A stretch of 48,669 nt of DNA from Centipeda noxia ATCC 43541 (GTDB lineage: Bacteria > Bacillota > Negativicutes > Selenomonadales > Selenomonadaceae), in assembly GCF_000160555.1 (NCBI RefSeq), contig NZ_GG749279.1, positions 95,915 through 144,583 of the forward strand, in the 5' to 3' direction. The notes under the pieces were generated by a model. That model worked only from the letters and a program-made list of their open reading frames with translations, did not search any database and had not been told where the DNA came from. The position numbers and the translations under genes are program-made. Positions 1 through 48,669 of the stretch are shown one piece after another (the first letter of the stretch is position 1; each line of letters opens with the position of its first letter).

Positions 1-1
1 C

Positions 2-205
2 ACGGTACGGTTACGGTGTAACGAGAGCCTGCATGATCCCGCCCCTCTGGCGGGCAATGAGAACCCGCAGGACTGCCACAGCGTGCATCATCTGCAGTCT
101 GCGAAAAAGTGTACGGCATGCCAGGGCGTGCACTGGAAATTGGATGCAAGTTGGGAGAAGAAAAGAACTGTATGGGACCTTTTACCAATGACAAACAGTA
201 AATAA
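2..205 (+). CDS. C-terminal fragment of a c-type cytochrome-like protein (partial)
   Basis: An open frame enters from the left edge and stops with TAA at 203-205. The roughly 67 residues include DCHSVH and, about 12 residues on, CTACQGVHWKLD. This spacing and context resemble the last haem-binding segments of multihaem cytochrome domains attached to flavocytochrome c / fumarate reductase-like proteins. Neither site is a complete CxxCH: the first lacks its leading Cys and the second has Gln where the axial His belongs. It could therefore be a degenerate or decaying haem domain, or an unrelated Cys/His-rich tail. The start lies outside the window. Family assignment is tentative. Confidence 0.35.
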   Translation, partial: TVRLRCNESLHDPAPLAGNENPQDCHSVHHLQSAKKCTACQGVHWKLDASWEKKRTVWDLLPMTNSK

Positions 206-220
206 AAATAATTATTAAAA
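206..220 (+). promoter_or_regulatory. Candidate PerR-type box upstream of ahpC
   Basis: This AT-rich 15-mer matches the 7-1-7 PerR consensus (TTATAATnATTATAA) at about 11 of 14 positions, with the central ATAATnATTA intact. It lies 14 bases upstream of the ahpC -35 element. A similar box sits just after the -10 of the PerR-like gene at 37.3 kb. AT-rich sequence makes chance matches likely, so support is moderate. Confidence 0.4.
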
Positions 221-234
221 AGTATAAATTTCTA

Positions 235-263
235 TTGACAAGAAATATCCATTGTGATATCAT
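235..263 (+). promoter_or_regulatory. Promoter of ahpC
   Basis: A perfect -35 TTGACA (235-240) and a -10 TATCAT (258-263, 5 of 6) are separated by 17 bases. The predicted start of transcription is near 270, giving a leader of about 65 bases before the ATG. Confidence 0.75.
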
Positions 264-335
264 CAAACACATCAAAAGGACATATCCAATCGCCTGGAAG
301 ATAAGCGGTTGGTTTCAGCAAAAGGAGGATATTTA

Positions 336-917
336 ATGTCACTCATCAACAAGGAAATCAGCGATTTTAAGGTAGATGCATTTCAGAAGAAGGAAGGTTC
401 TGCACAAGGGGAGTTCAAGCAGTACACAAAGGCAGACCTCAAGGGTAAGTGGAGCGTGTTCTTCTTCTACCCGGCAGACTTCACGTTTGTCTGCCCGACG
501 GAGCTGGCAGATCTTCAGGATCAGTATGCAGAATTCCAGAAACTCGGCTGCGAGATCTTCGGCGTTTCCTGCGATTCCCACTTCGTGCACAAGGCATGGC
601 ATGAGAGTTCCGATCTTGTCGGCAGGCTGACGTACCCGATGCTTGCAGATCCGACGGCGAAGCTTGCACGCGATTTCGATGTCTACATTGAGGAGGACGG
701 CCGTTCTGAGCGCGGTACGTTCGTTGTGAACCCCGAGGGCAAGATCGTTTCCTACGAGGTAAGCGCGGGCAATGTTGGCCGCAACGCTGCAGAGCTCCTC
801 CGCAAAGTGCAGGCACTCCAGTTCGTCGCTGAGCATGGTGACGAGGTTTGTCCCGCACGTTGGAAGCCGGGTGAAAAGACACTCAAGCCGAGCTTCGATC
901 TCGTCGGCAAACTCTAA
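336..917 (+). CDS. ahpC: Alkyl hydroperoxide reductase subunit C (typical 2-Cys peroxiredoxin)
   Basis: This 193-residue thiol peroxidase should reduce H2O2 and organic hydroperoxides in the cytoplasm. The peroxidatic Cys53 sits in FTFVCPTE and the resolving Cys172 in GDEVCPA, so it is a typical 2-Cys AhpC/Prx1-type enzyme of normal length. The ATG at 336 was chosen because AAAGGAGG lies 7 bases upstream; the frame stays open to a TTG at 309 that has no ribosome binding site. The next gene encodes a flavin reductase with an AhpF-like redox module, the expected electron donor. A hairpin with a T-run between them probably lowers expression of the reductase relative to AhpC. A consensus promoter and a PerR-like box lie upstream. 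Confidence 0.95.
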   Translation: MSLINKEISDFKVDAFQKKEGSAQGEFKQYTKADLKGKWSVFFFYPADFTFVCPTELADLQDQYAEFQKLGCEIFGVSCDSHFVHKAWHESSDLVGRLTYPMLADPTAKLARDFDVYIEEDGRSERGTFVVNPEGKIVSYEVSAGNVGRNAAELLRKVQALQFVAEHGDEVCPARWKPGEKTLKPSFDLVGKL

Positions 918-929
918 GATACAGGCAAG

Positions 930-963
930 AGCACTTCGCGAGGGCGCTCGCGAGGTGCTTTTT
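930..963 (+). terminator. Terminator or attenuating hairpin between ahpC and ahpF
   Basis: A 13-bp stem (930-942 with 947-959, one G-U pair) with a GGCG loop is followed by TTTTT. No promoter is obvious in the 28 bases before ahpF, so this is probably a partial terminator that lets some transcripts into the reductase gene. Confidence 0.8.
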
Positions 964-991
964 CCTATCAGCCAGAAAAAGAGGTGCTTTG

Positions 992-2626
992 GTGGACAAA
1001 ATGTATGATGCCGTTATCGTTGGAGGGGGCCCTGCAGGTCTTTCTGCAGCGATCTATTTGGCGCGTGCGAAATGCAAAGTGCTTGTTATAGAAAAGGAAA
1101 AGATCGGCGGACAGATTACCATTACCGCCGATGTCGTGAACTATCCCGGCACGGGGAGGGTCAGCGGTTCTGAGCTTGCAGCGCAGATGGAGCAGCAGGC
1201 ACGCGGATTTGGTGCGGAGTTCGTTTCCGCAGAAGTCATCGGCCTAAAGCTCGATCAGGATGTTAAGGAGCTTGAGACGACGGCGGGTACAGTACAGGCG
1301 CTGAGCGTCATCCTTGCCACGGGAGCAAATCCGCGCAAGGTGGGCTTCCTCGGAGAGAAGAAATTCCAGGGGCGCGGCGTTGCCTACTGCGCAACTTGCG
1401 ATGCGGAATTCTTTTCCGGGATGGACATCTTCGTCATCGGCGGCGGTCTTTCGGCAGTGGAGGAGAGCATGTTCCTTTCGCGCTACGGAAGATCCGTCAC
1501 TATACTCGTGCGCAGCGACAAGTTCCGCGCGCCGCAGACAACAGTAGATGCGCTTGCCAACTATCCGAATATCAAGGTGCGCTTCAACACCGTTGTGGAG
1601 CGCGTCGACGGTGAGACGATGATCTCCCGTGCCGATTTCCGCAACAGCGCGACGGGAGAGGTGGAGCATTATACGGCAAAAGAAGGAGAGACGTTCGGCG
1701 TCTTTGTCTTTGCCGGCTATCTCCCGAATACCGGATTGTTCCGTGATCAGGTCGTACTGAACGAGGACGGCTATGTTATTACGAACGAGGAAAAGGAGAC
1801 GAGTGTCAAAGGCGTCTTTGCGGCAGGCGATGTCTGCATCAAGACACTGCGCCAAGTTGTGACGGCGGTCTCGGACGGCGCGATCAGCGCCGTTGCAGCG
1901 GAGCGGCATGCGGCAGCGCTGCACGATCGATTGAAGCTGCCTGCATTTGTGCGTGCCGAGGTGGATACGAACCGCTTTGAACAACGTAAGTCCTCCATTG
2001 AAAAAGAGGCAGCAGAGGGGAATGAGACAAACTTCATCTCCGCCGAGATTCGTGAGCAGCTGGCGGTTGTCTTTGATAAATTTGCGGCGCCGGTCAAGGT
2101 TGTCGGTCATTATGACGACGGCGATCTCTCGCGTGAGCTGCGCGGCTTTATGGATGAGTTTGCAGGGCTCACGGATAAGGTAAGCTACGAGGAGCGCAAA
2201 GACGCGAACGGCGCTCCAGGGCTTGAACTGTTCTATGCCGATGGGACGCCGAGCGGCATTACTTTCCATGCTGTTCCGGGCGGACATGAGTTCAACTCGT
2301 TCATCCTGGCTCTTTACAATGTGGCAGGCCCCGGACAGGAGCTGCGTCCCGAAACGCGCGCGAAAATTGAGCAGATTTCTGCCCCTGCCGATGTTAAGGT
2401 CCTCATGTCGCTGTCCTGCACGATGTGCCCCGATGTTGTGGCCGCAGTGCAGCGTATTGCGGCAGAGCGAAAAGATATCCGTGCGGACATCTATGATATC
2501 CGCTATTTCCCCGAGCTGAAAGAGAAATACAGCGTCATGAGCGTGCCCTGCATGGTCGTGGGGGAAGAACTGCACTTTGGCAAAAAGAACATTGACGAAG
2601 TCGCCGACATCCTCGGGAATCGCTGA
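992..2626 (+). CDS. AhpF-like peroxiredoxin reductase with permuted domain order (TrxR domain first, thioredoxin-fold module last)
   Basis: This 544-residue flavoprotein probably passes NAD(P)H electrons to AhpC. Residues 1 to about 310 form a thioredoxin reductase domain: GGGPAG at 11-16 binds FAD, CATC at 133-136 is the redox disulfide, GGGLSAVEE near 150 binds the nicotinamide nucleotide, and GD at 279-280 closes the FAD site. Residues about 350-544 form a tandem thioredoxin-fold module with SCTMCPDVV (CxxC 476-479), closely resembling the N-terminal CHNCPDVV site of enterobacterial AhpF. In classical AhpF that module comes first, so here the order is swapped. The GTG at 992 is preferred because GAGG lies 7 bases upstream; a TTG at 989 and an ATG at 1001 are alternatives. 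It follows ahpC directly. Confidence 0.88.
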   Translation: MDKMYDAVIVGGGPAGLSAAIYLARAKCKVLVIEKEKIGGQITITADVVNYPGTGRVSGSELAAQMEQQARGFGAEFVSAEVIGLKLDQDVKELETTAGTVQALSVILATGANPRKVGFLGEKKFQGRGVAYCATCDAEFFSGMDIFVIGGGLSAVEESMFLSRYGRSVTILVRSDKFRAPQTTVDALANYPNIKVRFNTVVERVDGETMISRADFRNSATGEVEHYTAKEGETFGVFVFAGYLPNTGLFRDQVVLNEDGYVITNEEKETSVKGVFAAGDVCIKTLRQVVTAVSDGAISAVAAERHAAALHDRLKLPAFVRAEVDTNRFEQRKSSIEKEAAEGNETNFISAEIREQLAVVFDKFAAPVKVVGHYDDGDLSRELRGFMDEFAGLTDKVSYEERKDANGAPGLELFYADGTPSGITFHAVPGGHEFNSFILALYNVAGPGQELRPETRAKIEQISAPADVKVLMSLSCTMCPDVVAAVQRIAAERKDIRADIYDIRYFPELKEKYSVMSVPCMVVGEELHFGKKNIDEVADILGNR

Positions 2627-2742
2627 TCATTACGGCGGAGCATTTCTGTTGCCTGCGTCCCTGAGCAAGGCGCATACGGGCGGAAGAATGTCCTGCCGAT
2701 TGATATATGTGTATCTGTGTATTATGAAAGAAGGAGAGCATT

Positions 2743-3276
2743 ATGGAACTCAAGGGATCACAAACCGAGAAAAACCTCTGGGCCGCATTTGCCGGTGAAT
2801 CGCAGGCGCATGCGAAGTATCTCTTTTATGCATCGCAGGCGAAGAAAGACGGCTATGTCCAGATTGCAAACATTTTCGATGAGACGGCGGTTAACGAGAA
2901 GGCACATGCGAAGATCTGGTTCAAACTTGTGAGCGGCATCGGCGACACAAAGGAGAATCTTGCTGCTGCCGCCGCCGGAGAAAATGAGGAATGGACGAGC
3001 ATGTACCCCGAGTTTGCCCGTGTGGCACGTGAGGAAGGCTTTGACAAGATTGCCCGCCTCTTTGATGCCGTCGGCAAGATTGAGAAAGAGCACGATACGC
3101 GATACAATTTGCTCCTCGAAAACGTCAAGGAGGACACGGTATTCCGGCGTGATGAGAAGATCATCTGGCAGTGCCTGAACTGCGGCTACGTTTGCGAGAG
3201 TACGAAGGCCCCGATGAAGTGTCCAGTCTGTGAGCACCCGCAGTCCTTCTTTCAGCAGCTCGTGCAGGATTATTAA
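2743..3276 (+). CDS. rbr: Rubrerythrin
   Basis: This 177-residue non-haem diiron peroxidase reduces H2O2 in anaerobes. The N-terminal ferritin-like four-helix domain (about 1-135) carries Glu19 in AGESQAH and two ExxH motifs (52-55 and 114-117). The C-terminal rubredoxin domain has two CxxC knuckles (144/147 and 160/163) that bind one iron. Length and order match canonical rubrerythrin. GAAGGAG lies 7 bases before the ATG. It stands 116 bases after the AhpF-like gene and a strong terminator follows, so it closes a peroxide-defence cluster. No convincing promoter was found in that gap. Confidence 0.95.
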   Translation: MELKGSQTEKNLWAAFAGESQAHAKYLFYASQAKKDGYVQIANIFDETAVNEKAHAKIWFKLVSGIGDTKENLAAAAAGENEEWTSMYPEFARVAREEGFDKIARLFDAVGKIEKEHDTRYNLLLENVKEDTVFRRDEKIIWQCLNCGYVCESTKAPMKCPVCEHPQSFFQQLVQDY

Positions 3277-3320
3277 ATCTCTTCGTCGAATCCAAGAGAT
3301 GCACGGCTGCCGTATGAGAA

Positions 3321-3347
3321 AATCCCCGCCGTAAGGCGGGGATTTTT
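3321..3347 (+). terminator. Rho-independent terminator after rubrerythrin
   Basis: A perfect 10-bp GC-rich stem (3321-3330 with 3335-3344) with loop GTAA is followed by TTTTTG. It ends just before the thiE ribosome binding site, so thiE needs read-through or a promoter overlapping this element. Confidence 0.9.
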
Positions 3348-3365
3348 GTTTCACAGGAGGATAAA

Positions 3366-4058
3366 ATGTCAATGCGACATCAATTTGATCTCTCATCTTA
3401 TCTCGTCATAGGTCCCGAAAATACGAACGGACGACCCGTTGCGCACATCATTGCAGAAGCGCTGCGCGCAGGATTTACCTTTGCTCAAATCCGCGCAAAG
3501 CACGCAGAAGCAGCTGAGATCATCCGGCTTGCACGCGCGGCCGCAGATGCCATCGCCGGGCAAAAGAAGTCGGATGAGGTGGCTCTTGTTATCAACGATC
3601 GGCTGGATGTTGTGCTCGCTGCGCGGGAGCTGAGGATAAAGGTGGACGGCGTGCATGTCGGGCAGGAGGATATCCCGCCCGCTGTCTGCCGCAAGTATCT
3701 CGGCGTGAATGCCGTAATTGGCCTCTCTGCGCGTACTTCGGATCTGATCAACTATGTGGAGAGCTGTGACACATCGTGCATTGATTACTTCGGCGCAGGG
3801 CCGCTCCATGCGACGGCGACAAAGCCCGATGCAGGGATGGATCAGAATGGAAAAATTGTCACACGCAGCCTTGACGAACTGCGTGCGCTGCACCGCGTCA
3901 GTCCACTGCCGGTCGTTGTAGGCGGGGGAGTTAAGGCAGATGATCTGCCCGCGCTTCGGGCGACCGGCGTTGACGGATTCTTCGTCGTCAGTGCCGTAGC
4001 GGGAGCAGAGCATCCCTATACTGCGGCGAAGGAACTGGTGCGCTGCTGGCACAGCTAA
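3366..4058 (+). CDS. thiE: Thiamine-phosphate synthase
   Basis: This 230-residue TIM-barrel enzyme joins HMP-pyrophosphate and the thiazole phosphate to make thiamine phosphate. Family signatures are QIRAK (41-45), INDR (76-79), VHVGQED (96-102) and the pyrophosphate-binding region GAGPLHATATK (143-153). The last differs from the usual GPxFPTxTK, so a TenI-like relative cannot be fully excluded. AGGAGG lies 6 bases before the ATG at 3366. No other thi gene and no TPP riboswitch is visible nearby. The gene is separated from rubrerythrin by a terminator and converges on the next gene. Confidence 0.85.
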   Translation: MSMRHQFDLSSYLVIGPENTNGRPVAHIIAEALRAGFTFAQIRAKHAEAAEIIRLARAAADAIAGQKKSDEVALVINDRLDVVLAARELRIKVDGVHVGQEDIPPAVCRKYLGVNAVIGLSARTSDLINYVESCDTSCIDYFGAGPLHATATKPDAGMDQNGKIVTRSLDELRALHRVSPLPVVVGGGVKADDLPALRATGVDGFFVVSAVAGAEHPYTAAKELVRCWHS

Positions 4059-4080
4059 GCAGTTGCAGGGGCTGCGCCAG
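4046..4080. terminator. Weak hairpin between convergent genes
   Basis: CTGGCACAGC (4046-4055) can pair with GCTGCGCCAG (4071-4080) with one mismatch. There is no T-run on either strand, so termination activity is uncertain. It is the only structure seen in the 32-base convergent gap. Confidence 0.3.
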
Positions 4081-4090
4081 AGAAAATCAT

Positions 4091-4951
4091 TTACGCATAC
4101 CAGCGCAGGAGGCTCTGCGTGCCGTCTGCGCCGCCGCCGCGCTCCTCGAGCGTGCGCGCCTCGCACAGCACTTGCTCCAGGATCGGCAGATCGACTCCGT
4201 ATTCTTTGCTTGTTTCTGTACCAATCGTCATGTCCTTGACAAAATGTTTGATCATAAACCCCGGGGCAAAGTTGCCGTCCAGTGCCATGCGGATCATATG
4301 GGACATCTGAAAGCTTGCTGCTGCGCCGCCTGAGATGGATGCAAATACTTTCTCCGTATCGAGACCTGCAGCGCGCGCGTATGCAAACGCCTCGCAAGCT
4401 CCTGCGAGTGCACCTGCAATCGCGATCTGATTCGCCGCTTTTGTTTTCTGACCGGCACCTGCGCCGCCCTCGTAGATAATATTTTTGCCCATCACGGAGA
4501 AGATGGGACGCATTGCCTCATAGGCCGCTTCACTGCCGCCGACGAGAATATTCAGCGAGGCATTGCGTGCGCCTATATCACCCCCGGTTACTGGAGCATC
4601 AAGCGCGTATATCCCGCGTTTTTTTGCTTCTTCGTAGATACGCTCGGCGAGTGCCGGCGAGGAGGTCGTCATATCGACTGCGTACGCGCCGGCGCTGAGG
4701 TTTGCGAGAATGCCGTCTGCACCGAGGTAGATTTCCTCCACGTCCTTCGGATAGCCGACAATGGTGATGACGACATCCTGTCCGCGCGCACATGCGCCAG
4801 GACTGCTGCAGTATTTTGCCCCGCGGGCGACGAGAGCGTCCCCCTTCGATTTTGTGCGGTTGTAGACGCTGAGCTCAAATCCTGCATCCAGGAGATGTCC
4901 CGCCATGGCCGCGCCCATGATGCCAAGTCCGATAAATCCGATCTTTTTCAT
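4091..4951 (-). CDS. NAD(P)-dependent beta-hydroxyacid dehydrogenase (3-hydroxyisobutyrate dehydrogenase / tartronate semialdehyde reductase family)
   Basis: This is a 286-residue cytoplasmic oxidoreductase. The N-terminal Rossmann fold begins KKIGFIGLGIMG, APVTGG near 119-124 is the substrate-binding loop, and the catalytic lysine is Lys171 in GAGQKTKAANQ. An upstream in-frame ATG (4970-4972) overlaps a TATAAT box, so transcription probably begins downstream of it. The ATG at 4951, with a GGGGG tract 8 bases before it, is therefore preferred. The exact substrate (glycerate, 3-hydroxyisobutyrate, 4-hydroxybutyrate or another) cannot be told from sequence. It is a lone gene, convergent with thiE. 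Confidence 0.85.
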   Translation of the reverse strand: MKKIGFIGLGIMGAAMAGHLLDAGFELSVYNRTKSKGDALVARGAKYCSSPGACARGQDVVITIVGYPKDVEEIYLGADGILANLSAGAYAVDMTTSSPALAERIYEEAKKRGIYALDAPVTGGDIGARNASLNILVGGSEAAYEAMRPIFSVMGKNIIYEGGAGAGQKTKAANQIAIAGALAGACEAFAYARAAGLDTEKVFASISGGAAASFQMSHMIRMALDGNFAPGFMIKHFVKDMTIGTETSKEYGVDLPILEQVLCEARTLEERGGGADGTQSLLRWYA

Positions 4952-4970
4952 AACATCTGCCCCCCGTTTC

Positions 4971-4998
4971 ATTATATTGTTTCTGCGTTCAGTGTAGC
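4971..4998 (-). promoter_or_regulatory. Promoter of the hydroxyacid dehydrogenase gene
   Basis: On the minus strand a perfect TATAAT (4971-4976) is preceded at 16 bases by GCTACA (4993-4998, 3 of 6). Its overlap with an upstream in-frame ATG argues for the internal start codon. Confidence 0.55.
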
Positions 4999-5000
4999 AT

Positions 5001-5030
5001 AAAATCCTGTGGAAATGCAGGATTTTTTTG
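5001..5030 (+). terminator. Terminator-like hairpin in a divergent intergenic region
   Basis: AAAATCCTG (5001-5009) pairs with CAGGATTTT (5018-5026), followed by a T-run. No plus-strand gene ends here, because the gene to the left reads away. It may insulate against antisense transcription or lie in the leader of the next gene. Confidence 0.5.
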
Positions 5031-5089
5031 TTTTATTCCGAATTTTATAGAGCAAGAAAGCACTTTGGATCACAAAGGGAGGATGTCCT

Positions 5090-6700
5090 ATGCGGATCGA
5101 ATTTTTGGGTGCGGCACACGTTGTTACGGGCTCATGTTATCTGCTCCATGTGGGGGATCACAGATATTTGGTGGACTGCGGCATGTATCAGGGAACGCGG
5201 CGTCTGCGCGAGATGAACTATGAGGAGTTTCCATTTAATCCCGCGGAGATTGAGGCAGTCTTTCTGACGCACGCACATATCGACCATTGTGGGCGTATTC
5301 CGCGGCTCGTACGCGAGGGGTTTCGCGGCAAGGTCTATGCAACGCAGTCAACCTGCGATTTGGTCCGCATCATGCTGCCGGATTCGGCGCATATTCAAGA
5401 GAGTGATACAGAACTCTTCAATCGAAAAAATGCACGCAGGAGCGAAGCGCCGATCTCGCCGCTTTATACGCAGGCGGATGCCTTTGCAGCGCTCGAACTC
5501 TTCGAGCCCGTTTCTTACCATGCCCCGCTGCAGGTGAATAATCTGAAGCTCGTTTTCCGCGATGCAGGGCATATTCTGGGCTCGGCGATCTTGGAAATGA
5601 CGGTGGAGGAGAACGGGCAGACGACCAAACTTGTCTTCTCAGGTGATCTCGGCCAACCGAATCAGCCTATTCTGCGTGATCCGGAGACGATCGTGGGAGC
5701 GGATTTTCTGCTTGTGGAGTCCACCTATGGCGACCGCATCCACCGTGACTACGACAAGGAGACGGCGCTGCTTGAGGTCATCCGCGATACCATGGACCGC
5801 GGCGGCAATGTGATCATTCCCTCTTTTGCCGTCGGCAGAACGCAGACCCTGCTGTATTATTTTTACAATCTCTGGAAGGAGGGACGTCTGGAGGGAGACA
5901 TTCCCATCATCATCGACAGCCCGCTGGCCATCCAGGCAACGCGCATTTTTCTTAAAAACTATGAGGACTTTGACGAAGAGACGATTGCATTCTTCGGCGA
6001 GAAAGGAACGATTCCGTCGTTCCCGCAGGTACGTATTGCGGAAACGGCGGCGGAGTCGCGTGCACTCAACTCTGCCGAGGGCTCGGCGATCATCCTGTCC
6101 GCTTCAGGAATGGCAGATGCGGGGCGCGTTCTCCATCATCTCAAACACAACCTCTGGCGACCGGAGTCCACGGTGCTCTTTGTCGGCTATCAGGCGGAGG
6201 GAAGTCTCGGGCGGCGTCTCGTCGACGGGATTAAGCGCGTACGCGTGCTCGGCGAAGAGATTTCAGTCAAGGCGCGGATTCAAATGCTTGAGGGCTTCTC
6301 TGCGCATGCAGATGCTGCGCAGATTGTTGCGTGGATGGGGGCGATTACAGCGCCGCGCCCTGCGAAGGCGTTTCTCGTCCATGGCGAAGGGCAGGCGCAG
6401 GAGGCGCTGAAGGAACGCATTCAAGAGGAACTCGGATGGGAGGTATATGCACCCTTCCTTGGGGATATCGTGACGATTCAGGGACGCAATTGTGTACTCA
6501 TTCCGTCAAATATTCCGTCGGTTTCCGTCGAGGCCGAGATGGAGGATGTCATGCGCGATTTCGACGCCGAGTACCGCCAGCTGCGCAAGGCGATTATCCG
6601 CACCGTCGTCCGTCAGCCGAAGCTCATGGAGCCGATCATCCGTACGATGCAGAAAGCCCGGAATTACTTCAAGAAGCTTGCTTCTCCCTATAATATTTGA
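5090..6700 (+). CDS. Beta-CASP metallo-beta-lactamase family RNase (CPSF-like)
   Basis: This 536-residue protein probably cleaves RNA as a zinc-dependent nuclease. The metallo-beta-lactamase fold carries HAHIDH (61-66), with later metal ligands in DAGHILGSA and FSGDLG. The beta-CASP cap follows, with VESTYGDR and SGMADAGRVLHH. The closing GFSAHAD motif near residue 400 is typical of CPSF73-like exonucleases. About 60 basic, helical residues follow the core and may contact RNA. GGGAGG precedes the ATG. It is distinct from RNase J, which is longer. It appears monocistronic; the physiological RNA target is unknown. Confidence 0.9.
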   Translation: MRIEFLGAAHVVTGSCYLLHVGDHRYLVDCGMYQGTRRLREMNYEEFPFNPAEIEAVFLTHAHIDHCGRIPRLVREGFRGKVYATQSTCDLVRIMLPDSAHIQESDTELFNRKNARRSEAPISPLYTQADAFAALELFEPVSYHAPLQVNNLKLVFRDAGHILGSAILEMTVEENGQTTKLVFSGDLGQPNQPILRDPETIVGADFLLVESTYGDRIHRDYDKETALLEVIRDTMDRGGNVIIPSFAVGRTQTLLYYFYNLWKEGRLEGDIPIIIDSPLAIQATRIFLKNYEDFDEETIAFFGEKGTIPSFPQVRIAETAAESRALNSAEGSAIILSASGMADAGRVLHHLKHNLWRPESTVLFVGYQAEGSLGRRLVDGIKRVRVLGEEISVKARIQMLEGFSAHADAAQIVAWMGAITAPRPAKAFLVHGEGQAQEALKERIQEELGWEVYAPFLGDIVTIQGRNCVLIPSNIPSVSVEAEMEDVMRDFDAEYRQLRKAIIRTVVRQPKLMEPIIRTMQKARNYFKKLASPYNI

Positions 6701-6771
6701 GTAAAATTCTTGCAATAAAATAAGGAATGATTGGCTTAGAATTGGATATTGCCGGACTGTGGGCCTCACAC

Positions 6772-6800
6772 TTGCATAGTCCTGTGAAATGCGTTAAAAT
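6772..6800 (+). promoter_or_regulatory. Promoter of the large activase gene
   Basis: TTGCAT (6772-6777) and TAAAAT (6795-6800, 5 of 6) are separated by 17 bases. The -10 overlaps the start of the inverted repeat annotated next. Confidence 0.55.
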
Positions 6801-6829
6801 AGGGAAGTTTTAAAAAGGCTTTCCTATTT
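6797..6829 (+). promoter_or_regulatory. Inverted repeat overlapping the -10 and the transcription start
   Basis: AAATAGGGAAG (6797-6807) can pair with CTTTCCTATTT (6819-6829), 11 bp with one G-U. It begins inside the -10 box and covers the likely start site, so it may be a repressor operator or a 5' UTR hairpin. No T-run follows, so it is not a clear terminator. Confidence 0.4.
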
Positions 6830-6894
6830 AATATGTTTCAAAGGGAAGAATTCACCGTTCTTTCCATATGGATATGATAATGGGTGGTGTTATA

Positions 6895-9800
6895 GTGGAA
6901 TCCCCATTTCGTGTCGGGGTGGATGTCGGCTCAACGACGATAAAGCTGGTTGTTCTCGGCGAGGAGCATGCGATCCTTTACAAGAACTACGCACGCCATT
7001 TCTCGGAGATCGGCAAAGCCCTGCAGGAAAATTTGAGACAACTCAAGGAAGTTGTCGGCGATGCAAAGTTCTCCTTTGCGCTCACAGGCTCGGCGGGCAT
7101 GGGTATTGCCCAGCGCATCGGCCTGCCCTTCGTCCAGGAAGTCGTTGCCTGCGCTTCGGCGGTACGCCGTCTCATACCGGAGACAACGACGGCCGTAGAA
7201 CTCGGCGGCGAGGATGCAAAGATCACATATTTCGGCGATGCGCCGGAGCAGCGCATGAACGGCGTCTGTGCGGGCGGTACAGGATCGTTCATCGATCATA
7301 TGGCATCGCTTCTCTCGACGGATCCGATCGGTCTCAATGCGCTTGCAGAGAAGGGGAAGCGTGTCTATGCGATCGCTTCGCGCTGCGGCGTATTCGCCAA
7401 GACGGATGTTCAGGCGCTTATGAACGATGGCGCAGAGAAGGCAGATATTGCGCTCTCCGTGCTTCAGGCAGTTGTGAATCAGACCATCGGGAACCTCGCA
7501 CAGGGGCGCCCGATCGGAGGAAATGTCGCGTTCCTTGGCGGCCCTCTGCACTTTCTCCCAGAATTGAAAAAACGTTTTATCGAGACATTAAAGCTCGACG
7601 ATGATCATGTCGTTGATGTGGATTACGGCAATTATTTCGTTGCGGTCGGCGCGGCGCTCTCTGATGATGCCAGAGCAACCGATATGCGGGAGATGGAGAC
7701 GTGCATCGCGCGTGCGGAGCAGGAGGCAGCGGCGGAAACGCGCACAGCTGACTTCACTCTGTTCAAGGATGCGGCGGACTATGAGGCGTTCAAGCAGCGC
7801 CATGACCGTGACCGGGTCAAACGCGGAAATCTTGCGGACTATCGCGGCGCGATCTGCATTGGGATCGATGCAGGCTCGACGACGACGAAACTTGTTGCCA
7901 TTGGAAGTGACAAGGAACTGCTCTATACATCGTATGGCAGCAACCAGGGGTCGCCGCTGACCTCTGTCATCGAGGCGCTTCGTGCTTTTTATCGTGAAAT
8001 GCCCGAGGGGTGTCATATCGCAGGTGCTATGACGACGGGGTACGGCGAGGCAATCGTTAAGGCCGCGCTGCATGCGGACGGCGGCGAGGTTGAGACTTTC
8101 GCACATCTGCGCGCAGCGCAGGAGTTTTGCCCCGATGTCAGCTTTGTGCTGGATATTGGCGGGCAGGATATGAAGTGCTTCTTTGTGCAGGACGGCAGTG
8201 TCGGCAATATCACGCTCAACGAGGCGTGCTCGGCAGGCTGCGGTTCCTTCATCCAGAACTTTGCAGAGGGGCTTCATATGACTCCGGCGGAGTTTGCGGG
8301 CAAGGCGATCGGTGCCAAAGCCCCAGTCGACCTCGGAACGCGCTGCACGGTCTTTATGAACTCAAAAGTCAAACAGGCGCAGAAGGAGGGGGCAGAAGTC
8401 GCCGATATCTCGGCAGGCATTGCGCTCTCGGTTGTCAAGAACGCACTGTTCAAGGTCATGCAGCTCAAGGATGTCTCTGCGCTCGGCGACCATATTGTCG
8501 TACAGGGCGGGACATTTTACAACGATGCCGTCCTGCGCGCGCTTGAGAACCTGATCGGCAAGGATGTTATTCGACCTGATATTGCAGGGCTCATGGGAGC
8601 ATACGGCGCGGCTATTCTTGCGCTGGAGACGGGCACGGAGCATTCAACCCTCCTCGGGGCGGAAGCGATCGGAGACTTTAAGACCAAGACCAGCTCCTAC
8701 CGCTGCGGAAAATGTGGGAATAAATGTCTTATCACAATGCAGCAGTTCCCCAACGGTGAACGCTATTTCACAGGAAATCGCTGTGAGCGCGGCATCGGCG
8801 GCGAAAAGCATGAGGACGATACGCCGAATATCTACAAGTTCAAGTACCGCCGCGTGTTCAAACACTACAAGTCGCCGGCGGAGCCGCGGCGCGGGCGCAT
8901 CGGCATTCCCCGCACGCTCAATATGTACGAGGACTACCCGTTCTGGTTCACCTTCTTTGATCAGCTCGGCTACGGGGTTGTGCTCTCGGGGAAATCTTCG
9001 CCGCAGCTTTTCTACAAGGGCATGGCGACGATTCCGTCGGATTCGCTCTGCTATCCGGCAAAACTCGCACACGGTCATATTGTCGACCTCGTCGAAAAGG
9101 GCGTCGATACAATTTTCTATCCCTGTGAGCCGCACAATATGACCGATAAGCCCGGCTCATCGGCCAATCATTTCAACTGTCCGATTGTTGCGTCCTATGC
9201 GGAGAACATTCGCATTAACATGGATATCCTGCGCGAGAAGAACATTCGCTTTATCCAGCCGTTTCTGCCCATCGACGACCGGAACCGCATGATCGAACGC
9301 CTTGTGGAGGAATTTGGGAAAATTGAGGGCATCGGCAGGAAAGAGATCGCGGCCGCTGTGGATGCCGGCTATGCCGAGATCGAACAGTATCGGCAGGATG
9401 TGCGCGACTACGGTCAGCAGATACTTGAGCGCATTGCGAAGACGGGCGAGCATGCCATCCTCCTTGCGGGGCGTCCGTATCATGTCGACCCGGAGATCAA
9501 TCACGGCATTCCGGAGATGATCCAGTCCTATAAACTGCCGATTCTATCGGAGGATGCGGTCTACCATATGCCGGTACGGGAACGCCGCCTGCAGGTTGTC
9601 AATCAGTGGAGCTACCATGCGCGTCTTTACCATGCGGCGCAGTTTGTTGCCGAGCATCCGAATGTGACGCTCATCCAGCTCAGTTCGTTTGGCTGCGGTC
9701 TCGATGCGCTCACGACATCGGAGGTGCGCGAGATCCTCGAGTCACATAAGCGCATCTACACGATGATCAAGCTGGACGAGGTATCGAACCTCGGCGCTGC

Positions 9801-11151
9801 ACGGATACGTCTGCGCTCTTTGATTGCGGCGCTCGCGCGGAGAGAACCTCCTGCCTACCATGAGGTCCCCGTCATCGAGCGGCCGCGCTTCACCGAGGAC
9901 TGCAAGAAAACGCATACAATTCTGGCGCCCCAGATGGCACCGACTCACTTCGAACTCTTCCGAACGACGATGCGCAAACATGGCTATAACGTCGTCATTC
10001 CGCCGATGCCGGACAAGGCAGCAATCGATACGGGGCTGCGCTATGTGCACAATGACATGTGCTATCCGGCGATCGTCATCATCGGACAGCTCCTTGCCGC
10101 ACTCAAGGCAGGGCTCTGCGACCCCGATCATACGAGCATTGCCCTCTTTCAGACCTGCGGCGCATGCCGTGCGACCAACTATCTTGGCGTGCTGCGCAAG
10201 GCGCTCCGTGATGCGGGCTTCCCGAATGTCGCTGTCTTTGCCGTACGCGGCCTGCCCGAGGAGACGGACAGCTTTGCATTTAACCGCGAGATGATGGTGG
10301 ATGCTGTCAAGGCAGCCATTTACGGGGATCTGCTGATGAACGTGCGCAATCGCATGATGCCGTACGAACTCGTGAAGGGGACAACACAAGCGGCGTTCGA
10401 GAAGTGGATGGCGCGTGCGAAAGAGGAACTCGAACACGGCAGCGTGTTCAAGTTTCGCCGAATGATCAAGGACATCGTGCGTGACTTCGATCATATTTCG
10501 ATCGATGAGCGGCTCTGGAAGCCAAAGGTCGGCATTGTCGGTGAAATCCTCGTCAAGTATCATCCCGTTGCGAACAATGACATCGAGACGGTGCTGATGA
10601 ATGAGGGAGCGGAAGTCGTTATGCCGGACTTCGTCGACTTCTTTCTCTACTCGGCGTACGATCCGATCGCGCAGCACAAGCTGCTCGCGGGCTCTTACAA
10701 AGATCGGCTTTACGGACGCATGTTCATCAAAGTTATCGAATTCTTCCGCGCGCCGATGCGCAAGGCCTTGGAGGAAAGCCGCCACTTCCGCCCGCCGCAG
10801 TCCATCGACCATACGGCGGAGCTTGCTGCCCGCCACGTCAGCCTCGGCAATATGGCAGGTGAGGGCTGGTTCCTTACGGGCGAGATGGTCAAGCTCATTG
10901 AGGAAGGCGTACCCAACGTTGTCTGCCTTCAGCCCTTCGGCTGCCTGCCGAACCATATCACGGGCAAAGGGGTTATGCATGATCTGCGCAAGGCATATCA
11001 AGGAGCGAACATCACAGCGATCGATTGTGATGCGGGCTCAAGCGAGGTCAACCAGCTCAACCGCCTGAAGCTCATGCTTGCCGTGGCGAAGGAACGCCGC
11101 CCGGCAAAGGCGGATGCCTCGGCGCCGACCGAAGCAGCAAGTCTGCATTAA
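6895..11151 (+). CDS. Giant 2-hydroxyacyl-CoA dehydratase activase-like protein with two ASKHA ATPase domains
   Basis: This protein has about 1418 residues. Residues 1-260 and about 318-575 are two BadF/BadG/HgdC-type ATPase domains, each opening with the phosphate-binding DVGSTT or DAGSTT. Each keeps the Cys pair that bridges a [4Fe-4S] cluster in HgdC: Cys125/Cys164 and Cys445/Cys484, both 39 apart. A Cys-rich patch (RCGKCGNKC, about 602) follows, then a DUF2229-like region (about 665-900). The C-terminal part (about 1000-1350) resembles dehydratase/reductase subunits, with CGACR and CDAGSSE-like segments. The family probably drives ATP-dependent low-potential electron transfer; its substrate is unknown. 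GTG 6895 follows GGGTGG at 7 bases; ATGs at 6868, 6874 and 6880 have poor ribosome sites. It stands alone, unlike hgdCAB operons. Confidence 0.85.
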   Translation: MESPFRVGVDVGSTTIKLVVLGEEHAILYKNYARHFSEIGKALQENLRQLKEVVGDAKFSFALTGSAGMGIAQRIGLPFVQEVVACASAVRRLIPETTTAVELGGEDAKITYFGDAPEQRMNGVCAGGTGSFIDHMASLLSTDPIGLNALAEKGKRVYAIASRCGVFAKTDVQALMNDGAEKADIALSVLQAVVNQTIGNLAQGRPIGGNVAFLGGPLHFLPELKKRFIETLKLDDDHVVDVDYGNYFVAVGAALSDDARATDMREMETCIARAEQEAAAETRTADFTLFKDAADYEAFKQRHDRDRVKRGNLADYRGAICIGIDAGSTTTKLVAIGSDKELLYTSYGSNQGSPLTSVIEALRAFYREMPEGCHIAGAMTTGYGEAIVKAALHADGGEVETFAHLRAAQEFCPDVSFVLDIGGQDMKCFFVQDGSVGNITLNEACSAGCGSFIQNFAEGLHMTPAEFAGKAIGAKAPVDLGTRCTVFMNSKVKQAQKEGAEVADISAGIALSVVKNALFKVMQLKDVSALGDHIVVQGGTFYNDAVLRALENLIGKDVIRPDIAGLMGAYGAAILALETGTEHSTLLGAEAIGDFKTKTSSYRCGKCGNKCLITMQQFPNGERYFTGNRCERGIGGEKHEDDTPNIYKFKYRRVFKHYKSPAEPRRGRIGIPRTLNMYEDYPFWFTFFDQLGYGVVLSGKSSPQLFYKGMATIPSDSLCYPAKLAHGHIVDLVEKGVDTIFYPCEPHNMTDKPGSSANHFNCPIVASYAENIRINMDILREKNIRFIQPFLPIDDRNRMIERLVEEFGKIEGIGRKEIAAAVDAGYAEIEQYRQDVRDYGQQILERIAKTGEHAILLAGRPYHVDPEINHGIPEMIQSYKLPILSEDAVYHMPVRERRLQVVNQWSYHARLYHAAQFVAEHPNVTLIQLSSFGCGLDALTTSEVREILESHKRIYTMIKLDEVSNLGAARIRLRSLIAALARREPPAYHEVPVIERPRFTEDCKKTHTILAPQMAPTHFELFRTTMRKHGYNVVIPPMPDKAAIDTGLRYVHNDMCYPAIVIIGQLLAALKAGLCDPDHTSIALFQTCGACRATNYLGVLRKALRDAGFPNVAVFAVRGLPEETDSFAFNREMMVDAVKAAIYGDLLMNVRNRMMPYELVKGTTQAAFEKWMARAKEELEHGSVFKFRRMIKDIVRDFDHISIDERLWKPKVGIVGEILVKYHPVANNDIETVLMNEGAEVVMPDFVDFFLYSAYDPIAQHKLLAGSYKDRLYGRMFIKVIEFFRAPMRKALEESRHFRPPQSIDHTAELAARHVSLGNMAGEGWFLTGEMVKLIEEGVPNVVCLQPFGCLPNHITGKGVMHDLRKAYQGANITAIDCDAGSSEVNQLNRLKLMLAVAKERRPAKADASAPTEAASLH

Positions 11152-11251
11152 AGTGTGGACGCCTACATTCTCGCTTCAAGGACCATGGAAAGACCTCCTA
11201 AGTCCGAAGAGATAGGGGGCCGCGTAAAGATAAAAGAATAAAATAAGACAG

Positions 11252-11284
11252 GAGTTACTGCATATGCGCAGTAACTCTTTTTTT
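11252..11284 (+). terminator. Rho-independent terminator after the activase gene
   Basis: A perfect 10-bp stem (11252-11261 with 11268-11277) is followed by seven Ts. Confidence 0.9.
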
Positions 11285-11300
11285 ACAAAAGCACGTTCCA

Positions 11301-11329
11301 CGAACAAATTTTTCACAAAAATATGTTCG
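11301..11329. promoter_or_regulatory. 29-bp inverted repeat with CGAACA/TGTTCG ends (candidate operator)
   Basis: CGAACAAATTTTT (11301-11313) and AAAAATATGTTCG (11317-11329) are inverted copies with 12 of 13 matches around a CAC spacer. It ends 7 bases before the -35 of the YneA-like gene. The outer CGAAC/GTTCG words are Gram-positive LexA half-sites, though spaced farther apart than a classical SOS box. Confidence 0.55.
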
Positions 11330-11336
11330 AAAATAG

Positions 11337-11365
11337 TTGACCGAACCTCCTTTCTGTGATATTCT
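11337..11365 (+). promoter_or_regulatory. Promoter of the YneA-like gene
   Basis: TTGACC (11337-11342, 5 of 6) and TATTCT (11360-11365, 4 of 6) have a 17-base spacer. A CGAAC word (11342-11346) touches the -35. Confidence 0.6.
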
Positions 11366-11370
11366 ATATG

Positions 11371-11385
11371 CGAACAAAAGTTTTG
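11371..11385. promoter_or_regulatory. Candidate LexA (SOS) box
   Basis: CGAACAAAAGTTTTG matches the Firmicute LexA consensus CGAACnnnnGTTCG at 8 of 10 defined positions and fully matches the looser clostridial GAACnnnnGTTY. It covers the predicted transcription start, a classical repressor position. Confidence 0.55.
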
Positions 11386-11427
11386 AGAATGTATATACGA
11401 ATATTGATATAAATGGAGGGATGGAAT

Positions 11428-11778
11428 ATGAAACGCATCGGTTTCGTGCTCAGCATATTTACGCTCGTTTGGATGGGGGTATCTGCACTTCATTTGACGA
11501 ACCCATATCTGCGTTCATCCGAGTTTGTCGAGGTATCGGTGATACGAGGAGATAGTGTCTGGACGATCGCCCGCAAATATGCGGCGAAAGAAACAATGGC
11601 GGAAGAGCTCGAAGAGGCAATCATCGAGGTGAATGACCTTCCGCCCGACGGCGCTGTTTATGCCGGACGCCGCCTGCTTGTGCCGGTCTTGGAGCCCGCC
11701 GAGCAGCTGCAGGCAATGGCGGACCACAAAGCCCTTGACACAGGGGGCCGTGCGCCTTATAATGGCTATACCGAGTAG
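11428..11778 (+). CDS. Small membrane-anchored LysM protein, YneA-like (candidate SOS cell-division inhibitor)
   Basis: This 116-residue protein has one N-terminal hydrophobic segment (about 3-22), which anchors or exports it, followed by one LysM domain (about 37-86) that binds peptidoglycan. That build matches YneA-type proteins, which Firmicutes induce through LexA to delay septation during DNA damage. The start at 11428 has GGAGGG 7 bases upstream; an ATG 15 bases earlier lacks a site. The promoter carries CGAAC-type operators, which supports SOS control, but no lexA gene is adjacent as it often is in other Firmicutes. A generic LysM cell-wall protein is the alternative. A strong terminator follows. 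Confidence 0.7.
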   Translation: MKRIGFVLSIFTLVWMGVSALHLTNPYLRSSEFVEVSVIRGDSVWTIARKYAAKETMAEELEEAIIEVNDLPPDGAVYAGRRLLVPVLEPAEQLQAMADHKALDTGGRAPYNGYTE

Positions 11779-11791
11779 GGTGGAAACATAT

Positions 11792-11842
11792 AGCCTTGTC
11801 CCTATGGGATGGATTTCCTATCCCAAGGGGCAAGGCTTTTTT
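11792..11842 (+). terminator. Terminator before thrS
   Basis: A long hairpin (GCCTTG arm at 11794 and CAAGGC arm ending at 11836, with a second CCC/GGG and ATCCC/GGGAT layer) is followed by TTTTTT. The gap is too short for a T-box. Confidence 0.85.
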
Positions 11843-11866
11843 CTATGATTGGGAGGAGAGCGTTCT

Positions 11867-13786
11867 ATGGTAAAGCTGACACTGCCGGATGGCTCCATTC
11901 GCGAGACAGAGGCGGGGACGACGCTGCTGGATGTCGTCAAGGGGATGAGCAATTCGCTGGCAAAAAAGGCACTGGCAGCGAGCCTCGACGGGAAGGTTGT
12001 TGATCTGACAACGCCCGTAACGAAGGATGCCGCCTTTCAGGTATTGACCTTTGCGGATGCGGGCGGACGGCTTGCTCTGCGTCATACTTGCTCGCACATT
12101 ATGGCGCAGGCAGTGAAGCGTCTCTATCCAGAGAGCCGTGTGCAGCTCGCAATCGGACCTGCGATTGAGAATGGCTTCTACTATGATTTCGATATGGAGC
12201 ATCAGTTGACAGACGCTGATCTGCGCGATATCGAGAAGGAAATGAAAAAGATCGTCAAAGAGAATCTGAAACTTGAGCGGCGTGAGATTCCGCGTGATGA
12301 GGCAATCGAATATTTCCGCGCCAAGGGTGAAAACTATAAGGTAGAACTCATCCGGGATCTGCCTGCCGATGCGACGATCTCGATCTATACGCAGGGAGAG
12401 TTTATCGATCTCTGTGCGGGCCCTCATGTCATGTCGACGGGCAAGGTTAAGGCGCTTAAGCTGCAGAGTGTGGCGGGAGCCTATTGGCGCGGGAGCGAAA
12501 AGAATAAGATGCTTCAGCGCATTTATGGCACGGCGTTTGAAAAGCAGGAAGAGCTTGATGCCTATCTCCATATGCTTGAGGAGGCAGCAAAGCGCGATCA
12601 TCGTAAGCTCGGCCGGGAACTCGATCTCTTCAGCCTGCATGAGGAAGGACCGGGGTTCCCGTTCTTCCACCCGAACGGCATGATCCTGCGCAACGCTCTC
12701 TTGGAGTATTGGCGCGAGGTACATCGTCGCTATGGATATCAGGAAATCAGTACGCCCGTGATCCTCAGCCGTAAGCTCTGGGAGACTTCCGGGCATTGGT
12801 TCCACTATCGTGAGAATATGTATACGACTGAGATTGATGGAGAGGATTATGCGATCAAGCCGATGAACTGTCCCGGCTGCATGCTTGTTTACCGCTCTCA
12901 GCTGCACAGCTACCGCGATCTGCCTCTGCGCCTCGCGGAGCTCGGCCTTGTGCACCGGCATGAGCTGTCGGGCGCGCTGCACGGACTCTTCCGCGTGCGC
13001 AATTTTACGCAGGACGATGCGCATCTCTTTGTGACGCCGGATCAGATCGAGGGAGAGATTCAGCACACGATCAATCTCTTTGACGAGGTTTACCGCACAT
13101 TCGGTCTCTCGTACAAGGCTGAGCTTTCGACACGTCCTGAAGACTCTATGGGCTCGGATGAGATGTGGGACCTGGCGACGGAAGGCCTCAGGAATGCTCT
13201 TGAAAATCGCGGTTTAGACTATATTGTCAACGAGGGAGACGGCGCGTTCTACGGGCCGAAGATCGACTTCCATCTGCGCGACTCGATCGGGCGGACGTGG
13301 CAGTGCGGGACCATCCAGCTGGATATGAGTCTGCCCGAGAAATTCGATCTGACCTATATCGGAGAGGATGGGGAGAAGCATCGTCCCGTCATGCTGCACC
13401 GCGTAGTTTACGGTTCTATTGAGCGCTTTATCGGTATTCTGATCGAAAATTATGCCGGTGCATTCCCCGTATGGATGGCTCCTGTTCAGGTGCGGATCCT
13501 GCCCATTACCGAACGGCATACAGCATATGCCGAGAGCCTGCGGGGCCGGATGTTTGATCTCGGGATCCGTGTCGAGGTGGATGACCGCAACGAAAAGACC
13601 GGCTATAAAATTCGCGAGAGCCAGGTCAAGAAGACCCCGTATACACTTGTCGTCGGCGATCAGGAACAGGAGACGGGGGCTGTTGCGCTGCGCAAATACG
13701 GAGAGAAGGACAGCGTTGTTATGGCGGCGGATGATTTCATCGCACTTGTGCAAGAAAAAATTGCAGTGCGGGCGCAAGAGTATTGA
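11867..13786 (+). CDS. thrS: Threonyl-tRNA synthetase
   Basis: This 639-residue class II synthetase charges tRNA-Thr. Domains in order are TGS (1-60), the editing domain with HxxxH at 73-77 and the CAGPH signature, the catalytic core with the zinc-site segment MNCPGCM, and a C-terminal anticodon-binding domain ending near 639. Length equals the usual bacterial enzyme. The ATG at 11867 has GGGAGGAG 8 bases upstream; an in-frame ATG at 11849 lies before that site. No T-box leader is present because only about 25 bases separate it from the preceding terminator. The stop codon overlaps the -35 of the infC operon promoter. Confidence 0.97.
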   Translation: MVKLTLPDGSIRETEAGTTLLDVVKGMSNSLAKKALAASLDGKVVDLTTPVTKDAAFQVLTFADAGGRLALRHTCSHIMAQAVKRLYPESRVQLAIGPAIENGFYYDFDMEHQLTDADLRDIEKEMKKIVKENLKLERREIPRDEAIEYFRAKGENYKVELIRDLPADATISIYTQGEFIDLCAGPHVMSTGKVKALKLQSVAGAYWRGSEKNKMLQRIYGTAFEKQEELDAYLHMLEEAAKRDHRKLGRELDLFSLHEEGPGFPFFHPNGMILRNALLEYWREVHRRYGYQEISTPVILSRKLWETSGHWFHYRENMYTTEIDGEDYAIKPMNCPGCMLVYRSQLHSYRDLPLRLAELGLVHRHELSGALHGLFRVRNFTQDDAHLFVTPDQIEGEIQHTINLFDEVYRTFGLSYKAELSTRPEDSMGSDEMWDLATEGLRNALENRGLDYIVNEGDGAFYGPKIDFHLRDSIGRTWQCGTIQLDMSLPEKFDLTYIGEDGEKHRPVMLHRVVYGSIERFIGILIENYAGAFPVWMAPVQVRILPITERHTAYAESLRGRMFDLGIRVEVDDRNEKTGYKIRESQVKKTPYTLVVGDQEQETGAVALRKYGEKDSVVMAADDFIALVQEKIAVRAQEY

Positions 13787-13812
13787 CAAGTCTTCGCCAT
13801 TTGTGATATTAT
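13783..13812 (+). promoter_or_regulatory. Promoter of the infC-rpmI-rplT operon
   Basis: A perfect TTGACA (13783-13788), which overlaps the thrS TGA stop, and TATTAT (13807-13812) have an 18-base spacer. Confidence 0.8.
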
Positions 13813-13818
13813 GGCTTC

Positions 13819-13920
13819 TGTTGAAAGCAGGAGCCACCGCTTCTCACCTGCGGACACAGTTGTCCGTCAGGTCGAAAATAGGATTTTTTAGGGTGGCTTT
13901 GTGCCGCCCTTTTCTATTTC
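13819..13920 (+). ncRNA. L20-type autoregulatory leader of the infC operon
   Basis: The 5' leader can form competing pairings. GCAGG (13827-13831) can pair with CCTGC (13847-13851). Alternatively ACCTGCGGAC (13846-13855) can pair with GTCCGTCAGGT (13862-13872). A terminator hairpin with a T-rich tail follows. Position before infC-rpmI-rplT and this architecture match the known Firmicute L20 leader, in which ribosomal protein L20 promotes premature termination. The assignment is by context and folding, not by covariance search. Confidence 0.75.
13891..13919 (+). terminator. Attenuator terminator inside the infC leader
   Basis: GGGTGGC (13891-13897) pairs with GCCGCCC (13903-13909), loop TTTGT, followed by TTTTCTATTT. 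It lies upstream of the infC ribosome site and is the likely regulated terminator. Confidence 0.8.
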
Positions 13921-13962
13921 CCGGATGATGTATATGAATCCGAACCAGGAGGTGTTCTTGCC

Positions 13963-14544
13963 ATAAGCAGGGAATCTTTGCGAATCAATGAGGAAATCCA
14001 TATCCGTGAGGTGCGTGTCACCAGTGCGGAGGGAGAACAGCTTGGCATCATGCTGACGCGCGATGCCCTACGTATGGCGGAGGAGCAGCATCTTGACTTG
14101 GTCGAGGTAGCGCCGAATGCAAAACCGCCTGTTTGCCGCATTATGGACTTTGGGAAGTTCCGTTATGAGCAGCAGAAGCGCGAGAAAGAAGCCAAAAAGA
14201 AGCAAAAGACCATCAGCATCAAAGAGGTCAAGCTGCGTCCGAACATCGATGAGCATGACTTTAATGTCAAGCTGAAGAATGCGCTTCGTTTCGTCGAAGA
14301 GGGCAACAAGGTCAAGGTGACAATTATGTTCCGCGGAAGAGAACTGTCTCATCCGGAACTTGGACGCGTGGTTCTCGACCGTGTTTCCGATCGGTTGGGC
14401 GATCTCGTAACCGTTGAGCGCGGCGCAAAGCTTGAAGGGAAGAACATGACTATGATTCTTTCCCCGAAGGCACAGAAGCCTGCCAAGGCGGCAAAACCTG
14501 CAAAACAGGAAAATAAAGGAGGAAATGACGATGCCGAAGATTAA
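13963..14544 (+). CDS. infC: Translation initiation factor IF-3, with non-canonical AUA start codon
   Basis: This 193-residue factor binds the 30S subunit, prevents premature 50S joining and checks start-codon pairing. The N-domain carries INEEI and [18 protein letters not shown], and the C-domain carries KEVKLRP and FRGRE. AGGAGGTG (13947-13954) ends 8 bases before ATA at 13963. Translation from there gives (M)[11 protein letters not shown], which aligns with the IF-3 N-terminus. No ATG, GTG or TTG lies at a suitable distance; the first in-frame TTG (13978) is 25 bases from the ribosome site. Rare start codons are known to make infC self-regulating. The C-terminus is a Lys/Ala-rich tail within which the rpmI ribosome site lies. 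Confidence 0.93.
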
Positions 14545-14728
14545 AACACGCCGTGCCGCAGCAAAGCGCTTCAGCGTAACTGGGAGCGGAGAATTCCGCC
14601 GGAATAAGGCGTATAAGAGACATATTCTGGAGAAAAAGACGCCGAAGCGCAAGCGTAATCTGCGCAAAGCTGCGCTTGCCGATACGTCGGATTACAAGCG
14701 CATCCGCAAGATGCTCCCCTACGCATAA
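14531..14728 (+). CDS. rpmI: 50S ribosomal protein L35
   Basis: This 65-residue, very basic protein begins [14 protein letters not shown], the family hallmark. The ATG at 14531 has AGGAGG 8 bases upstream; the ATG at 14525 is only 2 bases from it. The gene overlaps the end of infC by 14 bases in another frame, which implies translational coupling. Confidence 0.96.
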
Positions 14729-14778
14729 TCGGGGCAAAAGAAAAACCCGTATGTGGGTAGGAACGAGGAGGAATCAAA

Positions 14779-15132
14779 ATGCCAAGAGTAAAGAGCGGTG
14801 TCACAGCACATCGTCGTCATAAGAAGATCCTGAAGCTCGCGAAGGGGTATCGCGGCGCACGCAGCAAGCAGTTCAAGAAGGCAAATGAGACCGTCATGAA
14901 GGCGCTCTACTATGCGCGCCGTGACCGTCGTGCGAAGAAGGGAACATTCCGCCGCCTCTGGATCGTGCGCATTAATGCTGCCGCACGTGCGAACGGCATC
15001 TCATACAGCCGCCTGATGGCCGGGCTGACGAATGCTGGTGTTGAGGTCAACCGCAAGATGCTTGCAGATCTTGCCGTCGCCGATGCGGCTGCCTTCACAC
15101 AGCTCGTCAACGTGGCGAAGGAAAACCAGTAA
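14779..15132 (+). CDS. rplT: 50S ribosomal protein L20
   Basis: This 117-residue assembly protein binds 23S rRNA early in 50S biogenesis and, in Firmicutes, represses its own operon through the leader. The N-terminal basic extension ([22 protein letters not shown]) and the globular end ([19 protein letters not shown]) are canonical. GAGGAGG precedes the ATG. It is the last gene before a strong terminator. Confidence 0.97.
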
Positions 15133-15140
15133 GAAGAGAT

Positions 15141-15180
15141 GGAGCCTAATGAATCCCAAGATTCATTGGGTTCCTTTTTT
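15141..15180 (+). terminator. Rho-independent terminator after rplT
   Basis: A 15-bp stem with minor mismatches (15141-15155 with about 15160-15174) is followed by six Ts. Its tail ends 4 bases before the ATG of the next gene. Confidence 0.9.
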
Positions 15181-15183
15181 GCT

Positions 15184-16023
15184 ATGAATCAAATACAAAG
15201 AATTACCAGCGCGTCGAACCCTCTTATACGGCTGACATCTGCCGTTGTACACGTACATCGCCGCGCGGCAAAAGAAGGGCTGTTCACCGCAGAAGGGCTG
15301 CGCCTTGCGGAGATGGCGGCAGTTTCCAACTGGAAGATTCGATGTGCATTTCTGACAGAGAATGCTGTGGCAGGGGAGCGCGCGCAGGCACTGCTGAGAA
15401 TACTCGCTGCACGGAGGGCACCTGTCGCCCTCATCCCGGAGACAATGTTTTCAAACTTATCCGAGACCGAGAGCCAGCAGGGGATACTTCTCCTGATGGA
15501 ACGGGGAAAAAATATGTCGCTGCGGGAACTCGTCAGGCAGAGGAACGATGTCGATCCACCGCTCTATATTGTGCTTGACCGCGTCCAGGATCCCGGCAAT
15601 GTCGGGACAATCCTGCGTACGGCAGATGCGGCGGGCGCATCCGGTGTCATTCTCCTGCGCGGATCCGCCGATGTATACAGCGGCAAGGTTGTGCGTGCAA
15701 CGATGGGGGCACTCTTTCATGTGCCTTTTGCAGAAGGAATTGCGGTGATGGAACTGATGGATTTCGTCCGTTCTGAGAGGGTCACCCTTTGTGCCGCCGC
15801 GTGTGATGACGGGGCATGCATGCATTATGCCGCAGATTTGCGCCAACCTCTTGTTATTGTATTCGGAAATGAAGCAAACGGCGTATCAGAGGAACTTTTG
15901 GCCGCTTCAGAGCACATCTATATACCGATGTGCGGCAGTGCCGAGTCGCTCAATGTATCCGCTGCAGTGGCTGCCGTCCTATATGAGGCGATGCGGCAGC
16001 GTTTCTATACGGAAGGCGTATGA
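15184..16023 (+). CDS. SpoU/TrmH-family RNA 2'-O-methyltransferase
   Basis: This 279-residue SPOUT enzyme transfers methyl from AdoMet to a ribose 2'-OH of rRNA or tRNA. The N-terminal substrate-binding domain (1-100) begins IQRITSASNPLI. The knotted catalytic domain shows motif 1 LDRVQDPGNVGTILRTADAAG-like sequence, motif 2 VIVFGNEANGVS and motif 3 PMCGSAESLNVSAAVAAVLYE. It resembles the YsgA type found beside pheS in Bacillus. The ATG at 15184 has no ribosome site and follows the rplT terminator's T-run directly. An alternative in-frame ATG at 15139 lies 6 bases past the rplT stop and would translate through the hairpin. The target nucleotide is unknown. Confidence 0.9.
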   Translation: MNQIQRITSASNPLIRLTSAVVHVHRRAAKEGLFTAEGLRLAEMAAVSNWKIRCAFLTENAVAGERAQALLRILAARRAPVALIPETMFSNLSETESQQGILLLMERGKNMSLRELVRQRNDVDPPLYIVLDRVQDPGNVGTILRTADAAGASGVILLRGSADVYSGKVVRATMGALFHVPFAEGIAVMELMDFVRSERVTLCAAACDDGACMHYAADLRQPLVIVFGNEANGVSEELLAASEHIYIPMCGSAESLNVSAAVAAVLYEAMRQRFYTEGV

Positions 16024-16057
16024 TAAAAGGGGTGCCGCACATTGTGCAGCACCCCTT
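16024..16057 (-). terminator. Terminator of trxA, also serving the convergent methyltransferase gene
   Basis: AAGGGGTGC (16027-16035) pairs with GCACCCCTT (16049-16057), with an inner GCAC/GTGC stem. On the minus strand the stem is followed by TTTTAT, so it terminates trxA best. Confidence 0.8.
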
Positions 16058-16074
16058 GTGCATTCTGTTCTGAT

Positions 16075-16386
16075 CTACTTTGGCAGGAGAGCGAGCAGGC
16101 GCTCCTTTGAGACCATTCCGATCAATTCGTCAACAGGTTCCCCATCCTTAAAGAGGATGATATGGGGAAGGCTCATTACTTCATATTTTCCGGCGATGTC
16201 CTGGGCTCCATCCACATTGATTTTGCAGATTTTAATATCCTTGCGCTCTTCGGCAAGTTCTTTCAGGATTGGGGTGAGCATGAGGCAGGGCGTACACCAG
16301 TCCGCCCAGAAATCGACAACAACCCATTGATCCGCCTGCAATACCTCAGCTTCAAATGTTTTTCCTGTCACCTCTGCAACAGCCAT
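16075..16386 (-). CDS. trxA: Thioredoxin
   Basis: This 103-residue cytoplasmic dithiol carrier has active site WADWCTPC, a Thr variant of the usual WCGPC that may alter redox potential. The cis-proline loop is SLPH. Standard length, with the usual VDFWA strand before the active site and the FKDGEPVDE hairpin after it. The ATG at 16386 has AAGGAG 9 bases upstream; an in-frame TTG just before it directly abuts that site. It has its own promoter and terminator. Confidence 0.95.
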   Translation of the reverse strand: MAVAEVTGKTFEAEVLQADQWVVVDFWADWCTPCLMLTPILKELAEERKDIKICKINVDGAQDIAGKYEVMSLPHIILFKDGEPVDELIGMVSKERLLALLPK

Positions 16387-16427
16387 GACATCCAACTCCT
16401 TCGCATTATTTTATGATCCTCGCAGTC

Positions 16428-16456
16428 ATCATAATCAAAAGGAAAATTTTTTTCAA
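16428..16456 (-). promoter_or_regulatory. Promoter of trxA
   Basis: Minus-strand TTGAAA (16451-16456, 5 of 6) and TATGAT (16428-16433, 5 of 6) with a 17-base spacer. Confidence 0.7.
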
Positions 16457-16561
16457 GAGTTTTCGGAGCAAGACTTTTTTTGAAATTTGCTTCCCATTGA
16501 TTGAGAAGGATGACATGTCTCTATTTTCCTAGCTGCGGCGTACTCTCCACGGATTGTTCGG

Positions 16562-16590
16562 TTGCGTGTGCCTGCGAAAAGGTATATAAT
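16562..16590 (+). promoter_or_regulatory. Promoter of the GGDEF-EAL/queF/pdxK transcript
   Basis: TTGCGT (16562-16567) and a perfect TATAAT (16585-16590) with a 17-base spacer. The leader is about 57 bases. Confidence 0.7.
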
Positions 16591-16653
16591 ATCGAGGACA
16601 GGGGAATCATATTCGCATCGTACATTTGAGAACAGAAAAGTGAGGAAGGGAAT

Positions 16654-18345
16654 ATGAGCGGAAAGAAGAGGATCTCGTTGAGCCCTGTGCTGAAGCAGCA
16701 TAAGTTCATCTTTGATCTGATGAAAAATACGACGTCCGATTTCACCTTTATGATGGACCCGGCTGCCGATATCTTTCTTGCTGCACCGGCATTCGTCCAA
16801 ACATATGGCCTCCCTGCAGAGACTTTAGTGCATGTTGCGGATGTCTTGGAACCTCTCGTCTATATCCAAGATCGAAAACCTCTGGAGGCCCTCTTTTCTT
16901 CGCTGGATCATCTGACAGAGGGACGGGATCGCCAGCTGGATTTCCGCATGCGCGACGCGAAAGGGGATTTTTCATGGCTGCGTTTGAAGGGAAGGCTCGG
17001 TTTTGCCGGGGATGGCACGCCGAACCTTTTCGTCGGGACGATCAGCCAGCTTGCGCGGCGCAGCGCGGCAGATTCTGTGACAGGTCTCCTCAATCGCTAT
17101 CAATTCATTGAGGATCTTGGAACTGCCCTGCGTACGGCACGCGAGACAGGCGGCGGAGGCGGACTTCTCGTTATGGGGATCGACAATTTCCGTACCGTCA
17201 ACGAGGCGTTTAATCACGAGGTCGGAGATATTATTCTGCGGCAGCTCTCAGAGCGTATTCTCCAGAATATTCCGCGGAAACTCTCGCTCTATCGATTGGA
17301 CGGCGACGAATTCGGACTCATATACCCAGATGCAGATGAAGAGATGCTCAAGGAGTTCTTTGCCCGTGTACAGCGTGAATTCGCGCATCCTCAGGTCTAT
17401 GACGGGCGTCAGTATATCGTCACTGTGTCGGCCGGCATGGTGTTCTATCCGCAGTCAGCGCGCGATCCCCTGGTTCTGCACAAATACGCGCAGGCTGCAT
17501 TGGATGCGGCGAAGGCCGGCGGGAAGAACCGCATCAATGAGTTCTCAAAAGAGGTCTATAACCGTTGGCTGCGCTCGCTTACCATTCAGGAGCAGATTTT
17601 GCAGGATGTGAAGGCGGGCTGCCGCAATTTCGAACTTTACTTTCAGCCGCAAGTGGCAGGCGACGATCAGCACTTGGTCGGAGCTGAGACTCTGTTGCGC
17701 TGGAAAAACAACAAGGGGCGCATGGTTGCTCCGATGGAGTTTATCCGGATTCTCGAGGAGACCAAGACGATTGTGCCGGTAGGCCGCTGGATCTTCGAGC
17801 AGGCGCTGCGTGTCTGCAAGGAATGGAGAAAGCAGATTCCAAATTTCTGCATGAGCATCAATATGAGCTATGAGCAGATCAAGGACCTATCGCTCCTTGA
17901 GTTTGTGGAGGACTGCCTGCGGCGGCACGATATGCCGGCGGATGCAGTGGTGCTCGAGCTGACGGAGAGCAAGATTGTCAGCGATCTGAAATTCGTCAAT
18001 GCACAGTTTGATGCATTCCGCAGACGCGGCATCAAGGTTGCCATGGATGACTTCGGGACGGGCTATTCATCGCTGTCCTCACTTAAGAACCTCAACTGTG
18101 ACATCGTCAAGATTGACCGCGCGTTTGTCATGCGAATCCTTGAGAATCATTTCGATCGGAAGTTGGTCGAGTATACAGTCGATCTTTGCCACAGCATTGG
18201 CATGACGACATGCATTGAGGGTGTTGAACGGCAGGATGAATACGACTGCCTTGTCAAGATATGCAAGACAGATACGATCCAGGGGTATCTCTTTGGTCGT
18301 CCCGAACCGCAGGATATATTCGAACAGAAATTTTTAGGTATGTGA
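16654..18345 (+). CDS. PAS-GGDEF-EAL protein, cyclic-di-GMP phosphodiesterase-like
   Basis: This is a 563-residue soluble protein. A PAS-like sensor (about 20-135) precedes a GGDEF domain (about 137-300), whose signature reads DGDEF at 216-220 while the metal-binding Asp177 is kept. The EAL domain (about 315-560) has ETLLR at 345-349 (ExLxR kept), INMS near 402, LELTES, DDFGTG at 465-470, VKID and QGYLFGRP. The EAL half therefore looks catalytically complete, and the GGDEF half may be weak or regulatory. No membrane segment is apparent. GAGGAAGGGA lies just before the ATG. It is followed without a gap by queF. Confidence 0.9.
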   Translation: MSGKKRISLSPVLKQHKFIFDLMKNTTSDFTFMMDPAADIFLAAPAFVQTYGLPAETLVHVADVLEPLVYIQDRKPLEALFSSLDHLTEGRDRQLDFRMRDAKGDFSWLRLKGRLGFAGDGTPNLFVGTISQLARRSAADSVTGLLNRYQFIEDLGTALRTARETGGGGGLLVMGIDNFRTVNEAFNHEVGDIILRQLSERILQNIPRKLSLYRLDGDEFGLIYPDADEEMLKEFFARVQREFAHPQVYDGRQYIVTVSAGMVFYPQSARDPLVLHKYAQAALDAAKAGGKNRINEFSKEVYNRWLRSLTIQEQILQDVKAGCRNFELYFQPQVAGDDQHLVGAETLLRWKNNKGRMVAPMEFIRILEETKTIVPVGRWIFEQALRVCKEWRKQIPNFCMSINMSYEQIKDLSLLEFVEDCLRRHDMPADAVVLELTESKIVSDLKFVNAQFDAFRRRGIKVAMDDFGTGYSSLSSLKNLNCDIVKIDRAFVMRILENHFDRKLVEYTVDLCHSIGMTTCIEGVERQDEYDCLVKICKTDTIQGYLFGRPEPQDIFEQKFLGM

Positions 18346-18837
18346 ATGGCAAGAGAAAAAACGGGGGAAGGGCTTACTCTCCTCGGGGAACAGCGGACAA
18401 ATTACGGCTATGATTATGCGCCCGAGGCGCTTGAGACCTTCCGGAACAAACATACAGATTATGATTACTGGGTGCGCTTCAACTGCCCTGAGTTTACGAC
18501 GCTCTGCCCGATTACCGGACAGCCGGATTACGGGACGATTTACATCTCCTATATGCCGGCAGAGCGCATGGTCGAGAGCAAGTCGCTGAAGCTCTATCTA
18601 GTGAGCTTTCGCAATCATGGAGACTTTCACGAAGATGTGGTAAATATCATCATGAAAGATCTCATTCAGTTAATGGCTCCGAAATATATCGAAGTGCAGG
18701 GGAAGTTTCTGCCGCGCGGCGGGATTTCCATCGATCCCTATGCGAACTACGGCATTCCGGGGACGAAGTACGAGGAGCTGGCATGGACTCGCCTCTCTAT
18801 GCATGACCGTGTACCAGAACGGGTGGATAATCGCTGA
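18346..18837 (+). CDS. queF: NADPH-dependent preQ0 reductase (7-cyano-7-deazaguanine reductase)
   Basis: This 163-residue T-fold enzyme reduces the nitrile of preQ0 to the amine preQ1 in queuosine synthesis. The nucleophilic Cys lies in [11 protein letters not shown] and the QueF signature is [16 protein letters not shown]. The short form (Bacillus-type, single domain) is present. The ATG begins at the base after the stop of the GGDEF-EAL gene, with no strong ribosome site, so coupling is likely. It overlaps the next gene by one base (TGATG). No preQ1 riboswitch and no other queuosine gene is nearby. Confidence 0.95.
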
Positions 18838-19667
18838 TGGCGCACCAGAAACGAATTGCCCTCATCAACGACATCACGGGATTCGGCCGTTGTTCCGTGA
18901 CGGTGCAGCTTCCTCTGATCTCAGCGATGCGCGTGCAGGCATGTCCGCTCCCGACGGCGATACTTTCCGTGCATACGGGATTCCCGAATCACTATCTCGA
19001 CGATTATACGGCGCGTATGCGCCCCTATATGGAAAATTGGGCAGAAAACGGACTGACTTTCGATGCTCTGCTGACAGGGTTTCTCGGTTCGGAGGAGCAG
19101 ATCGAGGTCGTGCTTGAGTGCATTCGCCGTTTTAAGGGGAAGGATACCGAGGTTATTGTCGATCCCGTCATGGGAGACAACGGTAAGCTCTATTCTTCCT
19201 ATACACCGGAACTCTGTGCGAAGATGCGGCAGCTGCTTCCGCATGCGGATGTAGTGACGCCGAATCTCACGGAGGCGTGTCAGCTGCTGGGGGTCCCGTA
19301 TCCGCCGGGGGGATTGGTGTCTATGCCTGCGCTTGAAAAGATGGCGGCAGACATTGCGGCGATGGGACCGCGCGATGTCATCATCACGGGCCTTCACGCG
19401 GGGGATCGGGTGCGGACCTATCTCTATGGAAACGGCAGAGGCCATTCTTTTGACAATGCAAAGGTCGGCCATGATCGATCCGGTTCCGGCGATGCGTTTG
19501 CGGCGATTGTTGCGGCCGCACTCGTGCGCGGTATGCCGCTTGCGGAGGGGGCACAGGTTGCTGCAGATTTCATTGGGCACTGCCTTCTCTATGCTGAGGA
19601 GCTTGGCCTGCCGTGGAACTATGGACTTCCGTTTGAAGCGTTTATGGGTGAGCTTACGGTGCTGTGA
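18837..19667 (+). CDS. Pyridoxal/pyridoxamine kinase (PdxY/PdxK-like)
   Basis: This 276-residue ribokinase-fold enzyme phosphorylates B6 vitamers in the salvage pathway. It begins RIALINDITGFGRCSV, carries DPVMGDNGKLY for ATP/Mg binding and ends its active site with GHDRSGSGDAFAA, in which GSGD replaces the usual GTGD as the anion hole. Sequence style fits PdxY more than ThiD. Its ATG overlaps the queF stop. A strong terminator follows, closing the transcript. Confidence 0.88.
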   Translation: MAHQKRIALINDITGFGRCSVTVQLPLISAMRVQACPLPTAILSVHTGFPNHYLDDYTARMRPYMENWAENGLTFDALLTGFLGSEEQIEVVLECIRRFKGKDTEVIVDPVMGDNGKLYSSYTPELCAKMRQLLPHADVVTPNLTEACQLLGVPYPPGGLVSMPALEKMAADIAAMGPRDVIITGLHAGDRVRTYLYGNGRGHSFDNAKVGHDRSGSGDAFAAIVAAALVRGMPLAEGAQVAADFIGHCLLYAEELGLPWNYGLPFEAFMGELTVL

Positions 19668-19681
19668 GTGTCTTTGCATGC

Positions 19682-19708
19682 AAAAGCTGCCGCGATGCGG
19701 CAGCTTTT
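19682..19708 (+). terminator. Terminator after the pyridoxal kinase gene
   Basis: A perfect 12-bp stem AAAAGCTGCCGC (19682-19693) with its complement (19697-19708), loop GAT, ends in TTTT. Symmetry allows function on both strands. Confidence 0.9.
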
Positions 19709-19740
19709 CTCATATCTGTGTATGATTAGGAGTATATGTT

Positions 19741-20400
19741 ATGATTGTATATGCAACACATGCGGGAGGCCGTTATCTCCCGATGGAAGAGAGCCTTCGC
19801 GAGCAGCCGGAGGGGAAGCGTGCCGTCTATGTCAATATTACGAATGACTGCAACTGCGACTGCGTTTTTTGCCTGCGCAGTATGAAGGAGATGGCGCGGG
19901 AATCCTCGCTCTGGATCGAACATGATCCGAGTCTCCCCGAGATTGTCGAGGAGCTTGAGCGCCTGCCGTGGCAATATGTGCGCGAGGTGGTGTGCTGCGG
20001 ATTCGGCGAGCCGCTGATCCGCCTTGACACGGTACTTTCCGTATTGCGCTGGGTCAAGGAACATCATCCGGATATGCCGACGCGCGTTAATACGAACGGC
20101 CTCGGCGAACTGGAACACGGATATGTATTTGCTGATCAATTTGCGGGTCTGCTCGATACCGTCTCGATCAGTCTCAATGCTTCCAATGCGGAACGCTATC
20201 TCGCGCTCACGCGTTCGAGATTCGGCATCTCCTCCTATGAGGCAATGCTCACATTTGCCGAGCACTGTAAGCCATACGTGCCGAATGTCGTGCTCACGGT
20301 GGTGGAAAAGGTCGAGGATGCAGAGGAGATCGCCCTTTGCCGAAGGATCTGTGCAGAGCGCGGGCTGACTCTGCGCGTTCGTCCTTATGAGGACAGTTGA
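19741..20400 (+). CDS. Small radical SAM protein, TatD-associated family type
   Basis: This 219-residue protein carries the [4Fe-4S]/AdoMet motif CNCDCVFC near residues 37-44, in the context YVNITNDCNCDCVFCLR. It continues with CCGFGEPLIR (the GGE-like motif) and NTNGLGE. The short length and the opening strand resemble the radical SAM family usually linked to TatD nucleases, whose reaction is unknown. No tatD gene is adjacent. TTAGGAG lies about 9 bases before the ATG. No promoter is obvious between the preceding terminator and this gene. Family placement is by recall; radical SAM identity is secure. Confidence 0.8.
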   Translation: MIVYATHAGGRYLPMEESLREQPEGKRAVYVNITNDCNCDCVFCLRSMKEMARESSLWIEHDPSLPEIVEELERLPWQYVREVVCCGFGEPLIRLDTVLSVLRWVKEHHPDMPTRVNTNGLGELEHGYVFADQFAGLLDTVSISLNASNAERYLALTRSRFGISSYEAMLTFAEHCKPYVPNVVLTVVEKVEDAEEIALCRRICAERGLTLRVRPYEDS

Positions 20401-20538
20401 CGGGACTGCGCTCTTTGCGCGTGCTAAAATATAGATTTTTTGAGATGGATATGGTAAACTGATTGTTGATATTTTTGTATAAGAGACAGAGTAAGTCCCG
20501 ACAGAGGATATGATTTCGTGCGCATACAGGAGGACGAT

Positions 20539-21567
20539 ATGGACGAGAAAATCAGAGAACTCAAGGCGCGTGCCCGCGCTGCGATTGCAGACACGGCGAG
20601 CAGTCTTGGCGAACTCAATGATATTCGCGTGAAATTTCTGGGAAAAAAGGGAGAGATCACGTCGCTTCTGCGCAGTATGAGTGCGGTTGCGGAGGAGGAG
20701 CGTCCGCGCATCGGTAAGATCGTCAACGAAGCGCGTGCCGAACTCGAGGCGCTGTTCACGGAAAAATCTGAGGAGCTCTCGCGCCGTGCGCTTGCGGAAA
20801 AGATTGCCTCTGAGCAAATTGATGTGACACTGCCGGGACGTACGGAGCAGGTCGGGCATCTCCATCCGCTGACGATTACGCTGAACCGCATCAAGAAGAT
20901 CTTTCTGCAGATGGGATTCACCATCGAGGAAGGCCCTGAGATCGAGAGTGATTACTATAACTTTGAGGCGCTGAACCTGCCGAAGGATCATCCCGCGCGC
21001 GATATGCAGGACTCGTTCTATATCACGGAGGATATTCTCCTGCGGTCGCAGACTTCGCCTGTCCAGGCGCGTACGATGCAAAAGAGCGAGCCAAATGCCC
21101 CGATTCGCATGATTGCGCCTGGGCGTGTTTATCGCCGCGATTCATATGATGCAACGCATTCGCCAATGTTTACGCAGGTAGAGGGGCTTGTGATCGACCG
21201 AGGGATCTCCTTTGCCGATCTCAAGGGAACGCTTGAACTTTGCCTCCATCAGCTTTTTGATGCGGAGGCAAAGGTGCGCTTTCGACCAAGCTTTTTCCCG
21301 TTCACGGAACCCTCAACAGAAGTCGATATCTCTTGCTCCTCCTGTCATGGCACAGGATGTCGTGTGTGTAAGGGGACGGGATGGCTTGAGATCCTCGGTG
21401 CAGGTATGGTACACCCGAATGTCCTTCGTATGAGCGGCTACGATCCCGAGCAGGTATCCGGGTTCGCATTCGGTATGGGCGTCGAGCGCATTGCGATGCT
21501 CGCCTACGGTGTGGATGATCTGCGCCTGTTCTATGACAACGATGTGCGGTTTTTACATCAGTTTTAA
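20539..21567 (+). CDS. pheS: Phenylalanyl-tRNA synthetase alpha subunit
   Basis: This 342-residue catalytic subunit forms an (alpha-beta)2 enzyme that charges tRNA-Phe. An N-terminal coiled coil (1-90) precedes the class II core, with [19 protein letters not shown]-type motif 2 sequence and [17 protein letters not shown] as motif 3. A Cys-rich insertion, [18 protein letters not shown], suggests a structural zinc knuckle, as in many Clostridia-like enzymes. The ATG at 20539 has AGGAGG 5 bases upstream; a GTG at 20518 precedes that site. The 138-base gap before it shows no clear promoter and no T-box. Confidence 0.96.
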
Positions 21568-21579
21568 GGAGGCGATACA

Positions 21580-24012
21580 ATGCAGGTTTCCATCAAATGG
21601 CTGAAAGACTATGTGGATATTGATGAGACAGCGGAGGAAATTGCAGATCGCCTCACGATGGCAGGTGTCCCCGTGGAGCGCATCGTACGTGCAGATGAAG
21701 GGCTGGAAAAAGTCATCACAGGGCGCATCGAAAAGATCGTACCGCATCCGGATTCCGATCATCTGCTCATCTGTCAGCTGAACATCGGTCGAGATGATCT
21801 CCTCCAGATTGTTACCGGCGCGTCGAATGTGCGCGAAGGACATGTCGTTCCCGTCGCTCTGGTCGGCTCGATTCTTCCCGATGGGAAGAAGATTTCAAAG
21901 GGGAAGCTGCGCGGCATTCCTTCAAACGGAATGATGTGCTCGGCGGGGGAACTCGCGATTGATATCGAAGGACTGCCCGATGAGCAGATTCACGGGATCT
22001 ATATCCTGCCGGATGACACACCTGTCGGGATTCCCGCAGCAGAGGCGCTTGGGCTGGACGATGTCGTGCTTGAGTTCGAGCTGACGGCGAATCGTGCAGA
22101 CTGCTTCAGCGTGATTGGGATTGCACGTGAGATTGCAGCACTGACCGGAAAAGAACTGCATCTCCCGAAGATTGAGGTAGGAGAGACGGCCGAGGATAAT
22201 GCCTCTGATCTCGTCACGATTCAAATTGCAGACGCGGATCTCTGTCGGCGCTTTTCGGCGCGTGTCCTGCGTGATGTGAAGATTGCCCCATCGCCTGCAT
22301 GGATTGTGGATCGCCTGCACGGCGCGGGTATTCGTTCGATCAATAATGTCGTCGATGTTACGAACTTTGTCATGCTCGAGCTCGGTCAGCCTCTTCACGC
22401 CTATGACTACGACGCTGTTGCCGGACATATCCTCACGGCTCGCCGTGCGCATGCGGGGGAAAATCTTCATACACTCGACGACTCCGCACGTACAGCTGTC
22501 GGCGATGAGTTGGTGATTGCCGACAGTGAAAAGCCCGCCGGACTTGCAGGCATTATGGGCGGTCTGGAATCTGAGATTACAGACGGGACAACCTCCGTCA
22601 TTCTGGAAGCTGCGGCCTTCCATGGACCGACGATCCGGCGTACAGCACGCCGCATTGGGCTTCACTCTGAGGCTTCCGGCCGCTTTGAACGAGGTGTTGA
22701 TGAGACCGAGACCGTGCGCGCGGCAACGCGAGCTGCACAGCTCCTTGCGGAGATGGGAGCATGCACGGTAGCAAAGGGCGTTGTCGATATCTATCCGACG
22801 CGTCGCGTCCCGACAGTACTTGAGTTCAGCGCACGCACGGTCGGGGAGCGCATCGGTGCGAATATCCCCGGCGACTGGATGGCATCCGCGCTCCGCTCGC
22901 TCGGGTTCATTGTTGAGGAGAAGGCGCTTGAGACCTATCGCGTCGCCGTTCCTTCGTGGCGCGGAGACGTGACGATGATGGAGGATATCTCTGAGGAGGT
23001 TGCACGCTTCTACGGATATGATAACATCGCTTCACGTCTGCCCATGGGCGCTGTTCAGCAAGGACGTACGAGTGAGATGCAGGATTTCGTCGATGCCATG
23101 CGTGAGTCGCTTTGTGCACTCGGCATGACGGAAGAACTGTCATTTAGTTTTACCAGCGAAAAAACACTCGACAAACTCGGCGTCCCTCCGGACAGCCCGC
23201 TGCGTCAGGCAATCCCGATTATGAATCCACTGACCGATGAATATCCGCTCATTCGGACGACGCTCCTTACCAGCATGCTTGAGAATGCAGCACGCAATGT
23301 TGCGCGCAAGAATACAGATCTCCGTCTCTTTGATATTGCGCCGGTATTTTTTCCGAAGGCACTGCCTGTCACGGAACTTGTTCACGAAAAACTCAAGATC
23401 GCGGGTCTCATTACGGGACGCCGCAGCCCGATCGCGTGGGATACGAGCAATGATCTGGTCGATTTCTACGACATGAAGGGCATTGTGGAGCGCTTCCTCG
23501 CGGCGATCGGCGTGCAGAAATATACCGTGGAACGCGGCGAGCACTTTGCCCTGCATCCCGGCAAGACAGCCTTCTTTAAGAAGGGCCGTGATGTAATCGC
23601 TGTGGTCGGGGAGCTGCATCCGACGATTGCCGCGAATTTTGGAATCGCACAGAACGTTTATATCTTTGAGATGGATGCGGAGACGCTTCTGCGCTATCGC
23701 AGGAAAAAGACCGTGATCGCGGCCCTGCCGAAGTATCCGGCATCGACCCGTGATCTTGCGATTCTTGTCGATGCCGACCTCACGACATCGGAGATCGATC
23801 GCGTGATCGCCAAGAATGGCGGGAAATTTTTCCGCAGCGCGACGCTGTTTGATATTTATATGGGCAAGCAGGTCGCAGAGGGGAAAAAGAGCATGGCATT
23901 CCATCTGTATTTCCAGTCGGATGATAAGACGCTGACTGACGAGGAAGTGGACGCGGCATTTTCTGATATCCTGCGTGCGGCAGAGGAGCAGCTGCACGCG
24001 CAGCTTCGATAG
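21580..24012 (+). CDS. pheT: Phenylalanyl-tRNA synthetase beta subunit
   Basis: This 810-residue subunit binds and edits tRNA-Phe. Domains are an N-terminal EMAP/OB-type tRNA-binding region (about 40-150, PHPDSDHLLICQL), the B3/B4 editing domain (about 210-400), B5 (about 405-475), a catalytic-like core (about 480-690), and a C-terminal ferredoxin-fold anticodon-binding domain (about 715-810, KYPASTRDLAILVD). Length is standard. AAGGAGG lies before the ATG, 12 bases after the pheS stop. Confidence 0.97.
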   Translation: MQVSIKWLKDYVDIDETAEEIADRLTMAGVPVERIVRADEGLEKVITGRIEKIVPHPDSDHLLICQLNIGRDDLLQIVTGASNVREGHVVPVALVGSILPDGKKISKGKLRGIPSNGMMCSAGELAIDIEGLPDEQIHGIYILPDDTPVGIPAAEALGLDDVVLEFELTANRADCFSVIGIAREIAALTGKELHLPKIEVGETAEDNASDLVTIQIADADLCRRFSARVLRDVKIAPSPAWIVDRLHGAGIRSINNVVDVTNFVMLELGQPLHAYDYDAVAGHILTARRAHAGENLHTLDDSARTAVGDELVIADSEKPAGLAGIMGGLESEITDGTTSVILEAAAFHGPTIRRTARRIGLHSEASGRFERGVDETETVRAATRAAQLLAEMGACTVAKGVVDIYPTRRVPTVLEFSARTVGERIGANIPGDWMASALRSLGFIVEEKALETYRVAVPSWRGDVTMMEDISEEVARFYGYDNIASRLPMGAVQQGRTSEMQDFVDAMRESLCALGMTEELSFSFTSEKTLDKLGVPPDSPLRQAIPIMNPLTDEYPLIRTTLLTSMLENAARNVARKNTDLRLFDIAPVFFPKALPVTELVHEKLKIAGLITGRRSPIAWDTSNDLVDFYDMKGIVERFLAAIGVQKYTVERGEHFALHPGKTAFFKKGRDVIAVVGELHPTIAANFGIAQNVYIFEMDAETLLRYRRKKTVIAALPKYPASTRDLAILVDADLTTSEIDRVIAKNGGKFFRSATLFDIYMGKQVAEGKKSMAFHLYFQSDDKTLTDEEVDAAFSDILRAAEEQLHAQLR

Positions 24013-24027
24013 AAGGCGGTGTGAGCC

Positions 24028-24285
24028 ATGGCTGAGGAGAAAAAGGAAATACAACGGGTCGTCGTTGAGATGTTCGGGCAGAGTTACCAGCTCAAGACGG
24101 ATGAGCCGGAACGCCTCAAACGTCTTGCGGCGGAGAGTGATCGACGCATCAAGGCAATGTCGAAGAAGGTGCGAAGTTTCGATGTGCAGCGCATTGCCTC
24201 TCTTACCGTTCTCCAGATGATGGACGAATATGAGCAGCTCCAACGCGACTATGATGAGCTCGTTCAGCTGCTCGAGGAAAAGTAA
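24028..24285 (+). CDS. zapA: Cell division protein ZapA
   Basis: This 85-residue FtsZ-bundling protein promotes Z-ring assembly. The N-terminal strand segment (VVEMFGQSYQLKT) and the long C-terminal coiled coil (about 45-85) are typical, as is the position after pheT in many Firmicutes. It lies 15 bases from the pheT stop and is followed by a strong terminator. Confidence 0.92.
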   Translation: MAEEKKEIQRVVVEMFGQSYQLKTDEPERLKRLAAESDRRIKAMSKKVRSFDVQRIASLTVLQMMDEYEQLQRDYDELVQLLEEK

Positions 24286-24292
24286 CAGGCAT

Positions 24293-24335
24293 AAAAACAG
24301 GCTGCGATGGAATATTTCCATCGCAGCCTGTTTTT
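24293..24335. terminator. Bidirectional terminator between zapA and tonB
   Basis: A perfect 20-bp stem (24293-24312 with 24316-24335) with A and T tracts at its ends serves both converging transcripts. Confidence 0.95.
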
Positions 24336-24338
24336 GCT

Positions 24339-25142
24339 TTACCGAAGATTGAAGCTGATCTTTGTGGTGACCGGTAGCGCTGCACCGGTGGGATTTGGAA
24401 AGGTACCGACAGCGTATGCTGCATTGACTGCTGCCTCGTCAAGCAAACTGTTTCCTGAAGATGAGGCAACCGATACATTTGTGATCACGCCGGAGGCGCT
24501 AATTGTGGTGATAATCGTCGTTGTGCCCTCGATCTGGCGCTTCATAGCCATGTAGGGATATTCCTTGTTCGCATTGACTGCGGCCCAGAAGCCTTCTTTA
24601 TCAAAAGGAACATTGCCCGTGCCGGAGACATTGCCGTTGCCCGACCCTTGACCTGCTCCAGAGCCCTCGCCGACGCCCTGACCGTCGCCTGTACCGTCGC
24701 CGCTGCCCGTTCCTGACCCCGAGCCGTTGCCGCCGCCGCTCCCGCTGCCGCTGCCGGGTTCACCCCCAGTTGATGTTCCTGTTGAGGAGGCTGCGGATGG
24801 TGTTGACGCAGATGACTGCGTGGGCGGAGAGACGGCATCCTGTACCGGTGCCACAGTCTCAGATACAGGATGTACCGTTGGCATGGTCTGCTGTACCGTC
24901 TCGACACGTTTTGCTACTTCCTCTGCCTTGAGCGGTTCGGGGAAGAGGCTCTCACTGCCCCCGCCGCCCCCGGCATGACCGCTGCCCTGGCTGAAATCAG
25001 AAGCCTGCAGGTCGATCTCATACGTCTGCTGCTCTTTTTCGGCAACAACGACGGCAAGACCGATCGCGAGCAGCAGGAAGATCACGAGATGTATGACGGC
25101 AGAGACGATATAGGCTTTACTCCATGAGAGTTGCTGCTCCAT
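24339..25142 (-). CDS. tonB: TonB-family energy-transducing protein with Gly/Ser-rich periplasmic linker
   Basis: This 267-residue inner-membrane protein links ExbB/ExbD to the outer-membrane receptor. One membrane segment (about 10-34) follows a short cytoplasmic end. The periplasmic part has a Pro/Thr/Ser stretch and then a long repetitive Gly-Ser-Asp tract (about 127-175) in place of the usual Pro-Glu/Pro-Lys rod. The C-terminal domain (about 185-267) shows the YPYMAMKRQIEGTTTI and ISFNLR strands of TonB. It is last in the operon, 4 bases after exbD. Confidence 0.88.
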   Translation of the reverse strand: MEQQLSWSKAYIVSAVIHLVIFLLLAIGLAVVVAEKEQQTYEIDLQASDFSQGSGHAGGGGGSESLFPEPLKAEEVAKRVETVQQTMPTVHPVSETVAPVQDAVSPPTQSSASTPSAASSTGTSTGGEPGSGSGSGGGNGSGSGTGSGDGTGDGQGVGEGSGAGQGSGNGNVSGTGNVPFDKEGFWAAVNANKEYPYMAMKRQIEGTTTIITTISASGVITNVSVASSSGNSLLDEAAVNAAYAVGTFPNPTGAALPVTTKISFNLR

Positions 25143-25146
25143 ATAT

Positions 25147-25554
25147 CTATCCCTTCTGTTCTGCGGCGATCGAGAGCCGTTTTACCCCCGCTCCTTTGAG
25201 CATATCCATTACGGCGACCACCTGACCGTGTGCCGTGCGCTTATCTGCCTGCAGGACGACCGCAGCGTTCGGGTTCTCCTGCATATGACGTTTCATGATT
25301 GCCGCGGACTCTGTGATGCTCACGGGATTGTTGTCGATTGTGATATGACCTTCCTCATCAAGCGTCATAATGATCGGCAGCTGCGCCGGGGCAGTTGCAC
25401 TTTGCGCCTGCGGGAGCTGAACGGCAAGAGCCTTTTGTGCGACTGTCTGCAGGCTGTTCATCATAAAGAAGACGAGCAGGAAGAAAATAATGTCGATCAT
25501 CGGGATGATCATGAACTCCGGCTTCTTTTTCAGTCGATGATTGCTAAAATTCAT
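25147..25554 (-). CDS. exbD: Biopolymer transport protein ExbD
   Basis: This 135-residue membrane protein is part of the proton-driven ExbB/ExbD motor. One membrane segment (about 15-35) contains the essential Asp in MIPMIDIIFFLLVFF. A periplasmic domain follows (about 45-135). The ATG at 25554 overlaps the exbB stop (ATGA) and has GGGAGG 4 bases upstream. Confidence 0.93.
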   Translation of the reverse strand: MNFSNHRLKKKPEFMIIPMIDIIFFLLVFFMMNSLQTVAQKALAVQLPQAQSATAPAQLPIIMTLDEEGHITIDNNPVSITESAAIMKRHMQENPNAAVVLQADKRTAHGQVVAVMDMLKGAGVKRLSIAAEQKG

Positions 25555-26174
25555 CGTTCCTCCCAGCTTTCTTTTTTCGCAGTGACAATTGTTGCGCAGA
25601 GACGCTCTGTATCCGTGACGACAGCATCGAGCTGATGGCTGAAGTAGGTGTAGACGCAGAATGCAATGATGGCAACGCAAAGACCCGTTGCCGTTGCAAC
25701 GAGTGCCTCACCGACACCACCCGTGATCGCTCCTGCGCCGCCGCCTTCATCGAGGACACTGAATGTCTGGATCATACCTGTAACCGTACCGAGCAGCCCG
25801 AGCAGAGGGGCAATCGTGACGATTGCGCTCAGGTAGTCGAGATAGCGGCGGAAGTTGATTGCCTCCATGGACATGCGGTCCGAGAATGCGCCCTTCATCG
25901 CTGTCTCTGTGCCGGCATTCTCTATGCCGCTCTCAACGATGCGGCTGACTGCGGAAGGGAACTCTTTGCAGAGCTTGCCGATCGTATCCCAGTCCTTTTG
26001 TACAGCGGCGTGATAGACACCGTGGAAGAACGTGCGCGAACCTTTGCGATTGATGCGGTAATAGTAGAAGCGCTCCACAGCAATCGCAAATGTGATCAGC
26101 GAGAGAATCAGCAGGGGATACATAACCAGTCCGCCGCTGTGAAAGAGGTGTACTGCACTTTCGAAACCTGACAT
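25551..26174 (-). CDS. exbB: Biopolymer transport protein ExbB (MotA/TolQ/ExbB family)
   Basis: This 207-residue protein has three membrane segments (about 15-37, 105-130, 150-175). The conserved stretch APLLGLLGTVTGMIQTF and the GEALVATATGLCVAI segment form the channel core. The start at 26174 was chosen for its AAAGGAG site; the frame stays open farther upstream into the receptor gene. It lies 23 bases after the receptor gene. Confidence 0.93.
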   Translation of the reverse strand: MSGFESAVHLFHSGGLVMYPLLILSLITFAIAVERFYYYRINRKGSRTFFHGVYHAAVQKDWDTIGKLCKEFPSAVSRIVESGIENAGTETAMKGAFSDRMSMEAINFRRYLDYLSAIVTIAPLLGLLGTVTGMIQTFSVLDEGGGAGAITGGVGEALVATATGLCVAIIAFCVYTYFSHQLDAVVTDTERLCATIVTAKKESWEER

Positions 26175-26197
26175 ATGTTGTTGCTCCTTTATAGAAT

Positions 26198-28612
26198 TTA
26201 GAATGTCATGCGCATACCGAAGCGGTAGATGCGCCCTGCCATACCAAGGTATGGATCGTATTGATTGAACAGATTCGTGATGCCGGCGTAGAACGTGAGG
26301 AAGTGGTGATAGTCCTTTTCGATCATGAGATTCCACAGGCCGTAGTTCTTCTCGCGGGCGACTTTCTCACGGGTGAAGCCGTGCTCAATATCGCCTCGCA
26401 TGTAAGTTTTTGCATCGCCTTCATTCCGGAATACACGATATACTTCTCCTGTATTTGGATCGGTAAACTCGAGATGCTCCATTGCTCCGGCGCCGCCAAA
26501 GATGCGTCCCGTTGCGACGCGGTCGCGGATATCGAGGTAGTTCCGCGTATAGTCGCCCCAGAGGGTAGCGCGCCAGCCGTGTTTACGGTCATCGTAGGTC
26601 ATCGTGAGGTTGAACATATGGCGGCCGCGCCCCTCCAGGCGGTTGCCGGTCTGGCGGTCATAGGCGTCGAGATAGGTATAGCCTGCCTTTATATTGAAAT
26701 CTCGAGACATCTGGTGCGAAACCTCCGCCTCAATGCCCTGCGTGCGTGCCTTTGAAATATTTGCATAGGTATAGACATCATCCGTAGCCGGAATACCGCT
26801 TGCATAAGAGGAGTCGTCAATCACATTGTTTTCGATGTCCGTCCAGTTGTTTGCTGCTTGAAGTGCTGCTGCAAGATCATCATAGCTGCTGAACCCCCAA
26901 GGGTCCGGATATCGTATATGCGTATCATAATAGGTGCGTCCATAGAGATTCTTACTCTCTTTTTCTCCCGTATACATGATCTGCATATAGTCTTTGTAAT
27001 CGTTGCGGAAGAGTGTAATCTTCGCACTCGTCTTTTTGTCGAAATCCTTTTCAACGGAGATATCCATATTGAGCGCCTTCTCAGGCTTGAGCTCGGGATT
27101 GCCTTCGAACAGCCATCCGTTGCGGATCGGCGGTGAAGGGTTCAGGGAGGGCTCATACATCTCCCAGTCATGGTAGAGTTCAGCAATGCCGCCTGTGGCA
27201 AAGCTCGTTCCGATGTTTGCCTTGATGCGGACGTTGCTCTGCGGCTTATACGTTGCGCCGATGGATGGTGAGACGTTTACGCCGAAATGACTGTGGTTCG
27301 TGTAACGCATGGCAGGAATTACGAGCAGTTTCTTGCCGACCTGCCAGTCATCCATAATATAGGCGCTGTAGTAGTTGAGCGAGGTCTCATAGATATCGCC
27401 GGTGTAAGACCGTATATTCGGATCGGACGGATCGCTTGGATTGGGGAAGGTGTAGAGCCTTGTCTGCTGAGATGGCGTTTGTCCCGGGACGCGAATGCGT
27501 GTCCCTTCGCCGCTCTCATCATGATAGTCTGCACCGAGAGTCACGTAGTGCTTATCATGCGCCATAATCCCCGCCGACGCCTCCAGGACATTATCCACGC
27601 GATTGAAATAATCAAAGTAGAAATGGCGGTAGGGAACGCCGGGCTTGCCGAAGACATCATAATTCACATCGGAGTCATGTTCCGTTTGATAGGCGCGTAT
27701 ACGGTAATCCACGCGATTGGTCTGCTTTTTCCAGTCGACACTGAAGTTATTGCGCCATGCGTCTTCAAATGCTTTCATATCTATGATTCTGCCCAGCGGA
27801 GTATCCTTCTCCAAGTCCTCCGTCTGCCGATCAGCAGAAATTGTCAGAGTCTCATTTTTGCCAATATTGAACTCGACGCGTGCGCTCATCGGATTACGCT
27901 TTCCGTAGTACTGCATGGACGAGCCGTCCTTATCGTAAAGATACGGCGCAGTCTTGCTCCAGCCATAGGAGAAGTCCATATAGGTGCCGCCGCCAAGATC
28001 GCCGGTCGAGTAGCCAATACTGTGGTTGTACTGGCTGCCGCCCGCATCGATCCACGAGCCCTCGGTTGTGAGACGAATCCTCCGTTTGTGCGAGATCTTT
28101 GTGATGATGTTGATGACGCCGCCGATGGCATCCGCGCCATAGCGTGCTGTACCAGAACCGCGGATGATCTCGATGTGATCAATGTCATCGAGTCCGATGC
28201 GGTTGATTTCATCTGTCGCACCATAATATTTGCTCAGCCCTCCCGCAAGTCTGCGGCCATCGACAAGAATGAGGGTGTGACGAGGTTCTGCGCCGCGGAT
28301 GCCGACAGTCTTGCGGCCCATGTTGTCCGTTCCCATCTGGATGTCCTGTTCTGCAGCGAGCGCGTCCGAGAGTGTGCGTGCCCCCTTGCGGTCAAGGTCG
28401 GCGCGGGAGATGATGGTCTTCGTCTCGGGCGCTTCCTTGAGCATCTCTTTATCAAAGTCCGCTTCCACGTGAATATCTTTGGTTGAGACGTTTGATGTAT
28501 CCTCCTCCGGAATGTCTTCTGATGCATAGGCATATGGTGAACTAAGGCAAGCAAGTACGGCGGCTGTCAGTACGGCGGCTCTTCCTTGACATATTTTGCC
28601 TTTGAACGACAT
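26198..28612 (-). CDS. TonB-dependent outer-membrane receptor (iron-regulated, CirA-like)
   Basis: This 804-residue receptor starts with a signal peptide (about 1-30, cut after AYA). A plug domain (about 60-175) has VGIRGAEPRHTLILVDGRR and the GxxxxxyGxxAIGGVINIIT signature. A beta-barrel of about 620 residues ends in Phe, as the outer-membrane assembly machinery expects. It is the first gene of receptor-exbB-exbD-tonB. A Fur box covers its -10, so the cargo is probably an iron chelate or haem, but the ligand cannot be named. There is no cobalamin riboswitch: the leader is only about 35 bases. Confidence 0.92.
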   Translation of the reverse strand: MSFKGKICQGRAAVLTAAVLACLSSPYAYASEDIPEEDTSNVSTKDIHVEADFDKEMLKEAPETKTIISRADLDRKGARTLSDALAAEQDIQMGTDNMGRKTVGIRGAEPRHTLILVDGRRLAGGLSKYYGATDEINRIGLDDIDHIEIIRGSGTARYGADAIGGVINIITKISHKRRIRLTTEGSWIDAGGSQYNHSIGYSTGDLGGGTYMDFSYGWSKTAPYLYDKDGSSMQYYGKRNPMSARVEFNIGKNETLTISADRQTEDLEKDTPLGRIIDMKAFEDAWRNNFSVDWKKQTNRVDYRIRAYQTEHDSDVNYDVFGKPGVPYRHFYFDYFNRVDNVLEASAGIMAHDKHYVTLGADYHDESGEGTRIRVPGQTPSQQTRLYTFPNPSDPSDPNIRSYTGDIYETSLNYYSAYIMDDWQVGKKLLVIPAMRYTNHSHFGVNVSPSIGATYKPQSNVRIKANIGTSFATGGIAELYHDWEMYEPSLNPSPPIRNGWLFEGNPELKPEKALNMDISVEKDFDKKTSAKITLFRNDYKDYMQIMYTGEKESKNLYGRTYYDTHIRYPDPWGFSSYDDLAAALQAANNWTDIENNVIDDSSYASGIPATDDVYTYANISKARTQGIEAEVSHQMSRDFNIKAGYTYLDAYDRQTGNRLEGRGRHMFNLTMTYDDRKHGWRATLWGDYTRNYLDIRDRVATGRIFGGAGAMEHLEFTDPNTGEVYRVFRNEGDAKTYMRGDIEHGFTREKVAREKNYGLWNLMIEKDYHHFLTFYAGITNLFNQYDPYLGMAGRIYRFGMRMTF

Positions 28613-28644
28613 TTTTTTATCCTCCTATAAATGAAGAAAAGATT

Positions 28645-28663
28645 GAATACCATTATCATTATA
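28645..28663 (-). promoter_or_regulatory. Fur box at the receptor operon
   Basis: On the minus strand TATAATGATAATGGTATTC matches the 19-bp Fur consensus in most positions of its first two hexamers (ATAATGATAAT intact). It covers the -10 and the predicted start site. Confidence 0.75.
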
Positions 28664-28685
28664 GGGGGATAGGGGGATATGTCAA
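28658..28685 (-). promoter_or_regulatory. Promoter of the receptor-exbB-exbD-tonB operon
   Basis: A perfect TTGACA (28680-28685) and a perfect TATAAT (28658-28663) are separated by 16 bases. The spacer is made of two TATCCCCC units. Confidence 0.85.
28661..28679. repeat. 8-bp tandem repeat in the promoter spacer
   Basis: ATAGGGGG occurs twice in tandem (28661-28668, 28669-28676) followed by a partial ATA. It forms the whole spacer between -35 and -10 of the receptor operon. Confidence 0.8.
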
Positions 28686-28717
28686 TTAAAATACTTTAAT
28701 AATTATACCAGTGCATT

Positions 28718-28746
28718 TTGACAATGCAACCTTTTTTTATTATACT
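28718..28746 (+). promoter_or_regulatory. Promoter of the yacL-ispD-ispF transcript
   Basis: A perfect TTGACA (28718-28723) and TATACT (28741-28746, 5 of 6) with a 17-base spacer. TGCATT/AATGCA (28712-28717, 28723-28728) is a short inverted repeat around the -35. Confidence 0.8.
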
Positions 28747-28814
28747 GAAAAAGTTGAGGAACACAGTATGAAGCGGTGATCCTGCAAGATATTTATACGA
28801 GGGGAGGTGAATAT

Positions 28815-29969
28815 TTGTTACTTGAACGTGTATTACGTTTTTTTGTTGTTCTCCTTATGGCAATTGTCGGCGGAACGCTCTTTGAGCTTGCCGTGCCGAC
28901 TGCAAATGATTATTTTTCAGCGCCGTTATGGCATACGGAACTTGGAATCTTCGGACTCACGCTTGCGGGGCTCCTCTGCATTCTCACCGGTACGATTCTG
29001 GGCGGTATCATTGGCTATCCTCTCGCGCCGTTCTTTACGGGACGTCTCAAACGTTTCTCAGTGTGGGTAGAGGGACAGCTGGGCAAGATGCCGACACGCG
29101 ATGTCATTGCCGGGGCGATCGGACTTTTCATCGGACTCATCATTGCACGCCTGTTGGGCGATTCGTTTTCTACGATTCCTATCGTCGGCGATTACATTCC
29201 CATTGTGTTCAGCGTTGTGCTCGGCTACCTCGGCGTCCACATCATGGTCAAGAAACAGCAGGAAATTACGGAGGCGTTTGACTTTATTCCGCGTTTCCTG
29301 CGCGAGATGACGCGCATCCGTGAGGGGCGTGTTCCGGCACCGCTTCCGGTGCAGATGCGAGACGGACAAACGGAACGCCAGTATAAACTGCTCGATACGA
29401 GCGTCATCATCGACGGCCGCATCGCGGATATCTGTGAGACAGGCTTCCTTGAAGGAACGCTGCTCATTCCGGTCTTTGTCCTCGAAGAGCTGCAGCATAT
29501 CGCGGATTCTCCGGACTCTCTCAAGCGCGTCCGCGGGCGCCGGGGGCTCGACGTTCTGCAAAAGATCCGTAAAGAATCGCGTATGAAGGTGGAGATCACT
29601 GAGGCAGACTTTGAGGATATCACAGAGGTTGACTCCAAACTTCTTCAGCTGGCGCAGGAAGTCGGCGGCAAGATTATCACGAATGATTTCAACTTGAACA
29701 AGGTCGCGCAGCTGCGCGGCGTTTCTGTACTCAATATCAATGCGCTCTCCAATGCAGTGAAGCCAGTTGCTATTCCGGGCGATTTGATGACGGTGCAGAT
29801 TGTCCGTCCGGGAAAAGAGCATGGACAGGGGCTTGCCTATCTCGATGACGGGACCATGATCGTTGTAGACGGCGGGTTCCGCTGTATGAATGAGGTTGTC
29901 TCTGTCGAGGTGACGTCGGCGCTCCAAACGGCTGCAGGCCGTATGATCTTTGCAAAATTGACGCGGTAA
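28815..29969 (+). CDS. yacL: YacL-type membrane protein with PIN and TRAM domains
   Basis: This protein has about 384 residues. Four hydrophobic segments fill the first 150 residues. A PIN-fold nuclease-like domain (about 188-310) keeps acidic residues in KLLDTSVIIDGR, VLEELQ, EVDSKLL and TNDFNL. A C-terminal TRAM domain (about 318-384) probably binds RNA. The family sits before ispD in Bacillus (yacL-ispD-ispF), exactly as here. A TTG start at 28815 is chosen because GGGAGGTG ends 5 bases before it and no ATG is near. The nucleic-acid target is unknown. Confidence 0.88.
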   Translation: MLLERVLRFFVVLLMAIVGGTLFELAVPTANDYFSAPLWHTELGIFGLTLAGLLCILTGTILGGIIGYPLAPFFTGRLKRFSVWVEGQLGKMPTRDVIAGAIGLFIGLIIARLLGDSFSTIPIVGDYIPIVFSVVLGYLGVHIMVKKQQEITEAFDFIPRFLREMTRIREGRVPAPLPVQMRDGQTERQYKLLDTSVIIDGRIADICETGFLEGTLLIPVFVLEELQHIADSPDSLKRVRGRRGLDVLQKIRKESRMKVEITEADFEDITEVDSKLLQLAQEVGGKIITNDFNLNKVAQLRGVSVLNINALSNAVKPVAIPGDLMTVQIVRPGKEHGQGLAYLDDGTMIVVDGGFRCMNEVVSVEVTSALQTAAGRMIFAKLTR

Positions 29970-29993
29970 TCGCCAGGCGCACAGGAGGATATT

Positions 29994-30764
29994 ATGGTTA
30001 GTGTGGTCTTCCCGGCGGCGGGTCAGGCGCATCGGATGCAGGCGGGACTGAATAAAGTCTTTCTGACTCTTGCTGGGAAGCCGATGCTTCTTCGCACGCT
30101 GCTCACATTTTCCAAAGTGCCAGAGGTCGGAGAGCTGATTATCGCCGTCGGCGCGGATGAGGTGGAACCGGTTACGAATCTTCTCAGCCGCGTCAAGGGG
30201 CTTGCTCCGTGGCAGGTCGTTGAGGGCGGTTCTGAGCGCCAGTATTCTATTCGCAACGGATTGAAACTTGTGTCAGAGGAAGCAGATATCGTTCTGGTAC
30301 ATGACGCGGCGCGCCCGCTCATCCGGCGTGAAACGATCGAGGAGCTCATCCGCGTCGTGCGTGCCGAGGGCGCAGCGATTGTCGCTGTGCCGGAGAAGAA
30401 TACGATCAAGATCGCCTCTGAGGATGCCCTTGTTGTTTCTACGCCGCCGCGCAGCACTCTTTGGCAGGTGCAGACCCCGCAGGGGTTTCGCAAGGATCTT
30501 CTGATCGAGGCGAATCGGCGTGCGGACGAGGATAACTTTCTCGGGACGGACGACGCGAGCCTTGTAGAGCGCATCGGCGCGAAGGTTCACATTGTCAAAG
30601 GAGAATACAGCAACATCAAAGTAACCACGCCTGAGGACATGATCATTGCGGAGGCAATTCTGCGCAATGATATGGGCGCGGGAGAACTGATGAAGACTGC
30701 CGTGCATGAGGCAAAACGTCTGCTTGGCGGGGTCGTTCGGCGGCGAAAGGGGGACGGGGAATGA
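29994..30764 (+). CDS. ispD: 2-C-methyl-D-erythritol 4-phosphate cytidylyltransferase
   Basis: This 256-residue enzyme of the MEP isoprenoid pathway couples CTP to methylerythritol phosphate. [10 protein letters not shown] near the N-terminus is a variant of the nucleotide-binding PAAGxGxRM, with the catalytic Lys in [13 protein letters not shown] and TPQGF are typical. The last 25 residues are a basic extension. AGGAGG lies before the ATG. It overlaps ispF by 4 bases. Confidence 0.94.
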
Positions 30765-31237
30765 CGAGATTTGGGATCGGCTACGATGTCCACCGTCTGG
30801 TTGACGGACGAAGACTTATTCTAGGCGGGGTAGATATTCCGTATGAAAAGGGCCTGCTCGGGCACTCGGATGCAGATGTGCTTCTGCACGCCGTTTCGGA
30901 TGCCTTGCTTGGTGCAGCGGCGCTTGGGGATATCGGAAAGCATTTTCCCGATACCGATGTGCGTTTTGCAGGCGCAGACAGCGGAAAACTGCTCGAGGAG
31001 ACTGCTCGTCTCGTACGAGCCGAGGGCTATGCCATTGGCAATGTGGATGCAACAGTTGTAGCTCAGGCACCGAAACTCCAGCAGTATATTCCGATGATGC
31101 GCGATAATCTTGCACGCTTCCTCGGCCTTGATGCAGGAGATGTCAATGTTAAGGCGACGACAGAAGAGAAGCTCGGATTCACGGGCGCAGGTGAAGGGAT
31201 GTCCGCCTATGCTGTTGCAGGCATAGAGCGTATATAG
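30761..31237 (+). CDS. ispF: 2-C-methyl-D-erythritol 2,4-cyclodiphosphate synthase
   Basis: This 158-residue trimeric zinc enzyme makes the cyclodiphosphate of the MEP pathway. [36 protein letters not shown] and the C-terminal [12 protein letters not shown] are all canonical. It starts inside the ispD stop (ATGA), so the two are coupled. Confidence 0.97.
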
Positions 31238-31261
31238 AGTATGTGTTATGGAGGTAGTAGT

Positions 31262-32206
31262 ATGGAAAATCAGCTGAAGAAACTGCTGGGGATTGAGGTT
31301 CCTATTATTCAGGGCGGCATGGCATGGATTTCGGAGGCAAATCTTGCCTCTGCAGTCTCGAATGCGGGAGGCGCAGGCATCATCTCGACAGGCGGCCGCA
31401 CAACGGAGTATACGCGGGATGAGATTCGCCGCTGCCGCACGCTGACGGATCGCCCGTTTGGCGTGAACGTCATGCTTATGGCACCGAATAGGGATGAGAT
31501 CGTCGATGTTATCTGCGAGGAAAAGCCGGCATTCGTTACGCTCGGTGCGGGCAATCCCGTTCCCTATTTTGAAAAACTCCATGCTGCCGGGGTAAAGGTT
31601 ATCCCTGTTGTTCCGAGCGTGAAGCTTGCGAAGCGTGTGGAGGAAAAGGGCGCGGATGCCATCGTTGTAGAGGGGATGGAAGCCGGCGGACACATCGGCG
31701 TACTCTCGACGATGCCGCTGATGGAACAGGTTATCCCGGAGGTTTCTCTGCCGGTCATTATGGCAGGCGGTTTCGGCGACGGACGGGGGCTCGCAGCAGC
31801 ACTCCTCATGGGGGCCGCAGGTGTTCAGATGGGAACGCGCTTCCTTGTCGCCGAGGAATGTGTCGTACATCCGAATGTGAAGGCAAAACTCATTGAAGCC
31901 GTGGATACGGATACAATTGTCACAGGCATCACTATCGGCGGCGCGGTACGCGGCGTCAAGAATAAATTTTCTGAGGAATTCGTTGCGCTCGAGTATTCGG
32001 GCAAGGCGACGAAAGAGGAACTGTTGGACCGTGCAACGGGGACGAACAAGCTTGCCGCGGTGGACGGAGATGTTGTCAACGGTATGGTACAGGCGGGAGA
32101 GACGCTGACCCTTCTGCGCAGCATTGAGCCGACGCGCGTCATCATTGAGCGCATTGTGCGCGAGGCACGCGAGACGCTTGCACACGCCAAATCGATTGAG
32201 ATTTAA
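31262..32206 (+). CDS. fabK: Enoyl-ACP reductase II (FabK-type flavoprotein)
   Basis: This 314-residue FMN-dependent TIM-barrel enzyme probably catalyses the last step of each fatty-acid elongation cycle. The N-terminus (IPIIQGGMAWI-like), VTLGAGNP, VVEGMEAGGHIG with the active-site His, AGGFGDGRG and GVQMGTRF match Streptococcus FabK closely. Nitronate monooxygenases share the fold and are the alternative. The ATG at 31262 has GGAGG 9 bases upstream. No other fab gene is adjacent; it probably belongs to the ispDF transcript. Confidence 0.85.
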   Translation: MENQLKKLLGIEVPIIQGGMAWISEANLASAVSNAGGAGIISTGGRTTEYTRDEIRRCRTLTDRPFGVNVMLMAPNRDEIVDVICEEKPAFVTLGAGNPVPYFEKLHAAGVKVIPVVPSVKLAKRVEEKGADAIVVEGMEAGGHIGVLSTMPLMEQVIPEVSLPVIMAGGFGDGRGLAAALLMGAAGVQMGTRFLVAEECVVHPNVKAKLIEAVDTDTIVTGITIGGAVRGVKNKFSEEFVALEYSGKATKEELLDRATGTNKLAAVDGDVVNGMVQAGETLTLLRSIEPTRVIIERIVREARETLAHAKSIEI

Positions 32207-32222
32207 GGGGTAAAACAAGGGA

Positions 32223-33134
32223 ATGGGCACGGACGAACTGACACGGATTCATGAACTCGCGAAGCGGGTAACGCTTCTCGAAAAGATGGTGCTGCGTCAG
32301 CAGAGCCGCATTGATGAACTGGTGCAGAGCATAGAGCGTGCAGCGGACAATAAGAACCGTCCGCTGTCCATGCGGGCAGATGCGACGCAAAGCGCTGGGG
32401 ACCGTGCGGCAGAGGAAAATACTACCGCCGTACGTGCCGTTCCCTCTGTAAGCGATCTCCTGGATGAGGAGATGAAGCATGAGCTGACACATGCCTACAC
32501 GGCATCCCCGGTTCAGCAGCAGGAGCCACCTTGGGACAGAGCTGCGAGTGCGATGGAACGGGCAGCGGGGAGCTATGCGAGAGCAACAGGCGGCAAGGAG
32601 CCGATGCAGAGCGACCGTGCAAAACAGAACGAAGCCGCACGCAGGAAAATCGCCGAAGAAACATTGGAACAGATTCCCGTGCATGAGCTGCGTGAGCGCA
32701 CGCCTGCCGAACGGGCATCAGACTATATGCGGGACTATAATGCACTCTACGATGTGCCGGGGACGATGTTCCAAAAGAAGAGGGCGCAGGATGACTTTAT
32801 CAAGCTCTATGAAGTGCTGGGCCTGCGCTGTACGAATATGCAGCTGCGCCTGAGCCGCCCTGAGCTGGAGCCTCGTTTTGTTGCCGTTACGCCGACGCGT
32901 GACGCTGATTTTTGGGGGATGCCTCTCGGCAACAACCTTTTTGCCGTTGTGCCGAATCCGTTTCTCGTCTATGGCGAAGAGATGCATATGGCGGGCGGTA
33001 TGCGCGAAGCATTCAATTCCAACTATCGCGCGGGGAATACCTACGGTCGGTTTACGGTCAAGGAAACGGCGACGTTCCAATTCGGCACGATTGGAAAGGT
33101 GTTCAAGAAAGGACAGCTTGAAGCTGAGATATAG
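32223..33134 (+). CDS. Unrecognised protein: N-terminal coiled coil, charged linker, conserved-looking C-terminal domain
   Basis: This 303-residue protein is not one I recognise. Residues about 5-42 are heptad-like and should form a coiled coil. Residues 45-150 are polar, Ala/Glu/Arg-rich and probably disordered. A compact domain of about 110-120 residues ends the protein, with FVAVTPTRDADFWGMPLG, NNLFAVVPNPFLVYGEE and ATFQFGTIGKVFKKGQL. That domain looks beta-rich and globular, reading as a small ligand- or partner-binding unit. No signal peptide or membrane segment is seen. It starts 17 bases after fabK with a poorly spaced AAGGGG site, so it is probably co-transcribed. A strong terminator follows. 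Confidence 0.75.
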   Translation: MGTDELTRIHELAKRVTLLEKMVLRQQSRIDELVQSIERAADNKNRPLSMRADATQSAGDRAAEENTTAVRAVPSVSDLLDEEMKHELTHAYTASPVQQQEPPWDRAASAMERAAGSYARATGGKEPMQSDRAKQNEAARRKIAEETLEQIPVHELRERTPAERASDYMRDYNALYDVPGTMFQKKRAQDDFIKLYEVLGLRCTNMQLRLSRPELEPRFVAVTPTRDADFWGMPLGNNLFAVVPNPFLVYGEEMHMAGGMREAFNSNYRAGNTYGRFTVKETATFQFGTIGKVFKKGQLEAEI

Positions 33135-33139
33135 CAGCA

Positions 33140-33173
33140 AAAAAATAAGGCAGAGATCTCTGCCTTATTTTTT
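33140..33173. terminator. Bidirectional terminator, perfect 34-bp palindrome
   Basis: Two 17-base arms (33140-33156 and 33157-33173) are exact complements, with A and T tracts at the ends. It ends the transcript from the left and overlaps the stop codon of the minus-strand CobT-like gene. Confidence 0.92.
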
Positions 33174-34950
33174 ATGCGTGTCCGCGTACCTGCCGACCTG
33201 CGCCTGCGCCGTCAATGGCGACGGCGACACCGGTTTCGGCAAAGGTTTTCATATCGTTTACAACATGAAGAGCAGCGCGGACGATTTCTGTGCCTAGGAT
33301 GCCGGCGATTCCCGCAGGCATCTCCGTATCCGCTGTGAGCATGTCCGGAACGATGTGCAGAATGTATGGACGGAGCGACGAATTCGTGCCGGCGTACTTA
33401 CGCGCGACGCGATCCGACTGTGTGTCGCCGGGCAGGATGAGGCTGCCGGCTTCTGCTGCTCCGTTGATTGCCCCGGCAAGAGCATCATCGCCTGCGCCCG
33501 CCGCGCCGAGAATGAGGAGCGGATGGCTGCGGGCCAGGGTATCTGCCGCTCTGCGCGCTGCGTTCGATGCAGACATATTTTTCGGGGTGGAGAGAAGATA
33601 TACGGAGATATGCGTATCGGCGGTTATTGCAGAGAGAATTTTGCTGAGATCTGCTGAGAACAGCTTCCCATCCGCAAGTATAAGGAGCGCTGCTCCCAGA
33701 TCAGAAGGGGGGCATTCACGGCCGGTAGTCCCTGCAAGCTGCACGGCAATCCGTTCGAGATAACCAAGGCTGTGAATCGGTTTTGCCAGGTTGTCCAGCC
33801 GGTATTGACATGCTTCCATCGCAGATGCGCTCGGTGGCGCGAATGTGACCGTGGTTTTTTCTTCCTGTGGGCAAAGAGACGGACATGGAAAGTTGAACGG
33901 GGGGGAGAGAGGAGATCCTTCTTTGGCTTCGTCCAATATGTCCCATATCTTTATCATTTGTGTGAGCATGCGGAGCGCAATGGAGGAGCCTGCCGCTTCG
34001 CTCAGACGAATATCGAGACGCAGGATGGGGGAGAGACTGAGACGACGTAGTGCATGGGGCTGCGAATGTTCTGTCAGCGATGCGTGTGAGGCGAGGAGAT
34101 AATGAACGCAGTTCGGAGCAAGAGCGTGGGCAATCAGCGCCGCAGAGGTGGTATTTGCACCGTCAAGCACGATGAGCATTCGTCGTGCGGCGGCGCCCAG
34201 GATGAGGCCGGCGATGCAGCCGAGCTCGAAGCCACCGACCTTTGCCAGAACGTCCAGACCATCGTGCGCATCGGGAGCGTTTACGGTGAGGGCGCGGCGG
34301 ACGATTTCAATCTTGTGTGCCAGACGTCTGTCCGAGATGTTCGCGCCGCGTCCCGTGACCTCCTCGGGAGTGAGCTCCAGCAATGCGGCGACGATCGCCG
34401 CACTCGAAGTCGTATTGGAGATGCCCATTTCGCCCGGCAGGATACAGCGATCGCCGTGATCAGCACGGTCATTTGCGAGAGCGATTCCCGCTTCGACGGA
34501 ACGAATTGCCTGTGCGCGGGTCATGGCAGGTCCTGCCGTCATATTTGCGGTTCCGCGTGCAATGCTCTTGTGCAGGAGTCCTGGAATATCTGACGTATCG
34601 GCGTTTACACCGAGATCAGCAACAATAAGCTGTGCATTCGCATAATTGGCTACGGCGTTGGCCGCGCCCCCGCGGGTGATGAGATAGTTGCACATCATGT
34701 TGAGCGTGGTCTCAGGGGGGTAGGCGCTGACACTTTCGGCGGCGACGCCGTGATCGGCGCAGGAGATGATGACGCTTGTCTGCGGCGGGGCAGGATGGCG
34801 CTCGCCTGTGATGCGGATATAACGGAGCAGTACCTCTTTCAGGCGGCCGAAGTTCATGCTTGTATGTGTTGTGAGAACGGTATCGACGGTATGGGGAAGT
34901 GCCGCATCCGGGATTTTTATGGATGAAATTGTCTGTTCTAAAAGATTCAT
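33172..34950 (-). CDS. CobT-type lower-ligand phosphoribosyltransferase with a second, degenerate CobT-like domain
   Basis: This is a 592-residue protein. Residues 1 to about 347 are a full CobT fold, which moves phosphoribosyl from nicotinate mononucleotide to the lower ligand of a cobamide. It shows ADHGVAAESVSAYP, GEMGISNTT with the conserved Glu, GGFELG and RLSEAAGSSIALRML with the catalytic-base Glu. After a linker (348-380), residues 381-592 start again as CobT (LDNLAKPIHSLGYLERIAVQLAG). They then become short and divergent: the GEMG equivalent reads GAAG. CobT is normally about 350 residues. Negativicutes such as Sporomusa use paired CobT homologues (ArsA/ArsB) for phenolic ligands, so a fused pair is possible. 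It overlaps tex by 4 bases. No other cobalamin gene is near. Confidence 0.82.
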   Translation of the reverse strand: MNLLEQTISSIKIPDAALPHTVDTVLTTHTSMNFGRLKEVLLRYIRITGERHPAPPQTSVIISCADHGVAAESVSAYPPETTLNMMCNYLITRGGAANAVANYANAQLIVADLGVNADTSDIPGLLHKSIARGTANMTAGPAMTRAQAIRSVEAGIALANDRADHGDRCILPGEMGISNTTSSAAIVAALLELTPEEVTGRGANISDRRLAHKIEIVRRALTVNAPDAHDGLDVLAKVGGFELGCIAGLILGAAARRMLIVLDGANTTSAALIAHALAPNCVHYLLASHASLTEHSQPHALRRLSLSPILRLDIRLSEAAGSSIALRMLTQMIKIWDILDEAKEGSPLSPPFNFPCPSLCPQEEKTTVTFAPPSASAMEACQYRLDNLAKPIHSLGYLERIAVQLAGTTGRECPPSDLGAALLILADGKLFSADLSKILSAITADTHISVYLLSTPKNMSASNAARRAADTLARSHPLLILGAAGAGDDALAGAINGAAEAGSLILPGDTQSDRVARKYAGTNSSLRPYILHIVPDMLTADTEMPAGIAGILGTEIVRAALHVVNDMKTFAETGVAVAIDGAGAGRQVRGHA

Positions 34951-37136
34951 GCGTGTGCCTTTTCCTTTTTGATGCGTTTCAAAGAGAGACCGATGCGTTC
35001 GCGTTCCTCGTCAACGCTGATAATCATGACATCAAGTGCATCGCCGACAGACAGTATGTCAAGTGGATGACGCACGCGGCGGCAGCTCATCTCGGAGATG
35101 TGAAGGAGTCCTGCCTGCTTGAGCCCGATGTCAATGAATGCACCAAAGTCTGTGATGTTGCGGACAGTTCCCGGCAGAATGGTGCCGATGGCGAGATCGG
35201 AGAGCTTCACGATGTTCTGCCGCATGAGCGGCGCGGGGAGTTCCTCACGCGGATCACGGCCGGGACGAGCGATTGCCCGCAGGATATCCGTTACGGTTGG
35301 GATGCCTGCACCCAGTTTTTTGGCCAAGCCGGCAGGCTCCGCCCGTGCTGTTTTGAGCGCGAGAGCTGGGAACTTTGCCCGGTCGCGTAGATCATCCTCT
35401 GCAGTGCCGAGCTCCGCGAGAATGGCACGCGCGAGTTCGTAAGACTCGGGGTGGACGGCAGTGCCGTCGAGCGGCGTTTCTCCTCCGTAGATGCGCAGGA
35501 AGCCTGCACATTGAGTGAAGGCTGCATCGCCGAGACGGGATACTTTATGGAGTGCCTTTCGATTGGTAAATCTGCCGTTTTTATTACGGTAGGCGACAAT
35601 GTTCTTTGCAACCGCGGCATTGATGCCTGCAATCCGCCTCAGCAATGCGGGAGAAGCGGTGTTCAGGTCAACACCGACATGGTTTACGGCATCTTCTACG
35701 GCGGCATCCAGACGTTCTTTCAGTTCTTTTTGGCTGACGTCATGTTGATACTGTCCGACGCCGATTGCCTGTGGATCGATTTTGACGAGCTCCGCGAGCG
35801 GATCCTGCACGCGGCGGGCAATGGAGACTGCGCCGCGGATTGTGACATCATAGGAGGGGAGTTCCTCTTTCGCCAGCTGGGAGGCGGAGTAGACGGAAGC
35901 GCCCGCTTCGTTTGTAATGAGGTAGTGCACATCTTTGAGCTTATTGTCACGAATCAACGCCGCGACAAATTGCTCCGTCTCGTAGGAGGCTGTACCGTTG
36001 CCGATGGAGATGAGCGTAACGCCGTGTGTTTTGATGAACTTTTGGACAGACAGCGCCGCTGCTTTGCGCTCTCCTTCACTCTTTGTAATTTGTATAACAC
36101 CGCTCGCGAGAACATTGCCTGTGGCGTCAACAACTGCCATTTTGCAGCCCGTACGATAGCCGGGATCAAGACCAAGAACTGTATGTCCCGCGAGCGGCGG
36201 CTGAAGGAGCAGCTGGCGCAGGTTGCGTCCGAACAGCTTGATGGCCTTTTCTTCGGCAAGTTCTGTCAGCTGTGCGCGCAGCTCACGCTCGAGCGAAGGA
36301 ACAAGAAGACGTTTATAACCGTCCTCAATTGCCGTGCGCAGTTCTGCTGAGAAGATTGACGGGTGCCGGCAGATCCTCCCGCAGATCCACTCGATATACG
36401 CCTCATGATCAACAGAAATGCGGACGGTGAGGCATCTTTTCCGCTCTCCGCGGTTAATTGCGAGAATGCGATGTGAGGGCAGAGTGCGTACCGGCTCACT
36501 GTATCCGTCGTACATCTGAAACACATGTGCATCCTCCGCTTTTACATCAAGGGCTGTCTCGAGCAATGCGTTTTTCCAGAATTTTTCACGAATAAGGCGG
36601 CGCAGTTCTGCGTCGTCCGTGACGGTCTCGGCAATAATGTCGCGCGCGCCGGCAAGAGCATCGGCAGGGGAAGGTACCTCCTTTTCCGCGCTTACAAATG
36701 GTGCGGCGTATTGCTCCGGTGTGCCGTGCATTTCACTCTGCAGCAGGATGGCGTCGGCAAGCTGCTCAAGACCGCGTGCCCGTGCAATGGATGCGCGCGT
36801 ATGTTTTTTCTGTTTGTAAGGACGGTAGAGGTCTTCAAGGGACTGAAGTTTTTGTGCGGTTTCAATCGCCTCGCGCAGTGCATCGGTCATTTTCCCCTGC
36901 TCCTCAATGCGCGCGATGATCTCCTCCTGCCGCTTGACGAGACTGCGCAGATACGTCAAGCGTGCCGCGATGCGGCGCAGTATCTCATCATCGAGGGAGC
37001 CGGTGGCTTCTTTGCGATAACGCGCAATAAACGGAATGGTATTGCCGTCATCGAGCAGCGCAACGACAGATGCTGCCTGCTGCGGACGAATGGAGAGCTC
37101 GTCTGCAATCGCGGAGGGGATATCGGAGATGCGCAT
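34947..37136 (-). CDS. tex: Tex-family RNA-binding protein (S1 domain)
   Basis: This 729-residue protein is associated with transcription and RNA. Domains in order are the N-terminal helical Tex region (1-190), a central helical part, a YqgF/RNase H-like domain (about 325-450, LGLDPGYRTGCKMAVVD), a helix-hairpin-helix pair (about 490-560, VDLNTASPALLRRIAGI) and a C-terminal S1 domain (about 640-720, GTVRNITDFGAFIDIGLKQ-type sequence). The ATG at 37136 has AAAGG 9 bases upstream and begins MRISDIPSAIA; longer frames include promoter sequence. Its stop overlaps the ATG of the CobT-like gene. Confidence 0.95.
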   Translation of the reverse strand: MRISDIPSAIADELSIRPQQAASVVALLDDGNTIPFIARYRKEATGSLDDEILRRIAARLTYLRSLVKRQEEIIARIEEQGKMTDALREAIETAQKLQSLEDLYRPYKQKKHTRASIARARGLEQLADAILLQSEMHGTPEQYAAPFVSAEKEVPSPADALAGARDIIAETVTDDAELRRLIREKFWKNALLETALDVKAEDAHVFQMYDGYSEPVRTLPSHRILAINRGERKRCLTVRISVDHEAYIEWICGRICRHPSIFSAELRTAIEDGYKRLLVPSLERELRAQLTELAEEKAIKLFGRNLRQLLLQPPLAGHTVLGLDPGYRTGCKMAVVDATGNVLASGVIQITKSEGERKAAALSVQKFIKTHGVTLISIGNGTASYETEQFVAALIRDNKLKDVHYLITNEAGASVYSASQLAKEELPSYDVTIRGAVSIARRVQDPLAELVKIDPQAIGVGQYQHDVSQKELKERLDAAVEDAVNHVGVDLNTASPALLRRIAGINAAVAKNIVAYRNKNGRFTNRKALHKVSRLGDAAFTQCAGFLRIYGGETPLDGTAVHPESYELARAILAELGTAEDDLRDRAKFPALALKTARAEPAGLAKKLGAGIPTVTDILRAIARPGRDPREELPAPLMRQNIVKLSDLAIGTILPGTVRNITDFGAFIDIGLKQAGLLHISEMSCRRVRHPLDILSVGDALDVMIISVDEERERIGLSLKRIKKEKAHA

Positions 37137-37169
37137 GGAATCAAACCTTTCTCGACTGAAATATTCCTC

Positions 37170-37197
37170 ATTATAGCATGATTTTAACAAGACGCAA
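37170..37197 (-). promoter_or_regulatory. Promoter of tex and the CobT-like gene
   Basis: Minus-strand TTGCGT (37192-37197) and a perfect TATAAT (37170-37175) with a 16-base spacer. Confidence 0.7.
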
Positions 37198-37241
37198 AAA
37201 GTGAGATGAATTCGCATATGGGGGAAGATGGGCTGGGACTA

Positions 37242-37270
37242 TTGACAGGAGTTTTCGAATAGAGTATTAT
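37242..37270 (+). promoter_or_regulatory. Promoter of the PerR-like gene
   Basis: A perfect TTGACA (37242-37247) and TATTAT (37265-37270, 5 of 6) with a 17-base spacer. Confidence 0.8.
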
Positions 37271-37280
37271 GATATATAAA

Positions 37281-37295
37281 TAATAATGATTTTAG
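37281..37295 (+). promoter_or_regulatory. Candidate PerR/Fur box (autoregulation)
   Basis: TAATAATGATTTTAG matches the PerR 7-1-7 consensus at 11 of 14 positions and the Fur version at 10 of 14. It covers the region just downstream of the predicted transcription start. Confidence 0.45.
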
Positions 37296-37324
37296 TTTTG
37301 AGAACATGAAAAGTAGGAACAATT

Positions 37325-37777
37325 ATGCATGAACATACAATGCTGACACTCAATGAGGTTACAGACATTCTGCGGCAGAATAAGAAAAAAGTGACGCCGC
37401 AGCGCCTGGCCGTCTATGCTGCTCTGGCGGCAACGCATGAGCATCCTACAGCAGAGACTCTGTACAAGGAACTGCGTCCGAACTACCCGACGATGAGTCT
37501 TGCTACCGTCTATAAGTCGCTCGATGCGTTCTGTGAAATCGGTATTGTGCGCGAGCTGAACGTGGGCGAAGAGGCATTCCGTTATGATGCGGATATCTCC
37601 GTGCATCCGCATGTTCGGTGTATTTCCTGCGACAAGGTTGCTGATGTTCCGATTGCTGCGCTTCCGGCACTCGACAAGAATGTTTCGTCTGTGACAGGCT
37701 ACCGCATTGTATCGCAGCAGATGTATTTCTTCGGTTACTGTCCGGAATGTCAGAAGAATAAAACGGCGCAGCGCTGA
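37325..37777 (+). CDS. perR: Fur-family regulator, PerR type
   Basis: This 150-residue metal-dependent repressor has a winged-helix DNA-binding domain (about 1-90, VTPQRLAVYAALA and SLATVYKSLDAF) and a dimerisation domain. Two CxxC pairs (CISC, CPEC) bind the structural zinc. The regulatory metal ligands match Bacillus PerR: His in HEHPTAETL, Asp and two His in YDADISVHPH, and an Asp in KVADVP where Fur usually has Glu. This favours a peroxide sensor over an iron sensor. A PerR-like box in its own promoter and another at ahpC support the call, but a Fur or Zur role is not excluded. Confidence 0.82.
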   Translation: MHEHTMLTLNEVTDILRQNKKKVTPQRLAVYAALAATHEHPTAETLYKELRPNYPTMSLATVYKSLDAFCEIGIVRELNVGEEAFRYDADISVHPHVRCISCDKVADVPIAALPALDKNVSSVTGYRIVSQQMYFFGYCPECQKNKTAQR

Positions 37778-37818
37778 TCTAAAGCTTTAGAGCCCTTTTC
37801 GGGCCGACGCGCTTATAG

Positions 37819-37868
37819 AAAAAACCCTTGAACAAACTCTGTTTATGAGCGCTGTTCAAGGGTTTTTC
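37819..37868. terminator. Bidirectional terminator between convergent perR and the AdoMetDC-like gene
   Basis: AAAAACCCTTGAACA (37820-37834) is complementary to TGTTCAAGGGTTTTT (37853-37867), with an 18-base loop and A/T tracts on both sides. Confidence 0.9.
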
Positions 37869-37900
37869 GCGTGTATCTGGCAGTCGTTTATCTTGGGTAC

Positions 37901-38359
37901 CTATCCGCGATTGCGTCGCGCAAGAATACGGATCACCTTGGCGCCCGTACTTTTGATCTTGCGTATAGGGGCAACGCGGGTTGTGGTTTTCGGACGAATC
38001 TCCGACGGTGCGCGAAAGTCGCCTCGCCGCAGATGTGTGCTCTTGATTTTTTCCGGTTGGAATATATTGCGCATGACATGCGCGATGGGATCGAGTGCTG
38101 CATCCTCACAGCAGAGATAGATGTCGAGCGATACATGACGCAGATCCGGATGAACGTGAAGTGCGAGATGACCGTCCGGCAGCAGTGCCATCAAGGAGAT
38201 ATGACCGTTTTCCTGTACATCTGTGATCGTCTGCAGAGGAACGAGATCAAGTGCCGCAAGTGTTTCGGAGACTTTGACACGAAGGGCTTCTTCATTGCTG
38301 AACGATTCGCCTTTGCAGTTAAAAAAATCCACCGTCAGCAGTCTCGATTGAATGTTCAT
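37901..38359 (-). CDS. S-adenosylmethionine decarboxylase-like protein lacking the pyruvoyl-forming serine (pseudoenzyme candidate)
   Basis: This 152-residue protein has the class 1b bacterial AdoMetDC fold. The N-terminal strand-helix unit (4-40) is followed by the processing region, where DGHLALHVHPD (62-72) replaces the usual ESHISIHTWPE. The serine that normally cleaves the chain and becomes the pyruvoyl group is Gly63. The other catalytic residues recalled for Thermotoga AdoMetDC are kept at the same positions: Ser55, His68 and Cys83 (DIYLCCED). RGDF near 112 and a basic tail of about 35 residues end the protein. It therefore cannot self-process in the standard way. It has its own promoter and no speE neighbour. 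GGAGGAG lies before the ATG. Confidence 0.78.
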   Translation of the reverse strand: MNIQSRLLTVDFFNCKGESFSNEEALRVKVSETLAALDLVPLQTITDVQENGHISLMALLPDGHLALHVHPDLRHVSLDIYLCCEDAALDPIAHVMRNIFQPEKIKSTHLRRGDFRAPSEIRPKTTTRVAPIRKIKSTGAKVIRILARRNRG

Positions 38360-38400
38360 CGGTCTCTTTCTCCTCCATTACGGTACGTTTACATGATCTC

Positions 38401-38429
38401 ATTATAGAGGAAAGCCCGTCGTCCGTCAA
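38401..38429 (-). promoter_or_regulatory. Promoter of the AdoMetDC-like gene
   Basis: Minus-strand TTGACG (38424-38429, 5 of 6) and a perfect TATAAT (38401-38406) with a 17-base spacer. Confidence 0.8.
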
Positions 38430-38498
38430 GGAATATGGTCGAATCGTCCTAATTGGGACAAGTGCGGCAAATACAACATTTTTCCCAATAAAATCTCA

Positions 38499-38527
38499 TG
38501 GAAAAAAAAAGTTGCTTATGATATACT
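38499..38527 (+). promoter_or_regulatory. Possible promoter of the mre-min cluster
   Basis: TGGAAA (38499-38504, 4 of 6) and TATACT (38522-38527, 5 of 6) with a 17-base spacer, about 75 bases before mreB. Confidence 0.45.
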
Positions 38528-38602
38528 GATTCTGCATGTCTGTGTACATGGAATTATTGATATGAATATAGGTCGCGTGAATGGAAGGAGACTCCACTTA
38601 CA

Positions 38603-39634
38603 ATGTTTGGTCTTTTTGGTGGACACGATATGGGGATTGACCTCGGTACAGCCAATACGTTGGTGCATGTTAAGGGCCGGGGGATTGTGCTGCGCGAGCC
38701 CTCCGTCGTGGCGATAAGAAACGACTCGGGCGATGTGCTTGCCGTGGGCGAAGAGGCAAAGCAGATGATCGGGCGTACGCCCGGAAATATCGTTGCGATA
38801 CGTCCGATGAAAGACGGCGTTATTGCAGATTTTGACGTCACGCAGGCGATGCTGAAATACTTTATTCGCAAGGCGATGCGGTCGAAGTCGTTTGTTCGTC
38901 CGCGTGTTGTGGTCGGCGTTCCGTCCGGCGTAACAGAGGTCGAAAAGCGGGCGGTCATTGATGCCGCACAGCAGGCGGGCGCACGCGAGGCGTATCTGAT
39001 CGAGGAGCCGATGGCAGCGGCGATCGGTGCCGGTCTTCCGGTCGAGGAAGCAACGGGCAGCATGGTCGTCGATATCGGCGGCGGCACGACAGAGATTGCG
39101 ATCATCTCGCTCGGCGGCATTGTGACGAGTTGTTCTATACGCATCGGCGGCGACGAGATGGATTCGGCGATCGTCCAATACATCAAGCGCATGTATAATC
39201 TCATGATCGGTGAGCGAACAGCAGAGGAGATCAAGATCGCGATCGGTACGGCGATCGTAACGCCGGATACGGATCGTACGATGGATATCCGCGGACGCGA
39301 TCTCGTAAGCGGACTGCCAAAGACGCTCACAATCCATGCAAAGGAGATCCGCGAAGCACTGAACGAGCCGATCTATAAGATCATTGACGCCGTGAAAGGG
39401 ACCCTCGAGAAGACACCGCCGGAGCTTGCTTCGGACGTCATGGATCACGGCATTATGATGACCGGCGGAGGGGCGCTTCTCATGAATCTGGACAAGCTCC
39501 TCTCCCATGAGACGGGAATGCCGGTGCTCGTGTCCGAGGATGCGCTCTCCTGTGTCGGTGAGGGGACGGGGCGTACGCTTGAGAATATTGGACTGCTGAA
39601 GAGTGTTGTTATGTCTTCAAAGAAATTGAGATAA
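38603..39634 (+). CDS. mreB: Rod shape-determining protein MreB
   Basis: This 343-residue bacterial actin forms membrane-bound filaments that guide lateral wall synthesis. The phosphate loops ([11 protein letters not shown] and [13 protein letters not shown]), the [12 protein letters not shown] segment and MTGGGALL near the C-terminus are all present. An N-terminal amphipathic tail (MFGLFG) should bind the membrane. GGAAGGAG is about 12 bases from the ATG, a long spacing. It starts the mreBCD-mrdA-minCDE-rodA cluster. Confidence 0.97.
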
Positions 39635-40575
39635 TGATTGATCGCATCGGACGGGCACGACAGGCGGGACATAAGATCTGGGCACTGCTCTTCGTTCTGC
39701 TCACGCTTTTCTGCATCATTTTCTTTGCTGCGCGCGGCAGGTTTCAGGCATCTGCGTCGACGAGTACGGCAGGGACGGTTTTGGCGCCGTTTGAAATGGT
39801 GTTTTCGTATGTTGGTCAGCAGATCCAGCATATTACGTCCAATCTTTGGGAGATTGCGACGGTGCACGAGCAGAATCAGCTGCTCAAAAATGAAATTGAG
39901 CAGCTGCGGCAGCAGAATACGATGGCAGAAGAGTACGCAGCGGAAAACATGCGGCTGCGTGAGATTCTTGCATACAAACAATCGGCGCATCAGTTCGATC
40001 TCCTTGCTGCACGCGTGATCGGGCGTGATTCTGCACTCTGGACTAGTATGATCGTCGTCGATCGCGGCAGCAGCGACGGAGTGCGTGAAAATATGCCCGT
40101 CCTGACGGGCAAGGGGCTTGTGGGACATGTGACGGAAGTCGGCCCGATCTCATCGAAGGTCCAGCTCATTCTCGATGTCCGTTCCTCGGTGGGGACGCTC
40201 ATTCAGCGTCCGGAGTCTCGTGTGACGGGAATCGTTACGGGAACGATGGACAATCCGTATATGCCGCAGATGGTTAATATCCCACGCAATGCGGATGTAG
40301 AGGACGGTGACGTCATTGTTACATCCGGCTTCGGCGGAATCTATCCCAAAGGGATTGTCGTGGGGCGTGTCTCCTCACAGCACGGCGATGACAGCGGATT
40401 GCTCAAAGTAGCCGTGGTCGAGACTGCTGTGGACTTCCAGCGTCTCGAGGATGTAGCGATCATTACGGCATCACGCGAAGCGCCGCCGGATCCTGTACAG
40501 GCACAACAACTCAGCCCTGGCGCGGCTGCAGCGGCACAGATCTCTGCTGCGCAGACAAAGGCGGCGGCACAGTGA
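39634..40575 (+). CDS. mreC: Rod shape-determining protein MreC
   Basis: This 313-residue periplasmic scaffold of the elongasome has one membrane segment (about 14-34), a coiled coil (about 70-112) and two beta-barrel lobes (about 115-275, LLAARVIGRD and VTSGFGGIYPKGIVVG). The last 30 residues are an Ala/Gln-rich tail. Its ATG overlaps the mreB stop by one base, indicating coupling. Confidence 0.94.
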   Translation: MIDRIGRARQAGHKIWALLFVLLTLFCIIFFAARGRFQASASTSTAGTVLAPFEMVFSYVGQQIQHITSNLWEIATVHEQNQLLKNEIEQLRQQNTMAEEYAAENMRLREILAYKQSAHQFDLLAARVIGRDSALWTSMIVVDRGSSDGVRENMPVLTGKGLVGHVTEVGPISSKVQLILDVRSSVGTLIQRPESRVTGIVTGTMDNPYMPQMVNIPRNADVEDGDVIVTSGFGGIYPKGIVVGRVSSQHGDDSGLLKVAVVETAVDFQRLEDVAIITASREAPPDPVQAQQLSPGAAAAAQISAAQTKAAAQ

Positions 40576-41069
40576 AAAAATATCGGTTTTTCATATTGTT
40601 TTTTCTCACGCTCTTTATTCTGCAGTTCTCTTTTTTGCCGCTCATTGCGGTACATGGGGTGATTCCGGATCTCCTTGTTTTGGCGACAGTTTCTTATGCT
40701 TTTCTGCGCGGCAGTGTGTGGGGAAGCTTCGTCGGATTCTCGTTGGGGATCATGCAGGATCTTAGTGCGGGCTCGTTCTTCGGACTGAATGCGTTCACGC
40801 TGACACTGATCGGACTCGTCTTCGGACGTTTTTCTGACCGTGTGTTCAAGGAGCAGTTCTTCCTGCCAATCACGGCATCCGTCGCGGCGACCCTTGCCAA
40901 ATATCTGATGTCGGCGCTGATTGTATATTTGCTCGGCTATCACTTCAACCCGCTGCTGCACATGGGGCGCGTACTCTTTATTCTGCTCATATTTCAGCTG
41001 ATTTTTGCTTATCCGGTTCACTGGGCGACATTCCATCTGGATAAGCGTGTACATGATCCGGAGCGATAG
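40572..41069 (+). CDS. mreD: Rod shape-determining protein MreD
   Basis: This 165-residue integral membrane protein of the elongasome has five to six hydrophobic segments and the typical VHGVIPDLLVLATVSYAFLRG region followed by GFSLGIMQDLSAG. It starts at a GTG that overlaps the mreC stop (GTGA). Confidence 0.92.
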   Translation: MKKYRFFILFFLTLFILQFSFLPLIAVHGVIPDLLVLATVSYAFLRGSVWGSFVGFSLGIMQDLSAGSFFGLNAFTLTLIGLVFGRFSDRVFKEQFFLPITASVAATLAKYLMSALIVYLLGYHFNPLLHMGRVLFILLIFQLIFAYPVHWATFHLDKRVHDPER

Positions 41070-41099
41070 TGTCAAAAAACATTTTCTCGGAGAGTAATT

Positions 41100-42890
41100 G
41101 TGAACGAAAATGAAGATTTCAGCGGACGGCTGCAATTCCTGAACGTGGTGATTGTGCTGATCATCGCCGTGCTCATTGGCCGGGCGGGATATCTCCAGGT
41201 GTATGACGGCGAGCTCTATGCGCGTCTCGCCGAGGGCAATCGCATTCGAATCATTCCGGCAGAAGCGGCGCGCGGGACATTTTACGATCGGAACGGGGAA
41301 CCCCTTGTGACGAATCGCCCCGGCTTCACTGTTTCCCTCCTTCCTCTGACGGAGCCGATTTCTCCCGAAGTTATTGCACGCGTGTCAAAACTCATTAACG
41401 TTCCCATCGAGGAGATTCAAGAAAAGATCGACGCGCATGTCGGATTTGATCCGATTCGAATAAAAAATGATGTGCTGCCGGATATTGTCACAATTATTGA
41501 GGAACAAAAGGATGATTATCCCGGCGTTGTCATCGAAGTTCTCCCGATTCGCGACTACATCTATGGGGAGTATGCGGCGCATGTATTTGGCTATGTGAGC
41601 GAAATCAACGAGGAGGAGCTCGAACGCCGCAAAGACGAGGGGTACAAGTCCGGCTATATCATCGGAAAGTTCGGCTTGGAGCGCATCTACGACAAAGAGG
41701 TGCGCGGGATCAACGGAGGCGATCAAGTAGAGGTGGATGTATCGGGGCGTCCTGTCCAGATCCTCGGGCGTCAGTCTCCTATCCCGGGCAACGATCTCAT
41801 TCTGACGATTGATAAGCATATCCAGGAGACCGCAGAGCGCGCGGTGGATGAGCAACTCGCTCTTGTGCATGCATATGCAGCCGCAGCAGTAGTTATGAAC
41901 CCGCAGACCGGTGAGGTGCTCGCCATGGTCAGCCGTCCGGCGTTCAACCCGAATCTCTTTGCGGGGGGAATCTCAACACAAAACTGGAATGTGCTGAACA
42001 ATAATCCCTATCACCCGATGGACAATAAGGCGATCACGGGCGAATATCCGCCCGGTTCGACATTCAAAATCGTAACGGGGACAGCGGCGCTCGCCGAGCA
42101 CAAGGTGACGCCGCAGGAAAAGATTTTCGACGCTGGTCACCACTGGATCATTCCGAAGACGAATGCAAGCGGAGAAGCACTCGGATGGATTAATTTTCAA
42201 GAGGCGATGGCACATTCGGATAATGTCTATTTCTATGAAATGGGCAATCGTCTCGGGGTTGACACGCTCGAACGCTATGCGCGGATGTTTGGCCTTGGCG
42301 CGCGGACAGGAATTGATCTGCCTTATGAGGCGGAGGGGCTTGTACCGAACCGAAAGTATAAGGCGGATAATTACGAGGACGGCGAATGGTATCTCTCAGA
42401 GACCTTTGACGCGGCGATCGGGCAGGGGTTCAATCTTGTGACACCTCTGCAGGCCGCAATGGTTGTAGGTGAAATCGCGGCAAACGGCAAGCGATACCAG
42501 CCGCATCTCGTTCAACGAATTGTGGACGTAAACGGGAATACGGTGCGTGATTTCCAGCCGGTGCTCCTCTCTGAGCTGGAGGTGAGCCAGAATGTGATCC
42601 AGAGCGTGCAGGAGGGACTGCACGATGTGACAAAAATCGGTACGGCGGCAGGCGTTTTCGCCGGCTTTCCGATTGATATTGCAGGAAAGACAGGTACGGC
42701 AGAGAATTCACATGGGCGCGATCACGGATGGTTCGTGGCGTATGGACCGTATATGAATCCGAATGTCGTAGTGGCAGTCATTGTGGAGCAGGGCGGCTTT
42801 GGTTCGATGTCCGCAGTGCCGATCGGGCGCAGGATCATGGAGGCGGCATTTCGCCTCGACCGTGTGCAGCCGGCTGTAGGGAACAAGTGA
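41100..42890 (+). CDS. mrdA: Penicillin-binding protein 2 (elongasome transpeptidase)
   Basis: This 596-residue class B PBP crosslinks peptidoglycan during elongation. A membrane anchor (about 14-30) is followed by the pedestal domain and the transpeptidase domain. The latter carries SxxK in PPGSTFKIVTG, SxN in AHSDNVYFY and KTGTAE. It starts at a GTG with GGAGAG 5 bases upstream. It pairs functionally with the RodA at the end of the cluster. Confidence 0.95.
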   Translation: MNENEDFSGRLQFLNVVIVLIIAVLIGRAGYLQVYDGELYARLAEGNRIRIIPAEAARGTFYDRNGEPLVTNRPGFTVSLLPLTEPISPEVIARVSKLINVPIEEIQEKIDAHVGFDPIRIKNDVLPDIVTIIEEQKDDYPGVVIEVLPIRDYIYGEYAAHVFGYVSEINEEELERRKDEGYKSGYIIGKFGLERIYDKEVRGINGGDQVEVDVSGRPVQILGRQSPIPGNDLILTIDKHIQETAERAVDEQLALVHAYAAAAVVMNPQTGEVLAMVSRPAFNPNLFAGGISTQNWNVLNNNPYHPMDNKAITGEYPPGSTFKIVTGTAALAEHKVTPQEKIFDAGHHWIIPKTNASGEALGWINFQEAMAHSDNVYFYEMGNRLGVDTLERYARMFGLGARTGIDLPYEAEGLVPNRKYKADNYEDGEWYLSETFDAAIGQGFNLVTPLQAAMVVGEIAANGKRYQPHLVQRIVDVNGNTVRDFQPVLLSELEVSQNVIQSVQEGLHDVTKIGTAAGVFAGFPIDIAGKTGTAENSHGRDHGWFVAYGPYMNPNVVVAVIVEQGGFGSMSAVPIGRRIMEAAFRLDRVQPAVGNK

Positions 42891-42899
42891 GGGAAGGAA

Positions 42900-43562
42900 A
42901 TGAGTGAGGAAAAAATCAAGATCAAAGGAGAGAATGACGGGCTGATGCTCGAATTTCCCCCGGATCTGTCTTTTTTAGAGATTGCAGAAGAGCTTTCCAG
43001 AAAGCTTGATTCCGGTTCGGGATTCTTTCTGCGCGGAACCCTTGTGCGTGTACCGCGAAATCGTTTCTCAAAAGAGGAACTTGCAGAGCTGCAGGAACTC
43101 TTTCGCACGCATGGATTGATTTGTCGCCTGGAAAAACCTGTTCCAATGCGCAGCGCCTCACCTGTTCCGCCTTCGCCGAAGCCCGCTGTTGCCTCCGTGT
43201 CCCCGCAGGAAGCAATGCAGGATGCGCCTGAGCTGCAGCGCATGCTTGTCATCGACAAGACGCTGCGCGGCGGTCAGGCTGTTGAAACGGAGGGCTCTGT
43301 CATCGTCTTCGGCAATGTCAATCCGGGGGCACAGATTACGGCAGGCGGCAGCGTCGATATTCGCGGCACCTGCCGAGGCCTCGTTCACGCTGGAGCCGCC
43401 GGGGATTCAACAGCGTTTATCATTGCGGATCATCTGATGCCGACGCAGATTCGCATCGCGAATTATGTTGCGCGATCGCCGGATGAACCGGAGGACTTCG
43501 GTAAGGCGGAACGTGCCTATGTGAAGGATGGTCAGATTGTCATTGAGCCAATAGAGAGGTAG
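42900..43562 (+). CDS. minC: Septum site-determining protein MinC
   Basis: This 220-residue FtsZ antagonist has an N-terminal domain (about 1-90), a Pro-rich linker (about 95-115) and a C-terminal right-handed beta-helix (about 120-215). That helix carries GGQAVETEGSVIVFGNVNPGA-type repeats, which dimerise and bind MinD. GGGAAGGAA precedes the ATG, 9 bases after mrdA. Confidence 0.93.
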   Translation: MSEEKIKIKGENDGLMLEFPPDLSFLEIAEELSRKLDSGSGFFLRGTLVRVPRNRFSKEELAELQELFRTHGLICRLEKPVPMRSASPVPPSPKPAVASVSPQEAMQDAPELQRMLVIDKTLRGGQAVETEGSVIVFGNVNPGAQITAGGSVDIRGTCRGLVHAGAAGDSTAFIIADHLMPTQIRIANYVARSPDEPEDFGKAERAYVKDGQIVIEPIER

Positions 43563-43571
43563 GTTCGAAAT

Positions 43572-44366
43572 ATGAGTGAAATCTATGTGGTGACATCCGG
43601 AAAAGGAGGCGTTGGCAAGACGACGACGACAGCGAATATCGGTGTCGGTTTTGCCATGCGCGGCAAGAGCGTCGTCCTCATCGATACTGATACGGGACTG
43701 CGAAATCTCGATCTCCTGCTCGGTCTTGAGAATCGGATTATGTACGATCTGGTCGATGTAACATCGGGACGCGTGCCGTATAAAAAGGCGCTTGTCCGCC
43801 ATAAGAAATATGACTCCCTTTATCTCCTTCCTACTTCGCAGGTCAAGGACAAGAGCGCCGTCAATCCAGAGGAGCTTGCAGCTCTGTGCGAGGAGCTGCG
43901 CCATTCCTATGATGTTATCATCATCGATTGTCCTGCAGGAATCGAGCAAGGGTTCAAGACGGCGATCGCCGCTGCTGATACGGCGATCGTGGTAACGATG
44001 CCGGAGATCTCTGCTGTGCGTGACGCCGATAAGATCATCGGCGAGTTGGGGCGTGCGGATAAAAATGATATTCGGCTCGTCGTGAACCGCATTCGTCCAA
44101 AGATGATTGAAAAGGGCGATATGCTGGACATGGACGATATCGATGAAATCCTTTCGGTTGGCTGTATTGGTCAGATTCCGGACGATGAAATGGTTGTGAC
44201 GAGTACGAACCGCGGCGAGCCCTGCGTGACGATGAAGGATTCTCCGGCGGGACAGGCTTATCTCGACGTAGTCGGGCGGCTCTGCGGAGAGGAAATTCCG
44301 TTCCGTGAGTTTACAAAGGATAGTCTCTGGGAGACAATCAAAGGAAAATTCTTTGGGAAAAAGTAA
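43572..44366 (+). CDS. minD: Septum site-determining ATPase MinD
   Basis: This 264-residue ParA/MinD ATPase carries the deviant Walker A GKGGVGKTTTTANIG, DTDTGLRNLDLLLG and the switch segment IIDCPAGIEQG. The C-terminal amphipathic membrane-targeting helix is TIKGKFFGKK. It recruits MinC to the membrane and is cycled by MinE. It starts 10 bases after minC. Confidence 0.97.
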   Translation: MSEIYVVTSGKGGVGKTTTTANIGVGFAMRGKSVVLIDTDTGLRNLDLLLGLENRIMYDLVDVTSGRVPYKKALVRHKKYDSLYLLPTSQVKDKSAVNPEELAALCEELRHSYDVIIIDCPAGIEQGFKTAIAAADTAIVVTMPEISAVRDADKIIGELGRADKNDIRLVVNRIRPKMIEKGDMLDMDDIDEILSVGCIGQIPDDEMVVTSTNRGEPCVTMKDSPAGQAYLDVVGRLCGEEIPFREFTKDSLWETIKGKFFGKK

Positions 44367-44378
44367 GGAGGGGTTGGC

Positions 44379-44666
44379 GTGATTGAGGCACTGAAAAGGC
44401 TTCTTGGCAAGAAAGAAAATTCCGGCGATGTTGCGCGCCGCCGACTCCAGCTCGTCATTATCAATGATCGAGCAAATGTCTCTCCGGAGATCATGGACAA
44501 TATGCGCGCAGAGATCATTCAAGTGATTTCAAAGTATATGTACATTGATACGCAGGAAATGGAGTTTGCACTCGAGAACGAAAACGATACGATGGCGCTT
44601 GTCGTCAATATTCCTGTTGTCAGCGTTCAGCACGGCGGCAGCGATGTATCCAGGCATCAGCGATGA
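44379..44666 (+). CDS. minE: Cell division topological specificity factor MinE
   Basis: This 95-residue protein stimulates MinD ATPase and drives pole-to-pole oscillation. The N-terminal membrane and MinD-contact helix (IEALKRLLGKKE), the RLQLVIINDRA strand and the dimerisation domain (about 35-80) are typical. It starts at a GTG with AAGGAGGGG upstream and overlaps rodA by 4 bases. A MinE rather than DivIVA system points to oscillating Min. Confidence 0.93.
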   Translation: MIEALKRLLGKKENSGDVARRRLQLVIINDRANVSPEIMDNMRAEIIQVISKYMYIDTQEMEFALENENDTMALVVNIPVVSVQHGGSDVSRHQR

Positions 44667-45772
44667 TACTCTCTAAGCGGCTTCTGCGGCGCACAGATTT
44701 GACGCTGATTGTGGCAGCGGTCGCAATTGTTATTATGAGCCTTGTCATTATCGGCAGCGCGACTCATGTCAATACGCCGAGCGAGGAGCGTTACTGGTTC
44801 GTCCAGCGGCAGGGCATTTCGATCGTTATCGATATTGCGCTGGCTGCGTTTCTGATGAATTTTGACTATAAGATATTGCAGCGATACGGCAACCATTTCT
44901 ACGTGTTCAACCTTATCCTGCTCATATTGGTTATGCTCGTCGGGCAAACGGCGCTCGGCGCGCAGCGCTGGATCGCACTCGGACCGATCAGCATACAGCC
45001 GTCTGAGTTCTCGAAACTTATCATGATCATTGCGCTCGCTGCTATGCTTGAAAAGCGCGGCGGGAAGATCAATACGATTACAGATCTTGCCCCTGTTGCC
45101 GCCTATGTCGGTGTACCGTTTCTGCTCGTTCTGAAACAGCCGGATCTTGGCACGTCTCTTGTGTTTCTTGCGATTTTCTTTGGCATGGTGTTTGTTGCAG
45201 GAGTTCGTCTGCGCCTGCTCCTCGGGATATTCGGCGCAGGACTTGCTGCGATGCCGGTGCTCTGGCATTTTTTGAAGGACTATCAGAAAATGCGCATCAT
45301 GGTGTTCATGGATCCGAATGTCGATCCGCTCGGTGCCGGCTATCATATCATCCAGTCGAAGATTGCGATCGGCTCAGGGATGCTCTTCGGCAAGGGACTG
45401 TTCGGCGGGACGCAGAGCCAGCTGAATTTCCTGCCGGAGAACCACACGGACTTCATCTTTTCTGTTGTGGGAGAGGAGCTTGGCTTCGTCGGATGTGCGA
45501 TTCTGCTCCTCCTCTACCTCGTTGTTTTGTGGCGCGGGATACGTATCGCGCAGGATGCGAGCGATATGTTCGGACGTTTGCTCGCAGTCGGAATCACCTC
45601 GATGATCGCGTTTCACGTCCTCATCAATGTCGGGATGACCATGGGGATTATGCCAGTTACAGGTATCCCGCTGCCGCTGATGAGCTACGGCGTGAGCTCG
45701 CTCACAACGAACATCATGGCGATCGCCATTCTGCTGAATATTCAGCTGCGGCGTCAAAAACTTTTATTCTAG
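44663..45772 (+). CDS. rodA: Rod shape-determining glycosyltransferase RodA (SEDS family)
   Basis: This 369-residue SEDS polymerase makes glycan strands with PBP2. About ten membrane segments are seen, with GAQRWIALGPISIQPSEFSKL, LKQPDLGTSL, LPENHTDFIFSVVGEELGF and PLPLMSYGVSSL. These, with its place beside mreBCD and PBP2, favour RodA over FtsW. Its ATG lies in the minE stop (ATGA). A terminator follows. Confidence 0.95.
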   Translation: MILSKRLLRRTDLTLIVAAVAIVIMSLVIIGSATHVNTPSEERYWFVQRQGISIVIDIALAAFLMNFDYKILQRYGNHFYVFNLILLILVMLVGQTALGAQRWIALGPISIQPSEFSKLIMIIALAAMLEKRGGKINTITDLAPVAAYVGVPFLLVLKQPDLGTSLVFLAIFFGMVFVAGVRLRLLLGIFGAGLAAMPVLWHFLKDYQKMRIMVFMDPNVDPLGAGYHIIQSKIAIGSGMLFGKGLFGGTQSQLNFLPENHTDFIFSVVGEELGFVGCAILLLLYLVVLWRGIRIAQDASDMFGRLLAVGITSMIAFHVLINVGMTMGIMPVTGIPLPLMSYGVSSLTTNIMAIAILLNIQLRRQKLLF

Positions 45773-45786
45773 ATGTGTATTTGGTG

Positions 45787-45820
45787 AGGCTGTCTGCCTT
45801 CGCGCGACAGCCTTTTTCTT
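45787..45820 (+). terminator. Terminator after rodA
   Basis: AGGCTGTC (45787-45794) pairs with GACAGCCT (45806-45813), followed by TTTTTCTTTT. Confidence 0.85.
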
Positions 45821-45847
45821 TTATTATGCGGGGGAGAATACGGAACA

Positions 45848-48475
45848 ATGGTGCAGCTCGATCACAGTATCCTGCAGTCGGTACTGAAACCTGCGCGCTA
45901 TACGGGCGGCGAGTGGAATGCCGTACGCAAGGACTGGGCGTCCGCAGAGTGCAAATTTGCGCTGGCACTGCCCGATGTCTATGAGGTCGGCATGAGCAAT
46001 CTCGGGCTTGCAATTCTCTACGAGATTCTGAACCGCCGCCCCAATATTGCCGCGGAGCGGGTCTATGCTCCGTGGATCGATATGGAGAAGCAGATGCGTG
46101 CGAAGGGGATTCCTCTCTTTTCGCTTGAGTCGCGCCATCCTGTCGCTGATTTTGATTTCCTCGGATTCTCCCTGCAGTATGAGATGATCTATTCAAATGT
46201 TCTCAATATGCTCGATCTCGCGGGGATTCCGCTCTATGCGTGTGACCGTGGGGAAGATATGCCGTTCATCGTCGGCGGCGGCCCCTGTGTTTATAATGTT
46301 GAGCCGATTGCGGACTTTTTTGATTTCTTTCTGATCGGAGAGGGAGAGGAGGCTGTCCCCGAGTTCTGTGACGCGCTCATTGCGTGGAAAAAGGAGGGCA
46401 GTCCGGGCGGACGGCAGGGATTTCTAACGCGTCTGCTTGAGATCGACGGCATTTACGTACCGTCATTTTATGAACCGGTTTACGATGCGGCGGGAAATTT
46501 TTCTGAGATGCGGCCTCTGCATCCTGCAGCCCGCCCCATCATCTATAAGCGCGTTGTGCGCGATATGGACAAAGTGCTCTCAGTGGAGCACCCGATTGTG
46601 CCCTATATGGACATCGTACACAATCGCATGATGCTCGAGCTCTTTCGGGGCTGCTCACGCGGCTGTCGCTTTTGTCAGGCGGGGATTGCCTACCGTCCTG
46701 CGCGTGAGCGCACAGAGGAGCGCCTGCGGCAGATGGCGAACGGGCTTGCAGAGAGCACAGGCTATGATGAGATGAGCCTGACCTCGCTTTCCTCGGCGGA
46801 TTATTCCTGCCTCGGACGGCTCGTGGATGATTTGATGGAGGATTATGCGGAGGAGAAACTCAGCTTTTCTCTGCCTTCACTGCGCATTGACAGTTTTTCA
46901 ATTGATCTTGCGCACAAGATGCAGGCGGTGCGTAAGTCCGGGCTCACCTTTGCGCCGGAGGCTGGCACGCAGCGCATGCGCGATGTCATCAACAAGGGAG
47001 TGACGGAGGAAAATCTGCTGGAAGCGTGCGGCGCAGCGTTTCGTCATGGATGGAAGCAGGTCAAGCTCTACTTTATGATGGGCCTGCCGACGGAGACAGA
47101 TGAGGACATTATCGGAATCGCGCAGCTTGCGAAGAAGGTCGTTGATCTCTACACGGAGATTCGCGGCAAGCGCGGCTGCAAGGTGACCGTCTCGGTCTCC
47201 TGTTTTGTGCCGAAACCGTATACTCCCTTTCAGTGGTTCGGACAGCTGCCGATTGAGGAATTTCAGCGGCGCCAGCAGTTGCTCAAAGAGCACATTACGG
47301 ACCGCTCGATCACATTCCACTATCACGATGCGCGTCTCTCCGTGATTGAGGGCGTCTTTGCGCGCGGCGACCGGCGTCTTGCACCTGCGCTCTATGAGGC
47401 ATGGAGGAACGGGGCGAAATTTGACGGCTGGTCGGATCTCTTTGACGACAGCCGATATTTCTCTGCATTCAAGACATGCGGCGTTGATTGGGAATATTTC
47501 AGTCGCCGCACGCGCACGATCGGAGAGCCGCTGCCGTGGGCACATACCTCGCCCGGCGTGCTCGAGCGTTTTTTGAAAGCAGAGTGGCAGAAAGCACTCA
47601 CCGCCTCTCTTACGGTGGACTGCCGGCGTACGCACTGCACGGGATGCGGCATATGTCCGACGCTTGGCGTGGATATCATCGACTATGAAAAGAGTGAACG
47701 GGAGCGCGTCTTAGACACAGGCACAGCAGCAGAAAAAAATTCTGCTCTTTTGCCCCATGAAATCGGGCCGAAAAATCTTCCGGTGCACCGCTCTCTGACG
47801 GTTTATCGCGGTATGATTACCAAGGGTGAGGAGCTGCGGTACGTATCGCATCTCGACTATGCGAATCTTTTTGTGCGCGCGTGCAAGCGTGCCGGTCTTC
47901 CCATGGCCTACTCAGAGGGATTCAATCCGCATATGAAGGTTGCATTCGCCTCAGCTCTCTCGCTTGGAGCCGCAAGTGATGCCGAATATGTGGATTTCGA
48001 GATGACAGAGCCTCTTCCAACGAGCGAGGTGATGGCGCGCCTGCGGGAGCATCTGCCGCACGGTGCACAGATCGTCCGTCTGCGCATCATGGAGGGGAAG
48101 CACAGGGCACTCATGGCGGATGTGGACGAGGCCCGCTATCGGATTGTTGTTCCCTATATGGGTGCGGCGGAGCCTGTACGCGAGAGTGTACTTCGGTATA
48201 ATGCTGCTGAGAGTGCCGTATGGCATCGGGTGACACCGAAGAAGAGCCGAGCGATCGAGACGAAGGACTATAGTAAAACACCCGTCTCCTTTCAGATGGA
48301 AAACGGGCGTCTGATTTTTTGGATGAATATTATTGTAACTCCTGCAGGAAGTGTGAAGCCCATCGAGATCCTCAGCGTAATGGCACGGGACTTCGCGCTT
48401 CCCATTGATCCCCGTGAGGCATATGTGACGCGTACAGGACTGTTTGCAGACGGAAAAGCTCTAATTGACCGATGA
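45848..48475 (+). CDS. Fused B12-binding-like radical SAM protein and DUF2344 protein
   Basis: This is an 875-residue protein. The N-terminal 230 residues resemble the cobalamin-binding-like region of the YgiQ/TIGR03960 group (VYEVGMSNLGL, GGGPCVYNVEP). A radical SAM domain (about 255-500) has the cluster motif CSRGCRFC at 269-276, followed by TFAPEAGTQRMR. A Cys-rich segment (HCTGCGICPTLGV, about 600) follows, then a DUF2344 domain (about 650-875, VSHLDYANLFVRACKRA and FNPHMKVAFASALSLG). The two halves are often separate neighbouring genes near rng and rplU; here they are one frame and those neighbours are absent. The function is unknown, and a tie to ribosome or RNA maturation is inferred only from that usual context. 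It overlaps the next gene tail to tail. Confidence 0.88.
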   Translation: MVQLDHSILQSVLKPARYTGGEWNAVRKDWASAECKFALALPDVYEVGMSNLGLAILYEILNRRPNIAAERVYAPWIDMEKQMRAKGIPLFSLESRHPVADFDFLGFSLQYEMIYSNVLNMLDLAGIPLYACDRGEDMPFIVGGGPCVYNVEPIADFFDFFLIGEGEEAVPEFCDALIAWKKEGSPGGRQGFLTRLLEIDGIYVPSFYEPVYDAAGNFSEMRPLHPAARPIIYKRVVRDMDKVLSVEHPIVPYMDIVHNRMMLELFRGCSRGCRFCQAGIAYRPARERTEERLRQMANGLAESTGYDEMSLTSLSSADYSCLGRLVDDLMEDYAEEKLSFSLPSLRIDSFSIDLAHKMQAVRKSGLTFAPEAGTQRMRDVINKGVTEENLLEACGAAFRHGWKQVKLYFMMGLPTETDEDIIGIAQLAKKVVDLYTEIRGKRGCKVTVSVSCFVPKPYTPFQWFGQLPIEEFQRRQQLLKEHITDRSITFHYHDARLSVIEGVFARGDRRLAPALYEAWRNGAKFDGWSDLFDDSRYFSAFKTCGVDWEYFSRRTRTIGEPLPWAHTSPGVLERFLKAEWQKALTASLTVDCRRTHCTGCGICPTLGVDIIDYEKSERERVLDTGTAAEKNSALLPHEIGPKNLPVHRSLTVYRGMITKGEELRYVSHLDYANLFVRACKRAGLPMAYSEGFNPHMKVAFASALSLGAASDAEYVDFEMTEPLPTSEVMARLREHLPHGAQIVRLRIMEGKHRALMADVDEARYRIVVPYMGAAEPVRESVLRYNAAESAVWHRVTPKKSRAIETKDYSKTPVSFQMENGRLIFWMNIIVTPAGSVKPIEILSVMARDFALPIDPREAYVTRTGLFADGKALIDR

Positions 48476-48669
48476 AGTGCTTCTCTTTGGCCGGAAAATC
48501 AGCGGCTGCATTTTTGCATCCTCGGCAGTTCTCTGTTCGATGAATCCTTGTGCCTCCATTGTATCCAGTACGATCGCTTGGCGCTTCTTTGCCGCGATGA
48601 AATCGTCGAACGGGGAGAGGGCGGAGGGGGCGTTAAGAACGCCTGCGAGCATCGATGCTTCCGGAAGAT
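48461..48669 (-). CDS. Peptidoglycan glycosyltransferase (class A PBP-like) C-terminal part, cut by the window edge
   Basis: The frame enters from the right edge and stops with TAG at 48461-48463. It reads LPEASMLAGVLNAPS, SPFDDFIAAKKRQAIVLDTM and EAQGFIEQRTAEDAK, the hallmark end of a family 51 glycosyltransferase domain. Only 14 residues follow MQPLIF, so no transpeptidase domain is attached. It is either a monofunctional glycosyltransferase or a truncated class A PBP. Its last 15 bases overlap the end of the fused radical SAM gene on the other strand. Confidence 0.8.
   Translation of the reverse strand, partial: LPEASMLAGVLNAPSALSPFDDFIAAKKRQAIVLDTMEAQGFIEQRTAEDAKMQPLIFRPKRSTSSVN

Follow-up and report, generated by a model that had tools for sequence, protein, structure and literature searches.

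What can a homologue of AdoMet decarboxylase (AdoMetDC, SpeD) do once the serine that forms its pyruvoyl group has given way to glycine? The question is raised by a short gene in the window, the whole stretch of 48,669 nucleotides that was analysed, whose product combines this substitution with a basic C-terminal tail. In the class-1b enzyme of T. maritima, residue Ser63 is converted to the pyruvoyl group and both His68 and Cys83 are required (PMC10407285, section 7), and the title of PDB entry 1tmi names an S63A non-processing mutant. The reading favoured here, at a probability of about 0.5, is that the gene encodes a tailed form of SpeD peculiar to its class, in which a non-enzymatic function persisted in several lineages after catalysis had gone, and that the product in the lineage of the window is a pseudoenzyme. 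Dead AdoMetDC folds as such are known already, in the prozyme, in fused bacterial domains and in human spermine synthase, where the catalytically dead N-terminal domain serves dimerisation. No report of a free-standing, tailed, class-wide bacterial dead AdoMetDC was found among the titles and abstract beginnings of the open-licence PMC literature searched.

The gene and its locus

The gene occupies positions 37901-38359 on the minus strand, stop codon included, and encodes a probable tailed SpeD-like pseudoenzyme of 152 aa with an ATG start, as judged from the open reading frame list, Pfam and a class-wide profile. This agrees with the original prediction of an AdoMet decarboxylase homologue, for which no strand had been given. 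The strong promoter of its own that had also been predicted is matched by a sigma-70-type promoter-like site, TTGACG-17-TATAAT, at minus-strand positions 38429-38401 (11/12 consensus matches), the 3' edge of which lies 41 bases ahead of the start codon.

Between the gene and the convergent perR, repeat search and folding revealed a perfect 15-nt inverted repeat (37820-37867), which is likely a two-way terminator common to both genes. Folded as part of the tailed-SpeD gene transcript, it has an energy of -27.6 kcal/mol (z -6.6); it is absent from the list of a simple terminator scan, which admits loops of 3-8 only. With the promoter-like site on one side and the inverted repeat before perR on the other, the gene looks like a single transcription unit.

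An AdoMet decarboxylase fold with glycine at position 63

Residues 1-114 (38018-38359, minus strand) form an AdoMet decarboxylase-fold domain, recognised by Pfam, AlphaFold2, Foldseek and VIA, that ends in the last β strand with a KRG-type motif common to the window protein and ordinary SpeD. Residues 8-113 match Pfam PF02675 (AdoMet_dc; E 7e-15, 55.7 bits at a cut-off of 25), and the score of 48.6 bits against NCBIfam TIGR03330, which describes the Bacillus-type enzyme, falls under its cut-off of 75.65. AlphaFold2 models were made of the window protein and of a relative, L042, each from just 12 sequences; that of the window protein has a block-mean pLDDT of 83-94 over residues 11-110 and resembles T. 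maritima AdoMetDC (1vr7/1tlu) at a Foldseek E of 1e-8 and a VIA Z of 15.8, with an rmsd of 2.4 over 115 residues.

Codon 63 (38171-38173, minus strand) is GGT, placing glycine, within the local sequence PDGHLALH, at the site of the pyruvoyl-forming serine, and the predicted replacement of the self-cleaving residue is evident in the window sequence itself. The Gly form, we infer, neither self-cleaves nor decarboxylates anything. Ser55, His68 and Cys83, which had been placed at these same numbers, are all present, and for His68 and Cys83 this is what a class-1b enzyme requires; Ser55 proved not to be a kept residue of the family, being serine in 36 of 147 genomes. Compared with the class-1b enzyme (SpeD/SpeH; 1tlu/1vr7, TIGR03330), the window protein is alike in fold, domain length, His68 and Cys83, but lacks the pyruvoyl serine, carries a tail of about 38 residues, and has Asp for Glu at position 11 and His, Tyr in most relatives, for Trp at position 70.

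The fold match extends to human spermine synthase (3c6k; Z 12.6), in its AdoMetDC-like domain at the N terminus. Both are proteins with an AdoMetDC fold that are not AdoMetDC, although the window protein is tailed and free-standing: its reading frame of 152 aa is not fused to an aminopropyltransferase and has a start, a promoter-like site and a likely terminator to itself. In Victivallis-type proteins a non-cleaving C-terminal SpeD domain is fused to an active SpeD, according to an excerpt of PMC10407285. The likeness is that of a bacterial SpeD domain without self-cleavage, judged for the window protein from its sequence, whereas the tailed protein is single and belongs to a family that almost all of the searched genomes of the class contain.

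The basic C-terminal tail

The tail comprises residues 115-152 (37904-38017, minus strand) and continues a RGDFGxxxDMKP motif (here RGDFRAPSEIRP), followed by a low-confidence linker and a C-terminal amphipathic helix at residues 138-149. The same architecture, in which RGDFGxxxDMKP follows the last domain strand and leads through a variable linker to a helix of the type PLRRVRNTGAKVIKLLSR, was found in all 147 class genomes read. Both AlphaFold2 models place a helix after the linker, with low confidence throughout the tail. The basic character that had been predicted is confirmed by a net charge of +13 over residues 102-152 of the window protein, and the mean over 114 rows is +11.2 for these residues and -4.6 for the domain. 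The helix is strongly amphipathic, with a mean maximal hydrophobic moment of 0.71 vs 0.37 in shuffles (168 related rows). In a 41-row class-wide alignment the invariant columns are R112, in the last strand, and P123, in the tail; R112 is a domain residue that also occurs in ordinary SpeD.

Below E 0.03, a profile of the tail matched no further protein in a set of 13 genomes, and its best match among solved structures (E 0.015) is to a molecule named PLZ2.3. In a sample of the phylum, the 41-row profile matched 267 of 398 genomes; among the matches listed, those outside the class end at or before model position 126, bar two that read through a stop codon, and in none of them was the tail seen.

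Charge and conservation would fit binding of nucleic acid by the tail, as had been suggested. A structured RNA or the ribosome is favoured as its partner because particular tail residues are conserved, beyond what charge and amphipathicity would explain, though the assignment is tentative, and a protein partner is a near-equal possibility. The inner membrane is a less likely one.

Gene neighbourhood

Among 12 named loci, perR and mreB adjoin the tailed-SpeD gene in seven and mreB alone in an eighth, with the PerR-like match of L042 (29% identity) left out of the perR count. In 20 other loci, each of 18 kb and two of them incomplete, a CtsR match lies at most 9 kb away in ten, and none of ten marker genes was found in eight. 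In families f34 and f35 (L147:8944-9992, L148:8290-9489) the gene is immediately divergent from the ctsR of a ctsR-mcsA-mcsB-clpC operon. Since neighbourhoods differ between families, gene context points to no partner, and synteny was rejected as a clue to one, there being no fixed neighbour.

The position between perR and mreB in Selenomonas-type loci, the strength of the amphipathic moment and the polyamine-modified peptidoglycan of some Negativicutes, described in an excerpt of PMC10628300, would together agree with an envelope protein whose basic helix lies on the inner membrane, linked to polyamine-decorated peptidoglycan. This explanation is improbable, however, as mreB is a neighbour in Selenomonas-type loci only, with ctsR-clpC or other genes elsewhere, and the conserved Asn-Thr-Gly-Ala-Lys identities appear to exceed what a lipid anchor would need.

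Distribution in Negativicutes and the state of residue 63

Named genomes yielded 12 relatives, eight from Selenomonas or Centipeda and four uncultured, mostly from the rumen. The family of the window, f1, is assigned to Selenomonadaceae, which NCBI taxonomy places within the class Negativicutes, because its DNA is identical to named loci. A search with a profile built from 23 members detected the tailed protein, mostly as a single copy, in 357 of 380 class genomes and in 228 of the 234 of high quality, and a rerun on 57 more distant genomes of the class, four of which were picked for having no earlier match, detected it in 53. It is absent from G190 and G199, which are 99-100% complete, and so can be lost.

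Residue 63 was read in 147 class genomes, 91 of them from the family of the window, to which the count is weighted: Gly occurs in 113, Ser in 23, Ala in four, Cys in three, Thr in two, and Phe and His in one each. All 91 genomes of the window family have glycine, as do 11 of 11 named loci, at least four of which duplicate genomes already in the count. A different picture emerges by family, most of the 34 being sampled by one genome: 12 have Gly only, 17 Ser only, two Ser mixed with Cys or Ala, and three other residues only, which brings Ser63 to 19 of 34. The original prediction had asked whether Gly63 is conserved across Negativicutes and had taken a predominance of Ser63 among homologues as the mark of an isolated mutation or error. 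Conservation holds for the window family and fails for the class, and which residue predominates depends on the unit, Gly leading by genome (113/147) and Ser by family (19 vs 12). With glycine fixed in one family and serine present in more than half of them, the substitution is a lineage-wide change, neither an error nor class-wide, and the pseudoenzyme state likewise does not extend to the whole class.

The remainder of the site has been kept unevenly. Among the 113 Gly63 genomes, His68 is retained in 106 and Cys83 in 103; Cys83 occurs in 14 of the 23 Ser63 genomes and in none of the 11 where residue 63 is A, C, T, F or H. Asp79 and Cys15 are nearly invariant in the tailed family. Positions 11 and 70 do not vary among 19 rows of tail-less SpeD, yet nearly throughout the tailed family they are altered, Glu11 to Asp and Trp70 to Tyr, His or Phe, mostly Tyr.

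These data bear on whether the protein is still an active enzyme that processes itself at a different residue or uses another cofactor. The fold and the His68/Cys83 pair are retained, and since Ser63 is kept in 23 of 147 genomes, relatives may well be enzymes. For the Gly lineages, however, the idea is very hard to sustain: position 63 offers neither hydroxyl nor thiol, Cys83 has also gone from the 11 genomes in which residue 63 is neither Ser nor Gly, and no known catalytic motif was recognised by eye in the tail. The cofactor variant of the original prediction found no support.

The Ser63-bearing tailed proteins L080 and L108 score 143.5 bits each, well above the AdoMet decarboxylase cut-off, and positions 11, 55 and 70 of such rows differ from those of SpeD without a tail. 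They are candidate pyruvoyl enzymes with another substrate. SpeDA and SpeDC, pyruvoyl arginine and ornithine decarboxylases that need Ser63, are SpeD homologues other than the AdoMetDC of the cell, as an excerpt of PMC10407285 describes. The tailed protein resembles them in being such a homologue and, in the Gly lineages, differs in lacking Ser63; in other families, tailed proteins that have kept the serine could belong to the SpeDA/SpeDC kind.

Automatic annotation would call the Gly63 relative L005 (G182) an adenosylmethionine decarboxylase, as its 81.2 bits exceed the TIGR03330 cut-off of 75.65. Since a Gly63 protein can pass that NCBIfam threshold, any assignment of a polyamine pathway in Negativicutes that takes the tailed gene for speD may be wrong. 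Vpar_0438, labelled 'AdoMet decarboxylase' and possibly of either SpeD type, falls 18-fold in Veillonella co-culture, according to an excerpt of PMC6529473.

Selection and the history of Ser63

Purifying selection acts on the gene. Among 14 Selenomonas-type sequences the median dN/dS is 0.093 overall, 0.108 in the domain and 0.044 in the tail, as calculated from 87 pairs that are not independent of one another and that remained when four identical pairs of the 91 were left out. The original view that the gene is not simple debris is borne out by class-wide conservation, by dN/dS near 0.1, and by the promoter-like site and likely terminator of its own. An isolated mutation, a sequencing error and a pseudogene were each ruled out as explanations of the window gene by presence in 357 of 380 genomes, low dN/dS and Gly63 in 91 of 91. 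The sole broken copy seen, from Selenomonas infelix (L040:4995-5579), has a frameshift near residue 107 that puts the tail in another frame, through either sequencing error or decay.

Trees of the tailed family were built with column 63 omitted and tail-less SpeD as the outgroup. A quick tree of 105 rows, for which half of the f1 rows were dropped and duplicates merged, requires at least nine changes of the Ser63 state, and a careful tree of 65 rows, with six long-branch rows dropped and own-family and outgroup rows thinned, requires seven changes at the residue. Deep branches of these trees are weakly supported. By the AU test, a tree that unites every non-Ser row in one clade is rejected (p 6e-36), so that Ser63 has been lost at least twice, and one that unites every Gly row is not (p 0.10). 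Because the outgroup and the first branches within the family carry serine, Ser63 is likely the ancestral state of the tailed family. Tailed rows deviate from tail-less SpeD at positions 11 and 70 even where Ser63 is retained, which suggests that the function had shifted before the serine was lost.

Other SpeD and SpeE proteins

A second speD and a speE, which the original prediction had left to a genome search, are both present in the genome of the window, the former as a class-1a SpeD with its serine kept (L002; 281 aa, 409 bits against TIGR03331). A broader comparison drew on 78 genomes that were chosen to span families rather than at random, with relatedness uncorrected. The tailed protein is carried by 74. 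Of these, 56 encode a second AdoMet_dc protein; in the other 18, of which 16 reach a completeness of 90% or more, none was found at E 0.1. Within these 18, speE is present in eight and was not found at E 1e-10 in ten, eight of the latter being at least 90% complete. All 18 have a tailed protein without Ser63 (17 Gly, 1 His), and a second AdoMet_dc protein accompanies the tailed one in 23 of 23 Ser63-bearing genomes.

The original prediction had offered, among other possibilities, a prozyme-like activator, that is, a dead paralogue that binds and activates the true AdoMet decarboxylase of the cell. The trypanosomatid prozyme is such a catalytically dead paralogue with the AdoMetDC fold (PMC5201418, in excerpt), and the window protein is likewise an AdoMetDC homologue without the pyruvoyl serine, its deadness being deduced from sequence comparison. 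The class-1a SpeD and SpeE of the window genome and the second AdoMet_dc protein of 56 carriers are in keeping with such a role. The window protein differs, however, in resembling the short bacterial class-1b form rather than the long eukaryotic one and in having a basic tail, and class-1a SpeD is distant kin to it, whereas the partner of the prozyme is a close paralogue. A prozyme would always be accompanied by an active AdoMetDC, and in 18 of the 74 chosen carriers no AdoMet_dc protein was found besides the tailed one; in such genomes the Gly form is kept with nothing to activate and, where a detectable speE is lacking too, with no spermidine synthase to serve. Activation of a true AdoMetDC is on this evidence a very unlikely role, not supported for the family as a whole by presence and absence, though it could still hold in lineages with a class-1a SpeD.

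Proposed function

The favoured reading, a tailed SpeD whose non-enzymatic function persisted as catalysis was lost, can be set out as a sequence of steps. A class-1b AdoMet decarboxylase homologue would have acquired the basic tail at its C terminus no later than the ancestor of Negativicutes, and the self-cleaving Ser63 would then have been lost in several lineages, that of the window included. The Gly form is most likely a binding protein, and a dimeric one to judge from the fold. Its emptied active site, in which His64, His68 and usually Cys83 are kept, would be a pocket for a small molecule, for example AdoMet, decarboxylated AdoMet or a polyamine, while docking on an anionic macromolecule would fall to the tail. 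Where a family has retained Ser63, its tailed protein may in addition still be a pyruvoyl enzyme.

A more specific version, which we consider doubtful, holds that this near-core gene of the class is an AdoMet decarboxylase turned regulator, whose active site reads the level of AdoMet or polyamine and whose tail relays it to RNA or the ribosome, the serine having been lost because selection kept the tail-borne function and not decarboxylation. A sensor of AdoMet or polyamine without a role at nucleic acid, in which a ligand in the old active site alters how the tail contacts another protein, is a somewhat better possibility, if still a tentative one. It draws on the retention of His68 and Cys83 in most Gly63 genomes, on the near invariance of Asp79 and Cys15, and on a structure of T. 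brucei AdoMetDC/prozyme in which a putrescine is labelled as a prozyme site (PMC5201418, in excerpt). The changes at Glu11 and Trp70 tell against it, however, in that the ligand may differ, as does the uniform loss of Cys83 in genomes with a residue other than Gly or Ser at 63. Conservation of the pocket may also be a matter of simple fold maintenance.

If the favoured reading is correct, a near-class-wide protein that is most conserved at the end of its domain and in its tail, while Ser63 comes and goes, would exemplify clearly how an enzyme fold can switch jobs, with intermediates of the switch surviving in sister families. Were the protein a polyamine sensor, it would bear on how the supply of polyamines is balanced in these diderm bacteria, certain members of which decorate the cell wall with polyamines.

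Mobile elements and speE operons

The plasmid collection gave one weak match (31% identity), and so did the phage collection (MT839461.1:1078-1452, 24% identity over 82% of the query); the latter record, a 4.3-kb unannotated 'Bacteriophage sp.' entry from faeces, may be bacterial DNA.

In several genomes a speE that exceeds its cut-off occurs where the tailed Gly protein is the sole AdoMet decarboxylase homologue, and in G190 and G199 it occurs without any. The neighbourhoods of these speE genes are L178, L179, L181, L182, L184, L185 and L186 (G146, G164, G190, G199, G202, G116, G224). In the operons L178 and L182, whose genes were named by family search, speE adjoins nspC, which encodes carboxynorspermidine decarboxylase and exceeds its cut-off, and the same operons contain a relative of carboxynorspermidine synthase and a lysine/ornithine-decarboxylase-like gene, both of which score under theirs.
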